The notes beneath the pieces were generated by a model. That model worked only from the letters and a program-made list of their open reading frames with translations. It was not told where the DNA came from and did no database searches. Source: Owenweeksia sp. (GTDB taxonomy: Bacteria > Bacteroidota > Bacteroidia > Flavobacteriales > Schleiferiaceae). Taken from it: a stretch of DNA of 64,000 bases. The stretch lies in the NCBI GenBank assembly GCA_002695025.1, contig NZNV01000010.1, forward strand, positions 372,001-436,000, read 5' to 3'. Shown here in pieces: positions 1 to 64,000 of the stretch. Position 1 is the first letter of the stretch, and each line of letters begins with the position of its first letter. The position numbers and the translations under genes are program-made.

Positions 1-2
1 GT

Positions 3-245
3 CTGAATATGGCCATGGTGCAATTGCAGCGTGGAGAAGCTGCGGAATGCAAAAAGCTGCTGGATGCCATTGATCCGCAAAACCTGGAGCAGCGTGCCTA
101 CCTTTATTACGGCCTGCTGGCGGAATACTACCACAAACAAGGGGAGAAGGAAAAGTGCCTGCAAAATATAGACCGGGCTATTGGCCTGGTACAAAACCAG
201 GCCGAGCGGGCTTACCTGGAGCAGAAGCGGAGGAGCTTTGTGTGA
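3..245 (+). CDS. C-terminal end of a probable ECF-type RNA polymerase sigma factor (partial)
   Basis: Only the last 80 or so residues are in the window; the frame is open from the left edge, so the gene starts outside. The visible part is helical and TPR-like, and ends with NQAERAYLEQKRRSF. This resembles the tail of long SigI/SigJ-type ECF sigma factors carrying a DUF6596-like C-terminal domain, where a phrase like 'PAERAFLERR' closes the protein. A generic TPR protein would also fit. No sigma2 or sigma4 region can be seen here, so the call rests on the tail alone. Confidence 0.5.
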   Translation: MNMAMVQLQRGEAAECKKLLDAIDPQNLEQRAYLYYGLLAEYYHKQGEKEKCLQNIDRAIGLVQNQAERAYLEQKRRSFV

Positions 246-328
246 TGGTGTTTGGACGTTTGTCTCCTTCGATGCACCCCTTTGGGCCCCTCAGGGTAAC
301 AAGTAATTATCTAAATTAACTTTAGGTG

Positions 329-354
329 TCACTCGGAGCGGAGTCGAAGAGTGA
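329..354. repeat. short GC-rich palindromic element upstream of arsC-like gene
   Basis: TCACTC at 329-334 and GAGTGA at 349-354 form an imperfect hairpin around a GGAGCGGAGTCGA core, in an otherwise AT-rich spacer. The core looks like the short interspersed palindromes often seen between Bacteroidota genes. I saw no second copy in this window, so repeat status is inference. Confidence 0.35.
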
Positions 355-372
355 AGCACTTATATTCACGCC

Positions 373-723
373 ATGAAAAAGATCTACCACCTCTCTAGCT
401 GTAGTACCTGCCAGCGCATCATTAAAGAACTGAACCCTGGCCAGGACGTAGAACTCCAGAACATCAAGACCCAGCCTATTACTGAATCCCAGATAGACCA
501 GATGGCAAAAATGGTGGGTTCCTACGAAGCCCTATTCAGCCGCAGGGCCATTAAGTACAAAAGCATGGGCTTAAAAGAGAAAACACTTTCTGAGCAGGAC
601 TACCGTCAGTTGATCCTGGATGAATACACTTTCCTCAAACGTCCGGTGATCATTATAGATGATCAGATCTTTGTGGGGAATGCTAAGAAAGAGGTTGAAA
701 GTGCTAAGGAAGCCATGCACTAA
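373..723 (+). CDS. ArsC/Spx-family thioredoxin-fold reductase
   Basis: 116 aa, the full usual length of the ArsC/Spx/YffB family. It begins MKKIYHLSSCSTCQ: the CxxC pair (C10, C13) follows the first beta strand as in this thioredoxin-like fold. The later 'LKRPVIIIDDQIFVG' is the family's cis-proline strand (RP-V-I). These proteins are small cytoplasmic thiol oxidoreductases; true arsenate reduction is not shown, and no arsenic genes are nearby. From about codon 32 onward the gene has a second, broken copy at 3711-3969, so this intact gene spans the left edge of an apparent tandem duplication. No clear Bacteroidota promoter was found in the upstream spacer. Confidence 0.85.
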   Translation: MKKIYHLSSCSTCQRIIKELNPGQDVELQNIKTQPITESQIDQMAKMVGSYEALFSRRAIKYKSMGLKEKTLSEQDYRQLILDEYTFLKRPVIIIDDQIFVGNAKKEVESAKEAMH

Positions 724-1098
724 CCTGGTGTTAATCACCGGCTAAACATGATGGATAATACGATTGCCTGCAGGGTCAATCAGCACTATGGTACTTTTGA
801 TCCAAAACATACGGACGTTTGAACCCAAAGGACAGTACTTTTGAGGTCATTGATCAGCATGTATGGGGCCAAAAGTGCTGTCCTTTTTCAGACTGCACCC
901 AAGGGTTTAAGGTTCAGCATGTTACATTATAGCCAGACAAAGCTGGGGGAACGCTTTTACGACTAAACAAAATGGATAGGGTCTGGGGCCTGCAATGAGG
1001 ATTAAAGGGTTTCACTTAAAAACAGAAGGCTTTAAATCCATCATCAGGGTACGGTTTCCTTTGGGGTTTCGAGGGAAGTAGGTTTCCCAGCGCGGTTT
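724..1098. other. intergenic region with one long hairpin
   Basis: 375 bases between the arsC-like gene and the convergent SBBP-repeat gene. I see no supportable gene. The only clear structure is the 17-bp-arm inverted repeat at 827-886. No similarity was seen to the sequence that follows the second arsC copy after 3969. Confidence 0.6.
827..886. terminator. long hairpin, possible terminator between convergent genes
   Basis: Arms AAAGGACAGTACTTTTG (827-843) and CAAAAGTGCTGTCCTTT (870-886) pair over 17 bp with one G.U wobble, around a 26-base loop. The right arm runs into a short T tract (884-888). It sits about 100 bases past arsC and about 210 before the stop of the convergent gene, so it could end plus-strand transcription. 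The large loop and long arms are unusual for an intrinsic terminator; a remnant of a small mobile element is an alternative. Confidence 0.5.
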
Positions 1099-2976
1099 TT
1101 ATTTTTTCATCACTTTTAACAGTGAGCTTTGGTTATCAAATTTTACTTCAACAAGGTAAACACCGGCTTCTCCCGGTATGTTGAACTGTAAGAGGCTTAA
1201 GCCTTTAAAAGACTTGCTTATAACTTCTTGCCCCAACACATTTCGCACGATAATGAACACATTACTATAGCTTGTACCCAGGTCAATGCTCAACTTACCG
1301 CTGGTGGGGTTAGGGTAAAACGTAAGGCCATTACCAAAGCTGTTTTCCAGAATGCCCACGTTGGCAACCAGTTCGCAAGTTGAAGTATCGGTGCATCCGT
1401 TTTGGGTAACGGCTACAGCATAATTGCCATTAGCGGTAGCTGTGTAGTTTTGGTTGGTTGCGCCACTGATTACCGCAAAACCTTTGCCGCAGTCCAGCCA
1501 TTGATAGGTGGCTCCTGAGCCATTGGCCATCAGAGTTGGGCTGGTATTGGTCACGGAAGTGTCAACCGTTCTAATAGTCAGGTTTACGGTAATCACACTA
1601 TCGCAGCTTGTAGAGCCTGGAATCGTATCCATATAGGTTCCACTGGCTGTCCAGGTATATTTGCTGCTAGGGGAGATATAGCTGTTGCAGGCTATGGGGG
1701 AAATACTGCCGGTTGCATTACCGCACTGACTTATTTTATGGATAAAAACATCCGAACTTCCTGCCGAAGTAAGGTTAAAGGAGGCAGTGCCCGGGTCAAA
1801 GTCGCATGTTCCCCTAAAATGACCGGTGGTATACACATTCCCGGAGGCATCGGTAATTATGGATAAGCCTGCTTCGCTGTTTGCTCCACCCAATTTTTTT
1901 GCCCATACAAAATTACCGGTTGCGTCCAGTTTGGAAATGAAAACATCTATAAGTCCGGCCGAAATAAGGTTGTAGGTACCCGCTCCTGGGTCAAAATCTA
2001 CTGTATCGGCTTCAAAAGAACCGGTGGTATACACATTTCCGGAAGCATCGGTAGTGATTGACGTACCTATATCATGGTGTGTCCCGCCCAATTGCTTCGC
2101 CCACACAAAATTACCGGCCGTATCCAGTTTGGAAATAAAGACATCCATAACTCCTGCCGAAATAAGATTAAAGGTGCCCGTACCGGGGTCAAAGTCGCAT
2201 GTTCCCCTAAAAAAACCGGTGGTATACACATTTCCGGAAGCATCTGTAGTGATGGACCAGGCTTGGACACCTTCTGCCCCACCCAACCTTTTTGCCCACA
2301 TAAAATTACCGGCCGTATCCAGTTTGGAAATAAAGGCATCGCTAAACCCTGCTGAAGTAAGATTAAAAGTAGCGGTAGCCGGATCAAAATCCACCGTTCC
2401 CTGAAAATAACCAGTGGTATACACATTTCCGGAAGCATCTGTAGTGATGGAAAAGGCCTGATCGTTTTCTACCCCACCCCATTTTTTTGCCCAAACAAAA
2501 TTACCGGCCGTATCCAGTTTGGAAATAAAGGCATCGCTAAACCCTGCTGAAGTAAGATTAAAAGTAGCGGTACCCGGATCAAAATCCACTGTTCCCTGAA
2601 AAAAGCCAGTGGTATACACATTTCCGAAAGCATCGGTTGTGATGGACCTGCTTCCATCATAACCTGTTCCCCCTAATTTTTTTGCCCATATAAAATTACC
2701 AGCCGGATCCAGTTTGGAAATAAAGACATCGCTAAACCCTGTTGAAGTAAGGTTGAAGGTAGCGGTACCCGGATCAAAATCCACCTCTTCGTAAAAAGAA
2801 CCGGTGATGTAAAAATTTTGGGAGGAATCGATAGTTGTGGAGTAGCCTACGTCACCGCCAGTGCCTCCCCATTGTTTTACCCACTCAAAGGTTTGAGCGT
2901 TGGCATTGAAGGTTGAAACAAGGGAAGTTAAAGCGGCCAGGGCTGCTGAGGTTAAAAATAGTCTGGCAGTTTTCAT
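1099..2976 (-). CDS. secreted SBBP/beta-propeller-repeat protein with T9SS type A sorting domain
   Basis: 625 aa. It starts with a signal peptide (MKTARLFLTSAALAALTSLV...NANAQ, about 28 residues). Residues about 30-410 are six copies of a 65-residue SBBP-like repeat, each reading roughly 'GNFVWAKKLGG...SITTDASGNVYTTG...VDFDPGTATFNL'. A cysteine-bearing linker (about 415-530) follows, and then an 80-residue tail with FYPNPTSGKL, GVYLVEV and a basic end KVMKK, the type A T9SS sorting signal. The protein should be exported by Sec, passed through the outer membrane by T9SS, and attached to or released from the cell surface. Function is unknown. It lies inside the left unit of the apparent tandem duplication and is absent from the right unit. 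Confidence 0.85.
   Translation of the reverse strand: MKTARLFLTSAALAALTSLVSTFNANAQTFEWVKQWGGTGGDVGYSTTIDSSQNFYITGSFYEEVDFDPGTATFNLTSTGFSDVFISKLDPAGNFIWAKKLGGTGYDGSRSITTDAFGNVYTTGFFQGTVDFDPGTATFNLTSAGFSDAFISKLDTAGNFVWAKKWGGVENDQAFSITTDASGNVYTTGYFQGTVDFDPATATFNLTSAGFSDAFISKLDTAGNFMWAKRLGGAEGVQAWSITTDASGNVYTTGFFRGTCDFDPGTGTFNLISAGVMDVFISKLDTAGNFVWAKQLGGTHHDIGTSITTDASGNVYTTGSFEADTVDFDPGAGTYNLISAGLIDVFISKLDATGNFVWAKKLGGANSEAGLSIITDASGNVYTTGHFRGTCDFDPGTASFNLTSAGSSDVFIHKISQCGNATGSISPIACNSYISPSSKYTWTASGTYMDTIPGSTSCDSVITVNLTIRTVDTSVTNTSPTLMANGSGATYQWLDCGKGFAVISGATNQNYTATANGNYAVAVTQNGCTDTSTCELVANVGILENSFGNGLTFYPNPTSGKLSIDLGTSYSNVFIIVRNVLGQEVISKSFKGLSLLQFNIPGEAGVYLVEVKFDNQSSLLKVMKK
1725..2895 (-). repeat. 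six in-frame tandem repeats of 195 bp inside the SBBP-repeat gene
   Basis: The landmark GGAAGCATC (or a one- or two-base variant) recurs at 1843, 2041, 2236, 2431, 2626 and 2821. Spacing is 195 bp (65 codons) except 198 for the leftmost unit. Neighbouring units near 2310-2385 and 2505-2580 are identical over about 70 bases, implying recent duplication or gene conversion. The period is a multiple of three, so gain or loss of units keeps the frame. Confidence 0.9.
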
Positions 2977-3323
2977 ATAGGTTAATATTTGAAGGTTGCA
3001 AGTACAGTGTTTGCTGTTAACGAAGGAGCTTCAAAGGTAGGGGCTTAGGGGAAGTGGGAGAAGGCAAACGCAACTTTTTAGTTAATTACCCCTTTTTGAT
3101 CAGTGAGGTGTTGTTTTTTAAGGGTGAGTGAGTTTGTAACGTCCATTAGCTTTTTCTTACGGGTAATGGCATAAACTATTTTAATATCTCTCTTAGTCCT
3201 TTTTAAGCCGAAAATCGGACATCTTAAGGGTAAACCATGCTCCTTACTTATATTGAAATACCCCACTTTTTCTATATGATATTAAAGCTATTGTTGAATA
3301 CTTTGATAGAAAGAAGAGCTACT
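2977..3323. other. intergenic region, no gene supported
   Basis: 347 bases of AT-rich sequence between the SBBP-repeat gene start and the permease fragment. It contains the -7-like box at 3032-3039. A 62-codon open frame on the minus strand (3078-3266) has no recognisable features and is not called. Confidence 0.55.
3032..3039 (-). promoter_or_regulatory. probable -7 element for the SBBP-repeat gene
   Basis: On the minus strand this reads TACCTTTG, an exact match to the Bacteroidota -7 consensus TAnnTTTG. It lies 56 bases before the start codon at 2976. A TTTG -33 element at ideal spacing is not visible; the nearest CAAA on the plus strand is about 25 bases away. Confidence 0.4.
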
Positions 3324-3710
3324 TTACGAATTGAATTTTTGAAAAGGAGCCCTTATGCGGCTGTTGGCTTTTACCCTGTAAACTCCATAAGCCCCCGCAA
3401 ACAAGATACCCGCTACCGTAGCCATGGCCCCGGCAATGCTTCCGTTGAGCCAAGTTGCCAGGGCATAACCGCCAGTGGAGACCAGCAGGCTGATGATAGC
3501 GGTATAGAGCAGCATTTTTTTAAGCCGGCCGGTGAGCAGGTAAGCCGCGGCAGGCGGAGCAATGAGCAAGGCTATCACCAGTATGGCACCTACAGATTCA
3601 AAGGAGATCACGGTAGTAAGAGACACTAAACCCATAAACACAAAATGCCAGATGAGAGTGGAAATACCCAGAGCCTTGGCATAATCCGGGTTAAAGGTGG
3701 TGATGAAGAA
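3324..3710 (-). pseudogene. 3' fragment of a metal ABC-transporter permease (second copy)
   Basis: The minus strand encodes a C-terminal piece, from 'GFFITTFNPDYAKALGISTL' to the stop, that matches the end of the intact permease at 7312-8190 almost residue for residue (roughly 87% at the DNA level by eye). It lacks the first half of the protein and any proper start: at about 3710 the frame runs into the antisense of an arsC fragment. Similarity to the intact copy stops at the stop codon on one side and at the junction on the other. It is a dead end product of the duplication described under findings. Confidence 0.85.
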
Positions 3711-3969
3711 ACCAAGACCCAGCCTATTACTGAATCCCAGATAGACCGCATGGCGGAAATGGCCGGTTCCTACGAAGCGCTTTTCAGCCACAGGGCCATG
3801 AAGTACAAAAGCATGGGCTTAAAAGAGAAAACACTTTCTGAGCAGGACTACCGTCAGTTGATCCTGGATGAATACACCTTTCTCAAACGCCCCGTGATTG
3901 TTAATTGACAATCTGATTTTTGTGGGAAACACCAGGAAAGAGGTGGAAGAGGCTAAAAACACCTTATAA
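3711..3969 (+). pseudogene. 5'-truncated, frameshifted second copy of the arsC-like gene
   Basis: Starts abruptly at AAGACCCAGCCTATT, the sequence found at about 468 inside the intact arsC-like gene, and follows it at roughly 90% identity. At about 3900 one extra base breaks the frame after 'RPVIV'; in the next frame the protein continues 'IDNLIFVGNTRKEVEEAKN' and ends at 3967-3969. The CxxC end of the protein is missing. The first 34 bases after the junction are identical to the intact gene. Confidence 0.85.
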
Positions 3970-4090
3970 AGGCCGAGGTTGCTGGCTCTTGGAGAGTGGA
4001 CACCCGTTGGATAAAAGTTTACATTCATGTACTAAAAGGGGAAAGTGCCTTTAAAAGTACTTGAACGGAATGAGGGTTTGACATTTTGTT

Positions 4091-4471
4091 TTATGAGGTA
4101 ACCCTGGCCTTATCACATCCGGTCTTTTTAATAAACAACCGCATCCAGATTAAGCGTGACATACGATAGTTAACAGTGCTGAGGAGTAGAGCACATGCTG
4201 CCATAAGAAGGAAGGTGTAAAAATTCCCTAAATTCAATACAAAACGGGAGATCACGGCAGTGGTTAGCATTTCCGCTACCACTAAACCGTAGCTTACATA
4301 CATGGCTCCGTAAAAGAAACCGGGTTCCCGGGTGAAGGTATAGTGACAAAACTTGCAGGTATCACGCATCTTTGGGATTTTAAAAAGGCTAAAACCGGGG
4401 GTTTTTTCAAACACCTTTGCCTGGTGGCAACAAGGGCACTCTCCTTTTAAAATACTTGCTATTTGGCTCAT
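4091..4471 (-). CDS. DUF983 membrane protein with zinc-ribbon N-terminus
   Basis: 126 aa. An N-terminal CPCC-type knuckle (C12, C14, C15) and a second pair C39/C42 (TCKFC) form a likely zinc ribbon. Two hydrophobic helices follow (about 55-75 and 80-105). This layout and the phrase 'PGFFYGAMYVSY' are typical of DUF983 proteins, common in Bacteroidota and alphaproteobacteria. Function is unknown. It is transcribed away from the AraC regulator at 4561, sharing a 90-base divergent spacer. Confidence 0.85.
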   Translation of the reverse strand: MSQIASILKGECPCCHQAKVFEKTPGFSLFKIPKMRDTCKFCHYTFTREPGFFYGAMYVSYGLVVAEMLTTAVISRFVLNLGNFYTFLLMAACALLLSTVNYRMSRLIWMRLFIKKTGCDKARVTS

Positions 4472-4540
4472 ATAAGAGTTTCTTTAGTTGATTGCAAAGT
4501 TCAGTAAAAGGCGGAGTTAATATGTTGAACTATTTACGCC

Positions 4541-4548
4541 TACTTTTG
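4541..4548 (+). promoter_or_regulatory. -7 element for the AraC-family gene
   Basis: TACTTTTG matches TAnnTTTG exactly. It is only 12 bases before the ATG at 4561. This implies either a very short leader or use of the in-frame ATG at 4594 (codon 12), which would have a leader of about 40 bases. No good -33 TTTG is seen. Confidence 0.45.
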
Positions 4549-4560
4549 TAGGATAAGGAC

Positions 4561-5481
4561 ATGGATGGAACGAATGCACTTGAGGTATTGCAGATGGATC
4601 AGTTTGAGAGGCAAACGGATGCCTCTAGCTTTTACTGTAATATACTTAGCCATCACTTAAAGGAACACCGGCACATAATTACACGTCCGCATAAACACAA
4701 TTTTTTTCTAACCGTAGTTTTTACAGCCGGGGAGGGTACACATGATATTGACTTTAGTCAGTACAAAGTCCAAGCGGGAAGTGTATTTATGATGGCTCCC
4801 GGACAGGTGCACTGCTGGACGCTGAGCGCAGATGCGGAAGGTTATATATTCTTTCATTCGCAGGACTTCTTTGATGGGTATTATTCAGGGCGTTCTGTAT
4901 ATCAATTCCCTTTTTTCCATTCTACTCAAAACACACCAGCAATACAATTACAGGAGGGAGACACTCTGCAGCTTGAGGAACGTTGCCGTGAAATGTATAT
5001 GGAATATCAACAAGACCAGGACCTGCGTTACGCAAAGCTGGTAGCCTTAACCGATCTGGTTTACCTGGATCTCAGCCGCTGGTATAAGCCGGAGCTGGAT
5101 AACACAAAAAACCGGGGTGGGGGATACCACGCCCGGATACAAGAGCTATGGCACCTGGTTGATGCGCATTTTGCAGAGCATAAATCGCCTGCTTATTATG
5201 CCGATCGTATGCATATAACCACGAAGCACCTGAATCGCATGGTCAAATCATCCCTGGGTAAAACCTCTTCTGACCTGATAATGGATCGGGTAATACTGGA
5301 AGCGAAGCGTCAATTGATGAACCAAAACATTAGCCTGTCCCAAATTGCGGATATTTTGGGCTATGTAGACTATGCCTATTTCTCCAGGTTATTTAAAGCC
5401 CGTACCGGGCTTACTCCCAAGACCTTCAGAAGTGATTACGCGGAGGATAAAGATGTCTGGACACGTGGCGCAACGGATTGA
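4561..5481 (+). CDS. AraC-family transcriptional regulator
   Basis: 306 aa. The N-terminal half is a cupin-type ligand domain: 'RPHKHNFFLTVVF' (about 42-54) holds the metal/ligand histidines, and 'APGQVHCW' a later strand. Residues about 200-300 are the double helix-turn-helix, with 'YYADRMHITTKHLNRMVK' as the first HTH and 'SQIADILGYVDYAYFSRLFK' as the second, closing with the typical 'GLTPKTFR'. It should bind DNA and respond to an unknown small molecule. The target is not evident; the divergent DUF983 gene and the downstream convergent deacetylase are the nearest candidates. Confidence 0.9.
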   Translation: MDGTNALEVLQMDQFERQTDASSFYCNILSHHLKEHRHIITRPHKHNFFLTVVFTAGEGTHDIDFSQYKVQAGSVFMMAPGQVHCWTLSADAEGYIFFHSQDFFDGYYSGRSVYQFPFFHSTQNTPAIQLQEGDTLQLEERCREMYMEYQQDQDLRYAKLVALTDLVYLDLSRWYKPELDNTKNRGGGYHARIQELWHLVDAHFAEHKSPAYYADRMHITTKHLNRMVKSSLGKTSSDLIMDRVILEAKRQLMNQNISLSQIADILGYVDYAYFSRLFKARTGLTPKTFRSDYAEDKDVWTRGATD

Positions 5482-5512
5482 TTTACACGAAAAGTTTCAT
5501 TAGCAGCCTGGG

Positions 5513-5532
5513 TTTCCTTACGGTTAAGGAAA
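5513..5532. other. perfect 8-bp hairpin after the AraC gene
   Basis: TTTCCTTA, loop CGGT, TAAGGAAA. It lies between the convergent AraC and deacetylase genes. There is no T tract, so it is a structure of unknown role rather than a classic terminator. Confidence 0.4.
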
Positions 5533-5593
5533 GTTGTTACAAATAGCCGCGGGAAGTCTTTGATACCGGCCAATCAAACATCTACAAAAAGCT

Positions 5594-6490
5594 TTATTTT
5601 TCAATAACCCGGAAGAATTCCCGGTCAAAAATGGAGAAATAGGTTTCAGCATCAAACTCCTCGTAGTAGGGGAGGAATTTTCGGAGGTTCTTCCTTACAT
5701 CCTCCGGGTAGGCTCTCAGGTAAGCCATCTTAGTTTGCGCCTGTTCCCGTATGTTTACCTGAACATCAGGCTCCGGCATACCTTCCACGCCATACAACTC
5801 ATTGGCCAGGGTGCTGGCGTTGGGGTAGCCCCACTTTTTAAGGCGCTCACCCAGCCAGGTATATACTATTTCCTTTTCCATGTGGGGCGTGAATACGGAC
5901 TGGTAGATCCTTTGGTTGGGGAGTTGCCCGTTTTGGAACAAATCCAGTACGAGACGGCTGATGAACACGTGCTCCGGGTGGCCGTATCCTCCCTTCACAT
6001 CATCTAATGTGAAAATAACCGAGGGGAGGAAGTCATTTACTTTCTCAACTATGGCCAAAGACACCTTTTCGGTGTGAAATTGTTTGTCGATCTCTTCGTA
6101 GGATATGGGCAGGTAGGGTGCTTTCATGGTATCTAAACCAATACGGTACTGTCCACCATTCAAAATAGATTCGTTCCCCTGGCAGATAATAGAAGCCGCA
6201 TTGATACCCTTTCCGGGAACCAGGTGTTGCGTAAAGCTCAACTGGCGGATATCCCACCCTTTGGCCGTAAGTCTGGCAATGGTTCCGGACATGGCACAGT
6301 CATCATCATCATGCGCCACTATGATCAAAGCACGCTTATTGGAAACGGTGTCCAGGAACACGTCTTCGGGATAGCTTTCTGTGGCGGTAAATTTCTGAAG
6401 ATCCTCTACTGTAGGTTTTTCCGAACAGGAAGAAATGGAAAGAATGGATGCCAGGGAGGTGACAAGGCTTAATTGGGTGAAGCAATTCAT
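5594..6490 (-). CDS. PIG-L/LmbE-family deacetylase, predicted lipoprotein
   Basis: 298 aa from the ATG at 6490, chosen because it gives a clean lipoprotein signal (MNCFTQLSLVTSLASILSISSC, C22); the frame stays open to 6541. The metal site motif is AHDDDDC (H60, D61-D64), a variant of the family's PHPDDE. A second metal motif GYGHPEH lies about residue 180, in the position of the family's later zinc histidine. The family removes acyl groups from N-acetylglucosamine-type sugars. The lipid anchor would place this enzyme in the periplasm or at the cell surface, suggesting a glycan or glycolipid substrate there. Confidence 0.8.
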   Translation of the reverse strand: MNCFTQLSLVTSLASILSISSCSEKPTVEDLQKFTATESYPEDVFLDTVSNKRALIIVAHDDDDCAMSGTIARLTAKGWDIRQLSFTQHLVPGKGINAASIICQGNESILNGGQYRIGLDTMKAPYLPISYEEIDKQFHTEKVSLAIVEKVNDFLPSVIFTLDDVKGGYGHPEHVFISRLVLDLFQNGQLPNQRIYQSVFTPHMEKEIVYTWLGERLKKWGYPNASTLANELYGVEGMPEPDVQVNIREQAQTKMAYLRAYPEDVRKNLRKFLPYYEEFDAETYFSIFDREFFRVIEK

Positions 6491-6721
6491 GGGTCTTGTA
6501 TTTGGTTTGTTGGCCGCACAGCTCATAGGCGGCTTATTCAACTAACGTTCAGGTAATAGGGGTTTATTTTATCCGGAATAGGTGATGCATGCCTTTTTCT
6601 ATAATAGTATTCAACTAATCTATGATCGGGATATAGGTTTTGGTTGCCATCCGTGCTTTATTCGGTGAGCTATGATTACTTAATACCAGGGTTTTGCTCC
6701 TGAATGTGAATCCCTTGGCGT

Positions 6722-7129
6722 TCAGGTTTTACGAGTAGCTTGCAAGGCCTGTATCTCCGCCAGTAAACGGCTTCGGTCAAAGTATACCTCGTTCCTTTGG
6801 ATCTCCCGTTTCTCATTGAATTGTACCAAGCAAACTCCAATACATTCAACCACCTTATCCCCCATGGGGATTTTGGCTAACCATTTATTTAAAAAGCCTC
6901 CTTCCAGGGGTATCGCTTCTATTTGTGTCCACACCCAATCGGGGTTTTGAGCCAGTAGCTTAACGAAGTAGGTGCGCAGTTCTGCTTTGCCTTTAACACC
7001 GGAGGGTATCCCCGGGTCCAGGTAAAAGACATCTTCGGCATAGAATTCCAACAATTCTTCGGGCCTATTACCGGTCCATGCGGGTAACCACTTTCCGGCA
7101 AAACCTTGTGCTTCCTGGGTGTTCATCAT
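6722..7129 (-). CDS. NTF2/SnoaL-like small protein
   Basis: 135 aa, the length of a single NTF2-like cone fold. 'WLPAWTGNRPEELLEFYAED' followed by 'YLDPG' and the alternating strands ending 'NEVYFDRSRLLAEIQ' match the SnoaL-like pattern (start helix, short 'FY-ED' motif, terminal strand 'YFD'). Members include ketosteroid-isomerase-like enzymes and many proteins of unknown role. No signal peptide. Start is one of two adjacent ATGs (7129/7126). Flanking spacers of about 180 bases hold nothing recognisable. Confidence 0.75.
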   Translation of the reverse strand: MMNTQEAQGFAGKWLPAWTGNRPEELLEFYAEDVFYLDPGIPSGVKGKAELRTYFVKLLAQNPDWVWTQIEAIPLEGGFLNKWLAKIPMGDKVVECIGVCLVQFNEKREIQRNEVYFDRSRLLAEIQALQATRKT

Positions 7130-7311
7130 AAAAAGGGATTAAGAGAAGGTTTAAAAATACGTTAATCCGGGCTGAGAACGAGATTACAGAAGGCTTTCCC
7201 AATTGATAGGCAGGTATGGGTGTGTTAATGAGGATGGCTTGTTTAATGATGGGTCGTAAGCTGGTTAATCTAATTGTACGGTTTTGGCTAATGAGATAAA
7301 TAGCCCTTGCT

Positions 7312-8190
7312 TTAAGAGGGAAGCTTTTGGAAAGAAACTTTAGTGCGCCTGTTTGCCTTGGTTTTATAAACAGCATAAGCCCCGGCAAATAAGATACCTG
7401 CTACGGTAGCCATGGCTCCGGCAATACTGCCGTTGAGCCAGCTGGCCAGGGCGTAACCGCCAATGGAGACCAGCAGGCTGATGATGGCGGTATAGAGCAG
7501 CATCCTTCTCAGCCGCCCGGTAAGCAGGTAAGCCGTGGCAGGTGGAGCAATGAGCAAGGCTACCACCAGTATAGCGCCTACGGATTCAAAGGAGATCACA
7601 GTGGTGAGGGACACCAGGCTCATGAACACAAAATGCCAGATGAGAGTGGAAATACCCAGTGCCTTGGCATAATCCGGGTTAAAGGTGGTGATGAAGAAAC
7701 CTTTGTAGCCAATGCGGGTCACCAGCAGTACGATGAGCGCCATGATCCCGCTGATCCACAACGGACGCGGCCCAAGGATGGTGCCGGTATCGGTGACAAT
7801 AAGGTCCAGCGGCACGTAGGCAATCTCCCCGTAGAGCACACATTCCTGGTCCAGGTCTACCTGCCCGGTAAAGGCAGAGATGAGGATGACCCCGATGGCA
7901 AATAGCCAGGTAAAGGTTACGCCAATGGAAGCATCTTCCTGCAGGCGCGCCTTTTTATGCAGCAGCTCGATCAATACGGTGGTGATCACACCCACCGCAG
8001 CCGCCCCGATGAGCATGGGAATGTTGTTCCGCGAGCCCGAAATGAGAAAGGCAATGACGATACCCGGCAGCACGGAGTGCGAAATAGCATCACCCACCAT
8101 GGCCATCTTCCGGAGTATGAGAAAGGTGCCCAGCGTGCCACAGCTCAGGGCAATAAAAAAGGCGGTGAGTATGATGTAGAACGCGTCCAT
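7312..8190 (-). CDS. metal ABC transporter permease (ABC-3/TroD-like)
   Basis: 292 aa, all membrane, with about eight hydrophobic helices. 'GTLGTFLILRKMAMVGDAISHSVLPG' type sequence at the N-terminus and 'SVGAILVVALLIAPPATAYLLT' near 200 are hallmarks of the ABC-3 permease family for Mn, Zn or Fe. Start at the ATG 8190, whose A overlaps the upstream stop (TGATG), indicating translational coupling; a TTG three bases earlier is less likely. It is the last gene of the metal importer operon. Its 3' part is the source of, or sister to, the fragment at 3324-3710. Confidence 0.9.
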   Translation of the reverse strand: MDAFYIILTAFFIALSCGTLGTFLILRKMAMVGDAISHSVLPGIVIAFLISGSRNNIPMLIGAAAVGVITTVLIELLHKKARLQEDASIGVTFTWLFAIGVILISAFTGQVDLDQECVLYGEIAYVPLDLIVTDTGTILGPRPLWISGIMALIVLLVTRIGYKGFFITTFNPDYAKALGISTLIWHFVFMSLVSLTTVISFESVGAILVVALLIAPPATAYLLTGRLRRMLLYTAIISLLVSIGGYALASWLNGSIAGAMATVAGILFAGAYAVYKTKANRRTKVSFQKLPS

Positions 8191-9482
8191 CAATGTTTCG
8201 GATAAGGTATGGGGCTTTGGTGCGGGTCGGTTTCCGGATACCCCAGTTCGCGTAGCAGTTGCTCTTCGATCTCGGGGGTGATAATGTGCTCCATAGTCTC
8301 CGCATTGGGATGGATATGGTCTGCTTTAAGGCGCATGCGCTCGGTGAGGTACATCTCCCAGAGGCGGTGCAGGCGTACCACGCGTTTTGCTTCTTCGTAT
8401 CCCTTTTCGGAAAGGCGCCAGTTGCTGCCTTCCGGGATGAGGTAAAAATGCCTGCGTAAATGGCGGAGGGCCGTTTTATATTCTACCTCAGAAAAAGCCC
8501 GTTTCTCCAGGATCTCTCCTCGTGAAAAAGCCAGGGTTTCCGGGTTGTGTTCCCGTAGATGGTAGAAGCTCTTCAAAAGGTTTTCGGAAAGGATCTTCCT
8601 GCGGTTCTGCCGTTGTTGACGGATACGAGCTAGCACCCCCCTGCGGGGGGCGAGAAAAAGAGAGAACAATGCCAGGAAGGAGAGGCACATTACGATCCAG
8701 GGGCCTGTGGGCATGTTAGGCGCGGCAAAGGAAATGTAAGAACCTACCAGGCCGGAAAGACCACCTGCTATACCGGCCAATACCATCATCACCACCAGGC
8801 GTTCCGTCCAGGGACGGGCGGTAGCAGCGGGAGTTATCAGTAAAGCAGCCATCAACACTACTCCAACGGATTGAATACCAATGGCTATGGCTAACACAGT
8901 AATGGTGGATAAAATGAATTGTAGACGTTTTACCGGCAGGCCGGATGCCTCAGCAAAATCGGGATTAAAGCTCAGGAGCTTAAACTCCTTAAAGAACAGT
9001 ATCACGGTGATCAGCAGTATCAATGCTACAATGCCGTAGGCAATAAGGTCATTGCGTGTCATGGAAGCGGCCTTACCAAAAAGGAATTGGTCGAGGCCAG
9101 CTTGGTTGCCGGCCCCGGAATGTTGTATAGAGGTTAAAAGTAAAATACCTATTCCAAAGAAAACACTGAGGACCAGTCCAATGGCGGTGTCGGGTTTGAG
9201 CTTGGTGGCTTTGGAGAGATGTTCGATCAATAGCATGGCCAGCCAGCCGGAAAGCAGGGCGCCACCCATCAATACAAAAGGATTTTTGGTGTGGAAGAGC
9301 ATAAAGGCAATGGCAATACCGGGAAGTATGGAGTGGGCCACGGCATCACCCACCAGGGAACGTTTACGCAAAAAGGCAAAGGTGCCCACCGTAGACGCGC
9401 TCATCCCCAGGAAAATGGTCCCAAAGGTGACGGTGCGGACGTTAGGATCCTGAAAGCTCAGAAATTCAAGGAGCTTATCCAT
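8190..9482 (-). CDS. metal ABC transporter permease fused to a DtxR-like regulator domain
   Basis: 430 aa. Residues 1-280 are an ABC-3 permease ('VGDAVAHSILPGIAIAFML', 'SVGVVLMAALLITPAATARP'). Residues about 296-430 are a DtxR-type winged helix plus dimerisation domain: 'LHRLWEMYL' and 'AETMEHI' align with 'KHRLWECFL' and 'AEQLEHI' of the free-standing regulator at 11258-11914, keeping the metal ligands H372, E395, E398 and H399. The start at 9482 has an excellent ribosome site (AGGAGGGG) inside the upstream ATPase gene, which it overlaps by 8 bases; a longer frame to 9512 is unlikely. The cytoplasmic tail may sense metal and tune transport; DNA binding is possible but unproven. Confidence 0.9.
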   Translation of the reverse strand: MDKLLEFLSFQDPNVRTVTFGTIFLGMSASTVGTFAFLRKRSLVGDAVAHSILPGIAIAFMLFHTKNPFVLMGGALLSGWLAMLLIEHLSKATKLKPDTAIGLVLSVFFGIGILLLTSIQHSGAGNQAGLDQFLFGKAASMTRNDLIAYGIVALILLITVILFFKEFKLLSFNPDFAEASGLPVKRLQFILSTITVLAIAIGIQSVGVVLMAALLITPAATARPWTERLVVMMVLAGIAGGLSGLVGSYISFAAPNMPTGPWIVMCLSFLALFSLFLAPRRGVLARIRQQRQNRRKILSENLLKSFYHLREHNPETLAFSRGEILEKRAFSEVEYKTALRHLRRHFYLIPEGSNWRLSEKGYEEAKRVVRLHRLWEMYLTERMRLKADHIHPNAETMEHIITPEIEEQLLRELGYPETDPHQSPIPYPKH

Positions 9483-10290
9483 CACCTTGCCCCTCCTTTT
9501 CTTTAAAATCACTTTCGCGCAACGGAAAATCCTTTTTGGCGATCAGATCGCCAATACGGGAAAGGACGGTAAGACGGCCTCCGTAGGCTTCCTGCAGCAG
9601 ATTGGAGGTAAACACGTCATCCTTAGGTCCGGCTGCCACCAGCCGGGTGTTCAGGAGCACGATCCAATCGAAATATTCATAAGCGGTCTGCAGGTCATGG
9701 TGAACGATGATCACTGTTTTGCCTTCCTGCCTCATTTCGGTAAGCAGTTTGAGAATACTCTCTTCAGTGGCAGCATCCACGCCCACAAAGGGTTCGTCCA
9801 TCAGGTAGAGATCCGCTTGCTGCGCGAGGCTGCGGGCTATGAATACCCGTTGTTGTTGCCCCCCGGAAAGCTGGCTGATCTGCCTGCGGGCGTATTCCAG
9901 CATATTCACTTTTTCCAGCGATTGAGTGGCGATCTCATGGTCGCGGGCGGTTAGGCGTTTAAAGAGATTGTTCTTGCGGTAACGGCCCATTTGTACAACC
10001 TCCAGTACACTGGCGGGGAAATCCCAGTCTACGCTCTCGCGCTGTGGCACGTAGGATACCCGCTCACGCACGTCATCCAGTTTTTGGCCGAACATATTTA
10101 CGTAGCCGCTGTCCGGTTCCATAAGGCCCATAATGTTTTTGAGGAGGGTGGTTTTTCCCGAGCCGTTGGGACCTACAATCCCGATCAACTGTCCCTGCGG
10201 AAGCTGAAAGTCAATATCCCACAATACCGGCTTACGGTTGTAGCTGGCGGTGAGGTTATGTACTTCCAGCGCGGGTGTGTTTATTTCCAT
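9475..10290 (-). CDS. metal ABC transporter ATP-binding protein
   Basis: 271 aa. Walker A GPNGSGKTTLLK (about 40-51), Q-loop 'YVPQRESVDWDFP', signature LSGGQQQR and Walker B LYLMDEPFVGVD are all present, followed by the switch histidine in 'IIVHHDL'. 'SVDWDFP' after the Q-loop is typical of Mn/Zn importers of the TroB/MntB/ZnuC type. It powers the importer with the two permeases downstream and the lipoprotein upstream. It lies 50 bases after the binding-protein gene. Confidence 0.93.
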   Translation of the reverse strand: MEINTPALEVHNLTASYNRKPVLWDIDFQLPQGQLIGIVGPNGSGKTTLLKNIMGLMEPDSGYVNMFGQKLDDVRERVSYVPQRESVDWDFPASVLEVVQMGRYRKNNLFKRLTARDHEIATQSLEKVNMLEYARRQISQLSGGQQQRVFIARSLAQQADLYLMDEPFVGVDAATEESILKLLTEMRQEGKTVIIVHHDLQTAYEYFDWIVLLNTRLVAAGPKDDVFTSNLLQEAYGGRLTVLSRIGDLIAKKDFPLRESDFKEKEGQGDG

Positions 10291-10340
10291 CTTTTAACCT
10301 TCAACATTGAATCATATAACTTTCAACCTTTACAACCAGG

Positions 10341-11261
10341 CTACTTTAGTGCTTCAACGGTTGTATTTACGTTATGCCTCACCATTCCCACGTAAGTACC
10401 TTCTGGTGTTCCGGCTTCACCCATGGCGTCTGAGAATAATTCTCCTCCCAGTTTAATCGGGTGGCCTTTGCTTTTACATCCCTCAATTACAGCTTCTATG
10501 GAGCGTTTGGGAACCGAGCTCTCCACGAACAAGGCTTTGATCTTATGGTCACTGATAAAATTGACCAGCTCCGTAACGTCCTGCAGGCCGTATTCAGCGG
10601 TGGTAGAGATGCCCTGCAAGCCACGCACCTTTATTGCATACGCTCTCCCAAAATATTTAAAAGCATCGTGGGCAGTTACCATAACCCTTTGATCTTTAGA
10701 AATCTTGTTTATATGAGTAATACAGAAATTATGTAACTCCTCCAACTCGGAGCGGTAGTTTATTTCGTTTTGAATAATGTAATTGGCCCAGCCTGGGTAG
10801 AGCTTTTGCAACTCCCGGGAAATCCCACTCATGGCTTCTACCCAAATGGAAACATCAAACCAGATATGAGGGTCGTGGGCACCCGCAAAATCTGTGGAAT
10901 TGATCAATCTTTGTGGGCTCACCATGTCTCCGGCTGCAATAACCGCTTTTTGGTGTTTCAGTTTCTCAAAAATGGACCCCATTTTACCTTCCAGGTGCAG
11001 CCCGTTATACACTATAGCTTGGGCCTGACTCAACCTTTGGATATCCCCCTGTGTGGCTTTGTAGAGATGTGGGTCCACCCCGGGACCCATCAGTACTTCC
11101 ACTTCAGCACTATCGCCCATAAGGTGCTTAACCATATCGCCCAGCATGCCCGTAGTGCAAACAATCCTGGGTTTTGCCAAGGCATCCGTATTTTGTGGAG
11201 AACCCGTGTTCTGACAGGCCAGCATACTGAAACTGATGAGCAGGAGTAAGATCTTTCTCAT
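10341..11261 (-). CDS. metal ABC transporter substrate-binding lipoprotein (TroA/ZnuA family)
   Basis: 306 aa with a lipoprotein signal (MRKILLLLISFSMLAC, C16). Metal ligands typical of cluster A-I binding proteins are visible: 'GVDPHLYKATQ', 'HDPHIWFDVSIW', 'TAHDAFKYFGRAY' and 'LFSDAMGE', giving a TroA-like His/His/His/Asp set rather than the His/His/Glu/Asp set of PsaA-type Mn proteins. The long His-rich loop of many ZnuA proteins is absent. The metal could therefore be Mn, Zn or Fe; the DtxR-type regulator argues for Mn or Fe. Its start overlaps the regulator's stop (ATGA). Confidence 0.92.
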   Translation of the reverse strand: MRKILLLLISFSMLACQNTGSPQNTDALAKPRIVCTTGMLGDMVKHLMGDSAEVEVLMGPGVDPHLYKATQGDIQRLSQAQAIVYNGLHLEGKMGSIFEKLKHQKAVIAAGDMVSPQRLINSTDFAGAHDPHIWFDVSIWVEAMSGISRELQKLYPGWANYIIQNEINYRSELEELHNFCITHINKISKDQRVMVTAHDAFKYFGRAYAIKVRGLQGISTTAEYGLQDVTELVNFISDHKIKALFVESSVPKRSIEAVIEGCKSKGHPIKLGGELFSDAMGEAGTPEGTYVGMVRHNVNTTVEALK

Positions 11262-11914
11262 TGTACGAAGATGTTTTTACAGGCGATGGAACTTAACTGA
11301 AGCTTTTTCCCGTGTACAGCGATCATCATAGAATGATCAAAGTCCTCTATTTCGAGAATATGAATGTCGTCTCCCAATCCAATGCCTAGCTTAGCGATGT
11401 ATTTTAAAAATTCGGGTGAAGTGTCTTTTACACCCCGTACTTTTACGGTTTGCCCGGGCTTGCAATTATCCAGGCTCAGATCACTGCTGTGAGGAAAAAC
11501 CCCGTTCTTATCTGGTATAGGATCACCATGCGGGTCGTATTTGGGAAAGCCCAGGAATTCCTCCAGGCGGTCGGTGAGCTGCCGCGACTGTATATGCTCC
11601 AACTGCTCTGCGATATCATGTACTTCTTCCCACCCAAAATTGAGTTTATCCACCAGGAAACATTCCCAGAGGCGGTGCTTGCGAACCGTGGAAATGGCCA
11701 CTTTTTCGCCTTCTTCGGTAAGTTCAGCTCCCTGGTATTTCTTGTAATGGAGTACACCTTTTTCCCTTAGCCTTCGCAGCATTTCTGTTACCGTACTGGG
11801 TTTGGTTTCCAAGCTCTCTGAAATAGCATTGGTACTAACTCCTTTCTCCGCATCCTGGGAAAGAAAATAAATGGCTTTGAGATAATTTTCTTCGGTAAAG
11901 GTGTATCTGCTCAT
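11258..11914 (-). CDS. DtxR/MntR-family metal-dependent transcriptional repressor
   Basis: 218 aa, three domains: winged HTH (about 8-65, 'TKPSTVTEMLRRLREKGVL'), dimerisation/metal domain (H80 in KHRLWECFL; E103, E106, H107 in AEQLEHI), and a FeoA/SH3-like C-terminal domain (about 150-218). This is the SirR/IdeR-like architecture, longer than two-domain B. subtilis MntR. It leads and probably represses the operon that follows. A -7 box lies just upstream (11925-11932), and an inverted repeat fitting this family's operators sits in the divergent spacer. Confidence 0.92.
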   Translation of the reverse strand: MSRYTFTEENYLKAIYFLSQDAEKGVSTNAISESLETKPSTVTEMLRRLREKGVLHYKKYQGAELTEEGEKVAISTVRKHRLWECFLVDKLNFGWEEVHDIAEQLEHIQSRQLTDRLEEFLGFPKYDPHGDPIPDKNGVFPHSSDLSLDNCKPGQTVKVRGVKDTSPEFLKYIAKLGIGLGDDIHILEIEDFDHSMMIAVHGKKLQLSSIACKNIFVQ

Positions 11915-11924
11915 AATTATACGG

Positions 11925-11953
11925 CAAAGCTAATAATGTTTTTGGAAAACAAG
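11925..11953 (-). promoter_or_regulatory. promoter of the DtxR-metal importer operon
   Basis: On the minus strand TAGCTTTG (11932-11925) is an exact -7 consensus; CTTG (11953-11950) stands 17 bases away in the -33 place. The predicted start site leaves a leader of only a few bases before the ATG at 11914. The operator at 11963-11978 lies just upstream on this strand, so it could affect both directions. Confidence 0.55.
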
Positions 11954-11978
11954 AAATATAAATTTAGGTTTGCCTAAA
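11941..11978 (+). promoter_or_regulatory. promoter with overlapping DtxR/MntR-type operator
   Basis: -33 TTTG at 11941-11944, 20-base spacer, -7 TAGGTTTG at 11965-11972. The inverted repeat TTTAGG-TTTG-CCTAAA (11963-11978) fits the SirR/MntR-type box TTTAGGTTnGCCTAAA as I recall it, and covers the whole -7 element. A bound regulator would block polymerase. The start codon follows 9 bases later, so a TTG inside the operator (11970) is not the real start. Confidence 0.75.
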
Positions 11979-11987
11979 AATTTACTA

Positions 11988-12767
11988 ATGAAGAAAGTGC
12001 TATTTATTGCAGGTCTCTTGTTCTGGGTTGGTCTGATAAAAGGGCAGATCATTACTGACCGGCCAGATCAAACCGAAGCTTCTTCTACGGTAGCTCCCGG
12101 TACCTTACAGATAGAGTCTGGCTTTACCTTTCAGACGGAGGATATTTTCCTTTCTATGGGAAATGGTTTAGTGGCCAATAAACAGGAAACCCAGGCCCTG
12201 CCTAATACCCTCATACGTTTGGGGGTGATCAATCGACTGGAGCTGAGGGTGGTTACCCAACCCGAGTTGCAACGTACCTTATCAGATGGTGAGGTGGTAG
12301 AACGGAATTTCGGGATTGCGGATCTTCAGCTAGGTTTTAAGGTTAATATACTTGAGGACAGAGAGGGGCGCCCGGAAGTAGGCTTTCTTTCACACCTCAT
12401 CCTGCCAACCGGTACCAACGGTATTGGTATTCCGGCCAATACCTATGGGGTGGTGAACCGTCTGCTGGTTACTCACGCACTTAATGAACGGATGAATCTG
12501 GCTTATAACCTGGGCTACGATTACATCAGCAGCTCAGAGCGTTACGCTTTTGTATCCCTTTCCTGGGCCACTGCACTTACAGAAAAAGTGGGGGTGTATA
12601 TTGAGCCCTATGTATCATTGGATGAATGGGAATGGGAGGTAAATGCCGATGCGGGGTTTACCTACCTGGTAAATGATGATTTTCAGCTGGACTATTCATT
12701 TGGAACCGGGCTAACCCAAGGAATGAATTATCATTCTCTTGGAGCCAGTATCCGGATTCCTAAGTAG
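11988..12767 (+). CDS. predicted outer-membrane transporter (phenol-degradation MetA-pathway family)
   Basis: 259 aa from the ATG at 11988. Signal peptide MKKVLFIAGLLFWVGLIKGQ, then 'ITDRPDQTEASSTVAPGTLQIESGF', the start of many Bacteroidota proteins annotated 'transporter' (PF13557-like beta barrels). The rest alternates polar and hydrophobic residues as outer-membrane strands do, ending with an aromatic-poor SIRIPK. The SirR-type operator on its promoter places it under metal control beside the importer operon; a role in metal passage across the outer membrane is inference. Confidence 0.75.
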   Translation: MKKVLFIAGLLFWVGLIKGQIITDRPDQTEASSTVAPGTLQIESGFTFQTEDIFLSMGNGLVANKQETQALPNTLIRLGVINRLELRVVTQPELQRTLSDGEVVERNFGIADLQLGFKVNILEDREGRPEVGFLSHLILPTGTNGIGIPANTYGVVNRLLVTHALNERMNLAYNLGYDYISSSERYAFVSLSWATALTEKVGVYIEPYVSLDEWEWEVNADAGFTYLVNDDFQLDYSFGTGLTQGMNYHSLGASIRIPK

Positions 12768-12964
12768 GATAGGCATTCTTCTCTTTTAAGGTTTGGAAAA
12801 GGTTAAAGAGCAAAAGAGCTGCATGTTAGGGGTGTTCAAAAGCCAATTTTTGGAAAAGGCTACCGGGAAAACGGTGTTAAAACACTGAAGCTTAAAGGGT
12901 TTGTAAAGAACAAAAATGTACAGGAATGGTTAATTACTCAGTATTAACCATAAACACATCTATC

Positions 12965-13129
12965 ATGCTTCGTTTAATTTTAATTTTTCTGGTAATTGCG
13001 TTGATCGCAGCCCTGTTTGGATTTGGTGGTCTTGCGGCTGGTGCTGCAGGTATTGCAAAGATCATTTTTTACATATTCCTGGTTCTCCTGGTCATATCCC
13101 TGTTGTTCAGGTTAATAGGTGGTAGGTAA
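12965..13129 (+). CDS. DUF1328 small membrane protein (YtjA-like)
   Basis: 54 aa from the ATG at 12965; the frame is open to 12926 but the extra residues are not hydrophobic and the core begins [20 protein letters not shown]. Two hydrophobic helices separated by '[12 protein letters not shown]', ending 'LFRLIGGR', are diagnostic of DUF1328. Function is unknown; the family is often stress-linked. Followed by a terminator at 13156. Confidence 0.85.
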
Positions 13130-13155
13130 GATAAGAACCGATAATCACCAACAAC

Positions 13156-13186
13156 AAAACCCCTGTATTTTGTACAGGGGTTTTTT
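13156..13186. terminator. bidirectional rho-independent terminator
   Basis: AAAACCCCTGTA (13156-13167) pairs perfectly with TACAGGGGTTTT (13173-13184), 5-base loop, T tract on the right and A tract on the left. It sits between the convergent DUF1328 and 100-aa genes and can serve both. Confidence 0.9.
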
Positions 13187-13204
13187 ATTTGAGGCCAAAT
13201 ACAA

Positions 13205-13507
13205 TCAGTGTATCCGCATCTTCTGAACCATTTCCGTAGTTCTGGGATCACTGTAAGCACCATAAGCATCCACCATGGTGCCCTTGCGGCCGTCATTAGT
13301 ACTGATAGCGTATAATATGGACATGTCGTCCGGGTTGGTCATACCCTCAAAACGATGGAATTCATCAATGTGGAATTCGGCAGGTTTGTAGCGCAGATCC
13401 TCGCTTTTACATTCAATAGAGTCACTCAACAAGTTAAAATCCAGGGTGTAACCTCTTTTGGTGAGTTCATCAATTCCCTGGCTCAGGGTTTCATACGTAT
13501 TATCCAT
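13205..13507 (-). CDS. small conserved cytoplasmic protein of unknown function
   Basis: 100 aa, no signal or membrane segment. It begins 'MDNTYETLSQGIDELTKRGY' and has the core 'FHIDEFHRFEGMTNPDDMSI' and 'YAISTNDGRKGTMVDAYGAY'. This is a widely conserved Bacteroidota protein that databases often label 'phosphoribosylpyrophosphate synthetase', although it is far too short for that enzyme and lacks its PRPP-binding motif. I treat the function as unknown. Confidence 0.75.
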   Translation of the reverse strand: MDNTYETLSQGIDELTKRGYTLDFNLLSDSIECKSEDLRYKPAEFHIDEFHRFEGMTNPDDMSILYAISTNDGRKGTMVDAYGAYSDPRTTEMVQKMRIH

Positions 13508-13563
13508 GGCTTTTCCGTTTTCACATATAACCTGCCCGGAGCGGTATAGTTTTCAGGAAACAG

Positions 13564-14325
13564 TCACGACTTTTTATAGGACTTCAGGTGCATGGTTTGG
13601 CCATCAAAAACACCATAGGTATAGTATTGGATCCAATCACCCAGATTAATATAGCGGGAATTTTTGTTTAAGTCCAGGTCAATGGGCAAATGACGGTGGC
13701 CAAACACGAAATAATCAAAATGTTCTTTCTTGAGGATTTCTTTGGCGAAAATGGCCAGCCATTCCTGGTCTTCCCCCAGGAATTTGGCGTCAGAATCTCC
13801 GGTTTTGGCACGGCTGCTACGGCTGAAATAATCTGCAAGGCCAATCCCGAAATTGGGGTGTAAACGGGCAAAGGACCATTGCAGGAATTTATTGGAAAAC
13901 ACTTTTTTGATGAATTTATAGCCGTGATCTCCGGGTCCCAGTCCGTCACCATGGCCGATAAAGAATTTGGTAGCATTCCAGGTTCGTGAGATTGGTTTAC
14001 GGTACAATTGCACACCGGTCTCCTTGGGTAAGTAGTCAAATATCCACATATCATGGTTGCCGGTGAACATGTGAATAGGAATGCCACTGTCCGTGATCTC
14101 GGCTATCTTGCCCAGCACACGGACAAAGCCGCGTGGAACGGCCTTTTTGTATTCAAACCAGAAGTCAAAAAGGTCGCCTACTATAAAGATTTCCGCTGCG
14201 TCATGCCGTGCTTCTTCCAGCCACTTCACGAAGAGTTTTTCCCGCTCCAGGCTTTTCTCATAATTGGGAACGCCCAGGTGAAGGTCAGAAGCAAAATAGA
14301 TCTTTTTACCGGCTGGCAGTTGCAT
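13564..14325 (-). CDS. lpxH: UDP-2,3-diacylglucosamine diphosphatase (LpxH-type)
   Basis: 253 aa calcineurin-like metallophosphoesterase. All metal motifs are in order: SDLHLG (about 14-19), GDLFDFW (about 49-55), GNHD (about 90-93), GHGDG (about 123-127) and the final FGHRHLP (about 205-211). The 'FDFWFEY' stretch is the LpxH signature. It hydrolyses UDP-2,3-diacylglucosamine to lipid X at the inner membrane face in lipid A synthesis. It stands alone, ending about 55 bases before the 100-aa gene on the same strand, and may be co-transcribed with it. Confidence 0.9.
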   Translation of the reverse strand: MQLPAGKKIYFASDLHLGVPNYEKSLEREKLFVKWLEEARHDAAEIFIVGDLFDFWFEYKKAVPRGFVRVLGKIAEITDSGIPIHMFTGNHDMWIFDYLPKETGVQLYRKPISRTWNATKFFIGHGDGLGPGDHGYKFIKKVFSNKFLQWSFARLHPNFGIGLADYFSRSSRAKTGDSDAKFLGEDQEWLAIFAKEILKKEHFDYFVFGHRHLPIDLDLNKNSRYINLGDWIQYYTYGVFDGQTMHLKSYKKS

Positions 14326-14382
14326 GGCCGCTAAGATAGTCCATGCCTTTAAAAGATGAATAAAGCAAACAAAGCCCTTTTA

Positions 14383-14675
14383 TCAGGGTAAATAACCCAG
14401 ACCTACCTTTATGCCGGTATTAAGAACAGTAGCCTTGATACATATCATTATACTGGTGTAAACCTGAAAGCTAACAGCCCATAGTTTGAACCCGGATCCT
14501 AACTCCGCAGGAACACCGATCAATTCAAAATTTTTGTGAGTAGGTTTCTCATAACCAGGATATAAAGTAATGAGCTGGTCAAACTCCCGGTATTTTACAT
14601 AGGACAATCCTCCTTTGGCGTACCGGAAACGGTAAGGTTCATTTTTCAGATAGCCATAATCCAGTGATAATGGCT
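14383..14675 (-). pseudogene. partial tandem copy of the C-terminal half of the next gene
   Basis: The minus-strand frame from 14675 to the stop at 14383 is open for about 97 codons and parallels the last 100 residues of the gene at 14685-15236: 'LDYGYL...YAKGGLSY' against 'LDYG...YGYL...YAKAGISY', and both end GLGYLP. A block of four residues is missing. There is no start codon other than a TTG at 14607, and the copy begins only a few bases after the parent's stop. The two copies have diverged well beyond the DNA similarity of a recent event. Confidence 0.7.
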
Positions 14676-14684
14676 AAAAATTAG

Positions 14685-15236
14685 TTAGGGAAGATAGCCC
14701 AGGCCTATTTTTATTCCCACGGAAGGGAGGGTTCCTTCATTAAAGAAAAGAACAGAGGCATAGGCCTGAAGGGTAACATAATGAAATTTGGCTCCGGCCC
14801 CAACTTCTACAGGCAGTCCAATGCCGCTCTTGGTTTTATATTGGTAATCGGGAACTGGAACTCCAAAGAAACCCGAATCATAAACCGTATCGGCAGCAAA
14901 ATAGTAGTTGGTGTATGAAATTCCCGCCTTTGCGTAAAGAAGGCCATATTTTTTCTGATGAAGATACCCGTACCAAATAGAACCATAATCCAATTGAGGC
15001 TCGCCCTGCGGACCGAATATATCAATAAGAGGGCGATTGACGGACTCAAAACTAAACCCCAGGAGGTGGCTTCGAATAGCCATATTTATACCTACGCCTA
15101 AATGCTCATCCCTTCCTGAAAATTCAGACACTCCAGAACTGGCATCGGCCCATATTAGCATTCTGGATGAGTTCTTTTCCTGCGCCCTGGTGGCGAGGGA
15201 ACTCAAAACCATGAATACCAAAAGAAACTTTTTCAT
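14685..15236 (-). CDS. exported, probably outer-membrane protein of unknown function
   Basis: 183 aa from the ATG at 15236 (signal peptide MKKFLLVFMVLSSLATRAQ); the frame is open to 15254. The mature part is rich in Gly, Tyr and alternating strands ('GVGINMAIRSHLLGFSFE', 'YGLLYAKAGISYTNYYF', 'GVGAKFHYVTLQAYASV'), suggesting a small beta barrel. I do not recognise a named family. The C-terminal half is partly duplicated just downstream. Confidence 0.65.
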   Translation of the reverse strand: MKKFLLVFMVLSSLATRAQEKNSSRMLIWADASSGVSEFSGRDEHLGVGINMAIRSHLLGFSFESVNRPLIDIFGPQGEPQLDYGSIWYGYLHQKKYGLLYAKAGISYTNYYFAADTVYDSGFFGVPVPDYQYKTKSGIGLPVEVGAGAKFHYVTLQAYASVLFFNEGTLPSVGIKIGLGYLP

Positions 15237-15414
15237 AGCTTTAATTTTATCCAAAGCTCCTCAAAGGTTCGCGAGAGATAAAATCATCTTTTGCCATGGA
15301 AAAAGCCGATTTGGTAAAAAGCCAGATCAATCACCTTCTTTAAGCCTATCGTACAGGTTCTGTTGCATTAATTCATGGGTGAGGGTGATCAGGCATTTGA
15401 GAAACGCGTTTTCC

Positions 15415-15440
15415 CATAAAAAATCCCGCCTGAGCGGGAT
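15415..15440 (-). terminator. rho-independent terminator of the superoxide dismutase gene
   Basis: ATCCCGC (15423-15429), loop CTGA, GCGGGAT (15434-15440), with the A run at 15417-15423 acting as the U tract on the minus strand. It lies about 28 bases past the sod stop codon. Confidence 0.85.
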
Positions 15441-15467
15441 CTTTTATCACGTATTTTATACAAAGCC

Positions 15468-16073
15468 TTATTTAGCAGCTTCGTAGCGCTTGCTTACTTC
15501 GTCCCAGTTGATCACATTAAAGAAGGCGGAAACATAATCCGGCCTGCGATTCTGGTACTTCAGGTAATAAGCGTGTTCCCACACATCAAGCCCAAGGATG
15601 GGTGTGCCCTTTACTTCTGCTATATCCATAAGAGGATTATCCTGGTTAGGAGTTGAGGAAACCTGTAGTTTACCGTCCCTTATCAACAGCCAGGCCCATC
15701 CTGAACCAAAACGACTCTTGGCGGCATTGGAAAATTCTTCTTTAAAGTTTTCGAAGGAGCCAAAGGCATCATTAATAGCATTAGCCAAGTCACCGGAAGG
15801 TTCACCACCTCCGTTGGGGCTCATCACCGTCCAGAAAAGGCTGTGGTTATAGTACCCGCCACCGTTGTTGCGAATAGCATCTCCGTGTTTGGATACATTT
15901 TTCAGAATCTCTTCAATGGAAGCATTCTCGTTACCAGTACCTTCCAGGGCGTCATTCAGCTTGGACGTATATCCGGCATGGTGCTTATCATGGTGAACTT
16001 CCATAGTTTGAGCATCTATATGGGGTTCCAGTGCATTTTTAGGATAAGGTAGATCGGGGAGTTGAAAAGCCAT
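15468..16073 (-). CDS. sodA: Fe/Mn superoxide dismutase
   Basis: 201 aa, full length. Metal ligands: H27 in '[10 protein letters not shown]', His in 'YYNHSLFW' (about 79), and Asp/His in '[11 protein letters not shown]' (about 163-167). '[11 protein letters not shown]' is closer to Mn or cambialistic enzymes than to the AAQ-type Fe enzymes. It is cytoplasmic (no signal) and converts superoxide to peroxide and oxygen. Its promoter carries a DtxR-like box, which together with the nearby metal importer suggests metal-responsive expression. The choice of the symbol sodA over sodB is inference. Confidence 0.92.
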
Positions 16074-16111
16074 AATCGTATTAGTTTTGATTAATATTAA
16101 ATGTTTGTTGA

Positions 16112-16151
16112 GTTAGGCTAACAAAGCTAGGCAGAATAGGTTTACCCCAAA
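16112..16151 (-). promoter_or_regulatory. sod promoter with DtxR-like operator
   Basis: Minus strand: -33 TTTG (16151-16148), 18-base spacer, -7 TAGCTTTG (16129-16122), both exact. The palindrome GTTAGGCTAAC (16112-16122) abuts and overlaps the end of the -7 box where transcription should begin. It equals the central 11 bases of the classic DtxR box (GTTAGSCTAAC), although the outer flanks do not match. Confidence 0.65.
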
Positions 16152-16274
16152 GTTAAACTCCTGATGAAAGCATCGAAAAAGCTTATGACCCATTGTGGAA
16201 AGTGGCTGGATAACTTCAGGAGGAGATCTGGCCAGCAGCTCTCTTTTTTCATAATTTCCCGCATCACCTGATAC

Positions 16275-19200
16275 ATGAGTACATCGGAATTCACCATATA
16301 CACGGCTTCGGCAGGAGCCGGAAAAACCTACAACCTGGTATACCGGGTGCTGCGTTTATGCCTGGCTGCTCCCGGCAACTCAGCTTTTCGGAGCATACTG
16401 GCCATAACCTTTACTAATAAGGCTGCTGCGGAGATGAAAGACCGTATTGTGAAAACCTTGCAAACCTTTTCCGATCCGGGAAATGAGCTTGAGGGTCATA
16501 GCATGTTCTTGCAGCTTCGCCAGGAGTTGGGCGCGACAGAAGAAGAATTACGTCACAAAAGCGAGGAGGTGCTGCGAGCCATATTACACCAGTATTCCGG
16601 CTTTTCCGTTTCCACCATCGATAAATTCACCAACCGCCTTATCCGAACCTTTGCCCAGGACCTGAAAGTTAGTGGCAATTATGAAGTAGAGCTGGATGCA
16701 GAGTTGATACTCAGCGAAGCGGTAGACACAATGCTATCAGATTTGCAGGAAGACTCTGCGCTTTCCGAAGTATTGATACAGTTCCTCAATACTCAGCTGG
16801 ATGAGGGAAAATCGCCCCGTGCTGAATACCGTTTACTGGAGGTTGGATACACCCTCTTTGAGGAACGTGCGATAGCACCACTTTCTTCTCTTAAGAAGTT
16901 GTCTTCCAGAGATTTTTTAGAAATAAGACAAAAGCTTTATACGCGCAATGCAGGTTGGGAGCAAAACCTTAAAAAAATAGCTCAATCAATACTTCAGATT
17001 ATTGATGATAACTATATTGATCACAGTCTTTTTTCGCGTGGATCCTTACCAAGATATTTAAGTGGTATCTGTGACAACCCAAGCCTGGAGCTGCCCAGTC
17101 CTACGGTGCAAAAGCAAATGGTAGGTGAGGCGGATCTTTACCCTAAGTCCAAAGCCAGGGAAGCAGCAGCCCTCATTGATCCTGTTGCCGGGAAATTGTT
17201 GGAACGTTGCCAATCCTTACTACACTTCATAATTGATCATGCCGCTGTTTATGAACTGTCCAGGCTCATTCTCCGCAATATTTTCAGCCTGGCCGTGGTA
17301 GCGCAGATCGAAAAGTACCTGGAACAGATCAAAGATGAGAGCAATCGCCTGCCAATAGGGGAGTTCAACCAACTTATCAGCAGGCATTTAAATGAGCAAC
17401 CGGCCGCTTTCCTATACGAGCGAATAGGGGACCGTTACCGGCATTATTTCATTGATGAGTTTCAGGATACTTCCCGCCTGCAATGGAGCAACCTTTTGCC
17501 CTTGGCCAATAATACCATGGCTCAGCAAGGCTCTGTAATGCTGGTGGGGGACGCCAAACAATCTATTTATCGTTGGCGGGGTGGCGAGGTGGAGCAATTC
17601 ATGGACCTTCATAGCGGCAAGGACCCTGGTAATAAGATTGAACAGGCCGGAAAACAGCTTTCCCTTTACGAAAGAACCACCATACTTCTTAAAGACAACT
17701 GGCGGAGTAAGAGGGAGGTAGTGGAATTTAATAACTTGTTTTTTGCTAGGGTAGTTGAGTTTGCTGATAAAAGCGGATTAAAAGTTTCGAGCGAAGAGCA
17801 CCGGCTACTGTTTAAATCAGGGATCCAGAATGTTCGCCAGGGAGAAGGAGGCTACGTAAGCATAGATATATTGGGCGACCCTGGCGCGGAAGAGCTATAT
17901 ATACAGCGGCAGGGTGAGGCTGTATTGCAGCGGGTGAAGGAAGCCTTGGAAGACGGTTATGAACTGCGTGACATTTGCATACTGAGCAGAAGTAAAAAGT
18001 ACAATAGTTCTTTATCGGAATTACTGTCAGTCAATGGTGTAGATGTGGTGAGTTCTGATAGTTTGTTGCTCAGTCAGTCGGAGGAAGTACAGCTTATAGT
18101 GGCCTTTTTAAAACTCGCTTTACGTCCGGATGATCAATGGTCGAGGCTGGTTTTCCTGGAATGGTTCTGGAGCAAGTACCAGGAAAGACTGGAGGAAACG
18201 GAAGGCTATACTTTCATCAGCAAGCAGATGAAAAAGGAGCTGGGCGGGTGGAGAGGTTTTTTGCAATTGGGGTGGGTAAATTTTTCGTGGTTGCGATTCC
18301 GTAATGCATCCTTGGTAAACAAAATACAAATGGTGGTAAGGGGCTTTGGTTTTGATGTACAAAACGACCCCTTCCTGCAGAACTTTATGGACCAGGCCCT
18401 GGAGTTTGAGGATGGAAAGGAAGAAGGAGAAACAGAATTCCTGCGCTGGTGGGATATACGAGGAGCTGCCACGGCCATTGATATGCCGGATGGGCTGGAC
18501 GCGGTACGGCTGATGACCATCCATAAAGCCAAGGGCCTGGAGTTCCCGGTAGTAATCGTAGCATTTGCAAATTGGCTGGCATTCCGTGAACCCGTGCCGG
18601 CCAGCACCTGGCTGAACCTGCCTACGGATGATTTCTTCGGGCTTCCTGCGGCTAAGGTGACCTTAAAAGATATGGGTGGTTTACCGGGGCTGGAGGATTA
18701 CAACACTATCTGGCAAAAACATAAGGAAGATGTGGCATTGGACAATCTCAACCTTCTGTATGTAGCGTTTACACGGGCAGTAGATCGTCTTCATATATTA
18801 GGTAATGATTCCTATGACTCCGCGCAGCGGGTTACCGCTTACCTGTGTTATTTCCTGGATCTCCAGGAAGTAGAAGGAACGCACTGGAGTGTCGGGGAGA
18901 AAGTGAAGGTAAAGACTTCGGCTTCCCGGAATACTACCCGCCATGTTCCAAAGTACAACTCGGTGCCCTGGTCGGATCGCCTGGAGGTTGCTATAGATTC
19001 GCCCAAAAACTGGCAGAGTGGTGAAAGTGTTTCTACCGCCTGGGGTAAAAAGGTACATTCCATTCTCTCATTAATAAATACGGTTGAAGACCTTGGCGGG
19101 GTACTCACCAAAATGGAGAGCCGTGGGTCTTTTAGGGCCGAAGAAAAGCAAACTCTGCGTAGCTTGGCGCAACAAGCCTTACAACATGCCGGGTTGAGTA

Positions 19201-19454
19201 AGTACTACCAGGAAGGACTTAGAGTGCTTAATGAATCAGAGATACTCGTGCCTGGCTTTACCTCCCTCCGGCCGGACCGGTTGGTGCAGGAGGGCGACTT
19301 TTTTCACATCATTGAATATAAAACCGGGCAGCCTCAGGCAAGGCACCGTGATCAGGTGGAGGCCTACTCCACCGTTTTGCAGCAGCAGAGCCTAAAAGTA
19401 GGCGACCGGGTGCTGGTTTATCTTAACGAGCCCCTGCAAGTAGAAAAGTGGTAA
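16275..19454 (+). CDS. UvrD-type helicase fused to PD-(D/E)XK nuclease (AddA/RecB-like)
   Basis: 1059 aa. Helicase motifs: Walker A ASAGAGKTY (near residue 10), FIDEFQDTS (about 392), 'GDAKQSIYRWRGGE' (about 425), 'MTIHKAKGLEFPVV' (about 745) and 'LLYVAFTRAVDRLHI' (about 830). The C-terminus has the nuclease core 'LRPDRLV...IIEYKTG...DQVEAY' (about 1000-1040). This is the AddA/RecB arrangement used to process double-strand breaks. An AddB partner would be expected, but none lies on either side: sod is upstream and kbl downstream. No strong ribosome site is seen at the ATG. Confidence 0.88.
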   Translation: MSTSEFTIYTASAGAGKTYNLVYRVLRLCLAAPGNSAFRSILAITFTNKAAAEMKDRIVKTLQTFSDPGNELEGHSMFLQLRQELGATEEELRHKSEEVLRAILHQYSGFSVSTIDKFTNRLIRTFAQDLKVSGNYEVELDAELILSEAVDTMLSDLQEDSALSEVLIQFLNTQLDEGKSPRAEYRLLEVGYTLFEERAIAPLSSLKKLSSRDFLEIRQKLYTRNAGWEQNLKKIAQSILQIIDDNYIDHSLFSRGSLPRYLSGICDNPSLELPSPTVQKQMVGEADLYPKSKAREAAALIDPVAGKLLERCQSLLHFIIDHAAVYELSRLILRNIFSLAVVAQIEKYLEQIKDESNRLPIGEFNQLISRHLNEQPAAFLYERIGDRYRHYFIDEFQDTSRLQWSNLLPLANNTMAQQGSVMLVGDAKQSIYRWRGGEVEQFMDLHSGKDPGNKIEQAGKQLSLYERTTILLKDNWRSKREVVEFNNLFFARVVEFADKSGLKVSSEEHRLLFKSGIQNVRQGEGGYVSIDILGDPGAEELYIQRQGEAVLQRVKEALEDGYELRDICILSRSKKYNSSLSELLSVNGVDVVSSDSLLLSQSEEVQLIVAFLKLALRPDDQWSRLVFLEWFWSKYQERLEETEGYTFISKQMKKELGGWRGFLQLGWVNFSWLRFRNASLVNKIQMVVRGFGFDVQNDPFLQNFMDQALEFEDGKEEGETEFLRWWDIRGAATAIDMPDGLDAVRLMTIHKAKGLEFPVVIVAFANWLAFREPVPASTWLNLPTDDFFGLPAAKVTLKDMGGLPGLEDYNTIWQKHKEDVALDNLNLLYVAFTRAVDRLHILGNDSYDSAQRVTAYLCYFLDLQEVEGTHWSVGEKVKVKTSASRNTTRHVPKYNSVPWSDRLEVAIDSPKNWQSGESVSTAWGKKVHSILSLINTVEDLGGVLTKMESRGSFRAEEKQTLRSLAQQALQHAGLSKYYQEGLRVLNESEILVPGFTSLRPDRLVQEGDFFHIIEYKTGQPQARHRDQVEAYSTVLQQQSLKVGDRVLVYLNEPLQVEKW

Positions 19455-19455
19455 C

Positions 19456-19463
19456 TATATTTG
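19456..19463 (+). promoter_or_regulatory. -7 element for kbl
   Basis: TATATTTG, exact TAnnTTTG, located just after the addA-like stop and 26 bases before the kbl ATG. No TTTG at the -33 place. It suggests kbl has its own promoter as well as possible read-through. Confidence 0.4.
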
Positions 19464-19488
19464 CCCAAACACCTTTTAAGATACTATT

Positions 19489-20679
19489 ATGTACGGCAAG
19501 ATCCAGGAACATTTACAGAACGAACTTCGAGATATTGAAGAATCCGGTCTCTTTAAGAAAGAGCGCATTATTACGGGTGAGCAAGGCGCAGAAATTGAGG
19601 TGAAAGGAGGGCAGAAAGTACTGAACTTCTGTGCCAATAATTACCTTGGTCTTTCATCGCACCCCAAGGTAGTTGAAGCCGCCAAGAAAACCCTGGACAC
19701 GCATGGCTTCGGGATGTCTTCAGTGCGCTTTATCTGTGGAACCCAGGATATACATAAGGAACTGGAGCGCAAGATTGCGGACTTCCTGGGTACGGAGGAT
19801 ACCATTCTCTATGCAGCGGCATTTGATGCCAACGGAGGTGTTTTTGAACCTTTGCTTACCGATGAAGATGCTATAATTTCCGATTCATTGAACCACGCTT
19901 CCATCATTGATGGGGTGAGGTTGTGTAAGGCCCAGCGCTTCCGCTACGAGAATAACAACATGGAAGACCTGGAAGCCAAACTCAAGGAAGCTCAAAGTGC
20001 CAGCCGCTTCCGTATTATCGTTACGGACGGTGTTTTTTCCATGGATGGCTATGTAGCACAACTGGATAAGATATGTGACCTGGCCGAAAAATACGATGCC
20101 CTGGTAATGGTGGACGAATGTCATGCCACAGGTTTTATTGGTAAAACCGGCCGCGGAACTCATGAATTGCGGAATGTAATGGGGCGTATTGATATTATTA
20201 CCGGTACCCTGGGCAAGGCACTGGGAGGTGCCATGGGAGGTTTTACTACCGGTCGTAAGGAGATCATAGAAATGTTACGTCAGCGTTCACGCCCTTACCT
20301 GTTTTCCAATTCACTGGCCCCGGCCATTGTGGGTGCTTCCATTGCGGTATTTGACCTTTTGAGCGAGAGTACCCATCTGCGCGACAAGCTGGAGGAAAAC
20401 ATCACCTACTTCAAGGAGAATATCAAAAAAGCCGGTTTTGATATCAAAGATGGAGATTCTGCCATTGTGCCTATTATGCTTTACGATGCTGCCCTTTCCC
20501 AAAAGTTTGCTGATCGTTTACTGGAAGAGGGGATCTACGTGATCGGTTTCTTTTACCCGGTGGTGCCTAAAGGTCAGGCTCGTATTCGAGTGCAGCTTTC
20601 CGCAGCGCATGAGCGCGAGCACCTGGATAAAGCAGTTTCTGCTTTTACCAAAGTGGGTAAAGAGCTGGGAGTGATATGA
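19489..20679 (+). CDS. kbl: glycine C-acetyltransferase (2-amino-3-ketobutyrate CoA ligase)
   Basis: 396 aa, a class II alpha-oxoamine synthase. '[19 protein letters not shown]' (about 76-94), '[16 protein letters not shown]' (about 208-223) and the PLP-lysine motif '[14 protein letters not shown]' (about 239-252) are visible. The 'SVRFICGTQ' segment is characteristic of Kbl rather than 8-amino-7-oxononanoate synthase. It cleaves 2-amino-3-oxobutyrate with CoA to glycine and acetyl-CoA in threonine breakdown. The usual partner, threonine dehydrogenase, is not in the window. Confidence 0.93.
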
Positions 20680-20688
20680 TCTAAAGTC

Positions 20689-20714
20689 AATTATTAACCA
20701 ATAATTTTTTTTCC
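20689..20714 (+). terminator. AT-only hairpin with T tract after kbl
   Basis: AATTATT (20689-20695), loop AACC (20696-20699), AATAATT (20700-20706), then a run of Ts to about 20712. The stem is weak but the T tract is long and it lies 10 bases past the kbl stop. Confidence 0.6.
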
Positions 20715-20808
20715 TGACCCTACTGCTCTAAACTCGAGAGGAGTGGTAAGAAAGACCTCTGTCTGCTTCATAAAATAGAGATCATTTATAGTCTATAAAC
20801 AATATTTA

Positions 20809-20838
20809 TTTGACTATTTAACGGAAAAACTTATTTTG
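20809..20838 (+). promoter_or_regulatory. promoter of the lipoprotein/small-membrane-protein cassette
   Basis: -33 TTTG (20809-20812), 18-base spacer, -7 TTATTTTG (20831-20838; one mismatch to TAnnTTTG). The surrounding 200 bases are very AT-rich. The start codon follows about 40 bases later. Confidence 0.6.
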
Positions 20839-20880
20839 AGAAAAGTCAAATTAAGTTTAACTAAAAATTGATTTAATTTT

Positions 20881-21573
20881 ATGGACATTAGAGTAAATTC
20901 TATTCTAACTCTTTTAACGATTGGCTTCCTGAGCTTTAGTTGCAGTAAAAAGGACAAAGCAACTACGGAGGAAGAAAACAATTATCTCAAATCAGAGAGC
21001 TTTTCCACGGAAGTGTATGATAACAGGGATGCCCTTTATGCAACGCTCAATGATATGAATTTGGGTGAGACAGGGGATAATCATGCAGACCTTGTACATG
21101 CGGTTTCCGTGATCAATGAGGACCTGGGTACCAATATAGAGGTTTACTCATTTGATGATTACATGATGGATAACCCGGTGAGTCTTGATGAATACCTCTC
21201 GGAGGGCATTATTTCAGACATGGATCACGACATTATTCTCGGTTTCCAGCAGAACCTGGAGATCCATTCGTTTGATGAGGCCATCGATCTTTTGATAGAG
21301 GATATTGAAAGTCGCCAGCTTTCCACTGAGGAGTTTGAAAAGTACACCAAGATGGTCAATGCTCTCATGATTGCTGAGGATTTTTACAATAACGGTGGCT
21401 GGCAAAGCGGAAAAACGGCAGCCAGCATTAGTGCAGGGTGTGCGGTTGCCCTGGCCTCCAATGCGGTAGCTACGCTGAGTCTTAGCAGTTGTGCCGTTCC
21501 TGGCCCATGGTGTGCGGTGGCCGTAGTAGGTAAGGGTTTATCTCTTGCTGGAGTAGCTTTAAGCTGCCCATAA
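20881..21573 (+). CDS. lipoprotein with acidic body and hydrophobic cysteine-bearing C-terminal tail, unknown
   Basis: 230 aa. Signal and lipobox end at C21 (FLSFSC-SKKDK). Residues about 25-175 are acidic and helical. The last 50 residues change character completely: small, hydrophobic, Gly/Ala/Ser/Val-rich with four cysteines, in 'AGCAVALASNAVATLSL', 'SSCAVPGPWCAVAVVG' and the end ALSCP. The tail could insert in a membrane or be released as a bacteriocin-like peptide. I recognise no family. A 53-aa membrane protein follows 17 bases later and both share a promoter and a terminator. The unit is noticeably AT-richer than its neighbours. Confidence 0.75.
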   Translation: MDIRVNSILTLLTIGFLSFSCSKKDKATTEEENNYLKSESFSTEVYDNRDALYATLNDMNLGETGDNHADLVHAVSVINEDLGTNIEVYSFDDYMMDNPVSLDEYLSEGIISDMDHDIILGFQQNLEIHSFDEAIDLLIEDIESRQLSTEEFEKYTKMVNALMIAEDFYNNGGWQSGKTAASISAGCAVALASNAVATLSLSSCAVPGPWCAVAVVGKGLSLAGVALSCP

Positions 21574-21590
21574 ATAAAGCTTCATTTAAA

Positions 21591-21752
21591 ATGTTGAACA
21601 AGACAACATCCTTCTATTTAATGTTGGTAGCCGGGTTCTTGCTGGTGGTTTCGTTTGTCGCCAAGGCAAATATTCTGATCAGCCTATCCCTGTGCCTGTC
21701 CACCATAGTTTTTATGGTCATGTACTTTAAAAACAAGAAAACGGATGTATAA
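21591..21752 (+). CDS. 53-aa membrane protein with two helices, unknown
   Basis: The frame MLNKTTSFYLMLVAGFLLVV ... MVMYFKNKKTDV has two hydrophobic segments (about 9-25 and 28-45) and a positively charged end. No strong ribosome site, but the leader is A-rich as is common in Bacteroidota. It lies 17 bases after the lipoprotein gene and 24 before the shared terminator, so it belongs to that transcript. Its size and layout resemble small immunity or accessory membrane proteins, but no homology is claimed. Confidence 0.6.
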   Translation: MLNKTTSFYLMLVAGFLLVVSFVAKANILISLSLCLSTIVFMVMYFKNKKTDV

Positions 21753-21776
21753 TTAAATAGAGGTTTTAACCTTACG

Positions 21777-21825
21777 AGCCGTCAATAAATGTATAGAAAA
21801 CCACGTTTATTGACGGCTTTTTTTA
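21777..21825 (+). terminator. strong rho-independent terminator
   Basis: AGCCGTCAATAAA (21777-21789) pairs perfectly over 13 bp with TTTATTGACGGCT (21806-21818), 16-base loop, followed by a run of seven Ts. It closes the lipoprotein/small-membrane-protein unit. Confidence 0.9.
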
Positions 21826-21925
21826 TGCATGAAAACAGTATTATTAATGGGGCGCCTTTTTCGGCTAGTAAAGTTGCCCTCAGAGCATCAGGAGATGAAA
21901 GGAGGAAGCCATATTTAGCTTTATC

Positions 21926-22576
21926 TTGGCCGGAAAATCCCGGAGCTTGTCTACAGACCCTTCGCCTTTTCCCAATATTGAACATGTCGCAGAATCTCTG
22001 GCTGATAAGGGCTTTGTGGTTATTGATAACTTCCTGGGCGAGGAGCAGATCCAGGCACTACACGAAGCCATTGCTTTTCACCGGGAAGAAGACAACTTCA
22101 GGAAAGCCGGCATTGGCAATGCCCATTTGTTCCAGGTAGACAAAGAGGTGCGCGGGGACTACATAAAATGGATATCCCGAGGCGAAGCTCGCCCTGCCAC
22201 CTTGTTTTTTATGGACCGTATGGAGGAACTGATGCAGTCGCTAAGCCGTTCCCTTTTCCTCAGCCTTAAGGATTATGAGTGCCACTTTGCTATCTATCCT
22301 CCGGGCACTTATTATGAAAAACACCTGGATCAGTTCAAATCCACCAGCAACAGGAAGATATCCTTTGCCTTTTACCTCAACCGCGAATGGCAGGCGGGGG
22401 ATGGGGGCGAGTTGCGGTTGCACCTGGATGAGATCCTGGATATTGAACCACTTTCCGGGCGACTAGCTCTCTTTCGTAGTGATACCGTAGAACATGAAGT
22501 GCTGGTGACGGCTAAAGACCGCTACAGCATTACCGGATGGATGCGCGACCAACCCACTAATATTCCTTTTTATTAG
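21926..22576 (+). CDS. 2-oxoglutarate/Fe(II)-dependent oxygenase
   Basis: 216 aa. The iron triad is clear: H133 and D135 in 'YYEKHLDQF' and H190 in 'VEHEV'; R199 in 'DRYSITGW' binds 2-oxoglutarate. 'GGELRLHLDE' precedes the last strand as in prolyl-hydroxylase-like (PKHD/P4Hc) members. It should hydroxylate a protein or small-molecule substrate, not identifiable from context. The frame opens at 21899 and contains no ATG near the N-terminus, so a TTG at 21926 is the best start; translation could begin slightly differently. Preceded by a terminator, so it has its own transcript. Confidence 0.82.
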   Translation: MAGKSRSLSTDPSPFPNIEHVAESLADKGFVVIDNFLGEEQIQALHEAIAFHREEDNFRKAGIGNAHLFQVDKEVRGDYIKWISRGEARPATLFFMDRMEELMQSLSRSLFLSLKDYECHFAIYPPGTYYEKHLDQFKSTSNRKISFAFYLNREWQAGDGGELRLHLDEILDIEPLSGRLALFRSDTVEHEVLVTAKDRYSITGWMRDQPTNIPFY

Positions 22577-22721
22577 ACCTTCCCCAGGCTATTATTCTTT
22601 TTTACTTTGGACCCAGAAAAAACTTTTAACCCTTGAATTTGGTATCAAGTAAAGTTTTTTCTTTGCGCACTTTTTTAAAATCTAACTTAGTTGGATTGGA
22701 AATTAAAACCTGAAGTAACTC

Positions 22722-24116
22722 ATGCGGAATAAATATTTTGACCTTATCGACCAAACTTTTGAATGGCCTCAAAAGGAATTTGACCTGGATGAGGATAAGA
22801 CCTTGATGTGGAACGGGGTGTACCTTATGGATATCATTAAGCAATACGGAACCCCCCTTAAGGTTACTTACCTACCCAAGATCAGCGAGCAAATACAAAG
22901 AGCCAAGCGCATGTTTAATGTGGCCATGGCCAAGGTTGGCTATGAAGGAGCCTATAACTACTGCTATTGTACCAAGAGTTCCCACTTTTCCTTTGTATTG
23001 GATGAAGCCCTGAAAAATGGTATCCATATTGAAACCTCCAGCGCGTTTGATATTAACCTGGTGGAGGCGTTGTATGAAGAAGGCAAGATCTCCAAAAAGC
23101 AGTTTATTGTTTGTAATGGCTTTAAGAGGGAAACGTATGTAGACAATATGGCTCGTCTTATCAATGATGGGTTTGAGAATGTTATCCCCGTGGTGGACAA
23201 CAAGAACGAGATGGACCTGTTTGACGAGTTCATCCAGAAGCCGACCAAGATAGGTATACGTATTGCAGCGGAAGAGGAGCCTAAGTTTGAATTCTATACC
23301 TCCAGGCTCGGAATAGGTTACAAGGATATCGTTCCCTTTTATAGGGAAAAGGTGATGGACAATAAGAAGTTTGAACTGAAGATGCTACACTTCTTCATCA
23401 ATACCGGGATTAACGATACAGCTTACTACTGGAGTGAGTTGCTCAAATGTGTGAACGTATACATAGAGCTGAAGAAGATATGCCCCTCTCTTGACAGCTT
23501 AAACATAGGTGGTGGTTTCCCCATTAAGAACAGTTTGTCCTTCAACTATGATTACGATTATATGGCGGAGGAGATTATTGCCCAGATCAAGCAAATGTGT
23601 AATAATAAAGGAGTTAAGGAGCCCCATATCTTTACAGAGTTCGGATCTTTTACGGTAGGCGAGAGCGGAGCCACTTTCTTTTCCATTGTGGACCAAAAAA
23701 AGCAGAACGACCGCGAAAACTGGAACATGATTGACGGTTCTTTCATGACCGCCCTGCCGGATGCCTGGGCCATCAGCAAACGCTTTATCATGCTGGCGGT
23801 AAACCGCTGGGAGAAATCCTATGAGCGTGTTTTGCTGGGCGGCTTAACCTGTGACAGTGATGATTATTACAACAGCGAGCAACACGCCAACGCTATCTAT
23901 TTACCTAAATTCGACCCGGAGGAAAAGCAGATCGTAGGCTTTTTTCATACCGGTGCTTACCAGGAGAGTATTGGTGGATACGGAGGTATACAACACTGCC
24001 TTACACCGGCCCCCAAGCACGTGGTAATAGAGCGTGATGAAAATGGTGAAGTGCGTACGCGCCTGTTTGCCAAAGAGCAGAGCTATAAGAGCATGCTGAA
24101 AATTTTAGGGTATTAA
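22722..24116 (+). CDS. arginine decarboxylase, alanine-racemase (fold III) type
   Basis: 464 aa. PLP-dependent: K85 in 'CYCTKSSHFSF' is the predicted Schiff-base lysine; 'NIGGGFP' (about 263-269) binds the PLP phosphate; 'GLTCDSDD' (about 380) is the C-terminal active-site cysteine motif of this fold. This is the Bacteroidota enzyme annotated as arginine decarboxylase; it is shorter than E. coli SpeA. It would make agmatine for polyamine synthesis. A deoxyhypusine-synthase-like gene follows and an agmatinase-family gene lies 7 kb on. Substrate (arginine against a related amino acid) is inferred from the family. Confidence 0.8.
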   Translation: MRNKYFDLIDQTFEWPQKEFDLDEDKTLMWNGVYLMDIIKQYGTPLKVTYLPKISEQIQRAKRMFNVAMAKVGYEGAYNYCYCTKSSHFSFVLDEALKNGIHIETSSAFDINLVEALYEEGKISKKQFIVCNGFKRETYVDNMARLINDGFENVIPVVDNKNEMDLFDEFIQKPTKIGIRIAAEEEPKFEFYTSRLGIGYKDIVPFYREKVMDNKKFELKMLHFFINTGINDTAYYWSELLKCVNVYIELKKICPSLDSLNIGGGFPIKNSLSFNYDYDYMAEEIIAQIKQMCNNKGVKEPHIFTEFGSFTVGESGATFFSIVDQKKQNDRENWNMIDGSFMTALPDAWAISKRFIMLAVNRWEKSYERVLLGGLTCDSDDYYNSEQHANAIYLPKFDPEEKQIVGFFHTGAYQESIGGYGGIQHCLTPAPKHVVIERDENGEVRTRLFAKEQSYKSMLKILGY

Positions 24117-24169
24117 TAATATTTCAATTGGTTTTTTCGCGCCAATTTTAAAAACTTGCAAAGGAAACT

Positions 24170-25147
24170 ATGAAAGAACGTAACACTATATCCCGCTTTA
24201 TAGAGGATAATTACCTGCATTTCAATGCGGCAGCATTGATGGATGCAGCCAAAGCCTACGAAAAACACCTTGAAGAAGGCGGCAAAATGATGATCACCTT
24301 GGCCGGTGCTATGAGTACCGCAGAACTGGGAAAAACCCTGGCTGAGATGATCCGCCAGGATAAAGTGCAGATCATCTCCTGCACCGGTGCCAACCTGGAG
24401 GAAGATATCATGAACCTGGTGGCGCATAACTCTTATAAACGCGTTCCGCATTACCGCGATTTGAGCCCGCAGGAGGAGCGTGAATTACTGGACGGGGGGT
24501 TTAACCGCGTTACGGATACCTGCATCCCGGAAGAAGAAGCTTTCCGCAGGCTGCAAAAGCATATCCATAAAATATGGAAAGCAGCTGACGACAGCGGTGA
24601 ACGTTATCTGCCCCACGAGTATATGTATAAAATGCTGCTCAGTGGCGACCTGGAACAATACTACGAGATAGACCCGAAGAACAGCTGGATGCTGGCTGCA
24701 GCCGAAAAGAACCTTCCTATCATTTGCCCGGGCTGGGAAGACAGTACCATGGGTAACATTTTTGCCTCCTACTGTATGAAAGGGGAGCTGAAGCCTACTA
24801 CCATGAAAAGCGGGATTGAGTATATGACCTGGCTCGCAGACTGGTACGTGGAGAATTCCAAAGGAAAAGGGGTAGGATTCTTCCAGATTGGGGGAGGTAT
24901 AGCCGGAGATTTCCCGATTTGTGTGGTTCCTATGTTGTATCAGGACCTAGAGATGGAAGATATACCTTTCTGGAGTTACTTTTGCCAGATATCTGATTCA
25001 ACTACCAGTTACGGCTCGTATTCGGGAGCAGTGCCGAACGAAAAGATCACCTGGGGAAAATTGGATATTGATACCCCAAAATTTATTGTTGAATCCGATG
25101 CTACAATTGTTGCACCGCTGATATTTGCCTGGCTTTTGAATTACTAA
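24170..25147 (+). CDS. deoxyhypusine-synthase-family enzyme (probable polyamine aminobutyltransferase)
   Basis: 325 aa, close to deoxyhypusine synthase (DHS) length. NAD-binding features 'LAGAMSTAELGKTLAEMI' and 'ISCTGANLEEDIMNLV' match DHS, and K297 in 'ITWGKLDIDTPKFIVESD' aligns with the catalytic lysine in the 'WGK' motif of DHS. Bacteria have no eIF5A, the DHS substrate, so a free diamine is the likely acceptor, as in homospermidine synthases that arose from DHS. Following an arginine decarboxylase by 53 bases, it probably acts in polyamine synthesis. The exact product is unknown. Confidence 0.82.
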   Translation: MKERNTISRFIEDNYLHFNAAALMDAAKAYEKHLEEGGKMMITLAGAMSTAELGKTLAEMIRQDKVQIISCTGANLEEDIMNLVAHNSYKRVPHYRDLSPQEERELLDGGFNRVTDTCIPEEEAFRRLQKHIHKIWKAADDSGERYLPHEYMYKMLLSGDLEQYYEIDPKNSWMLAAAEKNLPIICPGWEDSTMGNIFASYCMKGELKPTTMKSGIEYMTWLADWYVENSKGKGVGFFQIGGGIAGDFPICVVPMLYQDLEMEDIPFWSYFCQISDSTTSYGSYSGAVPNEKITWGKLDIDTPKFIVESDATIVAPLIFAWLLNY

Positions 25148-25166
25148 ATCCAAATAATCCATTACA

Positions 25167-25487
25167 ATGAAACCATCTAAGAGCTCCGACAAAAAACGTG
25201 TGATCGTAGATTATAAGAACGTGACGCCCGATATCCTGGAAATGTTTACGGACCTGTATCCCTACGGTTACGAGGATGATATTATCAAGTTCAAAAATGC
25301 CAAAGGCGAAATGGTAACAGCCGTCCCCGTTGAAACGGATGACACCAAATACCTCATTAAAGTAGGGGTGGAAATGGATGCCAAGATCGAAGCTTTTCTG
25401 GATGATGAGGATGACGATGAGAGCGAGGACGACATGGTAAGTGAAGATTCCGGTATGGAAGCACCTTCTGATGAAGATGAGGACTAG
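25167..25487 (+). CDS. small conserved acidic protein of unknown function
   Basis: 106 aa. Residues 1-70 form a compact, conserved-looking domain ('VIVDYKNVTPDILEMFTDLYPYGYEDDI'), and residues 75-106 are almost all Asp, Glu and Ser. No signal or membrane segment. It lies 19 bases after the DHS-like gene on the same strand and ends just before a terminator, so it is the last gene of the polyamine transcript. A polyanionic tail could bind polyamines or basic proteins; this is speculation. Confidence 0.7.
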   Translation: MKPSKSSDKKRVIVDYKNVTPDILEMFTDLYPYGYEDDIIKFKNAKGEMVTAVPVETDDTKYLIKVGVEMDAKIEAFLDDEDDDESEDDMVSEDSGMEAPSDEDED

Positions 25488-25504
25488 CCAAAAAATATAA
25501 AAAT

Positions 25505-25534
25505 AAAAAAGCCTCCCATACAGGAGGCTTTTTT
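25505..25534. terminator. bidirectional rho-independent terminator
   Basis: AAAAAAGCCTCC (25505-25516), 6-base loop, GGAGGCTTTTTT (25523-25534). It separates the acidic-protein gene from convergent msrA and can serve both strands. Confidence 0.92.
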
Positions 25535-25551
25535 ATTTTGTTGAGTTTACA

Positions 25552-26121
25552 TTAAAACCTTTTGGTGTAACCGTGGCAGTAAGGTGTACCACCGGTTTTA
25601 TTGTAATAATCCTGGTGCTTATCCTCGCGTTCTTCGTAAAACTCCGTAGCGGGACTTATTTCAGTGGCTACATCATAGCCCTTGGTTTCTAGCTCGGCTA
25701 CCAGCTTTTCAGCTATCTTCTTCTGCTTGTCATTAAGGTAAAAAACAGCGGAGCGGTATTGTTCCCCGATATCCGGGCCCTGGCGGTTTACCTGGGTGGG
25801 GTCATGGGTTTCAAAGAAAAGGCGGGCCAGGGTTTCGTAGTCCGTTTTTTCCGGATCATACACCACTTCCACGGTTTCAGCATGTCCGGTGGTACCGGTA
25901 CACACCTGGCGGTAGGTAGGATTTTCCACATGACCTCCACAGTAACCTACTGTGGTGGATAGCACTCCCTCAGCTCTCTGCATATAGTATTCCGTTCCCC
26001 AGTAACAACCTGAGGCGAATAAGGCACGTTCCATAGTTTTTTGTTTAGTATTATTGGTTTGGGCGTTCATGCTAAATATAGATAGCAAAACAACCCAAAG
26101 TCCTGAAATGATCTTTTTCAT
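25552..26121 (-). CDS. msrA: exported peptide-methionine (S)-S-oxide reductase
   Basis: 189 aa from the ATG at 26121; the frame is open to 26220 but this start gives a signal peptide (MKKIISGLWVVLLSIFSMNAQ). The active site is 'SGCYWGTEYYM' (GCYWG in place of the usual GCFWG), and 'DPTQVNRQGPDIGEQYRSAV' and the end 'YCHGYTKRF' are classic MsrA. It repairs methionine sulfoxide in proteins; the signal peptide points to the periplasm. No MsrB domain is fused. Confidence 0.9.
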   Translation of the reverse strand: MKKIISGLWVVLLSIFSMNAQTNNTKQKTMERALFASGCYWGTEYYMQRAEGVLSTTVGYCGGHVENPTYRQVCTGTTGHAETVEVVYDPEKTDYETLARLFFETHDPTQVNRQGPDIGEQYRSAVFYLNDKQKKIAEKLVAELETKGYDVATEISPATEFYEEREDKHQDYYNKTGGTPYCHGYTKRF

Positions 26122-26238
26122 CCTTGTATTTTTAAGATATACGCAATATCCGGACCATGCGGTTGCAGCAAGGTCATTAAAGTGACAAGCGTATAAAAAA
26201 GTCAAAAAAACTAAACCCAAAAATTACAAGGGGTAAGT

Positions 26239-27237
26239 CTAAGCTGGCTGAGAGTTTAATTTTCCTACAAGGAACTCGGCAATCTGTACCGCATTGGTGG
26301 CTGCACCTTTGCGAAGGTTGTCCGCTACAATCCAGCAGTTAAGAGTATTGATCTGGCTCAGATCCCTACGGATGCGGCCTACAAAAACATCATCTTTTCC
26401 TCTCGCGAACAGGGGCATGGGGTAATTATTTACTTCGTTTTGATCCTGTACTACAATACCCGGGGTGTCGGCCAGTAATTTACGTACGTCCGAAGTGTTG
26501 AATTCCTTTTCAAACTCAATATTCACACTTTCCGAATGGCCGCCCATAACCGGTACACGAACGGCCGTAGCCGTTACATGAACACTGTCGTCACCCAGTA
26601 TTTTCTTGGTTTCGTGGGTAAGCTTCATCTCTTCTTTGGTGTAGCCGTTTTCGAGGAATACATCGCAATGAGGAATGCAGTTACGGTCAATGGGATAGTG
26701 ATAAGCCATCTCTCCTTGCTGTCCGGCCCGCTCATTGTTCATCTGGTTAAGGGCTTTAACCCCCGTTCCGGTTACACTTTGGTAGGTACTTACCACCACG
26801 CGTTTAATGCCGTATTTCTCATGCAGGGGTTTCAATACCATTACCAGTTGAATGGTGGAACAGTTGGGGTTGGCAATGATCTTATCCTCTTTCGTCAAAA
26901 GGTGTCCGTTAATCTCGGGAACGATAAGCTTTTTGTCCGGGTCCATGCGCCAGGCCGAAGAATTGTCGATAACGATAGTGCCTGCTTCTGCGAATTTCGG
27001 GGCATATTCCAGGGAAGTGCTGCCTCCCGCAGAAAAAATGGCAAAGTCAGGTCTGGCTTTTATAGCTTCCTCCATAGAGGATATGGTATAGGCCGTGCCG
27101 TTGAAGTCAACCTTCTTTCCTACCGACTTCTCCGAGGCCACCAAGAGCAGCTCCTCCAAAGGGAAATTTCGTTCTTTTAATACGGTCAGGATCTCATTTC
27201 CTACCATTCCGGTAGCGCCCACAACGGCAATTCTCAT
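26239..27237 (-). CDS. asd: aspartate-semialdehyde dehydrogenase
   Basis: 332 aa. NADP motif GATGMVGNEIL (7-17), catalytic cysteine in 'NPNCSTIQLV' (about 128), 'VSTYQSVTGTG' and 'VRVPVMGGHSESVNIEF' with the substrate-binding His/Arg. It reduces aspartyl phosphate to the semialdehyde for Lys/DAP, Met and Thr synthesis. A -7-like box (27288-27295) lies upstream in the spacer shared with the divergent lamin-tail gene. Confidence 0.94.
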   Translation of the reverse strand: MRIAVVGATGMVGNEILTVLKERNFPLEELLLVASEKSVGKKVDFNGTAYTISSMEEAIKARPDFAIFSAGGSTSLEYAPKFAEAGTIVIDNSSAWRMDPDKKLIVPEINGHLLTKEDKIIANPNCSTIQLVMVLKPLHEKYGIKRVVVSTYQSVTGTGVKALNQMNNERAGQQGEMAYHYPIDRNCIPHCDVFLENGYTKEEMKLTHETKKILGDDSVHVTATAVRVPVMGGHSESVNIEFEKEFNTSDVRKLLADTPGIVVQDQNEVNNYPMPLFARGKDDVFVGRIRRDLSQINTLNCWIVADNLRKGAATNAVQIAEFLVGKLNSQPA

Positions 27238-27287
27238 AACTTTAGGTTTTTAAATAGAAGCTTTATGCACGCACACGAAGCAAACTG

Positions 27288-27295
27288 CAAATTTA
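27288..27295 (-). promoter_or_regulatory. -7 element for asd
   Basis: Reads TAAATTTG on the minus strand, exact TAnnTTTG, giving a leader of about 45 bases. No -33 TTTG at the proper distance. Confidence 0.4.
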
Positions 27296-27312
27296 CTTTT
27301 TAAAACAATCCT

Positions 27313-30300
27313 ATGCGTTTCGTTCTGGCTTTATTGCTGTGTTTTCCGGTAGGGCTTTTGGCTCAACTTTCAATGAACGATGATTTTAACGATGGGGATT
27401 TTACTGCCAACCCTGCCTGGAGCGGTAACACATTTGATTTTGAAGTGCTTGCGGGTGAGTTGCATCTCAATAACCCTACTCCGGCAAGTAACGAGACTTC
27501 TTACCTGAGTACCCCGAGTAACATCCTGGATAACGGCAATTGGCAGTTTTATTTTCGCTTTGAGCAAAACCCCAGTTCCAGTAACTATGGCAGGGTATAC
27601 CTGGCCAGTGATCAGGCTGATTTAAAAGGAGCGCTCAATGGATATTACGTGGATTTCGGGCAGGCCGGTGATAAGATCCGGCTGATGCGGCAGTCCGGCA
27701 CATCTGCATCGGTAGTGATCGAGTCCAACAGCGGGCTGCTGAATACTTCTACAGTTGAGGCGCGTGTACAGGTAAGCCGTGATGGCAACGGTTTATGGAC
27801 CCTTTTAGCAGATACCGGATCCGTGGTGAACTCTTTAGTGAATATAGGAACCCCTACCACCGATAAAATCCACACCAGCAGTGCTTTTATGGGTGTGTTT
27901 TGTCGCTACACGGTTACCCGGGCCAGTGCTTTTTATTTTGATGAGTTCAATTGCAGTGGCCAGCCAAATCTGGATGTAACCCCTCCTGGCCTGGATACTT
28001 TGATGGTGCCTGATATATTCACTTTGAAACTGCAGTTCAATGAACCTTTGGACCCCGGCACGGCTCAGCAAATATCCAATTACCTGGTAAGTAATGGTAT
28101 AGGTCAGCCAACAAGTGCCAGCCTGGGAGGTAGCAATAATACGGAGGTAACACTGAATTTTGTAAACTCTTTTGCCAATGGGAACAGCTATACCCTGGAT
28201 ATCATTGGACTTGAGGATACTTCCGGTAATGCAGCTACTCTAACAAAGAGCTTTACGGTGAATGACCCTCCCGCCAGGATTTTGTCGGCCCGGCCATTAA
28301 GCACCACCTCGGTAAGGCTTACTTTTTCGGAAGCTGTGGCCAGTGCTTTTGCTTTAAACCCATCCAACTTTACGGTGGATAATGGAGTAGGTTCACCTTC
28401 TTCCACTTCTCAACCCCAGCCCGGACAGGTAGAGTTGCAATTTGCCTCTTCCTTGCAAACGGGGATCAATTATCGCCTGGTGGTGCAGGGTATTCAGGAT
28501 GATTTCGGTAACCTTTCCACGGATACAGCTTTTTTCCGCCTGGGTACCATTAACATTTTTGATGATTTCAGTGATGGAGACTTCACCAATGATCCAAACT
28601 GGAGTGGTTCAGCCGCAGATTTTGAAATAGATGCTAGCAATCAGTTGCACCTGAACGCTTTGTCAGCGGGTACGTCCTACCTTTCAACACCTAGTGCGAT
28701 CAGCGAAAATGCACAGTGGCAGTTTTATTTAAAAATGGATTTTGCCACCTCAGGTTCCAATTTTGCCCGGGTCTATGTTATCAGTCAAAATGAGGATCTC
28801 AATGATAGTACTACCAACGGTTATTTTGTATTGATTGGTGGTGCCAATGATGAGATCAGTCTTTTTCGGCAGGAGGAAAACACCAATACACCCATTATTC
28901 AAAGCGCGACCGGGCTCATAGATACAGATCCAGTAGAGCTTGTGGTGCAGGTACAAATAGATGGGCAGGGAGTGTTTACCCTGGCAGCGGATACCCTGCT
29001 GGATGGCAGCTTCTTCAGCATAGGTTCCGGCACCGATCTTACTTTTGCCTCTTCAGCCTATTTCGGTCTGTATTGTGCCTATACATCTTCCCGTACCGAT
29101 CTCTTTTACTTTGATGATTTTGACCTGAGTGGAGATCCTTTTATAGACGATCAGGCTCCTGTACTGACGGGCATCAACGCACTGAACACCACTACACTGG
29201 AATTAAGTTTTAACGAAAGCCTAGCGGCCTCTTCGGCTGAAGATGAAACTTCCTATACCGTTGCCGGGGGGCCTGGCCAGCCTACCGTTGCCCAGCTGTC
29301 TGCAGGTGATAACTCGAAGGTAGTACTGGCATTCAGCAGCGCGTTTCAAAATGGAGGTGCCTATACCATTGAAATAAATAGCCTTACTGACAACTTCGGG
29401 AATACGCTGGATACCACTGCTTCCTTTACTTTTTTTATTCCTGAGGCAGGTTCGGTAGTGATCAATGAGATAATGGCCGATCCTGAACCTGTGGCCGGGG
29501 TGCCGCCCAATGCATTGCCGGAGCGGGAATACCTGGAGCTGTATAACCGTGAATCCGTGCCGGTTAATCTCCAGGGCTGGACCTTACAAATGGGGAGCTC
29601 GGAAGAGGTTTTACCATTTTATGAATTATCACCTCATGCTTACGTGGTCCTGACCCAGAGTGATGGAGTATCCGAATTTGATCCTTCCATCCCTGTCCTG
29701 GGTCTGGATATGTCGTCAACCGTGCTTACCAACGGAGGTAAAGACCTAAGTCTTCTATCTAAGGAAGGCACCCCTATTTTCACAGTATCGTATACCGGTG
29801 ACTGGTACCGCGATGCCAATAAAGATGACGGAGGGTGGTCATTGGAACAAATTGACCCAGACAACCTATGTGGCGGAGCTGCCAACTGGGCAGCATCCGA
29901 AGACCCTGTGGGCGGAACACCTGGTCGTGAGAACAGCCTTTTCGGCCAAAACCCGGATACCACACGCCCCGGTTTTGATAGAATTGCCATCCTGGGAGAC
30001 AGCCTTATTCGAGTAACATTTACCGAGAAAGTAGACGAGCTACTTTTAAGCGATGAGTCTAATTACCGGATTGAGCCGTCACTCAATCTGGATTTTGCCG
30101 AGCCTCAGGCCCCGGCCTATGCTTCTGTAATACTTCACTTTAATGAAGCTATTGACCCCAATACCGTCTACCGGCTTTCGCTGCTGCGCTACCCTATGGA
30201 TTGTAGTAATAACCGCATGTTACCGGATTCGTTGCTGTTTACCATCCCATCTGTTCCGGCAGAAGGAGATATTGTTATTAATGAACTGCTTTTTAACCCA

Positions 30301-31089
30301 CCCTCCGGAGGAGCGGACTTTGTGGAACTTTACAATAATTCTTCCCGCCTCTTTGATCTGCAGTACCTGCGTTTAGGACATATCAACATGGGAAGCCTGG
30401 ATGATACAGAAATCATCACCGAGGAGAGCTTCCTTTTTGAACCTGGCCGTTACCTTGCTCTTACCACCGATAAAGCCTTTTTATTGGATAATTATACGGT
30501 TCCCTTCCCGGAAAATATAGTTGAGGTGCAACGTTTACCGTCCCTGCCTGATGATGAGGGCAGTATAGTGGTGGCCACCTCTTTTCTGGAAGTGATTGAT
30601 TGGTATGAATACAGTGAGCAGCACCACCTCTCCCTTATTGATCCCGAGGGAGTAAGCCTGGAACGGTTGAGTTTTGAGGGCCCTTCCAATGATGCGTCCA
30701 ACTGGCAAAGTGCGGCTTCAACGGTTGGGTATGCCACTCCGGGTTATAAGAACAGCCAGCAGCTAAACCCTGGTTTTGAGTTGACCACAGGTGTGGAGCC
30801 TAAGGTGTTTTCGCCCAACCAGGATGGGTATCATGATGTGGTTAGCCTCACCTACAGTTTTGAACGGCCCAATAATGTCCTAAGCGTGAGTATATGGAAT
30901 GCATCCGGCTATAAACTCCGTACTATTCTGGAAAACCAGAATATAAGTATGCAGGGTTTTGTGCACTGGGACGGAACGGACGACAATGGAAATCTCGCGC
31001 CTACAGGGATTTATATTGTGGTTTTTGATTACTTCAATGCAGAGGGAGTGCGTGTGGTTCAGAAAGAAACCTGTGTATTAAGTTTGTAG
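27313..31089 (+). CDS. very large secreted protein with lamin-tail, Ig-like and FlgD-like C-terminal domains
   Basis: 1258 aa. Signal peptide MRFVLALLLCFPVGLLAQ. Two related blocks of about 200 residues (about 22-220, and about 415-620) each start 'DDF-DGDFT--P-WSG' and look like lectin/glucanase-type domains; each is followed by SbsA-like Ig domains ('LQFNEPLD', 'LSFNESLA'). Lamin-tail domains begin about 712 ('VVINEIMADPEP') and 984 ('IVINELLFNPP'). The last 100 residues ('VFSPNQDGYHDVV...VHWDGTDDNG...TGIYIVVFDYF') form the FlgD-like end seen on T9SS gliding-motility-associated proteins. Surface or secreted; ligand unknown. Confidence 0.85.
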   Translation: MRFVLALLLCFPVGLLAQLSMNDDFNDGDFTANPAWSGNTFDFEVLAGELHLNNPTPASNETSYLSTPSNILDNGNWQFYFRFEQNPSSSNYGRVYLASDQADLKGALNGYYVDFGQAGDKIRLMRQSGTSASVVIESNSGLLNTSTVEARVQVSRDGNGLWTLLADTGSVVNSLVNIGTPTTDKIHTSSAFMGVFCRYTVTRASAFYFDEFNCSGQPNLDVTPPGLDTLMVPDIFTLKLQFNEPLDPGTAQQISNYLVSNGIGQPTSASLGGSNNTEVTLNFVNSFANGNSYTLDIIGLEDTSGNAATLTKSFTVNDPPARILSARPLSTTSVRLTFSEAVASAFALNPSNFTVDNGVGSPSSTSQPQPGQVELQFASSLQTGINYRLVVQGIQDDFGNLSTDTAFFRLGTINIFDDFSDGDFTNDPNWSGSAADFEIDASNQLHLNALSAGTSYLSTPSAISENAQWQFYLKMDFATSGSNFARVYVISQNEDLNDSTTNGYFVLIGGANDEISLFRQEENTNTPIIQSATGLIDTDPVELVVQVQIDGQGVFTLAADTLLDGSFFSIGSGTDLTFASSAYFGLYCAYTSSRTDLFYFDDFDLSGDPFIDDQAPVLTGINALNTTTLELSFNESLAASSAEDETSYTVAGGPGQPTVAQLSAGDNSKVVLAFSSAFQNGGAYTIEINSLTDNFGNTLDTTASFTFFIPEAGSVVINEIMADPEPVAGVPPNALPEREYLELYNRESVPVNLQGWTLQMGSSEEVLPFYELSPHAYVVLTQSDGVSEFDPSIPVLGLDMSSTVLTNGGKDLSLLSKEGTPIFTVSYTGDWYRDANKDDGGWSLEQIDPDNLCGGAANWAASEDPVGGTPGRENSLFGQNPDTTRPGFDRIAILGDSLIRVTFTEKVDELLLSDESNYRIEPSLNLDFAEPQAPAYASVILHFNEAIDPNTVYRLSLLRYPMDCSNNRMLPDSLLFTIPSVPAEGDIVINELLFNPPSGGADFVELYNNSSRLFDLQYLRLGHINMGSLDDTEIITEESFLFEPGRYLALTTDKAFLLDNYTVPFPENIVEVQRLPSLPDDEGSIVVATSFLEVIDWYEYSEQHHLSLIDPEGVSLERLSFEGPSNDASNWQSAASTVGYATPGYKNSQQLNPGFELTTGVEPKVFSPNQDGYHDVVSLTYSFERPNNVLSVSIWNASGYKLRTILENQNISMQGFVHWDGTDDNGNLAPTGIYIVVFDYFNAEGVRVVQKETCVLSL

Positions 31090-31116
31090 AGTTAAAGATC
31101 GGTACGTCACAAGCCC

Positions 31117-31142
31117 AAAACCCACCCATGTTTCCGGGTTTT
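31117..31142 (+). terminator. possible weak terminator after the lamin-tail gene
   Basis: AAAACCC (31117-31123) and GGGTTTT (31136-31142) can pair around a 12-base loop, but the T tract is short. Confidence 0.35.
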
Positions 31143-31234
31143 ACTTTATCAGAGCAATAAGGCTCCTTTAATCCAGCAGGAGGGTTGGTAGGCCGGAAAT
31201 ATTAAGAATCACCAGTTAAAGGAAGAAAAGAGGA

Positions 31235-32257
31235 ATGTCTAAACAAGAAAAGATCCGTGAGTTTGACCCGAATGGCTTTGCTACCAATGACCAGCTTTTC
31301 GGTTTGCCGTTTACGTATGGTGAATCGGAAACTGTTGTACTGCCTGTTCCCTGGGAAGTAACCGTATCCTATAGTGCCGGCACAGCGGACGGCCCGAAAG
31401 CCATTAAAGAAGCTTCCCTACAAGTGGATTTGTTTGATCCGGTTTTGGAAGGTGCTTGGAAAAGAGGGGTTTACATGGTAGATGTAAATACGGATCTTCA
31501 TGAAAAAAGTAACCGACTGAGGTTGAAGGCGGAACAATACCTGGACAAACTGGCTGAGGAGGCTGATGCCCATATTCTTATGGAAATCAACCATGCTTGT
31601 GCAGAAATGGTGCAGTGGGTGGAAGATTCAGCAACACACCTATTGGAGGAAGGAAAGCGGGTAGCTCTTTTAGGAGGAGACCATAGTACCCCTTTAGGAT
31701 ATATCCGAGCTTTGGGCAAACAACACTCCTCCTTTGGTATCCTGCAGATAGATGCTCATGCTGACCTCCGCGATGCCTATGAGGGTTTTACCTTTTCGCA
31801 CGCTTCCATTATGTTCAATGCGCTTAAAGAGGGATGTGTGGAAAAACTGGTGCAGGTGGGGATACGGGATTATTGTGAGTCCGAGTACCGGATGATACAG
31901 GAAGATCCGCGTATTGAAACGTTTTTTGACCGTGATCTGAAACAAGCCGCTTATCGGGGCACTGGCTGGGCCCAGCAGTGCCAGAATATCATTGAACAGT
32001 TACCGGAAAAGGTGTATCTGAGCTTTGATATTGACGGCCTGGATCCCAAATTATGTCCTAACACCGGAACCCCGGTAGCCGGAGGTTTTGAAGTGGAAGA
32101 GGTTCTTTTCCTGTTGGAGAAACTGGTTGAAAGCGGACGCACGATTATTGGGCTGGACCTTAATGAAGTGGCTCCAGGTGAGGATGAGTGGGACGCCAAC
32201 GTAGGAGCACGTTTGCTGTATCGCTTGTGTAACCTGATGGCCCTGTCTCAAAAATGA
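31235..32257 (+). CDS. agmatinase/arginase-family ureohydrolase
   Basis: 340 aa. The binuclear Mn motifs are complete: GGDHS (about 149-153), 'QIDAHADLRD' (about 171-180) and 'SFDIDGLDPKLCPNTGTPV' (about 256-274). A good AGGAAG ribosome site precedes the ATG. Given arginine decarboxylase at 22722, agmatine to putrescine plus urea is the likely reaction, though formimidoylglutamase and arginase share these motifs. The stop overlaps a small ORF (ATGA). Confidence 0.85.
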   Translation: MSKQEKIREFDPNGFATNDQLFGLPFTYGESETVVLPVPWEVTVSYSAGTADGPKAIKEASLQVDLFDPVLEGAWKRGVYMVDVNTDLHEKSNRLRLKAEQYLDKLAEEADAHILMEINHACAEMVQWVEDSATHLLEEGKRVALLGGDHSTPLGYIRALGKQHSSFGILQIDAHADLRDAYEGFTFSHASIMFNALKEGCVEKLVQVGIRDYCESEYRMIQEDPRIETFFDRDLKQAAYRGTGWAQQCQNIIEQLPEKVYLSFDIDGLDPKLCPNTGTPVAGGFEVEEVLFLLEKLVESGRTIIGLDLNEVAPGEDEWDANVGARLLYRLCNLMALSQK

Positions 32258-32388
32258 GCAGGAAATTCAGAATAGAAGTAAAGGAACATAAGGTCAGCTT
32301 TGTGTTGGACCTATTGGAAAATATGCCGTTTGTTACGGTAACTCCCCTGGACGAGGGCAAGGATGAAAAACCTCCTATCAAGGATTAA
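32254..32388 (+). CDS. 44-aa protein coupled to the agmatinase-family gene
   Basis: Starts with an ATGA overlap with the upstream stop, the arrangement expected for translational coupling. Reads 'MSRKFRIEVKEHKVSFVLDL' then 'LLENMPFVTVTPLDE' and a charged end: a beta strand, a helix and a second strand. The pattern resembles short antitoxin-like or accessory proteins of Bacteroidota, but this is only a visual likeness and no toxin gene is adjacent. Confidence 0.5.
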   Translation: MSRKFRIEVKEHKVSFVLDLLENMPFVTVTPLDEGKDEKPPIKD

Positions 32389-32562
32389 AAGGATTCAGGA
32401 CTTTAAAGTTCGATATCCATTTTTCCTTAAACGGATGTTCATTATCATTTTAATCGTAAGACTAAAAACAATCAGGCACCCTAAAGCCTGGTTTTCCGAT
32501 ATTTATTAGAAGCGTCAAGTTTATGTATCTTTCCTTTTGAAAATGACCAATACCAAAAGAAA

Positions 32563-33288
32563 ATGCCGCTCTACTCACTCTCCCCCGACAAGATCCTATT
32601 CCTGGATATAGAAACTGTAAGTGCCCAACCGGATTTTAGCAATCTGAATGAAGATTGGCAATCCCTGTGGGATCAGAAAACACGATTCCTGCGCAGGGAT
32701 GACCAAACCCTCGATGAAGTATATGAACAACGGGCAGCAATCATGGCTGAATTTGGCAAGATCGTCTGTATTTCCTGCGGCTTTTTTAATCAACGCAATG
32801 GCCATAGGAGTTTCCGGGTAAAATCCTTTTACGGTGATGATGAAGCGGAACTGTTACAAGGGTTTGCAGACTTACTTAACGGTGCTTTCAGTAAGGATTA
32901 CCTTTTATGTGCCCACAATGGAAAGGAGTTTGACTTTCCGTATATCGCCAGACGCATGGTGGTGCACGGTATCCGGTTGCCGGCTTTATTAAACACCAGC
33001 GGTTTAAAACCCTGGGAAGTGCGCCACCTGGACACTATGGAAATGTGGAAATTTGGCGACTATAAGCATTTTACAAGTGTTAAGCTGTTGGCAGCCCTCT
33101 TCCATATTCCTACTCCAAAGGATGATATTGACGGCAGCATGGTGGGGGAAGTGTATTGGAAAGAGAAGAATCTGCAACGCATTGTAACCTATTGCCAAAA
33201 GGACACTGTAACCGTGGCCAGGATATTCCTTAAAATGGAAGGCCGGGAGGCGTTGCTGGATGAAGAAATTGTGATCAGTAATGAATGA
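32563..33288 (+). CDS. DEDD-family 3'-5' exonuclease (predicted PolB-like exonuclease)
   Basis: 241 aa. Exonuclease motif I 'ILFLDIETVS' (about 11-20, D-x-E), motif II 'LCAHNGKEFDFPYIARRM' (about 114-131) and motif III 'YCQKDTVTVARIFL' (about 210-223). 'KIVCISCGFF' between I and II is typical of the RNase H-like '3'-5' exonuclease' group common in Bacteroidota. Likely DNA trimming or proofreading; the partner is unknown. It overlaps the next gene by 8 bases, so the two are co-transcribed. Confidence 0.85.
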   Translation: MPLYSLSPDKILFLDIETVSAQPDFSNLNEDWQSLWDQKTRFLRRDDQTLDEVYEQRAAIMAEFGKIVCISCGFFNQRNGHRSFRVKSFYGDDEAELLQGFADLLNGAFSKDYLLCAHNGKEFDFPYIARRMVVHGIRLPALLNTSGLKPWEVRHLDTMEMWKFGDYKHFTSVKLLAALFHIPTPKDDIDGSMVGEVYWKEKNLQRIVTYCQKDTVTVARIFLKMEGREALLDEEIVISNE

Positions 33289-34945
33289 ACCCATTCTTCA
33301 AATTGAAGATCTTAAGATTGCGGCCACAGAATTACCTTTGGTAAGAGGCCTGAGTTTTAGCCTGAATAAAGGAAAAACGCTGGGAATAGTAGGGGAGTCG
33401 GGTTCGGGGAAATCCCTCACCAGTCTCGCTATTATGGGCTTATTGTCGCGTGGGCTTCACCTTACTGGAAAAATCCGGTTTGAAGGTAAGGAGCTCACCC
33501 GCCTTTCTCCGCAGCAATACCTGCAAATACGAGGGAATGAAATTTCCATGGTCTTCCAGGAGCCTATGACCGCCCTCAACCCATCTATGAAGTGTGGAAA
33601 ACAAGTGGCGGAAATATTGGAGACCCACGGGAATTGGTCGTCTGGGGCCATTCATAAAGAAGTATTGCGCCTTTTCCGAAAAGTGCAACTTCCCAGGCCC
33701 GAGCAGATCAGGAACAGTTATCCGCATCAGATCAGTGGGGGGCAGAAACAGCGGGTCATGATCGCAATGGCTGTAGCCTGCAAGCCTAAGTTACTCATTG
33801 CCGATGAACCCACCACAGCCCTGGATGTGACGGTTCAGGCGGATATTCTGAACCTGCTGCATGAGTTACAGCAGGAATACGGTATGAGCATGATCTTTAT
33901 AACCCATGATCTGGGGGTGGTGCATCAGGTGGCGGATGAAGTGCTGGTCATGTATAAAGGAGAGCAGCTGGAATACGGAACGGCAGATCAGGTTTTCCAT
34001 CAGCCAAAAAATGCGTACACCAAAGGCCTTTTAGCTTGCCGCCCCACCGCAGAGACCTACTTTAAACGCCTACCTCTCGTTTCCGACTTTACGGTAAATG
34101 AAGGGAGCTGGAAGCCCGATAAACTCACCGAAGCGGAAAGAAAGTCGCGCAGCCTGGCACTAAGTGCCCAACCACCTTTATTGGAAATAAAAAACCTGCA
34201 AAAGTGGTTCACCAGTTCTGGTTTTATGCGAAGCCCGGAGGTGGTGAAAGCCGTTAATGAAGTATCCTTCCGTATATACCCTGGTGAGGTGCTTGGGCTG
34301 GTTGGAGAGTCCGGATGTGGCAAGACTACACTGGGTCGTGTGCTTAGCGGTCTGGAGAAAGCCTCCGCTGGAGAAATATTTTACCGGAACCGAGACATTA
34401 CCCATTTGAGTGCAGGTGAATGGAGAAGGTTGCACCGCGATATACAGATCATATTCCAGGATCCGTATTCGTCACTTAACCCGAGGATCCCCATAGGAAA
34501 GGCCTTGCTGGAAGTACTGCGTACCCATAAGCTGGCCACTAAGGCTGAGGCGCGGGATGAAGTATACCGGCTCATGGAAAGGGTTGGCCTGAGTACGGAA
34601 CATTACAACCGCTACCCACATGAGTTTTCGGGCGGACAACGGCAGCGTATAGGCATTGCACGGGCCTTGGCCTTACAGCCTGAATTCATTATTTGCGATG
34701 AGTCCGTGAGCGCTTTGGATGTGTCTGTACAGGCCCAGATCATAAACCTGCTCAACGATCTTAAAGATGATTTCGGTTTTACCTATCTCTTTATTTCGCA
34801 TGACCTTGCCGTGGTGAAGTATATCAGTGACCGTATCATGGTTATGCAAAAAGGAGAGCTTGTGGAGACCGGTCAGTCCGATGAACTCTACCAGAATCCT
34901 GGCCAGGAATATACCCGTAAACTGATCAGCTCGGTGCAATCCTGA
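33281..34945 (+). CDS. double-ATPase ABC protein (oligopeptide/dipeptide importer type)
   Basis: 554 aa with two full nucleotide-binding domains. First: Walker A 'GESGSGKSLTS' (about 37), signature 'ISGGQKQRV', Walker B 'LIADEPTTALD'. Second: 'GESGCGKTTLG' (about 346), 'FSGGQRQRIGIARAL', 'IICDESVSALD'. This is the GsiA/YejF-like fusion of DppD and DppF that energises peptide importers. No permease or binding protein is adjacent, so its partners must be elsewhere. Overlaps the exonuclease gene by 8 bases. Confidence 0.92.
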   Translation: MNEPILQIEDLKIAATELPLVRGLSFSLNKGKTLGIVGESGSGKSLTSLAIMGLLSRGLHLTGKIRFEGKELTRLSPQQYLQIRGNEISMVFQEPMTALNPSMKCGKQVAEILETHGNWSSGAIHKEVLRLFRKVQLPRPEQIRNSYPHQISGGQKQRVMIAMAVACKPKLLIADEPTTALDVTVQADILNLLHELQQEYGMSMIFITHDLGVVHQVADEVLVMYKGEQLEYGTADQVFHQPKNAYTKGLLACRPTAETYFKRLPLVSDFTVNEGSWKPDKLTEAERKSRSLALSAQPPLLEIKNLQKWFTSSGFMRSPEVVKAVNEVSFRIYPGEVLGLVGESGCGKTTLGRVLSGLEKASAGEIFYRNRDITHLSAGEWRRLHRDIQIIFQDPYSSLNPRIPIGKALLEVLRTHKLATKAEARDEVYRLMERVGLSTEHYNRYPHEFSGGQRQRIGIARALALQPEFIICDESVSALDVSVQAQIINLLNDLKDDFGFTYLFISHDLAVVKYISDRIMVMQKGELVETGQSDELYQNPGQEYTRKLISSVQS

Positions 34946-34999
34946 GCGAATGCCTGATTGCATGGGATTCTGTATTTTGGCATCCTACTTACTGGCTCT

Positions 35000-36541
35000 A
35001 TGAGACGAACTCCCTTCTTTTGGTTATTCCTCATCCTTACTCTAGTAAGCGCCATACCCTTATTGGTGTTCAGGCATTGGCCTACCATGGATGGAGCGGC
35101 CCATCTTTACAATGCGCGGCTTCTACTTGAACTTGTTTTTAATGGAGGAGAAGGCTTGCAAGGCTATTATTCATTAAATCCTGAACCGGTTCCCAATTGG
35201 ACCGGGCACCTGGTGCTGATGTTGGGCATGTTGGTGGGTTTACCGGCTTTTTTGGCTGAAAAGGTATTGTTGCTGTGTATCGGCATTGGTTTGCCATTGG
35301 CTTTTTATAGTCTTGTGAAGAAGATCCGAAGCGAAGTACCAGGACCTCTCAGTTTACTGATCTTACCCTTTGTATACACCTTCCTGTTTGGGTTGGGCTT
35401 TTACAATTTTACCCTTGGACTGGTCTTTTTTCTACTGACGTTAAGACAGTGGTTTTCAATCAGAGAGCAACCAGATTTTGGAAAGAACATCCTTTTATTC
35501 GTTGGAATAGCACTTTGCTATTTTTCTCACCTACTGAGTTTTGTGATGCTGGCCATAAGCTTACTGGTATTGGTCCTTTCGGACTATTTCAGCAGTACTG
35601 ATAAAGTCCATCGGAAGCAGATCTTCAGGAATGCCCTTGCTGTACTGACCCTTTTTATCCCTTTCCTGGCGCTGTTTGCCTTTTTCTACCTGAAGAGGGA
35701 TGGCGCTTCGGGAGCGCAACTATCCATGCAGGAACTGGTAGAGATCCTGGTGGGTATAAGGTCATTGGTGATCTACAACTTTGGTCATGAGTACGGAAAA
35801 ACCACATTGATCTACCACGTATTGATGGTGTTATCCGTGGGTGCGGCCTTTTTATTCAGTAAAGAGGAAGTACGATCCAAAGTGTTTTGGTCACGCCTGT
35901 CCTGGGCCATTTTGACCCTGATCAGCCTGATATTACTTTTTGTGATGCCGGACAGCAGTAGTGGTGGGGGCTATATTTCCCAGCGGATCAGCCTCTTCTT
36001 GTTTTTCTTTGTCCTGCTTTGGATCAATGAGAACCTCTATCCGAAGATGCTGGCTAGGGCTGCAGCGGGCCTGGTGGTTATCCTACATTTCATGCTGGTG
36101 GTACAGTATATTAAAGTAGCCGCTACCCAAAATAAGGAAGCTGGCTATATGGCGGAGGTTGCCGGGCATATTAAGCCGGGGTCGGTAGTTTTACCTATAC
36201 GCAGTTCCTGGAACTGGCTGGATGGCCATTTCTCCAATTACCTGGGGATTGACAAGCCACTCACCATTTTGGAGAACTACGAGGCCAGTACCGGGTATTT
36301 CCCGGTACTCTGGAATGATGAGCGTGTTCCCGCATTTGAAATTGGCTATGGCGCTTCAGATTGCGCCTATTGGAAAAAAGGTAATGCAGTCGTAGCACAG
36401 CCGGATTATATTGTGTTTTGGGGTGTTAAAGATCCGGAGGCTTGCGAGGCGGGCCTGTTGGAAACCGTTCAGCAGCACTATGAATTGGTGTATACCAGCC
36501 AGGAAGATCATGTAAAGCTTTACCGGAATAACGCGCAATAG
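35000..36541 (+). CDS. multi-spanning membrane protein, GT-C glycosyltransferase-like
   Basis: 513 aa from the ATG at 35000 (MRRTPFFWLFLILTLVSAIP); the frame is open to 34958. About ten or more hydrophobic helices fill residues 5-400, followed by a soluble end of about 130 residues. The first loop after helix 1 contains 'RHWPTMDGAAHLYNARLL', where an acidic residue in that loop is the position of the GT-C catalytic aspartate. No named family is recognised. It converges with a second such gene at 36542, stop to stop. Confidence 0.65.
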   Translation: MRRTPFFWLFLILTLVSAIPLLVFRHWPTMDGAAHLYNARLLLELVFNGGEGLQGYYSLNPEPVPNWTGHLVLMLGMLVGLPAFLAEKVLLLCIGIGLPLAFYSLVKKIRSEVPGPLSLLILPFVYTFLFGLGFYNFTLGLVFFLLTLRQWFSIREQPDFGKNILLFVGIALCYFSHLLSFVMLAISLLVLVLSDYFSSTDKVHRKQIFRNALAVLTLFIPFLALFAFFYLKRDGASGAQLSMQELVEILVGIRSLVIYNFGHEYGKTTLIYHVLMVLSVGAAFLFSKEEVRSKVFWSRLSWAILTLISLILLFVMPDSSSGGGYISQRISLFLFFFVLLWINENLYPKMLARAAAGLVVILHFMLVVQYIKVAATQNKEAGYMAEVAGHIKPGSVVLPIRSSWNWLDGHFSNYLGIDKPLTILENYEASTGYFPVLWNDERVPAFEIGYGASDCAYWKKGNAVVAQPDYIVFWGVKDPEACEAGLLETVQQHYELVYTSQEDHVKLYRNNAQ

Positions 36542-37885
36542 TTATTCTTCTTCGTTCCGCATGGCGGCATCGTAATCAGGCGGGTCAATAAGCTGGTCAA
36601 AATTCTGTACATGATGATCGAGCATGAATTGCGCCCAGAATAATTCTTTGGACATACTATCGTGGTGAATAATGGTACTCTTATACTGCTTGGCGTAAAA
36701 TACCGAGCAAAAACAAAGGGCTACCAGTACTAAATATACAGGGGCCTTTACCAGGCGGGGAGCAATATTCAATTTTTCAAATACAGCGGCAAAGGCAAAA
36801 GCTGTTAAAGGCAGGAAATCGATCATGGGGCGTGCCCCGAACCCCCCTCCATACCACCAGCACCACCAACTAAAGGTGACCCAGAGTGCTATGAACAGGG
36901 TGACTAGAGAGGCTACAGAAATTAGACGATCCTTGAACCAAAGAAAGCCGAAGCCTATAATGGCAAAAACCAGGGCCGGGCTGTAGATCACCCATCCTTT
37001 GCGATAGCTGAAAAGACCTTTCCAGATTTCCGGATCGCTAAAGAAAAAACGTTCCTGGTTGTAGGAATAAATCACCCAGTTACCGGTCATATAGTGCCAA
37101 TAAAAAAGCTGAGGTAAAAGCATGGCAAAACCCATTATTCCCGCTATGATCATGGCTAGAATATGCCGCGTAATGTGTTCTTTGTTGTGGCGAATGAAAA
37201 GGATGGCCGGAAAAAGAAGTACCAGTATATCGGTGGGACGAATGAGCACCAGCAGCCCACTGGCGGCTCCAATGCCAAGTGCTTTTAGCAAAGAGGGCCG
37301 GTCTTCATAACGGAAGTAAAGGTGAAAAATGAGACTTACCAGGAAGAAGTTGTAGGCGTGGGACATGGGTTCTTTTAGCGAATAATAGAACAAATTGGTA
37401 CCCAGGTAAACGACAGCCAGGGTAATAGCCACAGATCCGTCACTGAAAAAGCGAAGGAGTGTTTTCCGTAAAAACCACATTCCCAGCAAAGTAAAAAATG
37501 CAGTGGATGCCAGTAAGCCGATTCGATAGGGCTGGGAAAAGCCATCTGCGGGATATGCATCGGAAAGCAAGGCATAGCCATGAGACAGAAAGAAAAAGGG
37601 GCTATACAGAAAAGCCAGCCCGCAGGTCATTTTTACAAACTTGTGACCATCCGTATCTTCATTCATGTAAAACTGTCCCATTTTTTGCCAGGCAGCCATG
37701 GTTTCAGGTTTCTCCACCTTCAGATCATGATAAATAAAAGTGGCGGGCAAATAGGAGTAGTAAAGAGAGATATCCCAGCTTATAAGCTGATCACTCTTCC
37801 AGAATTTAGAGGTAAAGAAAAGTGCCAGGACAACCGCAGAGAGCAGCCAGAAAGAGCGATAGCTTATCTTGGCAGACCTCTTCAT
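36542..37885 (-). CDS. multi-spanning membrane protein, GT-C/ArnT-PMT-like
   Basis: 447 aa, about ten hydrophobic helices. The first periplasmic loop has 'SWDISLYYSYLPATFIYHDL', with the D-x-x-x-Y-Y pattern near the GT-C catalytic site; later 'WCWWYGGGFGARPMIDFLPL' resembles loops of this superfamily. A lipid-linked sugar transfer role is likely but the substrate is unknown. Its ATG overlaps the scoB stop by one base (TGATG), so it is translated with the CoA-transferase subunit. Confidence 0.65.
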   Translation of the reverse strand: MKRSAKISYRSFWLLSAVVLALFFTSKFWKSDQLISWDISLYYSYLPATFIYHDLKVEKPETMAAWQKMGQFYMNEDTDGHKFVKMTCGLAFLYSPFFFLSHGYALLSDAYPADGFSQPYRIGLLASTAFFTLLGMWFLRKTLLRFFSDGSVAITLAVVYLGTNLFYYSLKEPMSHAYNFFLVSLIFHLYFRYEDRPSLLKALGIGAASGLLVLIRPTDILVLLFPAILFIRHNKEHITRHILAMIIAGIMGFAMLLPQLFYWHYMTGNWVIYSYNQERFFFSDPEIWKGLFSYRKGWVIYSPALVFAIIGFGFLWFKDRLISVASLVTLFIALWVTFSWWCWWYGGGFGARPMIDFLPLTAFAFAAVFEKLNIAPRLVKAPVYLVLVALCFCSVFYAKQYKSTIIHHDSMSKELFWAQFMLDHHVQNFDQLIDPPDYDAAMRNEEE

Positions 37886-38541
37886 CAGAGTTCCATCACA
37901 GGAATGTCACCTTCTACCAACAGGTTTCCTTCCGTAGCATTTTTTACATCGTCCACGCTTACCCCAGGGGCCAGTTCGCGCAGTACAAAAGCATCATCAC
38001 GAATGTCCATCACCGCAAGGTCTGTGACTACTTTTTTTACGCAGGCGACCCCGGTTAGCGGCAAGGTACATTTCTTAAGAAGCTTTGACTCCCCGGCACG
38101 GTTGGTATGCATCATGGCCACAATGATATTTTCAGCAGAAGCTACCAAATCCATGGCACCCCCCATTCCCTTTACCATTTTGCCGGGAATTTTCCAGTTG
38201 GCAATATCGCCCAGTTCAGAAACCTCCATGGCGCCCAGTACGGTCATATCTACGTGTTGGCCGCGGATCATAGCAAAGCTGTTGGCCGAATCAAAATAGG
38301 CCGCTCCGGGCAGTGCAGTAATCGTTTGTTTACCGGCATTGATCAGGTCGGCATCTACCTGCTCCTCGGTGGGAAAGGGGCCCATGCCCAGGATCCCGTT
38401 TTCGGATTGGAACTCTACCGATATGCCCTCCGGAATATAGTTGGCTACCAGCGTAGGGATCCCGATCCCGAGGTTTACATAATAACCGTCTTCCAGTTCT
38501 TTGGCAATTCGTTTGGCAATTCCGTTCTTATCCAGGGGCAT
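37885..38541 (-). CDS. scoB: 3-oxoacid CoA-transferase subunit B
   Basis: 218 aa from the ATG at 38541; the frame is open to 38613 but that lies within the upstream gene. '[19 protein letters not shown]' and '[14 protein letters not shown]' with the catalytic glutamate (SENG) are diagnostic. With subunit A it moves CoA between succinyl-CoA and acetoacetate or a similar acid. The partner scoA lies 1.8 kb upstream in the same operon, with a membrane-protein gene between them. Confidence 0.92.
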
Positions 38542-38546
38542 AGTAA

Positions 38547-40343
38547 TTATTTTAAGAGGTGCATGCTTACATGAGCCTGAAGCAGGCTGTACTTTTGTTC
38601 GTTGAAGTTCCAAATATAGCTTTCCACACTGATAGCTTCAAGCGGAACACGGTCAAAATAAATGCTCACCCGAAGAGGCTCTTTTCCCCATTCGGTCTTG
38701 TGGTGGCTGATATTGACCTGTTCGTAAGCTATGTGTTCGTCACGGGCATTTTTGAATATCACGGTTAGGAGCCCTGTAAATAATGACTCTTTGGTGTGTT
38801 GGTCCACGGTATAATCAAATTGCAAGGGCAAACCCTGCAGACTGTCTACCCTGCACTGCATGATCTGGTAGAACGAGGGGTTATCGTTTTCAAAAACCGG
38901 GGAATCGGCCTCCAGTATAGTTTGCCGGCTCATGGGCTTATAGCGGCTTATGACTGAAAGCCCGGAATAGCGGTCGCTGATATTCTCCACGTAAGTTCCG
39001 GCAAAAGAGGGGAAATCTTCGGTCTTAATGATTTGGTAATCGCTGATCATTTCCCGGCCAACATAATTCTGGCAAACGTTCACATCCCTCTTTTTCTGTA
39101 GGTTAAGCATAGCCCAGTTGTGAGAGTAAAAGCTAGAACCTGCAGATAAGGTTGAAGGAAAGGAAGAGGAAGTATCACGCTGTACCAGGTAGTTATAGAA
39201 TGCCTCAGGGATTTGTTCAGAAGCCCAGGCTTTATCCGATGAAACATGAAGGTTAGCCAGCCGTACAAAATTCAGGGGAATGAACAGCAACGGAATAGCC
39301 GTTACCCAGAAAAAGCGGCCCCACGATTCGTTTTTTACCCTGTCCAGAACCAGAACAAGGGTAATTACCGCCAACATATACCAGTACGAACCCGTACGGG
39401 CAATGGGTAGCTTGAGCCCCATCAATACCGCAGTACCAAAGGATATAAGCAGGTTAACGGAAATAAAAATGAGGAAGACGTTAAGTGGAAGAGAATCCGA
39501 CCATTGGGTGCGGCTTCGGTAAAAATAATAGCCTACCAGCAAAAGCGCCAGTATCCCGATAAAGTAAAAATAGTATAAGGCAGGAATGACAAAACCAGGA
39601 AGGATAGCCTCCAGGATGATCTTATAGCTGGATTCCATACCATAGGGTGTGCCGATGTATAATTGGTCATGGATCTTGAGCTTTACTGCAATGGTCAGCG
39701 AGTAACAAAGCGGTACCAAAGCCGCCCAGAACAAGAGACTCGGATCCCGTTTGGGGGGAGGGGACTGGGTAAGAACATAAGCAAAGGTGAGCCATATTGC
39801 ATAGGAATAAAGCAGGTTTAGATTGGCCAATAAAGCCGCGGTCATGAAAAGAAAACTCAACCACATTTCACCGGACAAACGGCCTGGTTTTTTACATGCT
39901 TTGATGAGGTGGTAGATGGCCGCCAGCAAAAATGCGTTGGACATAGCGTATCCCCTGCAATACGCAAAGAACTCAATAAAATAATGAGCTCCCAGTATAC
40001 TCAGCCAAAGTATCCAGCGCAGCACTCTGTGCTTAACCAGCAGGCCGGTCTTATATAGGTATACCAGGAATAACACAAACGAAAAAAGGCTGGCCAGCCT
40101 GAGCGTCCATTCATCCAAACCGAAAAATTGGTAGGAGATCCAGGACAGCATAGTGTTTAAAAAGTGATTGTTGGCTACCCAGTGGGAGGAGATCCAAGGT
40201 ACAAAGTCACCGGTTTGTATAAAGAACAGGAAAGTCTCCGATTCATCATTTACAAAGGGAACGTAAATGGCACGGCTAACCAGGTATAAGGCGAGTCCGG
40301 TAGCCAGTAGAATATAAGCATATCGTTCTAAGCCTTTGTGCAT
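38547..40343 (-). CDS. large multi-spanning membrane protein, GT-C glycosyltransferase-like, between scoA and scoB
   Basis: 598 aa: about ten to twelve helices (about 8-410) followed by a soluble C-terminal domain of some 180 residues rich in beta strands. The first loop has '[19 protein letters not shown]', with the acidic pair expected of GT-C enzymes. The gene starts 15 bases after scoA and ends 5 bases before scoB. Its function need not relate to CoA transfer. Confidence 0.65.
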
Positions 40344-40358
40344 AGCATAAGGGACGGG

Positions 40359-41063
40359 CTAACTTGCTGCGGCCCGAACGGTGCGTTGCTCAATACGTTT
40401 TTCGTAGTTCACACCCTGGAAGATGCGCTGTACAAAAATACCGGGTGTATGAATAAAGTTGGGGTCCAATTGACCTGCAGGAACCAGCTCTTCCACTTCT
40501 GCTACGGTAATCTTTCCGGCCATGGCCATTAGCGGGTTGAAATTACGGGCAGTACCTTTAAAGATGAGGTTACCAGCTTCATCACCCTTCCAGGCTTTTA
40601 CAAATGCAAAATCAGGAGTAAAGGCGTGTTCCAGGATGTGGGGTTTGCCGTTGAACCAGCGAACCTCTTTACCCTGCGCTACCTCAGTGCCATAACCAGC
40701 CGGAGTGTAAAATGCCGGGATTCCGGCACCAGTGGCTCGGCACCGTTCGGCCAGTGTTCCCTGAGGAATGAGTTCCACCTCCAGCTCTCCGCTGAGCATT
40801 TGTTTTTCGAAAAGGTCATTTTCACCCACGTAGGAAGAGATCATTTTTTTGATCTGGCGGGTTTGCAGAAGTAAACCCAGGCCAAAATCATCCACCCCGG
40901 CATTATTGGAAATGCAGGTAAGTCCTTTTACTCCGGATTCACGGATAGCGATAATGGAGTTTTCAGGAATGCCACACAAGCCAAAACCTCCCAGCATGAG
41001 GGTCATATTATCTTTTAAACCTTGTACGGCTTCCGTGGCGTCCTGTACAACTTTTCGGATCAT
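40359..41063 (-). CDS. scoA: 3-oxoacid CoA-transferase subunit A
   Basis: 234 aa. '[16 protein letters not shown]' (about 20-35) is the family signature, followed by '[16 protein letters not shown]' and '[15 protein letters not shown]'. It forms the heteromer with scoB at 37885. It starts 19 bases after the penicillin-binding protein stop, so it continues that operon. Confidence 0.92.
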
Positions 41064-41081
41064 GGGTTTTTGCTTTAGGGG

Positions 41082-43382
41082 TTAATAGTCGAATTCCGGG
41101 TTATCCGAGGGTTTAGGAAGTTCTTCCTCCTCAGGATCATCGTTATCCGCGCAATAGAGATCAATACTCAATGGGCTTTCCGGCCTCTCAAAATCATCTT
41201 TGGAAATGCCCAGCTTCTCATCAGCGTATAATTTCTTCATGTAAAGAGCCCACACCGGTAGGGCTACAGTGGCACCCTGACCATAAGCTGTGCCTCCAAA
41301 ATGGGCGGCACGGTCTTCGCAACCAGCCCACACCCCTGTGATGAGGTTGGGCACCACGCCCATAAACCAGCCATCTGAGTTATTTTGCGTGGTTCCGGTT
41401 TTACCAGCTATCGGGTTCTTGAACTGGTAAGGAGCCCCGGTTACGGCATAATTAAGATGACTGTAATTGGAGCCTGTCCTTAAGCGCGTACCGGTACCTC
41501 CCTGGGTTACGCCCTTCAAAAGATCGAGTACTACATAGGCATCTTCCTCGCTCATCACCTCATTGGAACGGGGAATGAACTCCTGAAGGACTACTCCGTT
41601 GCGGTCCTCAATACGGGTGATCATAATGGGTTCATTGTATACGCCTTTGTTGGCAAAGGTGGTGTAGGAGCCTACCATATCGTATACTGAAATATCTACG
41701 GTACCCAGTGCAATAGCCGGCTGAACGTCAAAATCATCCTCAATACCCATTTCCTTGATCAGGCGTACCACCGGTTCCGGGCCCACCTGTTTCATAAGGT
41801 AGGTGGTTACGGTATTCACACTATTGGCCAAGGCATATTTAAGCGTGTATTCCCCTCCGTATTCGTGATCGGAGTTTTGCGGGCACCAGTCCTTTAACAG
41901 GCCAAACTTGCCGGCTTCAATACACGTAAGTACGTTGGGCACCTTAAAGCAGGGTGAATAATGTTTTTGCTTAATAGCGGTGGCGTACACAAAGGGTTTG
42001 AAGGTAGACCCTACCTGGCGCTTACCCAGTTTTACGTGATCATATTTAAAATGCTCGTAATTGATACCACCCACCCAGGCTTTGACGAAGCCGGTTTTGG
42101 GTTCTACTGACATCATCCCGCACTGGTAGAAGTACTTATAGTAACGGATAGAGTCCAAGGGGCTCATAACCGTATCCTTATCGCCATCCCACGTAAATAT
42201 GCTCATTTGGATAGGCGTATTGAAAGCCAATTCTATGGAATCCTGGGGAACCCCGGCCCGCTTCATGCTTTTATACCGCTCTGATCTACGCATGGCGCGC
42301 TCCATAATGCGGTCAATCTCGTCTTCTGTCACGTTGTGAAAAGGAGCGTATTTGCGGTCTTTTTCCTTTTTAAAGAATATCTGCTGCAGATTGCTCATGT
42401 GCTCAGTTACCGCTTCCTCGGCATACTTCTGCATGCGGTAGTCAATGGTAGTGTAGATCTTGAGGCCATCGGTATACAGGTTGTACTTACTGCCATCCGG
42501 TTTGGGATGTTCATCGATCCACTCTTTCATATAACTGCGCAGGTATTCCCGGAAGTAAGGAGCCAGTCCTTCCAAATGGCCTTCCCGCTTAAAGTCCAGC
42601 TGAATGGGCCGCTCTTTTAAAGTATCGTACTCCGCCTGGGTGAGCATATCGTTACGCACCATCTGTCGGTATACCACATTCCTGCGCTCTTTCATACGCT
42701 CCGTATCACGGACCGGATTAAACCAGGAAGGGTTTTTGGCCATCCCTACTAAAACAGCCGATTGCTCCAGGCTAAGACTGTCAGGAGTAGTATTGAAATA
42801 GATGGAAGCAGCAGAATTGATACCTACGGCTTGATACAGGAAGTCAAACTGGTTAAAATACATGGCAATGATTTCCTGCTTGGTGTATTGCCGTTCCAGT
42901 TGAACGGCAATTACCCATTCCTTGAACTTCTGAGGTATCCGTTCCAGGAAGCTGTTGGCCGGGTTATGAAAAAGCTGCTTGGCCAGCTGCTGGGTAATAG
43001 TACTGCCTCCACCGGCTCCTCCCAGCCTGACCACCGCCCTCGCTAATGCTTCAAAGTCAATCCCGCTGTGTTCGTAATACCGTTCGTCTTCCGTAGATAC
43101 CAACGCATTGATAAGGTGGGGCGAAAGTTCTTCATAATCCGCATGGGTACGGTTATCCAGGTAAAATTTACCCAGTAGCTGGTGGTCACTGGTTATGATC
43201 TGGCTGGCCAGGTTACTCCTTGGGTTTTCAATTTCCTTAAAGGAGGGAAGGGGTCCAAAGGCACCTACGGCTGCTAACAGGATGCATAGTACCACGGCAC
43301 CTATGCCGGAGAGAATCAGTATCCAGAACCACTTTACGTAGCTGCTGAAATCATTGTCTTTCTTTTTCTTCTTTACGGCCAT
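41082..43382 (-). CDS. class A penicillin-binding protein (PBP1A-type)
   Basis: 766 aa from the ATG at 43382, which has a GAGGAAC ribosome site; a GTG at 43397 is the alternative. N-terminal basic stretch and one membrane helix (about 20-40). Glycosyltransferase motifs 'STEDERYYEHSGID' and 'GGSTITQQLAKQLF' lie at about 90-135. Transpeptidase motifs: 'GSTFKPFVYA' (SxxK), 'ANSVNT' (SxN) and 'GKTGTTQN' (KTG). It builds and cross-links peptidoglycan. It overlaps gldH at its start. Confidence 0.94.
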   Translation of the reverse strand: MAVKKKKKDNDFSSYVKWFWILILSGIGAVVLCILLAAVGAFGPLPSFKEIENPRSNLASQIITSDHQLLGKFYLDNRTHADYEELSPHLINALVSTEDERYYEHSGIDFEALARAVVRLGGAGGGSTITQQLAKQLFHNPANSFLERIPQKFKEWVIAVQLERQYTKQEIIAMYFNQFDFLYQAVGINSAASIYFNTTPDSLSLEQSAVLVGMAKNPSWFNPVRDTERMKERRNVVYRQMVRNDMLTQAEYDTLKERPIQLDFKREGHLEGLAPYFREYLRSYMKEWIDEHPKPDGSKYNLYTDGLKIYTTIDYRMQKYAEEAVTEHMSNLQQIFFKKEKDRKYAPFHNVTEDEIDRIMERAMRRSERYKSMKRAGVPQDSIELAFNTPIQMSIFTWDGDKDTVMSPLDSIRYYKYFYQCGMMSVEPKTGFVKAWVGGINYEHFKYDHVKLGKRQVGSTFKPFVYATAIKQKHYSPCFKVPNVLTCIEAGKFGLLKDWCPQNSDHEYGGEYTLKYALANSVNTVTTYLMKQVGPEPVVRLIKEMGIEDDFDVQPAIALGTVDISVYDMVGSYTTFANKGVYNEPIMITRIEDRNGVVLQEFIPRSNEVMSEEDAYVVLDLLKGVTQGGTGTRLRTGSNYSHLNYAVTGAPYQFKNPIAGKTGTTQNNSDGWFMGVVPNLITGVWAGCEDRAAHFGGTAYGQGATVALPVWALYMKKLYADEKLGISKDDFERPESPLSIDLYCADNDDPEEEELPKPSDNPEFDY

Positions 43383-43866
43383 TTTCTTGTTCCTCACCCG
43401 ATGAGGCTTTAAATATAGTTAATCCCACGTCTTCCACGCCTGGCAATACCTGCTCACGCATAGCCTGTTGTATGCGGAAAGTATATTTTCCACTCTTCTT
43501 AAAATGAAGGGCTTTCATGCTGAAAGGCCATTTGTGGGTTTTCAGTTCACCGAGTCCGTCTCCCAGCCATTTTCCGTAGGCGTCCGCAATAGGATATTCC
43601 ACCGTATCCCGGAACTCCAGGCCCCGTGAACTCCGTATCTCACGGAAAAGAAAAATATTCTGGTATGGATAGTTGCTGTTATTACGGAGGTTCAGCCGGA
43701 TGAGAAATTCAGAGGAAGTATCTTTTACATCTACGTTAAAAGTAATGATGCTGTCTGCCCGCCACCCTTTTTCGGGGATCTCCACATAGGCTTCGTAATA
43801 GGGTTTTTCACCACAGCTGTAAAGCCCTAGCAGGATCAGCGTGTATATGAAGATCTTTCCTTTCAC
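43351..43866 (-). CDS. gldH: gliding motility lipoprotein GldH
   Basis: 171 aa with lipobox 'LGLYSC' (C18). The conserved body reads 'IPEKGWRADSIITFNVDVKD', 'NYPYQNIFLF', 'DTVEYPIADAYGKWLGDGLGE' and 'GKYTFRIQQAMRE', the GldH pattern; the end is charged. It is an outer-membrane lipoprotein linked to gliding and T9SS function in Bacteroidota. Its start overlaps ricT (ATGA) and its end overlaps the PBP start by about 30 bases. Confidence 0.9.
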   Translation of the reverse strand: MKGKIFIYTLILLGLYSCGEKPYYEAYVEIPEKGWRADSIITFNVDVKDTSSEFLIRLNLRNNSNYPYQNIFLFREIRSSRGLEFRDTVEYPIADAYGKWLGDGLGELKTHKWPFSMKALHFKKSGKYTFRIQQAMREQVLPGVEDVGLTIFKASSGEEQENGRKEEKERQ

Positions 43867-45020
43867 TTTTGGGGCGCGTTGCCGGGCTTTCGCCCTTTAC
43901 GGTTTTTCGTATTTCGCTTTTTCCTGCGCTTTTTGTTCTTGTGGTCAAAGCGCGAGAGGCTGTCCTGTCCAACCACATTGTCGTACTTGGGAACATCACT
44001 CACTACCAATTCCACCATTTCCTCCAGTGAATCCGGTTTTTGTCCCTGCTTGTTCTTTTGGATGATCTCCCGCACCTTATCCAGGTCAAGAGCTACCCAG
44101 TCCACACCGTTCTCAATGTAAGCATACCAAAGCTTGCGCTTGAAAATATCCATCTTCTGGAACGAGGCTTCACCCTTTTTGGTTTGCAGGTTAATGCCGG
44201 TATCGGGAAAATCCTTGAGGGCTTCCAGGTAAGAGTCCAACTCATAATTCAGGCAGCATTTGAGCTTACCGCATTGTCCGGCCAGTTTCTGCGGATTCAG
44301 GGAAAGTTGCTGATAGCGTGCGGCAGCCGTATTTACCGACCGGAAGTCCGTAAGCCAGGTGGTACAACATAACTCTCTTCCACAGGAGCCGATACCTCCC
44401 ACGCGTCCCGCTTCCTGGCGGGTCCCGATCTGCCGCATTTCAATCCGTATCCGGAATTCTGAAGCCAGGATCTTGATGAGTTCCCGGAAATCCACCCGGT
44501 CATCAGCAGTATAAAAAAAGGTGGCTTTGGAATTGTCACCCTGGTATTCCACGTCACTCACCTTCATAACCAGATTCAGATTCTGGGCTATCTCGCGGGT
44601 TCGTAACATGGTTTCATGTTCTCTTTCACGGGCCTGTTGCCAGGTGTCAATATCTTTCTGATTGGCTTTTCGGTATAGTTTCCGGATGTCTTCACCATTG
44701 GGCTTAACACCTTTCTTTTTCATCTGAAACCGTACCAGCTCTCCAGTTAACGATACACTTCCAATATCATGACCGGGGCTACCCTCTACGGCCACACTAT
44801 CCCCCATTTGCAGGGGTATGTTGTTCACGTTCCTATAAAATTCCTTACGGCCGTTCTTAAAACGCACCTCTACGCATTCAAAAGGTGCATGCCCGGCCGG
44901 GAGTTCCATGTCTGATAACCAATCAAAAACAGTTAGCTTATCGCAACCGTTCACACCACAGGAACCATTGTTCCTGCAACCTTTTGGGAGCCCGTTACTA
45001 CTACAACTATTGCATCCCAT
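43863..45020 (-). CDS. ricT: PSP1-domain protein RicT (YaaT-like)
   Basis: 385 aa from the ATG at 45020; an open frame to 45077 is unlikely since a -7 box lies at 45075-45082. The N-terminus is cysteine-rich (MGCNSCSSNGLPKGCRNN). The PSP1 core includes 'GSCGRELCCTTWL' and 'QCGKLKCCLNYELD', cysteines that bind Fe-S clusters in B. subtilis RicT. The C-terminal 30 residues are very basic (KKRRKKRNTKNRKGRKPG). In Bacillus, RicT acts in RNA maturation with RicA and RicF; the role in Bacteroidota is unclear. First gene of the gldH-pbp1A-sco operon. Confidence 0.88.
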   Translation of the reverse strand: MGCNSCSSNGLPKGCRNNGSCGVNGCDKLTVFDWLSDMELPAGHAPFECVEVRFKNGRKEFYRNVNNIPLQMGDSVAVEGSPGHDIGSVSLTGELVRFQMKKKGVKPNGEDIRKLYRKANQKDIDTWQQAREREHETMLRTREIAQNLNLVMKVSDVEYQGDNSKATFFYTADDRVDFRELIKILASEFRIRIEMRQIGTRQEAGRVGGIGSCGRELCCTTWLTDFRSVNTAAARYQQLSLNPQKLAGQCGKLKCCLNYELDSYLEALKDFPDTGINLQTKKGEASFQKMDIFKRKLWYAYIENGVDWVALDLDKVREIIQKNKQGQKPDSLEEMVELVVSDVPKYDNVVGQDSLSRFDHKNKKRRKKRNTKNRKGRKPGNAPQK

Positions 45021-45074
45021 TATTTTGGTTTTATCTAAAAACTCGTATCCATGCCACAAATTGCATGGTTTCCG

Positions 45075-45082
45075 CAAAGATA
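45075..45082 (-). promoter_or_regulatory. -7 element of the ricT-gldH operon
   Basis: Minus strand TATCTTTG, exact TAnnTTTG; a TTTC stands about 16 bases away in the -33 place. It gives a leader of about 50 bases to the ATG at 45020 and argues against the longer upstream frame. Confidence 0.5.
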
Positions 45083-45163
45083 TTAATTCGATTGACGAGA
45101 AAGTTGTACTGCAAAATCATTTTTGGATAGCTTTAGCGTTTCTTAAACCACTAAGAGGTTTTT

Positions 45164-47494
45164 ATGAAGAGAATTATCAGTGCCGCTGTGGCACTTACGC
45201 TGACTTTTACCATCTCCAAAGGACAAACGGCCGACCGGATCGGGGTTTGGGTAGACCACCTTCCCTATGGTGCTGGGGTAGATATGGTCCTTAAGGGTGA
45301 TGAGGTGTACTGTGCTGTAAAACAGGGCCTTTTTATCATGAACACCAAGGATCGTGACATTCAAAGACTATCCAAACTCAATGGCCTCAGCGATGTTAAT
45401 GTCACGGCCCTTGCCCTGTCTGGAAACACTGGAGAAGTCATTATTGGGTATGAAAGCGCCAATATTGATCTTCTTCTGGGGGGTGAGGTGATCAATATAC
45501 CAGACATATCCCTTTCCGCAAATTATCCCGGACTTAAAACCATCAATCATTTATTTCCTTATCAAAATCTGGTGTACATATCCACAGACTTCGGAATTGT
45601 GGTTTTAGACCTGGAGCGTAGGATCATCAAGGAAACGTACATCATCGGTGAAAACGGGAGCACCCTTAAGATCAACCAGGTGGTGGTAAACCCCAATAAT
45701 GATAGCATTTATGCCGCTACGGAGCAAGGTGTGTTCAAGGCTTCACGGAATAGCGCCCTGCAGTTTTTTGCCAATTGGGAACGGGATAGCTATATCCGCA
45801 CCCCAGCCAGACACATCACATTTTTTGATAATACCGTTTACGTGAATAAGGCGGTACCTCCGGCTTCAGATTCCATCCTTTTCCTGCAAAATGGTAGTTG
45901 GGAGTATTCCGGAATTACCCCGGGAGCCTTTGATTTTATGAAGGCCACCAATGGTATATTGGGCCTTTGTAACAATTTCAGTGGCCTGGGTTTCAGCAAG
46001 CAAACCTCGGGGTATAAACTGGATTTCAATATCAACTCGGTATTTGTGGATGATAGCCTGTACAACCCGGTGGCCTGCGTGGCAGGTGAACCTGGGTCTA
46101 ATATTTTCTGGTCGCTGGATAATGAAAAAGGCTTGTACCTCACCTTCGGATCGTCTTATCATGAGAATATCTTTCCCAACTCACCAGCATCCGAAAAGGT
46201 ATACCAAATGCATAATAATGGCAACCGGGTGTTTGTTGCTCCGGGAGAGATCGATAATACCTGGGTGCGTCAATTCAACCGCTCCGGCTTTTACAGACTG
46301 AACTCCGAGGATTTCACCTGGAACAACTATTCCCTTGGAGATGTAGGAGGTCTTTTGGACATACTGGCCATTATCAGCGACCCTGAAGATAATACCCACT
46401 TTTTTGTGAGTGCTTACGATAGCTGTATTGCAGAATTTCGGAATGACCAATTAGTACGCACAATAACCGAAAAGAGCGAAGGCAGGGAGGTTTTCCCAGG
46501 CATTGGCGGGTCCGGCCATCATCGCGTAGGCGATTTTGCTTATGGGGTGGACGGGGATATATGGTTTACCAACTCTTTGACCGATAAGCCCTTGGGTGTT
46601 ATCCATGAAGATGGCAGTGTAGAAACTTTTGGAATGGGCTCTGCAGTAAGCAGTGCTACAGCCGTAAAAAATATCATGTATACCTCCGAAGATCAGATAT
46701 GGGTGCAAACCCGTAATTCCGGTATTGTGATCGGAAAGTTTATTAACGATTCGCTACGCACCCAAAGGATGCAGGCCAGTGAAAACCTGGGCAACCTGCC
46801 TACCGAAACGGTACTTTGCTTTGCCGAGGATAAGGATGGAGAGGTTTGGATCGGCACCAATGAGGGCGTGGCCGTACTCTACAGCCCGCGTAACCTTTTT
46901 GAACCCAACCGTAATTACGATGCCCAGCGAATTATTATTGATGATGACGGGGATGGCCTTGGTGATCCCTTCCTGGGCGGGGAAGCTGTTAATGATATTG
47001 AGGTGGACGGAGCCAATAAAAAGTGGTTTGCCACGGCTAATAGCGGGGTGTTCTATACTTCAGACGATGGACGGGAGGAAATCTATCACTTTACCAGCGA
47101 GAACAGCCCTTTGATCAGCAATAATGTGATCGATATTGAGATAGACGATGAATCCGGTATGGTGTATTTTGGAACGGACCAGGGAATTGTTTCCTTTCAG
47201 GGAGTGGCTACCGAAGGTTCGGATTTCAACGATGATGTTTTTGCCTATCCCAACCCGGTGGAACCGGGTTATACCGGGCCGATCCTTATCCGCGGACTGG
47301 TAACCAACGCGCAGGTAAAGATTACGGATGTAGAAGGCAATATAGTGTATGAAACCGTGGCGGAGGGTGGCCAGGCTATCTGGAGTGGCCGCAACTTTGA
47401 TGGTCAACGTGTAAAAACCGGGGTATACCTGGCCTACATTACCGATGAACTGGGCACATCTACCGCCATCACCAAGATCCTTGTTGTAAATTAG
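45164..47494 (+). CDS. porZ: T9SS-associated propeller protein PorZ
   Basis: 776 aa. Signal peptide MKRIISAAVALTLTFTISKG. Residues about 25-680 form two beta propellers of the two-component-regulator type ('GLSDVNVTALALSGNTGEVI', 'DKDGEVWIGTNEGVAVLYSP', 'GMVYFGTDQGIVSF'). The last 90 residues ('VFAYPNPVEPGYTGPILIRG' to 'TAITKILVV') are a T9SS C-terminal domain. PorZ works with the PorU sortase complex at the cell surface. A recO gene follows by 4 bases. Confidence 0.85.
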   Translation: MKRIISAAVALTLTFTISKGQTADRIGVWVDHLPYGAGVDMVLKGDEVYCAVKQGLFIMNTKDRDIQRLSKLNGLSDVNVTALALSGNTGEVIIGYESANIDLLLGGEVINIPDISLSANYPGLKTINHLFPYQNLVYISTDFGIVVLDLERRIIKETYIIGENGSTLKINQVVVNPNNDSIYAATEQGVFKASRNSALQFFANWERDSYIRTPARHITFFDNTVYVNKAVPPASDSILFLQNGSWEYSGITPGAFDFMKATNGILGLCNNFSGLGFSKQTSGYKLDFNINSVFVDDSLYNPVACVAGEPGSNIFWSLDNEKGLYLTFGSSYHENIFPNSPASEKVYQMHNNGNRVFVAPGEIDNTWVRQFNRSGFYRLNSEDFTWNNYSLGDVGGLLDILAIISDPEDNTHFFVSAYDSCIAEFRNDQLVRTITEKSEGREVFPGIGGSGHHRVGDFAYGVDGDIWFTNSLTDKPLGVIHEDGSVETFGMGSAVSSATAVKNIMYTSEDQIWVQTRNSGIVIGKFINDSLRTQRMQASENLGNLPTETVLCFAEDKDGEVWIGTNEGVAVLYSPRNLFEPNRNYDAQRIIIDDDGDGLGDPFLGGEAVNDIEVDGANKKWFATANSGVFYTSDDGREEIYHFTSENSPLISNNVIDIEIDDESGMVYFGTDQGIVSFQGVATEGSDFNDDVFAYPNPVEPGYTGPILIRGLVTNAQVKITDVEGNIVYETVAEGGQAIWSGRNFDGQRVKTGVYLAYITDELGTSTAITKILVVN

Positions 47495-47498
47495 GTGA

Positions 47499-48218
47499 AT
47501 GTTAGCCAAGTCGCCTGTTATTGTGCTGGGTTCCGTTAAATACGGAGACAGTAGTATTATCCTGAAAACCTATTCCGAAGAGTTTGGCTTGCTCAGTTTC
47601 ATTGCAGGTGGGGTGCGCGGTAAAAAAGGACCTTTGCGCACGGCCATGGTGCAGGTGCTTAACCAACTGGACGTGGTTTTTTACCAAAACCCCAGGAGTG
47701 AATTAAGGCGTATCAAGGAGGTGAGTATTTCCCGGACCTATCAGGCCCTCCCTTTTGACCCGTACAAGAACTGCATCAGCTTGTTCCTGGCAGAGGTAAT
47801 TTCCCATTTTATTCGCGAGGAAGAAGTCAATAAACCGCTATATCATTATATTTCCAGCTCCCTTTACCGCTTGGATGAAGTGGAAGAGGGCACCGCCAAT
47901 TTTCACCTTGTTTTCCTGTATGAACTAAGTGCCTTCCTGGGCTTTGCCATTCAGCCGCCATTGGATAAACCTTATTTTGATCTCATGGAAGGTGAATACA
48001 CCTCTGTGGAGCCTCCTCATGGTCACGTACTGGAGGGCGAGTTGTTAAAACGTTGGAAGGAGTTGGGCGTAACTTCTATGGAGAGGTTATCCGCTCTAAA
48101 ACTGAATGGTCATAACCGCCTCAAATTGCTGGATACGCTTTTAACCTATTATCGCTTACATTTAAAAGATTTCGGTGAGCTCAAATCACTGGACGTTTTG
48201 CATACGGTGCTGCACTAG
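47499..48218 (+). CDS. recO: DNA repair protein RecO
   Basis: 239 aa. The N-terminal OB fold is clear: 'VIVLGSVKYGDSSIILKTYS' then 'GLLSFIAGGVRGKKG'. The helical C-terminal part contains 'FHLVFLYELSAFLGFAIQPP'. No zinc-finger cysteines are seen, as in some RecO proteins. It helps load RecA on single-stranded DNA. Its end overlaps the convergent DUF4837 gene by 4 bases. Confidence 0.9.
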   Translation: MLAKSPVIVLGSVKYGDSSIILKTYSEEFGLLSFIAGGVRGKKGPLRTAMVQVLNQLDVVFYQNPRSELRRIKEVSISRTYQALPFDPYKNCISLFLAEVISHFIREEEVNKPLYHYISSSLYRLDEVEEGTANFHLVFLYELSAFLGFAIQPPLDKPYFDLMEGEYTSVEPPHGHVLEGELLKRWKELGVTSMERLSALKLNGHNRLKLLDTLLTYYRLHLKDFGELKSLDVLHTVLH

Positions 48219-49204
48219 TCCAGTATTTCAAGGGTTTTGAGAATGGATTCCATTTCCAGCACAAAATTGCGCTTTTTGGTTTCGGGGGAGAAGACAAAAC
48301 CGTCCAGGAAGATCACCTGGTTATGCTTTTCATCGTAAACGGTATAGTTGATAAAAGGACCTCCTTTAAAATCGTTCTTGGTGCGCCATAATCCCCTTGT
48401 CTCAATAGCAAAGCTACCGTCAATTTCCGTATTCTCAATGGTGGGCGTAACAAGATCTTCGGTAACCATATAGGCACCTTCACGCTCGCTTTGCACATAC
48501 AGTTGCGTAAGGCTGTCACGCATTGGAATGATATCCATGCCCAAAGCTCCCATTTCGGGGTCCATAGGCTTAAAGTAGACGATAATGCCCTGGTCTGTTT
48601 TGATGGTTTTATTCCAGAGTACCATCAGGTTATCCTGTTTTATTTCTACCTCAAAAGAGGTGGGAATAGCCATCGAAACATGGTGAGTTTCCAGAATGGG
48701 TAGATTTTTATGCACCGCTTTACCCAATCGCTCTTGCAGAGCGTTTATTTCCTGGTCTTTTAGTTTTTTAAAGACCTCAGGGCCTTTGCTTTGGATGAGC
48801 TTGGCCAGCTCATTTTCATCTTCAGCCGCCAGGGTGACCACCAGTTGAGGCCGCGCCCAGAAATTTTCCTGGATGGTGTAAGTAAAATCCCCCTTCTCCA
48901 ATATCACGATGTTCCGGGACCGTTGCAACAGGCTGTTGAACTGATCCGGTTCAATTTGCCTTACGGTAAACTCCGGTTCAGGCTGTGGAAGGGCAGGCTG
49001 TGGAGAACTAAAATCCTTGCGGAACATATCGCCCGCCACACTTTGCCAAAGGGACTCCTTAGCCACTACAATGAGATCCATACGGCCACCATTACTCTCC
49101 GGAAGCACATCCTTGAATATAGACCCGCCTTCAGCCGGGTTATCCGTATTACAAGCTACCAGCCAAAGGCTGCAGAATAGAAGAGTAAGGCGTTGGATTA
49201 TCAA
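48215..49204 (-). CDS. DUF4837 lipoprotein
   Basis: 329 aa, lipobox 'WLVAC' (C18). The body has the family's features: 'GRMDLIVVAKESLWQS', 'ENFWARPQLVVTLAAEDE' and 'DFKGGPFINYTVYDEKHNQVIFLDGFVFSP' split across its last third. The start is a TTG that overlaps the upstream stop (TTGA); no ATG lies before the signal peptide. A conserved Bacteroidota envelope lipoprotein of unknown role; last gene of the long minus-strand cluster. Confidence 0.82.
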   Translation of the reverse strand: MIIQRLTLLFCSLWLVACNTDNPAEGGSIFKDVLPESNGGRMDLIVVAKESLWQSVAGDMFRKDFSSPQPALPQPEPEFTVRQIEPDQFNSLLQRSRNIVILEKGDFTYTIQENFWARPQLVVTLAAEDENELAKLIQSKGPEVFKKLKDQEINALQERLGKAVHKNLPILETHHVSMAIPTSFEVEIKQDNLMVLWNKTIKTDQGIIVYFKPMDPEMGALGMDIIPMRDSLTQLYVQSEREGAYMVTEDLVTPTIENTEIDGSFAIETRGLWRTKNDFKGGPFINYTVYDEKHNQVIFLDGFVFSPETKKRNFVLEMESILKTLEILD

Positions 49205-50730
49205 ATCTTAGAGAAAATTTTAAGGTTCATACCGGGCTTCAGGTGACGTGCATTGTTAATGCTGTTCCATTCCATGATGTTTTCCGCGCTGATGCCGGGA
49301 TAGTGTTTGGCAATACTGTAAAAGGAATCCCCGTTACGCACTTTGTAGGTAACGTATTCGCGGCCGTCATCTGCTTTTTTAGGGTCCGAAACTTTTGGGG
49401 CAGCTGAAGCGGAAGAAGGCATTTTCCTGGGGTGAATGGTCAGGCGTTGACCAACACGGATGGTGTTGCTGCGCAGCCCGTTCCAACGTTTAATACTGGA
49501 GACGGAAACACCATATTTTTCGGCAATAAGGCCTAGTGCTTCACCTCTGCGAACACGGTGCGTAATACGGTCACTTACTTCCACATAGGTTGGGGCTTCC
49601 GTTTGATGTTGTTCAAAATCGCGGGAAGCCAGGCGGTAAATGGAATCTTCATTGGCAATGAACAAGCCAATCTTGGAAGCCGGTAATACCAGGGTGCAAT
49701 AGTTATTTTCCACCTTGGGTATGATCTTGTAACGATAGGCCGGGTTCAGGAATTCCAGTTCTTCCTCGGAAATACCTACCAGGTCCTGTATCTGACGAAA
49801 GCTAAGCTGTTCCCGCACGGTAATCGTGTCGGTCTGGTAGTAAGAGGTCTTAACCTCGCTGGGGAAGATCAGGTGGTCTTCAGCGTGATGCATAATGTAG
49901 TTTACGGCAATAAAGGCCGGTACATAGCCTTGTGTTTCCCGGGGTAGGTAAGGCCGGATCTCCCAATAGGTCTGTTTGCCTCCTGAACGCCTGATAGCGC
50001 GGCTTACGTTACCGGGGCCAGAGTTATAGGCAGCAAGCGCCAGGTTCCAGTCGCCAAAAATGCCGTAGAGCTGGGAAAGGTACTTGCAAGCCGCTTCCGT
50101 GGATTTGATGGGATCGCAACGCTCATCAATATAGCTGGATACTTTAAGTCCGTTGAGCTTACCGGTGCTGAACATGAACTGCCACAAGCCGGTGGCACCC
50201 ACGCGGGATCGCGCCATGGGGTTAAGGGCTGACTCCACTATAGCCAGATACTTTAGTTCCAGGGGAAGATTATAGCGATCCAGGGTTTCTTCAAAAAGAG
50301 GAAAGTAATATTCCGCCAGCCCCAGCATACGACTAACCTGTTCCCTGCGGTGCTTGCTGTACACATCAATGTAACGTCTTACGGAAGGGTTGTAATCCAG
50401 CTTAAAGGGAGTCATGGCATTAAGCTTGGCCAAACGTTGCTGGTATATGGTATCGTGAAAATCCGGGAGGGAGTATTCCACCTCGGTATCTTCGGTTTCA
50501 ATAAATTCTTCGGTGGCCTGTATCTTTTCTTCTTCACCAAAAAAGCTGAAGTTCATCAGGCTGTCCAGCCGCGCCACAAAGGGATCATCGGAGAGGGAAA
50601 TAGCGCCCAGGTCAACCGTCTGTACCTTCTTAACGGTATCATTGTCCGGCCCTCCGGGTGGTACATAGGCACTGGCTGAAAGGTGAAACAATCCTAAAAC
50701 ACATCCCAACCCTAAATAAGTTTTCTTCAT
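49201..50730 (-). CDS. lytic transglycosylase with two LysM domains (MltD-like)
   Basis: 509 aa from the third of three consecutive ATGs (50736, 50733, 50730), which has AGGA at the best distance. Signal peptide MKKTYLGLGCVLGLFHLSASA. The SLT domain has the catalytic glutamate in 'LAIVESALNPMARSRVGATG' (about 155-174). Two LysM domains follow: 'HRVRRGEALGLIAEKYGVS' (about 390) and 'YKVRNGDSFYSIAKHYPGIS' (about 460). It cleaves peptidoglycan in the periplasm. Confidence 0.92.
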   Translation of the reverse strand: MKKTYLGLGCVLGLFHLSASAYVPPGGPDNDTVKKVQTVDLGAISLSDDPFVARLDSLMNFSFFGEEEKIQATEEFIETEDTEVEYSLPDFHDTIYQQRLAKLNAMTPFKLDYNPSVRRYIDVYSKHRREQVSRMLGLAEYYFPLFEETLDRYNLPLELKYLAIVESALNPMARSRVGATGLWQFMFSTGKLNGLKVSSYIDERCDPIKSTEAACKYLSQLYGIFGDWNLALAAYNSGPGNVSRAIRRSGGKQTYWEIRPYLPRETQGYVPAFIAVNYIMHHAEDHLIFPSEVKTSYYQTDTITVREQLSFRQIQDLVGISEEELEFLNPAYRYKIIPKVENNYCTLVLPASKIGLFIANEDSIYRLASRDFEQHQTEAPTYVEVSDRITHRVRRGEALGLIAEKYGVSVSSIKRWNGLRSNTIRVGQRLTIHPRKMPSSASAAPKVSDPKKADDGREYVTYKVRNGDSFYSIAKHYPGISAENIMEWNSINNARHLKPGMNLKIFSKI

Positions 50731-50813
50731 CATCATTCCTAAAGAGGTTTTGGTATTCCACAAATTGAAAAATATAAGCCCGCTTTTCAGGAGTACAAGC
50801 TTCTATTTTTCAA

Positions 50814-52235
50814 CTAATTATTGTTCATTAACTGTGCCGAAAATTCCAGCAAGGTCTTTTCGTCCCAGGCGCGTCCCATCAGATGGATGCCGAAAGGCAT
50901 CCCGTTACTGTGTTTGCCTAAAGGCAATGAAACGGCTGGGTTACCACAAATATTGGCCTGTACGGTAAAAATATCTTCCAGGTACATGACCGTGGGGTCC
51001 AGTTGTTTTTTACCGAGTTCAAAGGCGGTGTGCGGTGAAGTAGGAGAAAGAATAAGGTCGTAGTCGGCCAGTATTTTTTCAGTTTCCTCCTTTACTACTC
51101 TCCGTGCCTTCTGGGCCTTGCCGTAATAAGCATCATAATACCCGCTGCTCAAAACAAAAGTCCCCAGCAGTATCCTTCGCTTAACCTCGTCACCGAAGCC
51201 TTCGGTGCGGGATAGTTTATACGTTGATTCGAGGTCAGTTGCTTTTTCGCTCCGTTGTCCGTAATGGATACCGTCATAGCGCGCCAGGTTTGATGATGCC
51301 TCGGCAGTGGTTAAAATATAATAAACAGGCACCATATAGTCCATCCAGGGGAAGCTTACGCCTTCCACGGTATGTCCTTTTTCCTGTAGTTGTGAGATGA
51401 GTTCTTGAGTACGTTCGCGTATTTCAGCATCCAGACTTGGGTCTGTGAGGGCATCCTTTAAAAAGGCAATACGCATGGGCTTATCCGAAGTGGCGGAAAA
51501 ATCTGTTTTTTCAACTTCCCGTTGAGAGGCTGTGCTATCGTATTCATCAGCTCCGGCCATTACTTCATAGATAAGGGCCGCATCTTCTACCGAAGTGGCA
51601 AAAGGGCCTATCTGATCAAAGGAGGAGGCAAAGGCAATAAGTCCGTGCCGTGAAACACGTCCGTAGGTAGGTTTAAGACCAACCACTCCGCAAAAGCTGG
51701 CGGGCTGACGGATGGAACCTCCAGTATCACTACCCAGGGCCACATGGCAAAGGCCTGCGGCAACGGCAGCAGCACTGCCTCCTGATGAACCTCCGGTAAC
51801 CTTGGTATTGTCCAATGGGTTTTTTACCGGTCCGAAAGCTGAGAATTCATTGGCAGACCCCATGGCAAACTCATCACAGTTCAGGCGACCAATAATGATG
51901 GCATCTTCGTTGAGCAAACGGTCTACAACGGTGGATGAGTATAGGGAGGTAAAATCTTCCAGTATACGCGAGGAGGCGGATACCTTGTGGCCTTTAAAAC
52001 AGATATTGTCTTTAATGCCGATGATCATTCCGGCCAGTTTGCCGGAAGATCCTCTTTTTATCTTTTGATCAATCACCGTAGCACGGCTTCGGGCGTCATG
52101 CGCAAACACCTCCAGGAAAGCATTAAGGTGCTGATTCTCCTCTATACGCTTGAGGTGTTCTTCCACCAGGGCCGAGCATGTAAGCTTGCCTTCCCTTAGT
52201 TGTTCCTGAACTTCGGTAAGTGTGTTAAAAGCCAT
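50814..52235 (-). CDS. gatA: Asp/Glu-tRNA amidotransferase subunit A
   Basis: 473 aa amidase. The Ser-cisSer-Lys triad is in place: K75 ('GIKDNICFKG'), S150 ('TGGSSGGSAAAVAAG') and S174 ('GSDTGGSIRQPA'). Full GatA length and the 'FGDEVKRRILLGTFVLSSGY' block support GatA over a generic amidase. It releases ammonia from glutamine to amidate mischarged Glu-tRNA(Gln) or Asp-tRNA(Asn). GatB and GatC are not in the window. Confidence 0.95.
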   Translation of the reverse strand: MAFNTLTEVQEQLREGKLTCSALVEEHLKRIEENQHLNAFLEVFAHDARSRATVIDQKIKRGSSGKLAGMIIGIKDNICFKGHKVSASSRILEDFTSLYSSTVVDRLLNEDAIIIGRLNCDEFAMGSANEFSAFGPVKNPLDNTKVTGGSSGGSAAAVAAGLCHVALGSDTGGSIRQPASFCGVVGLKPTYGRVSRHGLIAFASSFDQIGPFATSVEDAALIYEVMAGADEYDSTASQREVEKTDFSATSDKPMRIAFLKDALTDPSLDAEIRERTQELISQLQEKGHTVEGVSFPWMDYMVPVYYILTTAEASSNLARYDGIHYGQRSEKATDLESTYKLSRTEGFGDEVKRRILLGTFVLSSGYYDAYYGKAQKARRVVKEETEKILADYDLILSPTSPHTAFELGKKQLDPTVMYLEDIFTVQANICGNPAVSLPLGKHSNGMPFGIHLMGRAWDEKTLLEFSAQLMNNN

Positions 52236-52260
52236 TAAGATTAGTGGGGTTTGAGCAGGG

Positions 52261-52452
52261 TTATTTGTTAGTGCTCTCGGACTTTGCTTTTTCCTCCTCT
52301 TTCACGGCATCCTTAAATTCTTTCACACCGCTTCCCAAACCTCGCATTAATTCCGGGATCTTACGGCCTCCAAACAGGAGCAGCAGCGCAACAATGATGA
52401 GCACTATCTGCGGCCATCCGATCATTCCCAGAAAAACCATCGCAAAATTCAT
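52261..52452 (-). CDS. tatA: Sec-independent translocase component TatA/E
   Basis: 63 aa: one membrane helix ('WPQIVLIIVALLLLFGG'), the hinge FGGRKIPEL and an amphipathic helix 'MRGLGSGVKEFKDAVKEEE', which is the whole TatA pattern. It forms the pore of twin-arginine export. TatC is not nearby. Confidence 0.93.
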   Translation of the reverse strand: MNFAMVFLGMIGWPQIVLIIVALLLLFGGRKIPELMRGLGSGVKEFKDAVKEEEKAKSESTNK

Positions 52453-52499
52453 ATCCTTTCATTTTAAAAAGAGCGACAAAGGTACGAATTTAAAGGATA

Positions 52500-53864
52500 T
52501 TACTTGCCAGCAAGCCAGGGTAGAGGGTCAACTACATCCAGCTCTTTCCAGAGCTCAAAGTGGAGTACCGTTTTACCTTCCAGCTCATTGAAAAAAACGG
52601 AGCCGATCTCCTGTTTACTTTTTACCATGTCGCCTTGTTTTACGTAAACCTCTGAAAGGTTGTTATATACGGTAAAGTAATTACCGTGGCGTATGAATAC
52701 GGCCAGGGCAGCACCGGGTGTGCGTATCACGCGGCTTACTTCCCCGTCAAAAGCCGCACGTGCCTTGCTTCCGCGCTCTGTGGCAATGTCAATACCGTTG
52801 TTGTTGATGATCACGCTTTTGGCTACTGGGTGTTGTTGCGGTCCGAATTTGGCTACCACCAGTCCCCGCTCCACGGGCCAGGGCAAACGGCTTTTGTTGG
52901 CCGCAAAATTAGCGGCCAGGCGGGTGGCTTCCGGGGTAAGGTTATAGGCGGGTATATTCGCCTCTTCCACGGGTTTGTTGGCGGCTGAAAGTTCTTTTTT
53001 CTTTTGGTTGATGAGGTCCTTCAGGGCATCATTGGTAGTACGGTTATTGAAGTCCTTACCGCTGATGAGGCCCATCTGTTTGGCTTCATCCTCAATTTGC
53101 CTGCGTATGGCCTGCTCTCGTGCCCTGCGTATTTCAGCGGCAATAATGCGCTGGATCTCGTTTTCCAGTTTTTTGGCTTCTGTCTGTTTTTCCTTCAGCT
53201 CTTTGGTAATCTCTTTTTCGCGGGCCTGCAGTTCAGCAATGGATTTTTCCTGTGATTCCTTTTCGGATACCAGGGTTTGTTTTTCTTTTTCCATCTGTCC
53301 GCGCAAGGCTGCTTTCCGGGTTTTCTGGCGGCCCAGCTCGGCAATCTTCTCGTTGAGTTCGTTCTGTTGCTTTTTCACTTCTTCTACCTGCCTGCGTCTG
53401 AATTCGGAATATTGTTTCAGGTACTCAAGCCTGCGCAGGGCCTGGTTAAAGTCCCTGGAAGAGAGCAGGAACATCAGCCGGCTGTATTTATTCTGGCTTT
53501 TATAGGCCTGTTGGATCATGCGAGCGTACTCTTCCTTTAGTTTTTCCACCCGTTGCTGTAGGGTATCCACTTCGGTTTCCAGCTCTTCAATATCCTTGTC
53601 CAGTATTTCCAATTCCCGGTCAATGGTGCGGATAAGGTCCTGGCGGAGCTTGAGTTTTTGCTCCACGGTTTCGATGGCCCCTAAAGAAGAGTTCTGACTT
53701 TTCCGGGTATCGGAAAGGATCTTATTGGCCAGTTCGATCTCGTCTTGCAGACGGATTTTGAGTTGCTGTAGTTTTTCCTTACGGTTGTTGTTCTGGGCCT
53801 GAGCCCCGAAACCCATAGCGAGACCCAGTAAAAGCACCAAAAAGAACCTAGCGCATTTTGCCAT
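52500..53864 (-). CDS. EnvC-like coiled-coil protein with degenerate LytM domain
   Basis: 454 aa. Signal peptide (MAKCARFFLVLLLGLAMGFGAQAQ), long coiled coil (about 25-270), then a LytM/M23-fold domain (about 330-454). The catalytic zinc ligands are largely missing: 'NNNGIDIAT' replaces the H-x-G-x-D histidine with Asn, 'YNNLS' replaces YxHLS, and 'TVLHFELWKE' keeps only one of the two HxH histidines. As in E. coli EnvC, it is probably an activator of a cell-wall amidase during division rather than a peptidase. It overlaps the DUF4292 gene by 17 bases. Confidence 0.88.
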   Translation of the reverse strand: MAKCARFFLVLLLGLAMGFGAQAQNNNRKEKLQQLKIRLQDEIELANKILSDTRKSQNSSLGAIETVEQKLKLRQDLIRTIDRELEILDKDIEELETEVDTLQQRVEKLKEEYARMIQQAYKSQNKYSRLMFLLSSRDFNQALRRLEYLKQYSEFRRRQVEEVKKQQNELNEKIAELGRQKTRKAALRGQMEKEKQTLVSEKESQEKSIAELQAREKEITKELKEKQTEAKKLENEIQRIIAAEIRRAREQAIRRQIEDEAKQMGLISGKDFNNRTTNDALKDLINQKKKELSAANKPVEEANIPAYNLTPEATRLAANFAANKSRLPWPVERGLVVAKFGPQQHPVAKSVIINNNGIDIATERGSKARAAFDGEVSRVIRTPGAALAVFIRHGNYFTVYNNLSEVYVKQGDMVKSKQEIGSVFFNELEGKTVLHFELWKELDVVDPLPWLAGK

Positions 53865-54642
53865 AGCTGTCGGGTATCGAAAATGGATAATTCAGTTCCT
53901 GGTTCTTTTCCACCTCCTTGATCTCGAGTTCAAGGATGGCCTGTGAATCCTGGGTATAGGTAATAGTCATATTTTCCGGGAAAAGTACTTCGTTGCGGGG
54001 GTTTATATCCTTAAATAGGATCTCGTATTTCCGGTTCAGGCCGGGTTCTTCGAGTTGTTGGCGCATGGGTTTGAAGTATACCGGATCCAGGTAGATCTCG
54101 TGGAACCTTTCCGTGACAGAGGGTGCGCGGTTCTCAGCATTCCCGGGAATATGATCGGCCAGCACGTAATAGCCGGGCTGGTAATAGGTTTCATAATCTT
54201 TGGTAATATCAAAAGCCAGATTGGCACTGAGGATGGACTGCAGTACCTGGAAGCCGAAATCCATGTTCAGTTTTTTCTCCAATTCGCTGAGCGGGCCGGT
54301 GTAGTATTCTTTTTGCAAGCGGTTGATAAAGGCCACGCTATCGCGATATACTATGGCACGGGCCGCCTTAATGCCTAAAATAGGATCGGCAATGTCCACC
54401 CAAATGAGGCTGTCCCGTACAATACGCACCTGTATACGGAAGCCCTGTGAGGTATGATCATCTTTAAAGTGGCCGGTTCCACGTATCTCCAGGGTACGGT
54501 ATTCGTTCTGTGCGGTGGCGGTTTTTTCGTGTATTTCCTTATCCTTCACCCGTGGTGGCGCCCCGGCAGGAATGTTTTTCTGACTGCCACATGAACTCAG
54601 GATGAAGGCCAGCGTAAGGAATGCCAAAACCAGCTTTCTCAT
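53848..54642 (-). CDS. DUF4292 lipoprotein (LolA-like fold likely)
   Basis: 264 aa, lipobox 'FILSSC' (C18). The body reads 'QGFRIQVRIVRDSLIWVDIA' and 'ILGIKAARAIVYRDSVAFIN', then 'NPRNEVLFPENMTITY', the DUF4292 pattern, which resembles LolA/LolB-type lipoprotein carriers. It probably acts at the outer membrane. Overlaps the TPR gene by 4 bases (ATGA) and the EnvC-like gene by 17. Confidence 0.85.
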   Translation of the reverse strand: MRKLVLAFLTLAFILSSCGSQKNIPAGAPPRVKDKEIHEKTATAQNEYRTLEIRGTGHFKDDHTSQGFRIQVRIVRDSLIWVDIADPILGIKAARAIVYRDSVAFINRLQKEYYTGPLSELEKKLNMDFGFQVLQSILSANLAFDITKDYETYYQPGYYVLADHIPGNAENRAPSVTERFHEIYLDPVYFKPMRQQLEEPGLNRKYEILFKDINPRNEVLFPENMTITYTQDSQAILELEIKEVEKNQELNYPFSIPDSYGKMR

Positions 54643-56408
54643 GGGGTACTCAGCTTTTGGATTTTGGCATCAATATCCTCGGAGGTTCCGCCCAGCGCAC
54701 GGGCTTTTTGGTAAGCGTCCAAAGCTTTCTGCTTCTGGTTGTTCTTCAGTAGGATGTCACCGTAATGTTCCATTACCTCGCCCAGCTCATCACCACCGAG
54801 TTTGATCACCTCCTCCATTTTCTCCAGGGCTTTTTCGTAATCGCCTCGCTGGTAAAGCACCCATGCCCAGGTATCCATAAAGGTGGGGTTATTGGGCATC
54901 AGGCGGTTGCTTTTTTCGGTCATGTTCAAAGCCTTATCCAGATTTTCGCCCCGCACGGAAAGGTAATAGGCGTAATTGTTCAGCGCAGTGGGGTTGCTGC
55001 CGTTTACGGCCAGCGCCTTGTCAAAATAACTGTCGCTTTTACTGTGAAGTGCCAGTTTATGGTAGATGTCTGCCAGTTGCGTGTAGAATTGTTCCTTTAA
55101 ACGAGGGTTACCAATCACGTAATTGAGGCCTTCATCCAGGTAGTAGATGGCATCGTCATAGTTCTTGACCATATTGAGGCCAACGCCTGCAAAAAAGTAG
55201 GGTACTGGCTGATTGGGAAAGAGGTCTACAGCTTTGGGCCCGTCAACAGCCAGGCTGTCGTACATCTCCTGCTGGATCTCCAATAACAGTATTTGTTCCC
55301 AGATTTCAAACTTATTGCCACCTTCCAGGCTTACCGCTTTTTTATAGGCCTTAAGGGCTTCCCGGGATTCGCCTTCACGGGTGAGGTAATCACCATATAC
55401 CGCGTAGGCTTTGGGGTCGGTGGGATTGGTGCGAATCACGTCTTCCAACATAATAAACGCTTCCTTGCGCAGGGACGAATCGTTCTCGGATGCTGCATAT
55501 AGGGACAACAGGACCGGGATTTTCTTATCGATATCCAGGTAGGGGCTGGCCATAGCCTGTTTGAGGTGAACCATGGATTTTTGCATCTCGCCCTTCTGGC
55601 GGTAATATTCGGCCAGGTCCAGGTGGGGGCGTGGATCATTGGGAGCTATCTCCAGCATCTTCTGGTAAATTTCGTAGGCTTTGTCTTCATGGCCGTTCAC
55701 CTGGTACATCTGGCCCAGGGTTCCGTAATAATCCAGCTCCCGGGGAAAGGCCTCGATCAGCTTTTCAATTTCGCGGGCAGCGCCTTTCAGATCGCCCATA
55801 TCCAGGTAGATCTGTTTTTTCTGGTCGGTGATCATCTCGTTGATGCCGATGATCTCTTCCAGCTTATTCAGTTCTTCAATGGCTTTTTCGGGTTTCTCAG
55901 CATTGAGGTAGGCAATGGCCAGCTCGTAGCGGTAGTCAGGGTTTTCCGGTACTTGTTCTGAGAGCTGATGAAAAATGGCCACTTCTTTTTCAGCCATACC
56001 AAACTCCCGGTAAATGGAGGCCAGCATGATCTTGAACCATTTATTATCAGGATCCAGCTCCACGGCACGTTCGGCATAAAACAGGGCATCATCACGATTG
56101 CCTTCTTCAGCATGTATGCGTCCCAGTTCATAGCACACCGTGGCATTCATGGTGGTAATGCGGTAAAGCTGCTCGTAAATTTCACGGGCTTCCTGCAGGT
56201 TGCCGAGGTTCTTTTCCTTTTCGGCCATAAAGAAAAGCTCGTTGAACCTGCGCAACTGTTTTTCCGAAAGGCTGGGTTCCGTACCTGGCTCCTCACCACC
56301 GTCCTGGGCGGGGAGGTTAAAACTTATAAGAAGGATAAAAAGAAGGAAAAGTCCCCGTCTACTCCATTCTGCTGTAATCGCCAATACTGACCGAAGAGAA
56401 TTTTCCAT
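54639..56408 (-). CDS. exported tetratricopeptide-repeat protein
   Basis: 589 aa. After a leader of about 15 residues comes a hydrophobic segment (RRGLFLLFILLISFNLPAQ) and then about twelve TPR units from residue 50 to the end ('ATVCYELGRIHAEEGNRDDA', 'FMDTWAWVLYQRGDYEKALE'). The ATG at 56408 overlaps the upstream gene by 50 bases; a TTG at codon 9 or another internal start is possible. A periplasmic scaffold is likely; partners unknown. Conserved between the nucleotidyltransferase and DUF4292 genes in related genomes, from memory. Confidence 0.82.
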   Translation of the reverse strand: MENSLRSVLAITAEWSRRGLFLLFILLISFNLPAQDGGEEPGTEPSLSEKQLRRFNELFFMAEKEKNLGNLQEAREIYEQLYRITTMNATVCYELGRIHAEEGNRDDALFYAERAVELDPDNKWFKIMLASIYREFGMAEKEVAIFHQLSEQVPENPDYRYELAIAYLNAEKPEKAIEELNKLEEIIGINEMITDQKKQIYLDMGDLKGAAREIEKLIEAFPRELDYYGTLGQMYQVNGHEDKAYEIYQKMLEIAPNDPRPHLDLAEYYRQKGEMQKSMVHLKQAMASPYLDIDKKIPVLLSLYAASENDSSLRKEAFIMLEDVIRTNPTDPKAYAVYGDYLTREGESREALKAYKKAVSLEGGNKFEIWEQILLLEIQQEMYDSLAVDGPKAVDLFPNQPVPYFFAGVGLNMVKNYDDAIYYLDEGLNYVIGNPRLKEQFYTQLADIYHKLALHSKSDSYFDKALAVNGSNPTALNNYAYYLSVRGENLDKALNMTEKSNRLMPNNPTFMDTWAWVLYQRGDYEKALEKMEEVIKLGGDELGEVMEHYGDILLKNNQKQKALDAYQKARALGGTSEDIDAKIQKLSTP

Positions 56409-57363
56409 TAAAAACTGCTTTGTTTCCTATCATTGAGTTTGTGAGCTGGGCGTTCACAACCTCACTGTCATTTTGTATGATGGTGTTGTCAATAGTACTG
56501 TTTTCCACCCGGGTGTTTTTCCCGATACTCACTTTAGGGCCTATCTTACTGTCTTTGATCACCACTCCCTCTGCTATATAACAGGGGGCAATGATCTCGG
56601 AGTTTTCGATGGTAGCCTTGTCACTCACTAATTTTTCGTCCTGTTCTACAAACTCAAGGATCTTGCCATTCGTTTCCACGGTTACATCCTTGTTCCCGCA
56701 GTCCATCCATTCGTTAACGGTGCCGGATGTAAAGCGGCTTCCCTTGTTCTTCATGTTCTCAAGGGCATTGGTCAACTGGAATTCACCTTTATCGCGGATA
56801 TTGTTGTCCAGCAAGTATTGCAATTCATCGCGCAGAAAGTCGCCATCCTTGAAATAATAGATGCCGATAATAGCTTCATCCGAAACAAACTCCTGGGGCT
56901 TTTCCACAAAATCGGTAATTACGCCTTCCTCGTTTTTCTTGATCACGCCAAAGGCACTTGGATCTTCAACCTTTTTGGTCCATATCACCCCGTCTGAATC
57001 GCTGTTCAGGGTAAAATCTGCCCGGAAAAGGGTATCGGCAAAAGCCACTACCATATTTCCGCTGAGGGAAGGCTTTGCACACATGATGGCGTGGGCGGTA
57101 CCGAGAGGTTCATCCTGGTAATAAATACTACCCTTGGCTCCCAGGCCCTCGGCAATTGCTTTGAGGTTTTCTTCCGTTTCCTTGCCAAAATCACCAATAA
57201 TAAAGGCGATCTCTTCCACATCTTCCGCACAAACCTTAACAATATCTTCTACCAGGCGCTGAACAATAGGTTTGCCGGCAATGGGGATAAGGGGCTTGGG
57301 GATAGTGAGCGTGTGAGGCCTGAGGCGGCTGCCGCGTCCGGCCATAGGAACAATAATTTTCAT
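56359..57363 (-). CDS. sugar-phosphate nucleotidyltransferase with left-handed beta-helix tail
   Basis: 334 aa. N-terminal nucleotide-binding motif 'PMAGRGSRLRPHTLTIPKPL' (6-25) and 'VAFADTLF' (about 110) define the glucose-1-phosphate thymidylyltransferase-like fold. The C-terminal third ('IGPKVSIGKNTRVENSTIDN') is a hexapeptide beta helix. It activates a sugar phosphate to an NDP-sugar for glycan synthesis; the sugar and nucleotide cannot be fixed from sequence. The neighbouring flippase fits a surface-glycan role. Confidence 0.85.
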   Translation of the reverse strand: MKIIVPMAGRGSRLRPHTLTIPKPLIPIAGKPIVQRLVEDIVKVCAEDVEEIAFIIGDFGKETEENLKAIAEGLGAKGSIYYQDEPLGTAHAIMCAKPSLSGNMVVAFADTLFRADFTLNSDSDGVIWTKKVEDPSAFGVIKKNEEGVITDFVEKPQEFVSDEAIIGIYYFKDGDFLRDELQYLLDNNIRDKGEFQLTNALENMKNKGSRFTSGTVNEWMDCGNKDVTVETNGKILEFVEQDEKLVSDKATIENSEIIAPCYIAEGVVIKDSKIGPKVSIGKNTRVENSTIDNTIIQNDSEVVNAQLTNSMIGNKAVFNGKFSSVSIGDYSRME

Positions 57364-57438
57364 GTATTACAAGGTTGAGAGGTTCATATTACTAAGTCAT
57401 GGCAAAAATAAGCGGACTGCTTGAAATTCAAAGGATTC

Positions 57439-57885
57439 TTAACGATTACCTGTGCTTCCGAAGCCTCCGGCCCCGCGTGCGCTATCTGTCAGTTCTTCAA
57501 CAATCTCCCAGCTTACATTTTCATGACGGGCTATTACCAGCTGAGCTATTCGGTCGCCCGGTGCAATTTCCACGGGATTTTTTGAAAGGTTGGCCAGTAT
57601 CACGCCTACTTCACCACGGTAATCTGCATCTACGGTGCCCGGGCTGTTCAGCACGGTAATACCCTGTTTAAGAGCAATGCCGCTTCTGGGTCGCACCTGC
57701 GCTTCATAACCCGGAGGCAGTTCAATATAAATTCCGGTGGGTATAAGCTTCCGTTCCAGGGATTGTAAAGTTACAGGCTCATCCAGGTGGGCGCAAAGGT
57801 CCATACCAGCCGAAAGGCCGGTTTTATAAGCGGGTAATTCGTTGGGTGAATGGTTAACGATTTTAACCTTAAGGTGGTTGATCAT
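57439..57885 (-). CDS. dut: dUTP diphosphatase
   Basis: 148 aa from the ATG at 57885, which overlaps the flippase stop (ATGA); the longer frame to 57954 lies inside the flippase. All five dUTPase motifs are present: 'GLSAGMDLCA', 'RPRSGIAL', 'NSPGTVDADYRGE', 'GDRIAQLVI' and the C-terminal 'GGFGSTG'. It hydrolyses dUTP to dUMP, keeping uracil out of DNA. Confidence 0.95.
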   Translation of the reverse strand: MINHLKVKIVNHSPNELPAYKTGLSAGMDLCAHLDEPVTLQSLERKLIPTGIYIELPPGYEAQVRPRSGIALKQGITVLNSPGTVDADYRGEVGVILANLSKNPVEIAPGDRIAQLVIARHENVSWEIVEELTDSARGAGGFGSTGNR

Positions 57886-59345
57886 TTTCTGAATGCTTTT
57901 AAAATGGTTTTTCCGTTCGTGAACCAGGCAAATACAAGGTATACAATAAAGCAAAGCAGGGAAGGTAAAAGTTCAGAGTGGAATACGTAAAAACTGAGGC
58001 CTGCCAATACCACGGCTACCAGCAGATTAAGCCCTATAGAGCGTACCGGGTACTCGGTGCGGTCGTATTTCTGGTTGAGGTAATACGAGAATACAGTCAT
58101 GGACGCATAACTGATAAGGGTAGACCAGGCCGCACCTACATAACCGTAGGTGGGAACCAGTATAAAGTTGCTGGCTATGGTAAAGAACAATCCCATAAAG
58201 GTAATGTAAACGCCCATACGGGTAAGGCTCTTGATCTTATACCAGATGTTGAGGTTGAAATTGATACCCAATAAGAGGTTGGCAAAGATGAGTACGGGCA
58301 CAATGGTAAGGCCTTCCCAATATTTTTCGTCAATGAAGTGGGTTTGCTTGATGATCTCCAGGAAACACACCAGGCCCACGAATATAAAAGCCTGAATCGC
58401 CACAAAATAGCGCAGCACTTTAGCCATTTTGTCCTTAAAATCGCCTTCCCCGGAAAAGAAAAAGGGCTCTGCCGCAAAGCGGAAAGCCTGAATGAAGAGC
58501 ATCATAAAGGTGGCGATCTTGATGTTAGCGCCAAAGATACCCAGGGCCTCAAAGTTCTCACCCTCGGGGAGGAGGTATTTCAGGAACTGGCGGTTGGCCA
58601 TTTCATTGGCAATACCGGCCAGCCCGCCTATTACCAGTGGTGCGGAATAGATGGTCATTTCCCGGAAAAGGGCACGGTTCAGGGACCAGTTGATCTTCAG
58701 GAGGTCCGGGAGGAACATGAGCATCATCAGGCCGTTGCCGATCAGGTTGGCGATAAAAATATAGGCCACGCCCAGCTTCGGGTCATACACAAGGTCGGTA
58801 AGGCCAGGCGCAATACCTTCCCGGTACATATAAGGAAAAAGCCAGAAGAACAGCACGTTAAGGATCACGATGGAGCCGGTGGTTGAAATACGTACGATCA
58901 CGAATTTTATAGGGCGGTTCTCCGCGCGGAGCTTGGCAAAGGGCACAGCAGCAATAGCCTCGGAGGCCACGATCAAAGCCATCCACATTACAAACTCCGG
59001 GTTGTGGCCATATTGCAGAAAGTCAGCAAGCGGCCCCAGGAAGAGAAAAACGAGGATAACAAAGGGAATGCTCAGGATGCTGGTAAGGCCAGTGGTAGCA
59101 CTGAAAACCTCGCGATGGGTAAAACGCTTATCGCTGTAAAAGCGGAAAAAGGCGGTTTCCATCCCAAAGGTGAGGATCACCATCAGGAAGGCGATCATCG
59201 AGTAGATATCGGTATTCTGGCCGTACTCTTCTTTAGGAAGAGCCTGGGTATGGAGCGGTGTCAACACAAAATTGAGCAGACGCCCCAGGATACTGCTCAG
59301 CCCGTAGATAGCGGTTTGTGAGGCTAATTTTTTAAGCGATGCCAA
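57882..59345 (-). CDS. Wzx/MATE-type polysaccharide flippase
   Basis: 487 aa with about 14 helices over the whole length. It opens 'LASQTAIYGLSSILGRLLNF', the typical start of oligosaccharide flippases of the MOP superfamily. It moves a lipid-linked glycan across the inner membrane. No ATG lies near this end, so the TTG at 59345 is the best start. First gene of the ten-gene minus-strand cluster reaching to 48215; genes overlap or are closely spaced, so they are probably co-transcribed. Confidence 0.87.
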   Translation of the reverse strand: MASLKKLASQTAIYGLSSILGRLLNFVLTPLHTQALPKEEYGQNTDIYSMIAFLMVILTFGMETAFFRFYSDKRFTHREVFSATTGLTSILSIPFVILVFLFLGPLADFLQYGHNPEFVMWMALIVASEAIAAVPFAKLRAENRPIKFVIVRISTTGSIVILNVLFFWLFPYMYREGIAPGLTDLVYDPKLGVAYIFIANLIGNGLMMLMFLPDLLKINWSLNRALFREMTIYSAPLVIGGLAGIANEMANRQFLKYLLPEGENFEALGIFGANIKIATFMMLFIQAFRFAAEPFFFSGEGDFKDKMAKVLRYFVAIQAFIFVGLVCFLEIIKQTHFIDEKYWEGLTIVPVLIFANLLLGINFNLNIWYKIKSLTRMGVYITFMGLFFTIASNFILVPTYGYVGAAWSTLISYASMTVFSYYLNQKYDRTEYPVRSIGLNLLVAVVLAGLSFYVFHSELLPSLLCFIVYLVFAWFTNGKTILKAFRK

Positions 59346-59451
59346 AGGCCCTGAAATTTGGGATAAAGGTAGGAACGCCTGCTATACCCACTTTATTGAA
59401 CGGGAATAGTTCTCAACGGAGTAATTAAACTTTTCAACCCGGCCAACTTGT

Positions 59452-59459
59452 TATCTTTG
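59452..59459 (+). promoter_or_regulatory. -7 element of the M28 peptidase gene
   Basis: TATCTTTG, exact TAnnTTTG, with TTTT at 59431-59434 in the -33 place. The predicted start site near 59465 lies after the first ATG of the open frame (59448) and before the ATG at 59484, supporting the latter. Confidence 0.5.
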
Positions 59460-59483
59460 GCTCCTTATAAAACCAATTGCTCC

Positions 59484-61172
59484 ATGATCAAACATACTAT
59501 GCTCACTTTCGGACTGTTCCTAAGCGGATGGTGCGTGGCCCAAAAACCTTGTATCCAGCTTTTACCGGACGCGGCAAAACGGGTAAGTGCGGACATCAGC
59601 TTTTTGGCTTCTGATGACCTGGAAGGGCGGGAGCCCGGTAGTGAGGGAGCGGATAAAGCGGCAGACTATATTGCCCTGGCGTTTAGCGAGGCCGGTATTT
59701 CACCGATGATCAACGAAACAGAAGCCCGCCAGACCTTTGAAATAACCACCCATATTTCCTTCCCCAAAGAGGGCAATGCCTTGACCGTGGAAAACGAGGA
59801 CCGCTCACTACCCTTTGATTATTTTCCGTTGGCGTATTCTGCGGTTAAGGGTGAGGCCAGTGGAAAAACGGTGTATGCCGGTTATGGTATTGTGGCCCCG
59901 GAAAAAGATTGGAATGACTATGCGGACCTTAAAAAGGTGGCGGGTAAAATAGTGGTGATGGACATCTCATCACCCGATGGTATCCACCCGCATTCGGAAT
60001 ACCTGAAGTACCATGACCTGGGTACCCGGGTGGACCTGGCCCGGGAAAAGGGAGCAGCAGCTGTAGTGTTTGTAAACCTGGAAGAAGGCACCAGCGACCC
60101 CCGTCATAACTACCGGAACCTCAAAAGCCGTGATATCCCGGTGATATTTGTTCAGGACGAGGCCTTGGCCCGGGAATTAAAGGGCGGTGTAAAGGTGGAA
60201 ATGAAGACCGCACTGAAAGAGGAAAAAGTACAGGCCTACAACGTGATGGGTTATGTGGAGAATGGTGACGGTCTGCCCACGATAGTTATCGGGGCGCATT
60301 ATGATCACCTGGGTTTTGGCGGCAGTTCGTCCCTGTACCGGGGCGAGGAAGTACAGATCCACAACGGAGCTGACGACAATGCCAGTGGAACGGCCGGATT
60401 GTTGGAACTGGCGCGCAACATCGCCAGGCGTAAAAAGGAGTTTTCCCGCCACAACTACCTGTTTCTGGCCTTTAGTGGCGAAGAGATGGGGCTGCTCGGA
60501 TCCTCCTTCTTTGTAAAACATGCCCCTATTCCTACCAGCAATATGAAGTGTATGCTCAATATGGATATGATCGGCCGCCTGGAAGAAAACACCCTGGCCG
60601 TGAATGGAGTGGGCACTTCACCTGTTTGGCCGGACCTGGTGCGCGAAACAGATTGTTCCGAGCTGCATTTCAAGACCTCGGAGAGTGGCGTGGGCCCGTC
60701 AGATCATACCAGCTTTTACTTCCAGAAAATGCCCGTGCTGCATTTCTTTACCGGCACCCATGAGGATTACCACAAACCTTCCGATGATTTTGAAAAGATC
60801 AATGTGCGCGGAGAGGTGCAGGTGCTAGAGTACATACTCAACCTCATTTACCAGTTGGAGCAGGTAGAAGAACTGCCCTACACCCAAACCAAAGAAGAAA
60901 GTGAAGCCGCACCCCGCTTTACGGTTACCCTGGGAGTGTTGCCAGACTATATGTACAGCGATAAAGGGATGCGCATTGATGGTGTAACAGATGGTAAACC
61001 CGCTTCAAAAGCCGGGTTGAAAGCCGGTGATGTGGTGGTGCAAATGGGAGATTTCAAAGTAGAGGATATGATGAGCTATATGCGGGCACTGGGTGCTTTC
61101 AAAAAAGGCGATGAAGTAGAGCTGCGTTATATGCGAAATGGAAAAGAACTCACTACCCAGGTTAAATTTTAA
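59484..61172 (+). CDS. M28-family zinc aminopeptidase with C-terminal PDZ domain
   Basis: 562 aa from the ATG at 59484 (signal peptide MIKHTMLTFGLFLSGWCVAQ). A PA domain (about 105-230) is inserted before the catalytic core. Zinc ligands: 'VIGAHYDHLGFGG' (about 271), 'GADDNASGTAG' (about 296), 'FSGEEMGLLGS' (about 332), 'NMDMIGR' (about 360) and 'HEDYHKPSDDFEKIN' (about 428). The last 90 residues ('GMRIDGVTDGKPASKAGLKA') form a PDZ domain. A periplasmic or secreted aminopeptidase. Confidence 0.92.
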   Translation: MIKHTMLTFGLFLSGWCVAQKPCIQLLPDAAKRVSADISFLASDDLEGREPGSEGADKAADYIALAFSEAGISPMINETEARQTFEITTHISFPKEGNALTVENEDRSLPFDYFPLAYSAVKGEASGKTVYAGYGIVAPEKDWNDYADLKKVAGKIVVMDISSPDGIHPHSEYLKYHDLGTRVDLAREKGAAAVVFVNLEEGTSDPRHNYRNLKSRDIPVIFVQDEALARELKGGVKVEMKTALKEEKVQAYNVMGYVENGDGLPTIVIGAHYDHLGFGGSSSLYRGEEVQIHNGADDNASGTAGLLELARNIARRKKEFSRHNYLFLAFSGEEMGLLGSSFFVKHAPIPTSNMKCMLNMDMIGRLEENTLAVNGVGTSPVWPDLVRETDCSELHFKTSESGVGPSDHTSFYFQKMPVLHFFTGTHEDYHKPSDDFEKINVRGEVQVLEYILNLIYQLEQVEELPYTQTKEESEAAPRFTVTLGVLPDYMYSDKGMRIDGVTDGKPASKAGLKAGDVVVQMGDFKVEDMMSYMRALGAFKKGDEVELRYMRNGKELTTQVKF

Positions 61173-61188
61173 CACAATCTGCTAAAGA

Positions 61189-62172
61189 ATGAATGTATCG
61201 GTAATTGGAGGAGGAAGCTGGGCTACGGCCATTGTAAAGATACTGACGGAAAACAATGACTACGTGGGCTGGTGGATGCGTAACCAGGAAAGCGTGGACT
61301 ACATCAAACGGTATCATCACAATCCCAACTACCTCAGCTCTGTGGAGCTGATGACGGAAAAGATTGACATCTCCACGGACCTGAACCATATTGTAGAGGA
61401 ATCGGATTACCTGATATTTGCCGTCCCCTCCGCGTTTTTAAAACAAGCCCTGGAAACCCTTAGTGTGTCCTTGTCCGGTAAAAAAGTGTTCAGTGCCATC
61501 AAAGGGATCGTGCCGGATGAAAACCTGATTGTTGGGGAGTTCTTCAACCAGTTGTACCAGGTACCCCTGGAACACATCGGAGTGATCACCGGCCCTTGCC
61601 ACGCTGAGGAAGTTGCCCTGGAACGCCTTTCATACCTGACCCTGGCCAGCGATAACGAAGCCATTGCCAGTGAGTTGGCGGGCCAGATGCAGTGTGATTT
61701 TATCAAGACCACCATCTCAGACGATATTTACGGTACAGAATACGCAGCCGTACTCAAAAATATTTATGCTTTGGCCGCAGGAATATGTCACGGCCTGGGT
61801 TACGGAGATAACTTTCAGGCGGTACTGGTGAGCAACGCCATCCGCGAAATGAAGAAATTTATTAAGTCGGTTCACCCCATCAAACGGGATATCAATGATT
61901 CAGCTTACCTGGGCGACCTGCTGGTAACCGCCTATTCACAATTCAGCCGTAACCGTATGTTCGGCAATATGATCGGTAAAGGCTACACCATACGTTCCGC
62001 CATGTTGGAAATGAACATGGTGGCGGAAGGCTATTATGCCACCAAATTGATCCGGCAGGTACGCAAAGCGCATGAACTTAAAATGCCCATTGCCAATGCC
62101 GTGTACAAGATCCTGTACGATGGGCGGTCCCCTAAAAAGGTGATGAAAAGGCTGGCCGAGAAAATGGATTGA
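61189..62172 (+). CDS. gpsA: NAD(P)-dependent glycerol-3-phosphate dehydrogenase
   Basis: 327 aa. Dinucleotide motif 'GGGSWATAIVKIL' (6-18), 'GPCHAEEVA' (about 132-140) and the catalytic lysine block 'AAVLKNIYALAAGICHGLGYGDN' split around residue 187. It makes glycerol-3-phosphate from dihydroxyacetone phosphate for phospholipid synthesis. It lies 16 bases after the peptidase gene, likely co-transcribed. Confidence 0.94.
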   Translation: MNVSVIGGGSWATAIVKILTENNDYVGWWMRNQESVDYIKRYHHNPNYLSSVELMTEKIDISTDLNHIVEESDYLIFAVPSAFLKQALETLSVSLSGKKVFSAIKGIVPDENLIVGEFFNQLYQVPLEHIGVITGPCHAEEVALERLSYLTLASDNEAIASELAGQMQCDFIKTTISDDIYGTEYAAVLKNIYALAAGICHGLGYGDNFQAVLVSNAIREMKKFIKSVHPIKRDINDSAYLGDLLVTAYSQFSRNRMFGNMIGKGYTIRSAMLEMNMVAEGYYATKLIRQVRKAHELKMPIANAVYKILYDGRSPKKVMKRLAEKMD

Positions 62173-62236
62173 GTCGCCTGTAAGCTTCACTTCTCAACTT
62201 TTACGCAGCCAAGCGGTTAGTCCGTGAAAGGATATT

Positions 62237-63802
62237 TTGAAGAAACGCTACAAATTACTGATCGGCATCGTTGTTTTCATAGGCTTGCTATGGCTGGCCC
62301 TGGAGCTGTTTGCCGGTTCTTTTATACGCTCTTCCCTACAGAGGTCGGTGCAATATTACCCTTCGGATACACTGGCTATCGGTCAGGTGAACGTCACCTA
62401 CTTTCCCCTGGGCCTGGAGCTTCGGGACCTCGATTTTGACCTGCACCAGCCTGCAGACACGCTGATGATCAGCTGGCGTGGAAAGCTGGAAGTGGCCCGG
62501 GCAAAGGGGCTTAACTGGCTGGGAGCACTGCAGGGCAAGGACCTCAGGCTGGAGTTACTGGAAGTGGGTGAAGGCGCCATCCAATGGAATATCAGTCCCC
62601 GCCAGAAGCAAAAAAAACGTCAAGACCCTTCTTCATCCGGCAAGCCGGAACGCCACAAGCTATTACTGGAGAAACTGCGGATAGAGCAATTGGATCTGGG
62701 CCTGGAGCGCGATTCTTCATCCATTGGACTGAGCGTGGCCCTGGAAATAGATAGCTTATGGCTCAATAATAAAGACAGCCTGCGCTGGCAGTTAGGAAGA
62801 CTAAGGATGCACTCTGAGAATGGCGACTTCCGGAATGTAATGCGCGACTATAATTTTTCGTATCAAAGCCTTCATTTTGACTCAGCCGATAGTGTTTTGA
62901 ACATGCGTGGCTTTCGTATGAAACCCGGCCTGAGCAGGTCCGGGTTCTATGAAAAATATACCTACATGAAAGTTCAACCGGATATTTCGGCCGATCTCAT
63001 TCAGATGGAAGGGATTGATGTGGCAAGAGTCAATGAAGGCATTTTTGCCCGCGTATTGCTCATTGACAGTACCTTGATCGATATCTATCAGGATACCCGA
63101 AAAGAGCGCAGGCCCGGTCGTGTAAAACTGCCCTCGGAGTTGTTGGCCAAAGCTCCTTTAGCCATAGATGTGGACTCCCTGGTACTGAAGAGAGGGAAAC
63201 TGATCTATCATGAAAGGGTGGATAAGCAGGAAGAGTTGGCCTTTCTGGAGGGCGATGAACTGGAGCTTAGTATTTTCCCACTTAGTAATAGGGGCGATAC
63301 CGTAAGCTCGGATATGGATATGAAGGCCAGTATCCGTTTTATGAAGGAAGCCAAAACCACCCTGAACGCTCATTTTTATAAGGGTAAACCTAGCCATGAC
63401 TTTAAGGTGGAAGCCACTATGGGGGCCGTCAATATGGCTCGTTTTAATCCTATTCTTTTACCCATGACGGGCATCTACATCAAATCCGGTGATTGTCGCG
63501 AGATCAGGGTGTCCATGTATGGGAATGATTATACGTGCAAGGGAGACATGAACATTGCCTACCACGACCTTAAAATTGCCATACCGGCCAATGATGAGGA
63601 ACGCAATTTCTTTGAAAAGATAGCCGAAGGTCTGGGTAACCTGGCCCTGGTAAATACCAACAATGATTTCAGTGATGATAACGGTCTTATTTATTACGAA
63701 CGAGATCTACGCAGGCCGGTGGTGAATTATTGGTGGAAATCCATGGAAACCGGCCTGAAGGACGTCCTCATCCGTTTCCACAAGAATAAAGATGGCTCTT
63801 AG
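62237..63802 (+). CDS. membrane-anchored AsmA/DUF748-like protein, unknown
   Basis: 521 aa. One N-terminal helix (KRYKLLIGIVVFIGLLWLAL) anchors a long beta-rich periplasmic part: 'YFPLGLELRDLDFDLHQPAD', 'LLLEKLRIEQLDLGLERDSS', 'VDSLVLKRGKLIYHERVDKQ'. This looks like the AsmA/TamB-type repeated beta-taco fold used in lipid transport, but no exact family is recognised. The start is a TTG with a good AAAGGA site 5 bases before it; no ATG fits. The stop overlaps the next, convergent gene by 4 bases. Confidence 0.72.
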   Translation: MKKRYKLLIGIVVFIGLLWLALELFAGSFIRSSLQRSVQYYPSDTLAIGQVNVTYFPLGLELRDLDFDLHQPADTLMISWRGKLEVARAKGLNWLGALQGKDLRLELLEVGEGAIQWNISPRQKQKKRQDPSSSGKPERHKLLLEKLRIEQLDLGLERDSSSIGLSVALEIDSLWLNNKDSLRWQLGRLRMHSENGDFRNVMRDYNFSYQSLHFDSADSVLNMRGFRMKPGLSRSGFYEKYTYMKVQPDISADLIQMEGIDVARVNEGIFARVLLIDSTLIDIYQDTRKERRPGRVKLPSELLAKAPLAIDVDSLVLKRGKLIYHERVDKQEELAFLEGDELELSIFPLSNRGDTVSSDMDMKASIRFMKEAKTTLNAHFYKGKPSHDFKVEATMGAVNMARFNPILLPMTGIYIKSGDCREIRVSMYGNDYTCKGDMNIAYHDLKIAIPANDEERNFFEKIAEGLGNLALVNTNNDFSDDNGLIYYERDLRRPVVNYWWKSMETGLKDVLIRFHKNKDGS

Positions 63803-63999
63803 TTTACCGTGCCCGTTTCGGAGCGGTATTCGGCTATATTGCCGGAAATATCACTAACCGTCACAATAAGCTGGTATTTGCTTCCCGCAGGATATCCGGA
63901 AGAAGTGCTCAGGAAGTTATGAGAAGCGTTAAAACTCTTCACTCCGTTGAGGCCGGTTTTGCTAAACTTTTTCCATTCTGTTTCCGGCTCTTCCTGGGC
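63799..63999 (-). CDS. C-terminal end of an unknown protein (partial)
   Basis: 66 codons plus stop are visible; the gene begins beyond the right edge. The end reads 'EWKKFSKTGLNGVKSFNASH' and 'YPAGSKYQLIVTVSDISGNI', a beta-strand pattern like an Ig-like domain end (DxxGN). It is probably a secreted or lipoprotein domain, but that is inference. Confidence 0.6.
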   Translation of the reverse strand, partial: AQEEPETEWKKFSKTGLNGVKSFNASHNFLSTSSGYPAGSKYQLIVTVSDISGNIAEYRSETGTVN

Positions 64000-64000
64000 G

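Follow-up and report, generated by a model that had tools for sequence, protein, structure and literature searches.

A DtxR-derived domain on an ABC-3 metal permease of Owenweeksia sp.: a putative feedback sensor of metal import

A 64,000-nucleotide stretch of contig NZNV01000010.1 of Owenweeksia sp. (hereafter the window) contains an operon for an ABC importer of the Mn/Fe type, in which one of the two permeases carries a DtxR-like tail. The following features were revealed:

11963–11978, no strand assigned: perfect palindrome TTTAGG-N4-CCTAAA, a putative DtxR operator upstream of the operon
11258–11914, minus strand: free DtxR/MntR-type regulator with HTH, metal and FeoA domains (Pfam)
10341–11261, minus strand: periplasmic metal-binding subunit, ZnuA/MntC/AztC type (NCBIfam models below their cut-offs)
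9475–10290, minus strand: ATP-binding subunit, Mn/Fe importer type (NCBIfam models below their cut-offs)
8193–9482, minus strand: permease–sensor fusion, 430 aa, stop codon at 8190–8192 (Pfam ABC-3 and Fe_dep_repr_C)
7312–8190, minus strand: second ABC-3 permease, without a tail (Pfam)

The genes are thus ordered dtxR, binding protein, ATPase, fusion, second permease, which is the commonest order among the fusions that we collected (40 of 124 unique fusions, many of the loci being incomplete). The fusion frame starts with ATG at 9482 (an alternative in-frame GTG lies at 9512), and the ATG of the second permease at 8190 overlaps its stop codon by 1 nt (TGATG). For the free regulator the closest NCBIfam model was MntR, below its cut-off. 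The fusion and the free DtxR are the two PF02742 proteins of this genome.

Across the whole genome (4.46 Mb) the exact palindrome is found at this operon alone; the reversed pattern, used as a control, also occurs once. With two mismatches allowed, 2 matches were found in the window against 4.6 expected from shuffles, and similar boxes lie upstream of 3 of 76 free dtxR genes (0 of 76 for the shuffled control of one of the two patterns). Therefore, this palindrome is not a general operator.

The fusion itself is composed of four parts:

8652–9446, minus strand: ABC-3 permease domain, residues 13–277 (Pfam, E 4.6e-68)
8547–8636, minus strand: linker and alpha-1, residues 283–312, a single continuous predicted helix (AlphaFold2)
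8385–8546, minus strand: degenerate winged helix, residues 313–366, fold predicted, DNA-recognition sequence not conserved
8202–8384, minus strand: DtxR-type metal-binding/dimerisation domain, residues 367–427 (Pfam PF02742), with H372, E376, H391, E395, E398 and H399

A preliminary description of this DNA, made from the sequence alone, had proposed a permease with a C-terminal DtxR-type tail, and both the frame and its Pfam domains confirm this. The permease part matches PF00950 with 230 bits (cut-off 20.1), and since the operon also encodes a binding protein and an ATPase, it belongs with the ABC-3 metal permeases. It is shared with the PsaBC and MntB-type manganese permeases: PsaBC chains match it in Foldseek with TMt up to 0.92 and 30–32% identity, but these chains have 258–290 residues and match the permease part only. 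Fe_dep_repr_C (PF02742) matches residues 359–426 (E 5.2e-24), and the PDB sequence matches SloR, DtxR and IdeR span residues ~300–426. As the same description held, the third (FeoA/SH3-like) domain is missing from the fusion and present in the free DtxR.

Permease–DtxR fusions were found in 29 of 60 genomes (our own and its relatives). A separate frame of DtxR size was present in 28 of these 29; no free DtxR was found in the fusion genome G047, and no PF02742 match other than the fusion in G259 and G275. One relative (L039) has an unfused permease, and at locus L041 both permeases carry tails without a metal domain. Judging from L039 and L041, importers of this type do not all require metal sensing. 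Extensions of the latter kind, which look winged-helix-like by eye or alignment, were also seen on Halomonas and Paracoccus plasmid permeases; Pfam found no DtxR domain in any of these extensions. It should be mentioned that plasmid records of Pseudomonadota contain permeases with extensions lacking the metal domain. No viral contig scanned matched the fusion, and in the pattern scan of genome contigs no Chlamydia-titled record was among the best 80 of 537 confirmed places.

In total, 153 fused proteins were detected, of which 124 were unique and 123 were used; for free DtxR the numbers were 85, 82 and 79. The tails lacking a metal domain (L032/L041) are absent from the 123, because detection used a profile of tails, and the truncated L155 was left out of A3. 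Among the matches listed, proteins of 337–351 aa numbered at least 11; seven of them were included first, in a set of 11 regions whose other members were three long fusions plus the free DtxR L173, and four later.

The metal site of the tail is conserved. All 123 collected tails keep the metal ligands, with E or D at position 395 and N, D or H at position 301, although some of these tails were detected with patterns built on the ligand motifs. In 31 fusions found instead by a whole-protein search, H372, E376, H391, E398, H399 and H421 are invariant. The ligands H372, E395, E398 and H399 had been named beforehand and are exact in the numbering of the fusion; E376, H391 and H421 join them. The ligands are of the MntR type, with Glu at the place of Cys102. 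The metal domain has nevertheless diverged from the free one (67.8 bits for tails versus 125.8 for free DtxR). It was asked whether H389 stands in for the ligand lost with the third domain; it is present in 108 of 120 two-domain tails versus 1 of 3 three-domain tails, and the latter are too few for a conclusion.

The DNA-reading part has fared differently. While PF02742 was detected in 65 of 65 fusions and 51 of 51 free DtxR proteins, the DtxR HTH family PF01325 was found in all 51 free proteins and in only one of the 65 fusions (weakly, E 0.0027); in the window fusion Pfam gave no PF01325 match at E <= 1. With a held-out model of the free HTH, the median score was 106.3 for free proteins (minimum 68.3, n=79) and 12.4 for fused ones (maximum 32.6, n=123). 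Free DtxR proteins conserve the positions of the recognition helix and wing, most of which vary in the tails. In each of the 44 loci with both proteins, the tail falls short in the HTH by more than it does in the metal domain. The same is seen at short distances: within five close sets, identity was 48–58% for the tail HTH, 80–90% for the permease and 88–95% for the metal domain. The HTHs of G259 and G275 are degenerate as well (2.9 and 4.0 bits).

The ratio dN/dS was unusable because synonymous sites are saturated. In Pontibacter, dN alone agrees with a faster divergence of the tail HTH (0.316, against 0.069 for the tail metal domain, 0.132 for the free HTH and 0.087 for the free metal domain). 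In the window's own three-species set dN of the free protein was high too (free HTH 0.441, tail HTH 0.637), a comparison that may mix copies since G001 has two free DtxR frames. The charge of the HTH core does not separate fused from free proteins (mean net charge +3.7 for tails versus +3.1 for free DtxR), so that some contact of the tail with DNA or membrane is possible; this measure lends no support to the sensor reading favoured below. One HTH position, R328, is specific to the tails and conserved in 96 of 123.

The AlphaFold2 model of the fusion has a mean pLDDT of 88.6. The tail is modelled as an intact DtxR-like winged-helix fold, superposing on DtxR (1p92) with Z 17.7 and 2.3 A over 136 residues and on DR2539 (8pw0) with Z 17.4 and 2.3 A over 132 residues. 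The earlier statement that the winged helix is kept thus stands for the predicted fold and fails for the DNA-recognition sequence. With MntR, DtxR, SloR and DR2539 the tail shares, in the model, alpha-1, the winged helix and the metal/dimerisation domain; unlike them it is fused to a permease and lacks both a recognisable PF01325 sequence and the third domain. Helix 283–312 is continuous and confident and joins the membrane part to alpha-1, in a model computed without metal, partner or ATPase by a method that may join helices across linkers. The spacing between the PxxG motif and E300 is 21 residues in 98 of 100 unique fusions in which both motifs were found (24 of the 124 were not matched by the motif script). 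The length of the linker is thus fixed and its sequence variable (49–83% identity within close sets).

Sequence, conservation and predicted structure together support the idea that this permease carries its own metallosensor. We favour, with modest confidence, the view that a metal-sensing gene regulator of the DtxR/MntR family was exapted and that, as the tail, it now inhibits import by feedback after translation. Since the metal site is kept and the DNA-reading surface is apparently lost, the tail probably switches the importer off at sufficient internal metal rather than controlling genes. Judging by the protein families, Mn(II) or Fe(II) would enter through the complex of binding protein, permease and ATPase. 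When cytoplasmic metal is sufficient, it would occupy two sites whose ligands are evident from conservation, one formed by H372, E376 and H391 and the other by E395, E398 and H399 with N301 of alpha-1. Metal would then fix alpha-1 against the metal/dimerisation domain, as in DtxR. Because alpha-1 continues the helix that leaves the last transmembrane segment, the state of the metal site could be relayed to the transmembrane region, to the adjacent ATPase or to both, and slow transport (trans-inhibition). Transcription would remain the task of the free DtxR encoded alongside, with its canonical HTH and the palindromic site ahead of the operon.

The proposed logic resembles that of the trans-inhibited importers MetNI and ModBC, in which a C-terminal cytoplasmic domain shuts down the importer on binding its substrate (PMC10710835); there the domain has another fold and is located on the ATPase subunit, while here it is on the permease. 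If the two permeases form a heterodimeric pair, there would be one tail per importer, which fits a dimerising sensor less readily.

Several other roles can be considered. The tail could be mainly structural or a metal buffer, stabilising the permease pair or capturing metal where the channel opens to the cytoplasm, with the transport rate unchanged. The persistence of winged-helix-like extensions without a metal domain on some metal permeases indicates that this portion of the tail may be useful alone, but two fully conserved ligand clusters at a fixed distance from the membrane exceed the needs of a stabiliser, and we regard this role as unlikely.

Permease–DtxR fusions have been identified in 11 phyla, as reviewed in PMC5599777, and in the chlamydial YtgC/YtgR (YtgCR, CT069) of Chlamydia trachomatis the architecture is that of our protein: an ABC metal permease and a C-terminal DtxR-like domain in one chain, encoded in an operon of binding protein, ATPase, permease and permease. 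YtgR is reported to be cleaved off, to bind DNA with iron, to repress its own operon and to be the sole identified iron regulator of Chlamydia (PMC5599777, PMC6504234). The preliminary description, which knew of no functional study, was therefore mistaken as regards the architecture; for the Bacteroidota fusion we found none (metal binding, transport or ATPase) in the open-access literature searched. Could the tail likewise be released as a soluble metal-dependent repressor of its own or other operons? The intact predicted fold and the basic HTH core would suit such a repressor, and the fixed-length linker, though modelled as a continuous helix, may still be compatible with cleavage. Its fixed length and predicted helicity are nonetheless points against, and unlike YtgCR, compared here by description only, our operon encodes a separate canonical DtxR, and the DNA-recognition sequence of the tail varies even between close relatives. 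In the two genomes in which the fusion is the sole PF02742 match, the tail has no canonical HTH either. A released repressor is thus improbable here. Fusions of this kind being already known, the new point is that the Bacteroidota tails, as far as their sequences tell, are not conserved as repressors.

Sequestration of a repressor at the membrane has a precedent in sugar transporters. Here the tail could dimerise with the free DtxR and retain it at the membrane; the level of free repressor would then depend on how much importer there is or on its state. The two proteins share a dimerisation domain and one operon, and both occur in 28 of the 29 fusion genomes. Systematic differences between tail and free protein in this domain (L371 versus K, Y378 versus F, H389 versus E, T396 versus Q) favour separate homodimers, and fusions persist without a detected free DtxR in G047, G259 and G275; we consider such sequestration quite improbable. 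Finally, the tethering of operon DNA to the membrane, for which the predicted winged-helix fold and positive charge would speak, is hardly credible, given the lack of conservation in the recognition helix and wing, which also places a conserved repressor role low.

Feedback inhibition is also supported by a cousin of the fusion. A similar cassette (last helix, 21-residue linker, sensor) was revealed on a membrane-anchored protein with an N-terminal hydrophobic helix and the domain order DtxR-FeoA-FeoA, encoded directly upstream of FeoB: the gene of the FeoB G-domain adjoins in 11 of 11 loci checked. The 21-residue spacing is kept in 10 of the 11 anchored proteins. The HTH family was still detected in three of the 11, in one of them above the cut-off, a point against the favoured reading; it was below the cut-off or undetected in the other 10. 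The same cassette thus appears to have been reused beside FeoB. PgMntR of Porphyromonas gingivalis, which binds Mn and Fe, has the same domain order with twin FeoA domains; its description gives it as highly soluble, with a predicted DNA-binding domain, and binding DNA (PMC4805248), whereas the cousin has a hydrophobic helix and a weak or undetected HTH. In a tree of the metal domain with alpha-1 (88 rows, 87 columns; 47 of the 123 fused and 34 of the 79 free sequences, partly chosen and partly random), all 34 free DtxR rows lie on one side of a branch with support 98, and 7 Feo-linked proteins form one group (support 99) on the membrane-attached side; having few columns and long branches that meet (L072 with the Feo-linked rows), this tree is suggestive only.

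Of the two functions first proposed for the tail, gating of import by cytoplasmic metal is thus the best fit, given the kept metal site, the lost DNA-reading sequence, the continuous helix and the Feo-linked cousin, and DNA tethering fits poorly. It can further be hypothesized, at somewhat less than an even chance, that allosteric metal sensors derived from DtxR and attached to the membrane form a class that is widespread, if patchy, in Bacteroidota. Their transferable cassette, made up of the last permease helix, a helical linker of 21 residues, alpha-1, the degenerate winged helix and the DtxR metal domain, would directly feedback-control two unrelated metal importers, the ABC-3 permeases to which it is fused and FeoB through the anchored DtxR-FeoA-FeoA partner, with a separate canonical DtxR handling transcription. 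We found no description of such a class in the open-access literature searched.

If the feedback reading is right, Mn/Fe import in these Bacteroidota would be controlled at two levels by two relatives of one protein, one acting on the gene and one on the transporter, and the fusion would offer a clear example of a transcription factor that was exapted to serve a transporter as its allosteric domain. Another consequence would be a warning against annotating every permease–DtxR fusion as a YtgR-like repressor. FeoA-type regulation of FeoB has been called enigmatic (PMC8980893), and the Feo-linked cousin would offer a handle on it.

The preliminary description of a metal permease that carries a DtxR-type tail with its metal ligands kept was confirmed by the open reading frame, its Pfam domains and the alignment. 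The fusion is the fourth gene of a tight minus-strand operon and is followed by a second permease:

11963-11978, directly upstream of dtxR: perfect palindrome TTTAGGTTTGCCTAAA, pattern TTTAGG-N4-CCTAAA
11258-11914, minus strand: free DtxR, first operon gene
10341-11261, minus strand: periplasmic metal-binding subunit, second operon gene
9475-10290, minus strand: ATPase, third operon gene
8193-9482, minus strand: fusion, 430 residues
Fusion residues 13-277: ABC-3 permease domain (Pfam)
Fusion residues 359-426: DtxR metal-binding and dimerisation domain (Pfam PF02742)

PF02742 was matched only twice in the own genome (4.46 Mb), in the fusion and in the free DtxR. The palindrome is the sole genome copy of its exact pattern, and a reversed control pattern also gave one copy. 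It should be added that the second permease is represented again by a shortened copy of its 3' half, a partial duplication or pseudogene, at 3324-3791 on the minus strand (3379-3713 is 89% identical to 7367-7701 of the second permease); this copy is adjoined by a 250-base repeat (458-707 and 3707-3956, 87% identical). The minus-strand region 1099-2976 contains internal tandem repeats (74-82% identical at the DNA level) and probably encodes a secreted protein.

The AlphaFold2 model of the fusion, built with 65 sequences, has a mean pLDDT of 88.6 (89.6 for the tail modelled alone). In the model a single helix (283-312) links the last membrane segment to alpha-1 of the tail, followed by a complete winged helix and three metal-domain helices. 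The predicted permease part matches PsaBC, and the tail model matches DtxR (Z 17.7, 2.3 A over 136 residues) and the manganese repressor DR2539 (Z 17.4, 2.3 A over 132 residues). A simple pattern located both E300 and the PxxG motif that follows the last helix in 100 unique fusions (24 of 124 were unmatched), and in 98 of these the two are spaced by 21 residues; the remaining two values, 246 and 281, look like pattern misfires.

H372, E376, H391, E398, H399 and H421 are invariant in 31 aligned fusions, namely that of the window and 30 retrieved by whole-protein search, which share 36 to 87% identity with it. All six are also kept in 123 of 123 unique tails, a set partly selected, as named-genome loci were retrieved with patterns built on the ligand motifs and tails without a metal domain would escape detection. 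Position 395 is E or D in these tails, and position 301 is N, D or H. The conserved residues align to the ligands of DtxR (Met10/Cys102/Glu105/His106) and Bacillus subtilis MntR (Asp8/Glu99/Glu102/His103), as listed in the available part of the PgMntR paper (PMC4805248). Since Glu stands at the place of Cys102, the tail is MntR-like, and it may sense Mn(II) or Fe(II). Residues E311, R328, R367, H389, P403, E404 and E406, each present in 96 to 117 of the 123 tails, differ from the free-DtxR consensus.

Pfam revealed the metal domain in all 51 free DtxR proteins and all 65 fusions scanned, whereas the DtxR HTH family (PF01325) was found in 51 of 51 free proteins versus one of 65 fusions (E 0.0027). 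On a model trained on half of the free HTHs, the remainder serving as test, the median score was 106.3 bits for free proteins (n=79, minimum 68.3) and 12.4 bits for tails (n=123, maximum 32.6); the metal-domain medians were 125.8 and 67.8, respectively. Column comparison showed that the recognition helix (K-A/S-S-V-T-D-M-L-K-K) and the wing (Y-K-Y-K-G), conserved in free DtxR, are mostly variable in tails except at hydrophobic core positions. Among 44 loci with both proteins, mean pairwise identity of the HTH was 33% for tails versus 49% for free proteins, and that of the metal domain 67% versus 71%; the HTH deficit of the tail was the larger in 44 of 44. Within five close-relative sets, tail HTH identity was 48-58% and that of the linker (residues 283-295) 49-83%, with alpha-1 at 79-92%, the permease at 80-90% and the metal domain at 88-95%. 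The tail HTH is degenerate also in two genomes in which PF02742 matches nothing but the fusion (G259, G275). At the sequence level, the DNA-reading part is therefore not conserved in tails. The HTH core is still basic and its fold confidently predicted, so some DNA contact may remain.

A search of 60 genomes, the own one and those of relatives, found the tailed permease in 29; a free frame of DtxR size is also encoded in 28 of these 29. In one relative the permease is unfused (G015, locus L039), and another (G039, L041) has two permeases with shortened tails lacking the metal domain; by eye and alignment, both permeases of that operon (L041:4394-6677) bear a winged-helix-like tail. Frames of more than 400 aa occur in at least 23 genomes of at least nine families in an even draw of 296 phylum genomes, thus the fusion is wide but patchy. 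Of 537 confirmed places in named genomes the best 80 were kept; by title nearly all of these are Bacteroidota (Cryomorphaceae, Schleiferiaceae, Pontibacter, Parapedobacter, Roseivirga and others), and our guess is that the Kuenenia and Actinomyces titles are mislabelled metagenome bins. The commonest order, dtxR > SBP > ATPase > fusion > permease 2 (SBP, periplasmic metal-binding subunit), was seen in 40 of 124 unique fusions; many loci do not extend far enough to include every gene.

Several variants were encountered. A second fusion class (L026-L029, L033-L038; 10 in the relatives set) ends in LGLC/LGYC..F.P..EIH-like motifs where the first has P..DPH..PIPY; it lies beside a first-class copy in six of 10 genomes and perhaps serves another metal. 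Longer fusions of 494-496 aa (L164, L165, L168) have an extra stretch after the metal domain, in which Pfam placed FeoA above the cut-off in L165 and below it in L164, the two scanned. Pseudomonadota metal permeases on plasmids of Azospirillum, Halomonas and Paracoccus (L174-L176) have C-terminal extensions of ~90-120 residues, in which Pfam found no DtxR metal domain.

A different architecture was revealed in at least 11 frames of 337-351 aa from the same phylum draw (L163:2644-3672, L166, L167, L169-L172, L180-L183). These cousins begin with one hydrophobic helix, usually PxxG, 21 residues (a spacing kept in 10 of 11) and E-D-x-L-K, followed by a DtxR-like winged helix, the metal domain and FeoA domains. 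PF02742 and FeoA were found in all 11, two FeoA stretches in nine, and PF01325 in three at E <= 0.01, with L163 alone just above the cut-off; on the free-HTH model their median was ~21 bits (seven scored). A FeoB G-domain gene, recognised by similarity and confirmed by Pfam in the one locus checked (L163), directly adjoins the cousin in 11 of 11 loci. All 11 also encode a separate DtxR-sized protein; in L167 the two flank an Nramp gene. When the HTH columns were omitted, a tree, which had few columns and long branches, placed free DtxRs on one side and the cousins together with the fused tails on the other. In our reading, the last permease helix, linker and sensor were transferred jointly to a second importer.

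The earlier interpretation, which is supported in part, left two roles for the tail, gating of import or tethering of DNA to the membrane. Gene control has a functional precedent, compared here by description: according to the accessible parts of two papers, Chlamydia YtgC/YtgR undergoes cleavage, and YtgR acts with iron as a repressor of its own operon (PMC5599777; PMC6504234). The first, a review, states in the part available that permease-DtxR-type fusions were identified in 11 phyla. Transport control is nevertheless favoured, mainly because the cousin independently pairs with a metal importer. Twin FeoA domains are also present in PgMntR, a DtxR, yet the portion of its report available describes it as highly soluble and DNA-binding (PMC4805248), and a survey, in its accessible part, excluded FeoA proteins fused to DtxR-type domains (PMC8980893). 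Among the entries listed by searches of an open-access library, none described a permease-DtxR fusion that does not bind DNA or a FeoB-linked anchored DtxR-FeoA protein.

For transport control, we infer that the tail binds metal and is coupled to transport, which it inhibits. Imported metal would bind the tail once the cytoplasmic level is sufficient and would lock alpha-1 onto the metal domain, as in DtxR; as the membrane helix ends in alpha-1, this would restrain the permease or its ATPase. Trans-inhibition of MetNI and ModBC follows a similar logic, but their regulatory domain is on the ATPase, as described in the available part of a review (PMC10710835). The permease-tail fusion makes a reasonable and testable case for a new principle of regulation.
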